Of a stretch of DNA of 10,138 nucleotides, positions 1 to 10,138 are shown piece by piece. Every line of letters starts with the position of its first letter. The stretch's first letter is position 1. Origin of the DNA: an uncultured Rubrobacteraceae bacterium (lineage in GTDB: Bacteria; Actinomycetota; Rubrobacteria; Rubrobacterales; Rubrobacteraceae). The stretch is taken from positions 1 through 10,138 of the forward strand of contig CADCVI010000101.1 in NCBI GenBank assembly GCA_902806105.1, in the 5' to 3' direction. The position numbers were made by a program, and so were the translations under genes. A model generated the notes under the pieces. The model saw only the letters and a program-made list of their open reading frames with translations, was not told the origin of the DNA and made no database searches.

Positions 1-50
1 GCCCTGCGGGCGATCCCGAGGTCGTCCGGCATCATGGTCGGATACACCAT
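1..50 (-). CDS. 5' end of a gene, probably formate-tetrahydrofolate ligase (partial)
   Basis: Only the first 16 codons are in the window; the gene runs off the left edge. It starts with ATG at 50 and reads MVYPTMMPDDLGIARR. The start is supported by an AAGGAG Shine-Dalgarno (60-65 on the plus strand, inside the end of the upstream metF-like gene) 9 bases before the ATG; the metF stop lies in between, 6 bases before the start, so the two genes should be co-translated. The short segment P-x-D-L-x-I-A-R-x resembles the N-terminus of formate-tetrahydrofolate ligases (PSDLEIA-type), which would fit the C1-folate neighbours. That identity rests on about ten residues and is an inference; that a gene begins here is much surer. 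Confidence 0.5.
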   Translation of the reverse strand, partial: MVYPTMMPDDLGIARR

Positions 51-56
51 CCGAAA

Positions 57-989
57 CTACTCCTTGCCTCGCATGGACGCAGGGGCGGAGTGACTCGCCC
101 CGTTCGATACCCCCTCGTGACGCAGCATGCCGAGCATCCGCCGCCTCCACTTCTCCGTCTCCTCGACGTGGTTGAAGCTGTTGATGTGAACCCCCCGGAG
201 GCCGTAAGCTGGATCTCCTATATACGGTGAGAGCCCCTCGATCAGGGCGTCCGGGCTGTAGCCCCGCGGGCGCAGCAGCCGTCCGGCGAGGCCGGATTGT
301 TTTTTCAGGAAACGGACGGAGTCGCCGAGGCCGATCCTGAGCGAGATCCGGAGCAGCTTCCTCCGATCCACCACACCCGGCACCCCGGCGTATACAGGGA
401 GTTCCATCCCCCCCTCGCGGGCCTCCGCAAGCCAGCCGAGGATCGTCCGGGGCTCGAAGCAGATCTGGGCGACCGCGTAGGATGCGTACGCCTGCTTCGC
501 CAACAGCACCCGCCTCAACTCCCCCTTCGGGACGAACGGGTGTCCCTCGGGGTAGGCGGGTACGCCTACCCTCTCGACCTCTGCCCCGAGACGCGCCATC
601 GCTTCCAGCAGTTCGAGGCCGCTCGCGAACGGCCCGGCGGGGCTCTTCGAGTCGCCCCCGACTACGAAGACGTCCCTCATACCGCCCCCTTCGAGCCGCC
701 GCAGCACCTCCTTCAGGTGGGCCTCGCCCTCTATCAGGCGCGCCGCCAGATGCGGCACGACCCGGAAGCCCCGTCCGAGCAAGTCCTCAGCGAACGCGAG
801 GGTGGCCCCGATGCCCAGGGCCGGCGAGCAGGTAACGGAGACCTCCGCGCCGTCAGGGAGATGGACGGCTTGCTCGCGGGCGCCCTCTACGGGCACGAGC
901 TCGTACCGTGGATGCTCCAGCCCCCGGAGGGGGGCAGTTGCATGTCCTTCGCGTCCCCCTTTCGGGGTTTCTCCGTGTTCCCCGATCAA
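57..989 (-). CDS. metF: Methylenetetrahydrofolate reductase-like protein
   Basis: A 310-residue protein of the MTHFR TIM-barrel family, which interconverts 5,10-methylene-THF and 5-methyl-THF with a flavin or nicotinamide cofactor in the cytoplasm. Visible family features are YELVP at 29-33 (Glu30 fits the catalytic Glu of the FEFFPP motif), VTCSPALGIGATL from 52, VVPHLAAR at 77-84, VFVVGGD at 107-113, VPAYPEGHP at 143-151, and the late barrel segment PVYAGVPGVVDRRKLLR from 198. The start is TTG at 989, with AGGGG 10 bases upstream; it lies about 31 bases after the stop of the broken GcvT-like gene. The last about 18 residues are polar and unconserved-looking. Length is normal for MetF. It belongs to a divergent group, so it may serve THF-dependent demethylation (re-oxidising methyl-THF) instead of methionine synthesis; that role is inferred from the neighbours. 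Confidence 0.85.
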   Translation of the reverse strand: MIGEHGETPKGGREGHATAPLRGLEHPRYELVPVEGAREQAVHLPDGAEVSVTCSPALGIGATLAFAEDLLGRGFRVVPHLAARLIEGEAHLKEVLRRLEGGGMRDVFVVGGDSKSPAGPFASGLELLEAMARLGAEVERVGVPAYPEGHPFVPKGELRRVLLAKQAYASYAVAQICFEPRTILGWLAEAREGGMELPVYAGVPGVVDRRKLLRISLRIGLGDSVRFLKKQSGLAGRLLRPRGYSPDALIEGLSPYIGDPAYGLRGVHINSFNHVEETEKWRRRMLGMLRHEGVSNGASHSAPASMRGKE

Positions 990-1020
990 CGCCGCCCATC
1001 CCCTGCGATGATCTCTCCCG

Positions 1021-1320
1021 TCAGCCCCTGGAGAGCGTCTTTTTCGGGTCGGTCTTGGGGATCTCTTTCTGCGGGTCGACGAACCGTCTCCGGACGACCA
1101 CCGCCCGCTGCCGCCCGTGGGGCGTCTCGACGACGGGCTCCGTGCCGTGTTCGACGTACTCGATCGGCACCATCGCGTAGCCGATGTTCTTCTCCAGGCG
1201 CGGCGAGAAGCAGGCGGAGGTTACCCGCCCCCACCACAACGACGTCGGCGTTTCCTTCCAGCATCTCCCCGCGACTCCGACCAAACCACCGGCCCCGAGC
1301 TGCGACCCACCTGAACCTTT
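1021..1320 (-). pseudogene. Remnant of a GcvT-like aminomethyltransferase/demethylase (C-terminal part only, frameshifted)
   Basis: The frame ending at TGA 1021-1023 encodes RVTSACFSPRLEKNIGYAMV (from about 1227), then EYVEHGTEPVVETPHG and RRFVDPQKEIPKTDP. This is the C-terminal beta-barrel domain of the GcvT/THF-dependent methyltransferase family. Just upstream the homologous-looking sequence breaks up: LVGV (1273-1284) is in this frame, GEMLEGNADV (about 1240-1268) is in another frame, and GRVTSAC returns to the first. At least two frame changes are therefore needed. Only about 100 of the usual 370-450 codons remain; the THF-binding N-terminal domains are absent, and coding similarity ends near 1320, next to the operator at 1330-1348. 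The intact version probably moved a methyl group from a methylated substrate to THF, upstream of metF. No functional protein is expected. Confidence 0.75.
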
Positions 1321-1329
1321 GGTCCTTTT

Positions 1330-1348
1330 TGTTGCGTAATATGCAACA
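1330..1348 (-). promoter_or_regulatory. Inverted-repeat operator behind the C1-gene promoter
   Basis: Read on the minus strand this is TGTTGCATATTACGCAACA: perfect 6-bp arms TGTTGC/GCAACA around a 7-base AT-rich centre that is itself partly symmetric. It lies about 18 bases downstream of the -10 box at 1366-1371, i.e. in the early transcribed region, a typical position for a repressor. A further TGTTGC half-site lies just upstream of the -35 box (1399-1404). The size and AT-rich centre are in the style of IclR- or GntR-type sites; the regulator is not encoded in this window. Confidence 0.55.
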
Positions 1349-1365
1349 TGTTCTTTTATAAGAAA

Positions 1366-1394
1366 CAAATATCACAGGTACAGGAACTTGTCAA
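1366..1394 (-). promoter_or_regulatory. Sigma70-type promoter for the broken GcvT-like gene and metF
   Basis: On the minus strand, TTGACA (1389-1394, perfect -35) is followed after 17 bases by TATTTG (1366-1371, -10). The surrounding stretch is strikingly AT-rich for this genome. It points at the GcvT-like remnant and the intact metF and fhs-like genes, so it may still drive those two. Confidence 0.6.
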
Positions 1395-1568
1395 CAAAGC
1401 AACAAGCATCCATTGCCGCATTCGAGAGAGGCGGGAGCAGCAGACGAGAAGTGCTTACCCTGACGTCCTTGGCACCGTTATTCGCTCGGAGTGAGGATCG
1501 TTTGGCCCGGTTAGAACCATGTTGAGGGGTAGGCGGCCGTAGCCGTCCAACGAAGGGGCTTTCTTACC

Positions 1569-2045
1569 TTATCCGGAGGCTTCTCTGCGTGCCCGGCGCC
1601 CGGCCCACGCCCGAACGGCGGTGAGCTGGGCCGGGGTCTCTATGGAGCCTGGCCTCAGAGCGCGCACCCGAAGGATCGCCTCCTCCGCTCCGAGGCCATC
1701 CGTGCTCTCCAGGAGGTAGCAGGCAAGCATCGTGCCCGTGCGCCCCAGCCCGCCGCCGCAATGGACCGCCGCCGCCTCGCCAGCCGACAGGGTCGCGAAG
1801 ATCGCTCCCACGCCGCGCCTTATCTGTTCCGGGGAGGGCGCGGCGAAGTCTTTCACGGCAAGGTGTATCTCTCTGAGGCCGTGCCGCTGGAGTCGGGCTG
1901 GATCCTGGGGCCGCGCGTGGAGGTTGACCAGCAGCCGCACGCCGCTGTCCGAGAGCGCGGACAGGGCCCGCTCCGTGCGCGGGTAGGCGCAGCCCAGCAC
2001 GCCGGGCGCGACCCACACGCCCTTGTCGGTCAGGCGCAGGAGCAT
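1569..2045 (-). CDS. Dual-specificity/tyrosine-type protein phosphatase
   Basis: A 158-residue cysteine phosphatase of the DSP/CDC14-like fold that hydrolyses phosphate monoesters. The active-site P-loop is clear: VHCGGGLGRTG fits HCx5R(S/T)G, with the nucleophilic Cys and phosphate-binding Arg both present. A general-acid loop precedes it (VKDFAAPSPEQI, Asp in the WPD-loop position). The C-terminal RALRPGSIETPAQLTAV is typical of small bacterial members. I chose ATG 2045 because the fold begins right after it (LTDKGVWVAPGVLGC). The frame stays open upstream to a TTG at 2162 with GTG codons at 2135 and 2126, but the extra residues are Arg/Gly-rich and no convincing Shine-Dalgarno decides the start. 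It is monocistronic as far as can be seen. The substrate cannot be told: protein Tyr/Ser/Thr, phosphoinositide-like or another phosphoester. Confidence 0.8.
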   Translation of the reverse strand: MLLRLTDKGVWVAPGVLGCAYPRTERALSALSDSGVRLLVNLHARPQDPARLQRHGLREIHLAVKDFAAPSPEQIRRGVGAIFATLSAGEAAAVHCGGGLGRTGTMLACYLLESTDGLGAEEAILRVRALRPGSIETPAQLTAVRAWAGRRARREASG

Positions 2046-2404
2046 GCGGAGGCCGACCCGCGCCCGTGCCAGGCGTACCGATCCGGCCGCCCATCTCCGT
2101 CTCCCGTCGCGTATTCGACCAGTCACCGCCCCCACCGTAACGCCCGACCATTCCGGCGACAAGGTTCGCCGGCACTCTGACCCACACCCACGTCAAGGGG
2201 TTAAAGGCACCGTGCCTCCTGTAGGGGATCGGGACGCCCTGCTCCTGCCATCGGTTTCGCGGCTACGGCGCGTTGCTTCACCGTCGTAGGTCGGGGCCGC
2301 CCGATACCCCGGCTACAGCGAGGCCACAGGACTGCGATTCGGCACGTCCGGTGGCCGCTTGGGATCTGCTAGTTTTCCGCCCCTTCCCTCTTACGGGATG
2401 AGGA
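2046..2404. other. Intergenic stretch between msrB and the phosphatase gene
   Basis: No convincing gene on either strand. The part 2046-2162 may be the 5' end of the phosphatase gene if a farther start is used. At 2208-2220 there is a small palindrome (AGGCAC-C-GTGCCT), followed on the minus strand by TTTAA, too weak to call a terminator. A TTGACG hexamer on the minus strand near 2190-2195 has no good -10 partner. Several short GC-rich hairpins occur, as expected from base composition. Confidence 0.4.
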
Positions 2405-2812
2405 TCAAGCCTCGCGCGTCTCCTTCTCGAACTTCAAGGAGGCGGAGTTCAGGCAGTAACGCTGGCCCGTCGGGGCGGGGCCGTCGTTGAAGATGTGGCC
2501 CAGGTGGGACTCGCAGTGGGCGCAGTGGACCTCCGTGCGCCGCATGAAGAAGCTGCGGTCCTCGGTAGTCTCGACGTTCTTCTCGTCCAGGGGCGCCCAG
2601 AAGCTCGGCCAGCCGGTGCCGGAGTCGTACTTCGTCTCCGAGCCGAAGAGGGGCGTGCCGCATCCTATGCAGCGGTAGATGCCCTCTTCCTTGTTGTCGT
2701 GGTACTCGCCGGAGAACGCGCGCTCCGTCCCGTGCTTGCGGGCTACCTTGTACTGCTCGGGGGTAAGCTGCTGCCGCCACTCGGCTTCGGTCTTTCTCAC
2801 TCTCTCAGTCAT
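2405..2812 (-). CDS. msrB: Peptide-methionine (R)-S-oxide reductase MsrB
   Basis: A 135-residue stand-alone MsrB that reduces the R-epimer of methionine sulfoxide in oxidised proteins, using thioredoxin as reductant. The sequence has the full family signature: [20 protein letters not shown] near 16-35, zinc-binding CxxC pairs Cys48/Cys51 (CIGC) and Cys97/Cys100 (CAHC), GTGWPSF 65-71, [10 protein letters not shown] 103-112, and catalytic Cys120 in RYCLNSASL. There is no signal peptide, so it is cytoplasmic. ATG 2812 gives the normal full length. There is no clear Shine-Dalgarno, but a TAAAAT box lies 7 bases upstream, suggesting a leaderless mRNA. It is transcribed away from the aminotransferase gene starting at 2893, with an 80-base divergent gap. 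Confidence 0.97.
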
Positions 2813-2818
2813 GCCCGT

Positions 2819-2824
2819 ATTTTA
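2819..2824 (-). promoter_or_regulatory. Possible -10 box for a leaderless msrB transcript
   Basis: Minus-strand TAAAAT ends 6 bases before the msrB ATG at 2812, so transcription would start at or next to the A of the start codon. The -35 position (GCCGAA near 2842-2847) is poor. Leaderless mRNAs are common in actinomycetes and would explain the missing Shine-Dalgarno. Confidence 0.35.
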
Positions 2825-2892
2825 CCACCGGCGCGACGGCCTTCGGCTCGGTAGGATGCGCTGTCGGGGTCGCGGAGCGGGAGGAGAGGGAC

Positions 2893-3798
2893 GTGGCGAG
2901 GGGGACGCACGAGGCGCTGCCGGACGAGCGGAACGAGGACGTGCTCGTGTACATCAACGGCGAGTTCTACCCGAGGGCGGAGGCCAGGATCTCGGTCTTC
3001 GACTCCGGCTTCCTCGTCGGCGACGGCGTCTGGGAGGGCATCCGGCTGCACGACGGCACGCTCTCGCTCCTCGACCTCCACCTCGACCGCCTCTTCGAGG
3101 GCGCGAGGGCGATAGACCTCGACATCGGCATGACGCGAGGGGAGATCGCCGAGGCGCTCCAGAAAACCGTGGATAGAAACGGCATGACCACCGGCGTCCA
3201 CCTGCGCCTGATGGTTACCCGCGGCGACAAGAAGACGCCCTCTCAGGACCCAAGGCTCGCGACCGGCGGCCCGAACGTCGTCATCATCGCCGAGCACAAG
3301 ACGGCGGACCCTGGGGTGCGGGCTCAGGGCATAAGGCTCTTCACCTCGACCGTCCGCCGGCCGCCTCCCGACACGCTGGATCAGCGCCTCAACTGCCACA
3401 GCAAGCTCCACGAGGTGGTCGCGCTCATACAGGCCCTCAAGGCCGGGGCCGACGAGGCCCTCATGCTCGACCCGACCGGGGCCGTGGCGACGTGCAACGC
3501 GACCAATTTCTTTATCGTCCGCCGGGGCGAGGTCTGGACCTCCACCGGCCACTACAGCCTCAACGGCATCACGCGCAGGATGATCGTCGAGCTCTGCCGC
3601 GCCGAGGGCATCCCGGTCTTCGAGCGAGCCTTCTCCCTCACCGACGTCTACGGCGCGGACGAGGCCTTCGTCACCGGCACCTTCGGCGGCCTCACCCCGG
3701 TCGTGGAGGTCGACGGGCGGAGGATCGGGGACGGCGAACCCGGCGCGACCACCGCCCGCCTCACCGATCTGTACGGAGCCCTGATCTCCGGTGCCTGA
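2893..3798 (+). CDS. Class IV aminotransferase-fold protein (BCAT/D-amino acid transaminase family) with an atypical PLP site
   Basis: A 301-residue fold-type IV protein. Family hallmarks are VYINGEFYPRAEARISVFDS (19-38), GDGVWEGIR (43-51), HLDRLF (63-68), GVHLRLMVTRG (101-111), GADEALMLD (185-193), LNGITRRM (223-230) and phosphate-binding TGTFGGLTPV (261-270). Two PLP contacts look altered. The pyridine-contacting Glu position reads Thr200 (VATCNATN). The Lys normally 32-34 residues before it is replaced around R165-LNC-168, with the only nearby Lys at 171. The start is GTG 2893, behind GGAGAGGG about 5 bases upstream. The stop overlaps the sulfotransferase start by 8 bases, so the two are translationally coupled. 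From memory, plant branched-chain-aminotransferase-like proteins fuse this domain with the same sulfotransferase domain. The substrate is unknown; calling it a branched-chain aminotransferase would be an over-reading. Confidence 0.85.
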   Translation: MARGTHEALPDERNEDVLVYINGEFYPRAEARISVFDSGFLVGDGVWEGIRLHDGTLSLLDLHLDRLFEGARAIDLDIGMTRGEIAEALQKTVDRNGMTTGVHLRLMVTRGDKKTPSQDPRLATGGPNVVIIAEHKTADPGVRAQGIRLFTSTVRRPPPDTLDQRLNCHSKLHEVVALIQALKAGADEALMLDPTGAVATCNATNFFIVRRGEVWTSTGHYSLNGITRRMIVELCRAEGIPVFERAFSLTDVYGADEAFVTGTFGGLTPVVEVDGRRIGDGEPGATTARLTDLYGALISGA

Positions 3799-4537
3799 TC
3801 TCACCGACTGCCTCAGGCTCTCCGTCTGGTCCGGCCCCCGCAACGTCTCGACAGCACTGATGTACTCCTTCCGGGAGCGCCCCGATACCCGCGTGATAGA
3901 CGAACCCCTCTACGGCCACTACCTGAAGACGACGAACGCCGACCATCCCGGGGCCGAAGAGGTCACCGGGGCGATGGATACCGATGGGGAGCGAGTCGTC
4001 CGCGACGTCATCCTGGGGCCATGCGAGAAGCCCGTCCTCTTCTTCAAGAACATGGCGCACCACCTCGCCGGGCTCGACCGGGCTTTCCTCGGGGAGATCA
4101 CGAACGTCCTCCTGACGCGAGACCCGCGAGAGATGCTGCCCTCCCTCGCCGAGCAACTCCCCTCCCCCACCCTCCGCGACACCGGCCTCGTCGAGCAGGT
4201 CGAGATTCTCGAAACAGCGCTCGGGAACGGCAAGCCCCCAGTGGTCCTCGATGCCCGCGCGCTGCTCCTCGACCCGGCGGACATCCTGAGACGAGCCTGC
4301 GAGAACCTGGATATCCCCTTCTACGAGGCGATGCTCCGGTGGCCCGCAGGACCCAAGCCCGAGGACGGCGTGTGGGCGAGGCACTGGTACCGCAACGTGC
4401 ACGCCTCGACGGGCTTCGGCGAGTACCGGCCGAAGCCCGAACCGTTCCCCGAGGAGCTGGAGCCCCTGCTAAGGGAGTGCCTGCCGCTCTACGAAAAGCT
4501 GCGCCGGCACGCCATCACGACAGCCGGCGCTCGGTAG
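3791..4537 (+). CDS. P-loop sulfotransferase-like protein paired with the aminotransferase
   Basis: A 248-residue cytoplasmic protein of the sulfotransferase (P-loop NTPase-like) fold. The 5'-phosphosulfate loop reads SVWSGPRNVSTALM (11-24); the 3'-phosphate-binding part reads LLTRDPREMLPSL (107-119), both as expected for PAPS users. Candidate catalytic residues are Lys86 and His90/His91 (FFKNMAHH). The C-terminal block GPKPEDGVW..WYRNVHASTGF (187-209) is characteristic of this subfamily. The start is GTG 3791, 8 bases inside the aminotransferase gene, with no strong Shine-Dalgarno of its own, so translation depends on coupling. Its partner and overlap suggest the two proteins act on one substrate, perhaps an amino or hydroxy compound that is sulfonated. 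The reaction has not been established as far as I know, and activity is inferred from fold only. Confidence 0.82.
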   Translation: MPDLTDCLRLSVWSGPRNVSTALMYSFRERPDTRVIDEPLYGHYLKTTNADHPGAEEVTGAMDTDGERVVRDVILGPCEKPVLFFKNMAHHLAGLDRAFLGEITNVLLTRDPREMLPSLAEQLPSPTLRDTGLVEQVEILETALGNGKPPVVLDARALLLDPADILRRACENLDIPFYEAMLRWPAGPKPEDGVWARHWYRNVHASTGFGEYRPKPEPFPEELEPLLRECLPLYEKLRRHAITTAGAR

Positions 4538-4545
4538 GGCTCCCC

Positions 4546-5646
4546 TCAGACCAGGCTCGCTAGCCTCTTGACGCCCTCGTCGATCTGCTCGGGCGGGACG
4601 GCGCAGAACGGGAGGCGGACGAACCGGTCGCCGGAGACCGCCTCGCCGGTCATCGGGTCGGGGAAGAAGGCGGCGCCGGGGGTGAGGACGAGGTCCTGCT
4701 CCTTGGCCCGGCCGACAAGGTTGTCGGTGTTGGCATCCTCCGGGAGCATCATGCTAACGAAGAAGCCGCCGTCCGGGACGAAAAGCTGGGCGCCCGAGAA
4801 CTCGCGGCGCACTGCGTTCGCCATCGCCTCCCAGCGCGGGCGGTAGACCTCCTTGAGGCGCTCGATGTTCGGGGCGAGCCAGTCGCGCCTCAGGTACTCG
4901 GCGACGGCGGCCTGGGTCGGCAGGACCGGGGAGAGATACGTATCCTCGCCGAGGCTCGTGACCGTCTTGATCAGCTCCTCCGGCGCTATAACGAAGCCGA
5001 CGCGGATGCCGGGGCTCAGGAGCTTGCTGAACGAGCTCATCGTGATGACCCTGTTCGGGCTGATCTCACGCAGCAGCGGCAGGTCCTCACCAGCGTATCG
5101 GAGCTTGCGGTACGGGATGTCCTCGATCACCCAGAAGTCCTTCTCCTCGGCGAGCTCGACGACCTGGCGGCGCTTCTCCAGCGAGAGCGTCGCCCCGGCC
5201 GGGTTCTGGAAGTCCGGCACCAGGTACACGAACGCCGGCTTCTCGGCCTCGACAGCCTCCCTCAGCTTCTCCACGTTCACCCCGTCATCGTCCAACGGGA
5301 TGCCCACGGCGCGCGCGCCGCGCCTGCGGAACGTCTTGATCGCGCGGTCGAAGCTCGGCTGCTCCGTGTAGACCACGCCGCCCGGGCGGATCATGTACGC
5401 CGAGATCAGATCCTGAAGCTGCAACGACCCGTTCCCGACCATGACGTTCGACGTCTCGACCCCATACTCCTTCGCCAGCTCCTCGCGCAGCGGCCCGTAC
5501 CCCGGCTGCTGCCCGTACTGGAGTATGACGCCGGGATCGTTCTGCAACGCCGCGTCCAGACACTCCCTGAACTGGTCAGTCGGAAACGACTCGGGCGGCG
5601 GCACGCCACGCGTAAATACGATCTTGGCCTGCGCGGTCTCGGTCAT
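4546..5646 (-). CDS. PLP-dependent class I/II aminotransferase (2-aminoadipate transaminase/MocR-like)
   Basis: A 366-residue fold-type I aminotransferase that transfers an amino group between an amino acid and a 2-oxo acid. Seen: QYGQQPGYGPLREELAKEYG (43-62), GNGSLQLQDL (71-80), YLVPDFQNPAGAT (141-153, Asn148), VIEDIPYRKLRY (173-184, Asp176 to the pyridine nitrogen, Tyr179), SSFSKLLSPGIRVGF (204-218, Schiff-base Lys208) and RFVRLPF (341-347, substrate-carboxylate Arg344). This is the LysN/2-aminoadipate group and the catalytic half of MocR regulators, but no HTH domain precedes it. ATG 5646 is preceded by GGGGAGAG about 8 bases upstream and by a plausible promoter. Its stop lies 8 bases from the stop of the convergent sulfotransferase gene with no terminator in between, so read-through could give overlapping transcripts. 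Substrate specificity cannot be set from sequence. Confidence 0.9.
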   Translation of the reverse strand: MTETAQAKIVFTRGVPPPESFPTDQFRECLDAALQNDPGVILQYGQQPGYGPLREELAKEYGVETSNVMVGNGSLQLQDLISAYMIRPGGVVYTEQPSFDRAIKTFRRRGARAVGIPLDDDGVNVEKLREAVEAEKPAFVYLVPDFQNPAGATLSLEKRRQVVELAEEKDFWVIEDIPYRKLRYAGEDLPLLREISPNRVITMSSFSKLLSPGIRVGFVIAPEELIKTVTSLGEDTYLSPVLPTQAAVAEYLRRDWLAPNIERLKEVYRPRWEAMANAVRREFSGAQLFVPDGGFFVSMMLPEDANTDNLVGRAKEQDLVLTPGAAFFPDPMTGEAVSGDRFVRLPFCAVPPEQIDEGVKRLASLV

Positions 5647-5677
5647 GGAAAGACTCTCCCCTGTAGCCTGCGAATCG

Positions 5678-5707
5678 GTATAACCCTACCGCTCCATCAT
5701 ACGACAA
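5678..5707 (-). promoter_or_regulatory. Promoter of the class I/II aminotransferase gene
   Basis: Minus strand TTGTCG (5702-5707), an 18-base spacer, then TTATAC (5678-5683). The start point would be near 5671, giving a leader of about 25 bases that contains the GGGGAGAG ribosome site before ATG 5646. Confidence 0.45.
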
Positions 5708-5770
5708 GGACGGAGCCGTTTTGGGAGAAGCCCACGCGCCGCAATCATCGACTACAGCCACTCAATCCTG

Positions 5771-5794
5771 CAAAAACAGGGACGGCTGGGTCCC
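5771..5794 (-). terminator. Intrinsic terminator of the small membrane-peptide gene
   Basis: On the minus strand, GGGAC (5790-5794), a 6-base loop, and GTCCC (5779-5783) are followed directly by TGTTTTTG (5771-5778). It lies 20 bases after the TAA of the 5814-5915 gene and has the right strand and order for a factor-independent terminator. The stem is short but pure G/C-rich; the T tract is unusual in this GC-rich window. Confidence 0.65.
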
Positions 5795-5813
5795 GTTCCG
5801 GCAAACAAGCTCC

Positions 5814-5915
5814 TTAAAGGCTGACGTTGCCCGTCATCAGCAATACCAGGACCACCAGCAGCGATATCAGAGTCGCAATTCCCCAGACGAGTTTGACCAT
5901 ACTTCCTCCGTTCAC
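5814..5915 (-). CDS. Tiny single-span membrane peptide (28 or 33 residues)
   Basis: From ATG 5900 the frame gives 28 residues ending at TAA 5814-5816. The N-terminus is MVKLVWG, the middle ATLISLLVVLVLLM is an uninterrupted hydrophobic helix, and the tail is TGNVSL; one Lys near the start suggests the N-terminus stays in the cytoplasm. Five codons upstream is an in-frame GTG (5915) adding VNGGS. Both starts have a ribosome site: AGGAGG 5 bases before the GTG and GGAGG 4 bases before the ATG. A hairpin (5927-5952) abuts the first site and an intrinsic terminator (5771-5794) follows the stop, so this looks like a complete transcription unit. I do not recognise a family. Possible roles are a membrane-complex accessory peptide, a stress peptide, or a type I toxin-like peptide. 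None is shown by the sequence. Confidence 0.6.
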   Translation of the reverse strand: MNGGSMVKLVWGIATLISLLVVLVLLMTGNVSL

Positions 5916-5926
5916 TATCTCCTCCT

Positions 5927-5952
5927 GGCTCGACGACCGGGTCGACCGAGCC
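5927..5952 (-). promoter_or_regulatory. 5' hairpin directly upstream of the small-peptide ribosome site
   Basis: A 26-base imperfect palindrome: outer arms GGCTCG/CGAGCC (6 bp), a small internal asymmetry, then 4 more pairs (CGAC/GTCG) closing on a 3-base loop. On the minus strand its 3' arm ends exactly where AGGAGG begins (5921-5926), so folding could gate access to the first start, or it could be the end of the dnaE transcript (there is no T tract). Confidence 0.45.
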
Positions 5953-6025
5953 CCGAAGGTACCATCTGGCCGAACGGACGCCAACCGGCCTCATCGATCA
6001 GTTGTAAGGTCTTCGAGCACCCGGG

Positions 6026-6078
6026 GGCCGGAGTCGACTCCTGGCCGCGGGAACCTGCGGGTGAAACACGGTTCCGCG
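6026..6078. repeat. Two adjacent inverted repeats in the dnaE-to-small-peptide gap
   Basis: The first is a perfect 12-bp palindrome GGAGTCGACTCC (6030-6041) extended by GGCC arms with one bulged base (6026-6046). The second pairs GGAACC (6050-6055) with GGTTCC (6070-6075) and extends by three more pairs past a bulged base (6046-6048 with 6076-6078). Neither is followed by a T run on either strand, so they are not standard terminators. They could be a structured 3' end of the dnaE mRNA, part of a leader, or protein-binding sites. Confidence 0.45.
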
Positions 6079-6163
6079 CCGCCCCCGAAAACCTGTGCCA
6101 CAAGGAAGGCGCCCGAGCCGTAAGGACGGCGGACGGACACCTTCACCTCTCCAGAGAGCGCCC

Positions 6164-9100
6164 CTACCCGACCTGCTCCATGGCCGCCTCTTCCGGTGCT
6201 GCGCGCCTAGTCTGGCCCCGCCGGATGGTGCTTATGCAGCGGGGGCCGAGGATCTGCTTGAGCTCGGCGTGGAGGTCTGAGGAGTCGTCGACACCCGCGA
6301 TCTGCTCCTCCAGCACCCCGTCGCCCGAGACGAGAAACAGCGGGCTTCCGCCGGAGTGCTGCCCGATAATCTTGAAGGCCTCCCTAGCCTTCTGGCGCGA
6401 GAGCCCGACGAACTCCTCGGCGTAGAGGTACAAAGGATCGGGGCCGGGTTCGAGGTGCAGCTCTTCTAGCTCCAGCGCCACTACGCGCGGGATGCCTTCC
6501 TTGCGCTCCACGCGCCCCTTGACCTTCAGGATGGCGTCCTCGCGCACGCAGTCGGCGCACTTGGCGAAGACCCTCGGGAAGACCATGACCTCCGCGAGAC
6601 CCCGCGTGTCGTCGAGCTGGAGCATCGCCATCACGTCGCCCTTGCGCGTCGTGTTGCGCCGCACGCTCGTCGCGAGGCCGCCGACCCACACGACAGCCCC
6701 GTCGCGGCAGTGGTCGAGGTCGGAGACCGTGGTGTCGATGTGCCTCTTGAGCTTGTGGGCCACCGGCCGCAGGGGATGGTCGGAGACGTAGAGGCCGAGG
6801 ACCTCTTTCTCCCACTCCAGCATCCCGCGCCGGTCGTCCTCGGCGGCGGAGATCACGGGCCGCGCCGGGGCGATCTCCGCCGCGTCGAACATGCAGAACT
6901 GGTCGGCGTTGGCTTCTTTCAGGCTCTTCTGCGCGAGCTCTACGGCCTTCTCGTGGACCTCGACCATCGCTACCCGCGAAGCCCCCGTCCAGTCGAAGGC
7001 ACCGCACTTTATTAGCGCCTCGAGGGTGCGCTTGTTGTAAGTCTTCGGGTCCACCCGCTCGCAGAAGTCGAAGATGTCCTCGAATGGTCCGGCTTCCCTG
7101 GCGGCGATGATGGCCTCGACGCAAGAGCTCCCGACGTTCTTGACGGCTGAGAGCCCGAACCGGATCGTCCCCCCGACCACGGTGAAGCGGTGACCGCTCT
7201 CGTTGACGTCGGGTGGCAGGACCTCGATGCTCATAGCCCGCGCCTCCGCGACGTACTGGGGCACCCTGTCCTTGGTGTTCATCACGCTGCTCATGAGCGC
7301 GGCCATGTACGCCTCGGGGTAGTGGGCCTTTAGGTAGCCGGTCTGGAACGCGAGGAAGGAGTAGCACGCCGAGTGGCTCTTGTTGAAGGAGTAGCCCCCG
7401 GCCTTCTCCATCCAGTTCCACAGCTCCTCGGCGATCTCCGAGGAGACCTCGCTCGCCGCGCACCCTTCCATGAACTTGTCCTTGAGCGTCGCCAGCATCT
7501 TGGCGTTCTTCTTGCCGATGGCCTTGCGGAGCGTGTCGGCCTCGCCGGGCGTGAAGCCGCCCAGGGTCTTTGAGATCTCCATGAGCTGCTCCTGGTAGGC
7601 GGCGACCCCGTAGGTCGGCTCCAGGATGTGCTTTACGCGCTCGTCGGGGTACTTCACGCTTTCGGGGTCGTGCTTGCCCCGCTTGAAGTTCGGGATGTAG
7701 TCCATCGGACCGGGGCGGTACAGCGCGTTCAGGGCCACGAGGTCGTCGAAGCGGTCCGGGCGGACCTCCTGGAGCATCCGCTGCATCCCACCGGACTCGA
7801 ACTGGAAGACCCCGAAGGTATCGCCCCGGGTGAAGAGCTTGAGCGTCTCCGCGTCGTCGAGCGGGATGCTGCCTATGTCCACCTCCTCGCCGGTAGTCTC
7901 CTTGATGGTGGCCAGCGTCTCCTCGATGACGTCGAGGTTGCGCAAGCCCAGGAAGTCCACCTTGAGGAGCCCGAGGGCCTCGACGTCGCTCATGGGGTGC
8001 TGGACCATGATCTCGCCCTTGGAGCCCTTCTGGAGCGGCACGATGTCCGTCAGGCTCTCCTCGGAGATCACGACGCCCGCGGCGTGGATGGAGGCGTGGC
8101 GCGAGAACCCCTCTATGTTGAACGCGATGTCCAGGATGTCCTTGGCCCCGGCGTTCCCATCGACAAACTGGAGCATCTCCCGCGCCGCCCCCGGATGCTT
8201 CTCGCCGGGGACGTAGATCCCGTCCTCGTTCTTCGCCAGCACGTCGCGCAGCCCCGTCCCGACGGGCTTCTCGGGGATAAACTTGGCGAGCTTGTCCGTC
8301 GCGTCGTAGGGATACTGGAAGACGCGCCCCGCGTCTCGTATCGCCGCGCGCGCCCCGAGCGTCCCGAAGGTGATGATCTGGGCGACGTGCTCGTGGCCGC
8401 CGTACTTCTCCGTGACGTAGCGCATCACCTCGGCGCGCCCGTGGACGGAGAAGTCGATGTCGACGTCGGGCATGTTTATGCGGTCGGGGTTCAGGAAGCG
8501 CTCGAAGAGCAGCGAGTACTTGAGGGGATCCAGGTCCGTGATCTCCAGCGCGTACGCCACGATGGACCCCGCCGCCGATCCGCGACCCGGCCCCACCGCT
8601 ATCTTCTGATCCTTCGCGTACTTCACGAAGTCCCACACGATCAGGAAGTAGTCCGCGAACCCCATCTTCCCGATGGTCGAGAGCTCGAACTCCAGCCTCT
8701 GGCGTACCTCGGGGCTCTCGGCCCGTGCCCCGTAGCGCAGCTTGAGCCCCTCCTCGCACCTCTCCAGGAGGTACTCGTCGGCCGTGTAGCCTTCGGGCTT
8801 GGGGAAGTTCGGCAGCCGGGTCTTCCCAAGCTCGATCCCCGGATCCTCGATGCTCTCGACGACCTTCAGGGTATTCGCAAGCGCGTCGGGGTGGTTCGGG
8901 AAGAGCCTCTCCATCTCCTCGACAGGCTTGACGTAGAACTCCTCGCCGGAGAAGCGCATGCGATTCGGGTCGGCGTGGAACTTGCCCGTCCCGATGCACA
9001 GCAGGACGTCGTGCATCCTCGCGTCGGAGCGCGAGGTGTAGTGGGAATCGTTCGTGGCGACGAGCGGGATGTGCGTGTCCTTGTGGAGCTTTATCAAGCC

Positions 9101-9655
9101 CTCGTTGACGCGCTTCTGCTCCGGGATCTCCAGGTGGTCCTGCATCTCCAGGTAGACCGCGTCGAAGATCTCGCCGTACTCCATCACGAGCCTGCGCGCC
9201 TCGTCGAGGCGGCCCTCGAGGATGCGGGTCGGTACCTCGGCGGAGAGGCATCCCGAGAGGCAGATCAGGCCCTTCCCGTGCCGCCTCAGCATCTCCATGT
9301 CAACGCGCGGCTTGTAGTAGAAGCCCTCCAGAAAGCCGGAGGTCGAGAGCTTCATCAGGTTCTTGTAGCCCTCGGCGGTGCGCGCGAGCAGCGTGAGGTG
9401 GTAGTACTTCGCCCGGCTCCGATCGTGCCGGTCGGCGGTCACGTAGACCTCGCAGCCGAGGATCGGCTTGATCCCGGCCTTCGTCGCCTCCTGGTAGAAC
9501 TTCACGGTGCCGTACATGACCCCGTGGTCCGTGAGCGCGATGCCGGGCATGTTCTGCTCTTTCGCGAAGGCGACGAGGTCCTTGATCCTGCTCGCCCCGT
9601 CCAGCATCGAATACTCGGAATGGCAGTGCAGGTGCGCGAAAGGCGTGACCGACAA
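6164..9655 (-). CDS. dnaE: DNA polymerase III alpha subunit (replicative polymerase)
   Basis: The catalytic subunit of the chromosomal replicase, 1163 residues from TTG 9655. The PHP domain (about 1-270) keeps the metal ligands of exonuclease-active members: HLHCHSEYS (His8, His10), DH 43-44, Glu69, His86, Cys136, Asp203 and His205. The polymerase core shows GPGRGSAAGSIVAYALEITD (355-374), MPDVDIDF (Asp399, Asp401) and KVDFLGLRNL (Asp567), matching the E. coli catalytic Asp triad. A QFCMF clamp-binding motif is at 919-923, the helix-hairpin-helix region lies just before it, the OB fold is at about 988-1064, and a C-terminal tau-binding-like domain follows. I prefer TTG 9655 because GGGGAGGAG stands about 6 bases upstream of it and homologues begin right at this point. 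ATG 9727 or 9733 would add 24-26 low-complexity residues. It is transcribed from the promoter at 9748-9777. Confidence 0.97.
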   Translation of the reverse strand: MSVTPFAHLHCHSEYSMLDGASRIKDLVAFAKEQNMPGIALTDHGVMYGTVKFYQEATKAGIKPILGCEVYVTADRHDRSRAKYYHLTLLARTAEGYKNLMKLSTSGFLEGFYYKPRVDMEMLRRHGKGLICLSGCLSAEVPTRILEGRLDEARRLVMEYGEIFDAVYLEMQDHLEIPEQKRVNEGLIKLHKDTHIPLVATNDSHYTSRSDARMHDVLLCIGTGKFHADPNRMRFSGEEFYVKPVEEMERLFPNHPDALANTLKVVESIEDPGIELGKTRLPNFPKPEGYTADEYLLERCEEGLKLRYGARAESPEVRQRLEFELSTIGKMGFADYFLIVWDFVKYAKDQKIAVGPGRGSAAGSIVAYALEITDLDPLKYSLLFERFLNPDRINMPDVDIDFSVHGRAEVMRYVTEKYGGHEHVAQIITFGTLGARAAIRDAGRVFQYPYDATDKLAKFIPEKPVGTGLRDVLAKNEDGIYVPGEKHPGAAREMLQFVDGNAGAKDILDIAFNIEGFSRHASIHAAGVVISEESLTDIVPLQKGSKGEIMVQHPMSDVEALGLLKVDFLGLRNLDVIEETLATIKETTGEEVDIGSIPLDDAETLKLFTRGDTFGVFQFESGGMQRMLQEVRPDRFDDLVALNALYRPGPMDYIPNFKRGKHDPESVKYPDERVKHILEPTYGVAAYQEQLMEISKTLGGFTPGEADTLRKAIGKKNAKMLATLKDKFMEGCAASEVSSEIAEELWNWMEKAGGYSFNKSHSACYSFLAFQTGYLKAHYPEAYMAALMSSVMNTKDRVPQYVAEARAMSIEVLPPDVNESGHRFTVVGGTIRFGLSAVKNVGSSCVEAIIAAREAGPFEDIFDFCERVDPKTYNKRTLEALIKCGAFDWTGASRVAMVEVHEKAVELAQKSLKEANADQFCMFDAAEIAPARPVISAAEDDRRGMLEWEKEVLGLYVSDHPLRPVAHKLKRHIDTTVSDLDHCRDGAVVWVGGLATSVRRNTTRKGDVMAMLQLDDTRGLAEVMVFPRVFAKCADCVREDAILKVKGRVERKEGIPRVVALELEELHLEPGPDPLYLYAEEFVGLSRQKAREAFKIIGQHSGGSPLFLVSGDGVLEEQIAGVDDSSDLHAELKQILGPRCISTIRRGQTRRAAPEEAAMEQVG

Positions 9656-9747
9656 AGAACTCCTCCCCTTCTTCTCTGAGGCAGCGGCGGAACCCTTGAA
9701 GGCCCCGCCATTCGCCCGTTCTCCCATGAACATCCTCGACGTGAAGC

Positions 9748-9777
9748 ACTATACGGAGGAGAAGGAGAGCCTGTCTA
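9748..9777 (-). promoter_or_regulatory. Promoter of dnaE
   Basis: Minus strand TAGACA (9772-9777), an 18-base spacer, TATAGT (9748-9753): each hexamer is 5/6 to consensus. Transcription would begin near 9741. This leaves an 86-base leader to TTG 9655, or almost none to ATG 9733 and ATG 9727. Confidence 0.6.
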
Positions 9778-9825
9778 GCTCAAGCTCTACCTAAACTTGA
9801 GACACCATTTGCAGCACTTTTCGCG

Positions 9826-9856
9826 ACAAAGCCGCCAGCTATCGGCCTCCGGCGGC
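9826..9856 (-). terminator. Weak intrinsic terminator after the right-edge gene
   Basis: On the minus strand GCCGCC (9851-9856) pairs with GGCGGC (9831-9836) across a 14-base loop, followed by TTTGT (9826-9830). It stands between the stop at 9951 and the dnaE promoter, where a terminator would be expected, but the loop is long and the T run short. Confidence 0.35.
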
Positions 9857-9950
9857 CAGACGCAGGGCAGGCGCGGCGAACGGGCTGGCGAAAACGGCTG
9901 GAACGGTTAAAGGGGACTACGAAGGTGAGCTTTGCGTTCGGGCCGGGCGG

Positions 9951-10138
9951 CTAGTCCTGCTTCGGCTGGTCGCCGGCGGCCGGGGGATGGAAGTCGACGT
10001 CCTGCTCGTTCCAGGCGAGCCACGAGAGAGCGGCCTTGGCGCTGAGGACGGCGAACAGGACCGCGAAAGGACCGTTCTCGAGATCGTGGAGCCACGCCGT
10101 GTGGACGACGAGGCCGGCGGAGACGGAGATGGCCGCGA
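9951..10138 (-). CDS. C-terminal end of an unidentified membrane protein (partial)
   Basis: The frame is open from the right edge to TAG 9951-9953, giving the last 61 residues. Two hydrophobic stretches, AAISVSAGLVV and FAVLFAVLSAKAALSWLAW, are separated by a short acidic loop (HDLENG). They are followed by a polar, Pro-rich tail (QDVDFHPPAAGDQPKQD) that should be cytoplasmic or extracytoplasmic. That arrangement is what one sees at the end of small multi-span membrane proteins. I do not recognise a family. Codon usage (C/G at third positions) fits a real gene. A candidate terminator follows at 9826-9856, so it is likely a separate unit from dnaE. Confidence 0.6.
   Translation of the reverse strand, partial: AAISVSAGLVVHTAWLHDLENGPFAVLFAVLSAKAALSWLAWNEQDVDFHPPAAGDQPKQD

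Follow-up and report, generated by a model that had tools for sequence, protein, structure and literature searches.

The region considered here lies within a window of 10,138 nucleotides, which is the whole stretch of DNA that was analysed and whose host is a Rubrobacter-like actinobacterium: the dnaE product is 95% identical, and the aminotransferase 96% identical, to the counterparts in Rubrobacter marinus. A gene for a 33-residue peptide occupies the minus strand of the interval that separates dnaE from a class I/II aminotransferase gene, and the features of the locus are as follows.

9733-6164: dnaE, one neighbour of the small gene
5927..5952, minus strand: GC-rich stem (11 pairs, one bulged base) that precedes the Shine-Dalgarno and whose function is doubtful
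5921..5926 (5926-5921), minus strand: AGGAGG, the strong Shine-Dalgarno of the GTG start, read from the sequence
5814..5915, minus strand: gene for the small membrane protein, with a GTG start, 33 codons and then the TAA; relatives found, and dN well below dS in two of three pairs
5898..5909, minus strand: GGAGG (5909-5905) and in-frame ATG (5900-5898, codon 6), probably incidental
5771..5794, minus strand: terminator-like stem of 5 pairs (5794-5779), then a T run
5646-4546: class I/II aminotransferase gene, the other neighbour of the small gene

Elsewhere in the window, the plus strand carries two genes that overlap by a few bases (2893-4537), one for a class IV aminotransferase and the other a Sulfotransfer_5 gene.

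The open frame, VNGGSMVKLVWGIATLISLLVVLVLLMTGNVSL, runs on the minus strand from GTG 5915-5913 to TAA 5816-5814. The Shine-Dalgarno, the GTG, the GGAGG, the ATG, the TAA and the stem with its T run all sit on this strand where an earlier note on this DNA had placed them, and the note's expectation that chance would rarely combine such features can be expressed in numbers. If an ORF is required to have a Shine-Dalgarno core, a length of 25-50 codons and a 19-residue stretch with a Kyte-Doolittle mean of at least 2.2, then the 33-residue frame (counted at both starts) is the sole ORF in the window that qualifies, and no such ORF is produced by dinucleotide shuffling of the whole window (0/200 shuffles). 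The best 19-residue stretch of the peptide has a mean of 2.81. That the gene has its own Shine-Dalgarno is supported by the AGGAGG before the GTG, and also by the presence of a Shine-Dalgarno at the matching start in G014 and G029, two genomes that carry relatives of the gene. It is plausible that the gene forms its own transcription unit, because in G029 it stands alone between opposite-strand genes.

The accessory elements, the hairpin and the terminator, are weaker than at first sight. The stem described as a 10-bp hairpin beside the first Shine-Dalgarno is present at 5952-5927, but its size is 11 pairs with one bulge, and its folding energy gives a z score of -1.56 in 60 nt and -1.91 in 32 nt. 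The suggestion that this hairpin is regulatory loses its footing, since the folding energy is not significant in any of the three loci (the z scores for G014 and G029 are -1.47 and +0.87), and a conserved 5' hairpin was rejected as unsupported, there being no similar fold in G029. The intrinsic terminator that had been proposed is in place as a terminator-like stem and T run, but it is only mildly unusual (z -1.81); scanning 2 kb for terminators gives 2 sites, compared to a shuffle mean of 0.9. A terminator shared by the three loci was rejected, as no run of four T can be seen by eye after the stop in the bases read from G014 and G029. A GGTA-containing stretch, also noticed by eye, precedes the start by 44-56 bases in each of the three loci (5967-5955 in the window, about 1643 in L035 and about 1434 in L036), and is a possible promoter element.

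In a tblastn-like search, six of 60 genomes related to R. marinus gave a match at E up to 10. Those in G014 (76% over the full 33 residues, E 2e-8) and G029 (61%, E 6e-4) are strong, and the other four were judged to be chance. When a profile is used to search 39 genomes of the R. marinus class, the same two genomes (2/39) match at E below 1e-10, with values of 5e-14 and 6e-16 (and 1e-16 in another profile search), and they stand out again in a phylum-wide draw of 396 genomes. Chance was judged to account for the weaker matches, both in the 39-genome set (8 of the 10 matching genomes, with E no better than 0.0047 and within frames of 251-504 aa) and in the phylum draw (22 of 24, best E 0.0013). 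A search of the class of G397 (399 genomes, a set without a positive control) came back empty. Because only two of the 39 class genomes carry the gene, it can be taken to be dispensable.

Among 5.8 billion proteins, a profile built from three sequences finds 62 matches, all at E up to 9e-7, and a second round, in which scoring was limited to the 7977 candidates with the most words in common, finds at least 81 proteins, all at E up to 6e-7, one of which is the window's own, leaving 80 relatives. One of these is named "BH18ACT10 ... soil metagenome", and the other named relatives are annotated as hypothetical protein. The 81 proteins reduce to 72 distinct cores of 32 columns without gaps, with the consensus MRSNKVTLIWGILTLISLLVVLVLMLLGVVSL. 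Four residues, W10, G11, T14 and S17, are invariant in all 72 cores, and several others are nearly so (K5, L13, L15 and G28 at 97%, L32 at 94% and S31 at 92%). The N-terminal half is the better conserved, while the C-terminal third is most variable at residues 25-27; a periodicity of conservation around the helix face is not significant over the 72 cores (permutation p 0.24).

No model in Pfam, NCBIfam, PHROGs or PADLOC was matched above its cut-off by the 5 query proteins used of 82, and the sub-threshold scores obtained were weak: the matches to Pfam SHP (E 0.043), NCBIfam YccF (E 0.058) and PHROG 27071 (E 0.019) were judged to be chance, as were the match of the longer reading P0048 to PADLOC Csx18 (E 0.0054) and the sole PDB match, to a designed protein (E 0.31). 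Phage and plasmid records gave no match, short queries having little power in such a search, and none was confirmed in viral contigs, so that, with the weak PHROG score as the only phage-related match, the peptide does not present itself as a phage-encoded small protein. The titles and abstract openings of the papers retrieved in literature searches on small membrane proteins, and on small proteins and sORFs of Rubrobacter, name no such peptide. The kind to which the peptide belongs, that of orphan small membrane proteins, is well known, and by its length of at most 50 residues and its one predicted hydrophobic helix the peptide has the build of a small single-pass membrane protein, a kind rather than a homologous family; the family itself appears to be undescribed, as far as the literature searched shows.

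The cores also bear on the start codon. The two starts, giving forms of 28 and 33 residues, had been regarded as a paired, designed feature, but the residue at the position of ATG 5900, residue 6, is K in 70 of the 72 distinct cores, R in one, and M only in the window, and the dual-start design was therefore rejected. The G014 homologue has no start codon at the matching position. The GGAGG with its ATG is probably incidental, because the in-frame GGAGG codes for the conserved N-G-G-S of the window's subfamily and no other core has Met6. For the latter reason the form of 28 residues is also not the ancestral one, though it could nevertheless be in use in the window's organism. The first core column holds M or V in 69 of the 72 cores, and the remaining three, which include the window, form a subfamily with M/V-NGGS that starts one residue earlier; the start is therefore fixed at GTG 5915. 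The database entry for the window's own protein (P0002) is called as 56 residues, from TTG 5984. Several of the relatives P0004-P0023 are called at 41-69 residues, with extra N-terminal residues that resemble translated upstream DNA and are similar among relatives, perhaps reflecting a conserved 5' region.

Selection was evaluated by Nei-Gojobori counting in the three pairs formed by the window, G014 and G029. The ratio dN/dS is about 0.27 for window-G014 (dS 0.79, dN 0.22, 33 codons), about 0.40 for window-G029 (dS 0.73, dN 0.29, 27 codons) and about 0.18 for G014-G029 (dS 0.89, dN 0.16, 27 codons), and Fisher tests on 27 codons give p values of 0.005, 0.11 and 0.0007, respectively. The synonymous/nonsynonymous check proposed in the earlier note thus reveals constraint in two of the three pairs, but the window-G029 pair is not significant alone. 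If the frame were not a gene, but a chance or decayed frame, its absence from R. marinus and from most genomes of the class would be readily understood, but 80 relatives of fixed length, dN below dS, and the failure of 200 shuffles to generate such an ORF make this explanation extremely improbable. Judged from these sequence comparisons, the frame is a conserved, selected ORF with a GTG start.

The earlier note had asked whether the peptide frame is conserved in relatives and whether its place downstream of dnaE is conserved with it. The frame is conserved (80 relatives at E below 1e-6), but the synteny fails: in R. marinus a 2.4-kb interval separates dnaE from the aminotransferase gene and holds a DUF7002 and an Excalibur protein instead of the peptide. 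In 5 of 30 dnaE loci examined (with flanks of up to 1.5 kb) the aminotransferase gene follows dnaE, in G032 after about 0.1 kb, and it is therefore the dnaE-aminotransferase order that is older, with a variable interval between the two genes. The five gaps contain no convincing copy of the peptide, and the G015 gap gives a weak tblastn match (E 0.006, 40% over 25). The variable interval extends over 5725-6125 in the window and 3570-6000 in L001; the alignment of the window with R. marinus and G010 stops near 6126-6160 and resumes at 5676-5725, and the content differs in each of the three genomes. An imperfect 14-base direct repeat (86%) at 5704-5717 and 6100-6113, near the borders of the interval, may be due to chance.

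In G014 the peptide gene lies between a convergent Usp gene and a same-strand gene without a Pfam match, and in G029 it is alone in 1.3 kb between sulfatase and GntR genes, both on the other strand, provided that the mechanical ORFs in between are not genes. Downstream, the window has an aminotransferase gene, G014 the convergent Usp gene and G029 the opposite-strand GntR gene, and no genes for a complex stand beside the peptide gene in any of the three loci. These different neighbours argue against both a leader peptide of a downstream gene and an operon-encoded subunit such as CydX or KdpF. The dS of dnaE is 0.67-0.73 against G014 and 0.68 against G029, and that of the peptide gene is similar (0.79-0.89 for window-G014 and 0.73 for window-G029), so the peptide gene has probably been diverging for about as long as dnaE, although the estimate is rough, with few sites. 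This similarity favours descent with loss and movement over recent horizontal transfer, which was rejected as unsupported.

A single transmembrane helix, at about residues 7-29, is predicted with confidence, and the AlphaFold2 model consists of one helix at residues 3-28 (mean pLDDT 87.8, pTM 0.47). By the positive-inside rule, residues of the K6/K8 type place the N-terminus inside, so the 33-residue protein would have a basic cytoplasmic N-terminus and a short, uncharged VSL end outside. The fixed length and the fixed W, G, T, S and G residues within the helix suggest specific protein contacts: these residues would pack against a larger membrane protein or against the peptide itself, and the partner's activity, stability or place would then change, as is the case with known small membrane proteins. 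No neighbour gene suggests a larger partner, and the model is also weakened by the lack of a significant helix face in the conservation, by the dispensability of the gene in most genomes of the class and by the window-G029 pair, which shows no selection by itself. For the peptide to be an N-in, single-pass, partner-binding modulator of this type, the chances are about even.

Among known systems, AcrZ binds the membrane part of AcrB (PMC7267776). AcrZ, KdpF and MgtS of E. coli share with the peptide a length of less than 50 residues, one helix and the lack of catalytic residues, but there is no sequence match to them and no adjacent partner gene, and among the genomes searched the peptide occurs in a single bacterial class. 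The basic N-terminus of the peptide is also a feature of Prli42 of Listeria, which is likewise tiny with one helix. The peptide has no Prli42-type match in Pfam or NCBIfam, libraries which presumably include a Prli42 model. Prli42 itself is described as conserved in Firmicutes, and as a membrane miniprotein that tethers the stressosome, anchoring a cytoplasmic complex (PMC9840623).

The same conservation could be shown by a toxin, which further weakens the partner-binding model. A type I toxin acting at the membrane, which would depolarize it when freed from an antisense or trans-acting RNA, is consistent with the small size, the single hydrophobic helix and the orphan intergenic place of the gene, as well as with its patchy occurrence and its three unrelated addresses. 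TimP of Salmonella is a small toxin of this sort at the membrane, kept in check by an sRNA (PMC7667032). The peptide resembles TimP and the type I toxins in being short, hydrophobic and encoded by an intergenic gene. It differs from these toxins in that no antisense RNA or sRNA was found, the window having no Rfam match and no sigma-70-pattern site on either strand at 5000-7000, and in that it has no multicopy pattern, G014 and G029 each having a single strong match; the lack of a match in phage and plasmid records, and of a confirmed one in viral contigs, also counts against a toxin. No type I toxin model is matched above its cut-off in Pfam or NCBIfam, which we take to hold such models. On balance a toxin is unlikely, but it is the main rival.

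A rather improbable alternative is a peptide with no fixed protein partner whose effect, under stress, is on the bulk properties of the membrane. The precedent is YohP of E. coli, a membrane protein of 27 residues encoded by an orphan gene, which is reported to change the fluidity and the potential of the membrane and to trigger the stringent response (PMC12719787). The peptide resembles YohP in size and build, in predicted membrane location and in being the product of an orphan gene, but there is no family match, and the fixed W, G, T and S positions disfavour a bulk-membrane effect because they suggest specific contacts. It is very unlikely that the peptide is the precursor of a secreted signalling peptide cut from the C-terminal end: the N-in hydrophobic helix with its conserved VSL end would suit such a role, but conservation is concentrated in the N-terminal half rather than at residues 25-27, and no transporter or receptor was found beside the gene in the three loci among the neighbours tested.

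With a consensus of 32-33 residues, four of them fixed, the family is easy to study by point mutation and crosslinking, and from the corrected start it is clear which frame to tag. The peptide adds a conserved micropeptide family that is named by none of the libraries searched, in a bacterial group with radiation and desiccation tolerance. As a speculative and rather improbable picture, the family may consist of old, lineage-specific orphan membrane micropeptides of Rubrobacter-like bacteria that have repeatedly been lost or shifted from one chromosomal site to another and that would regulate a membrane complex, possibly in stress tolerance. Genes as small as this one can survive over a divergence as long as that of dnaE while changing their chromosomal address.
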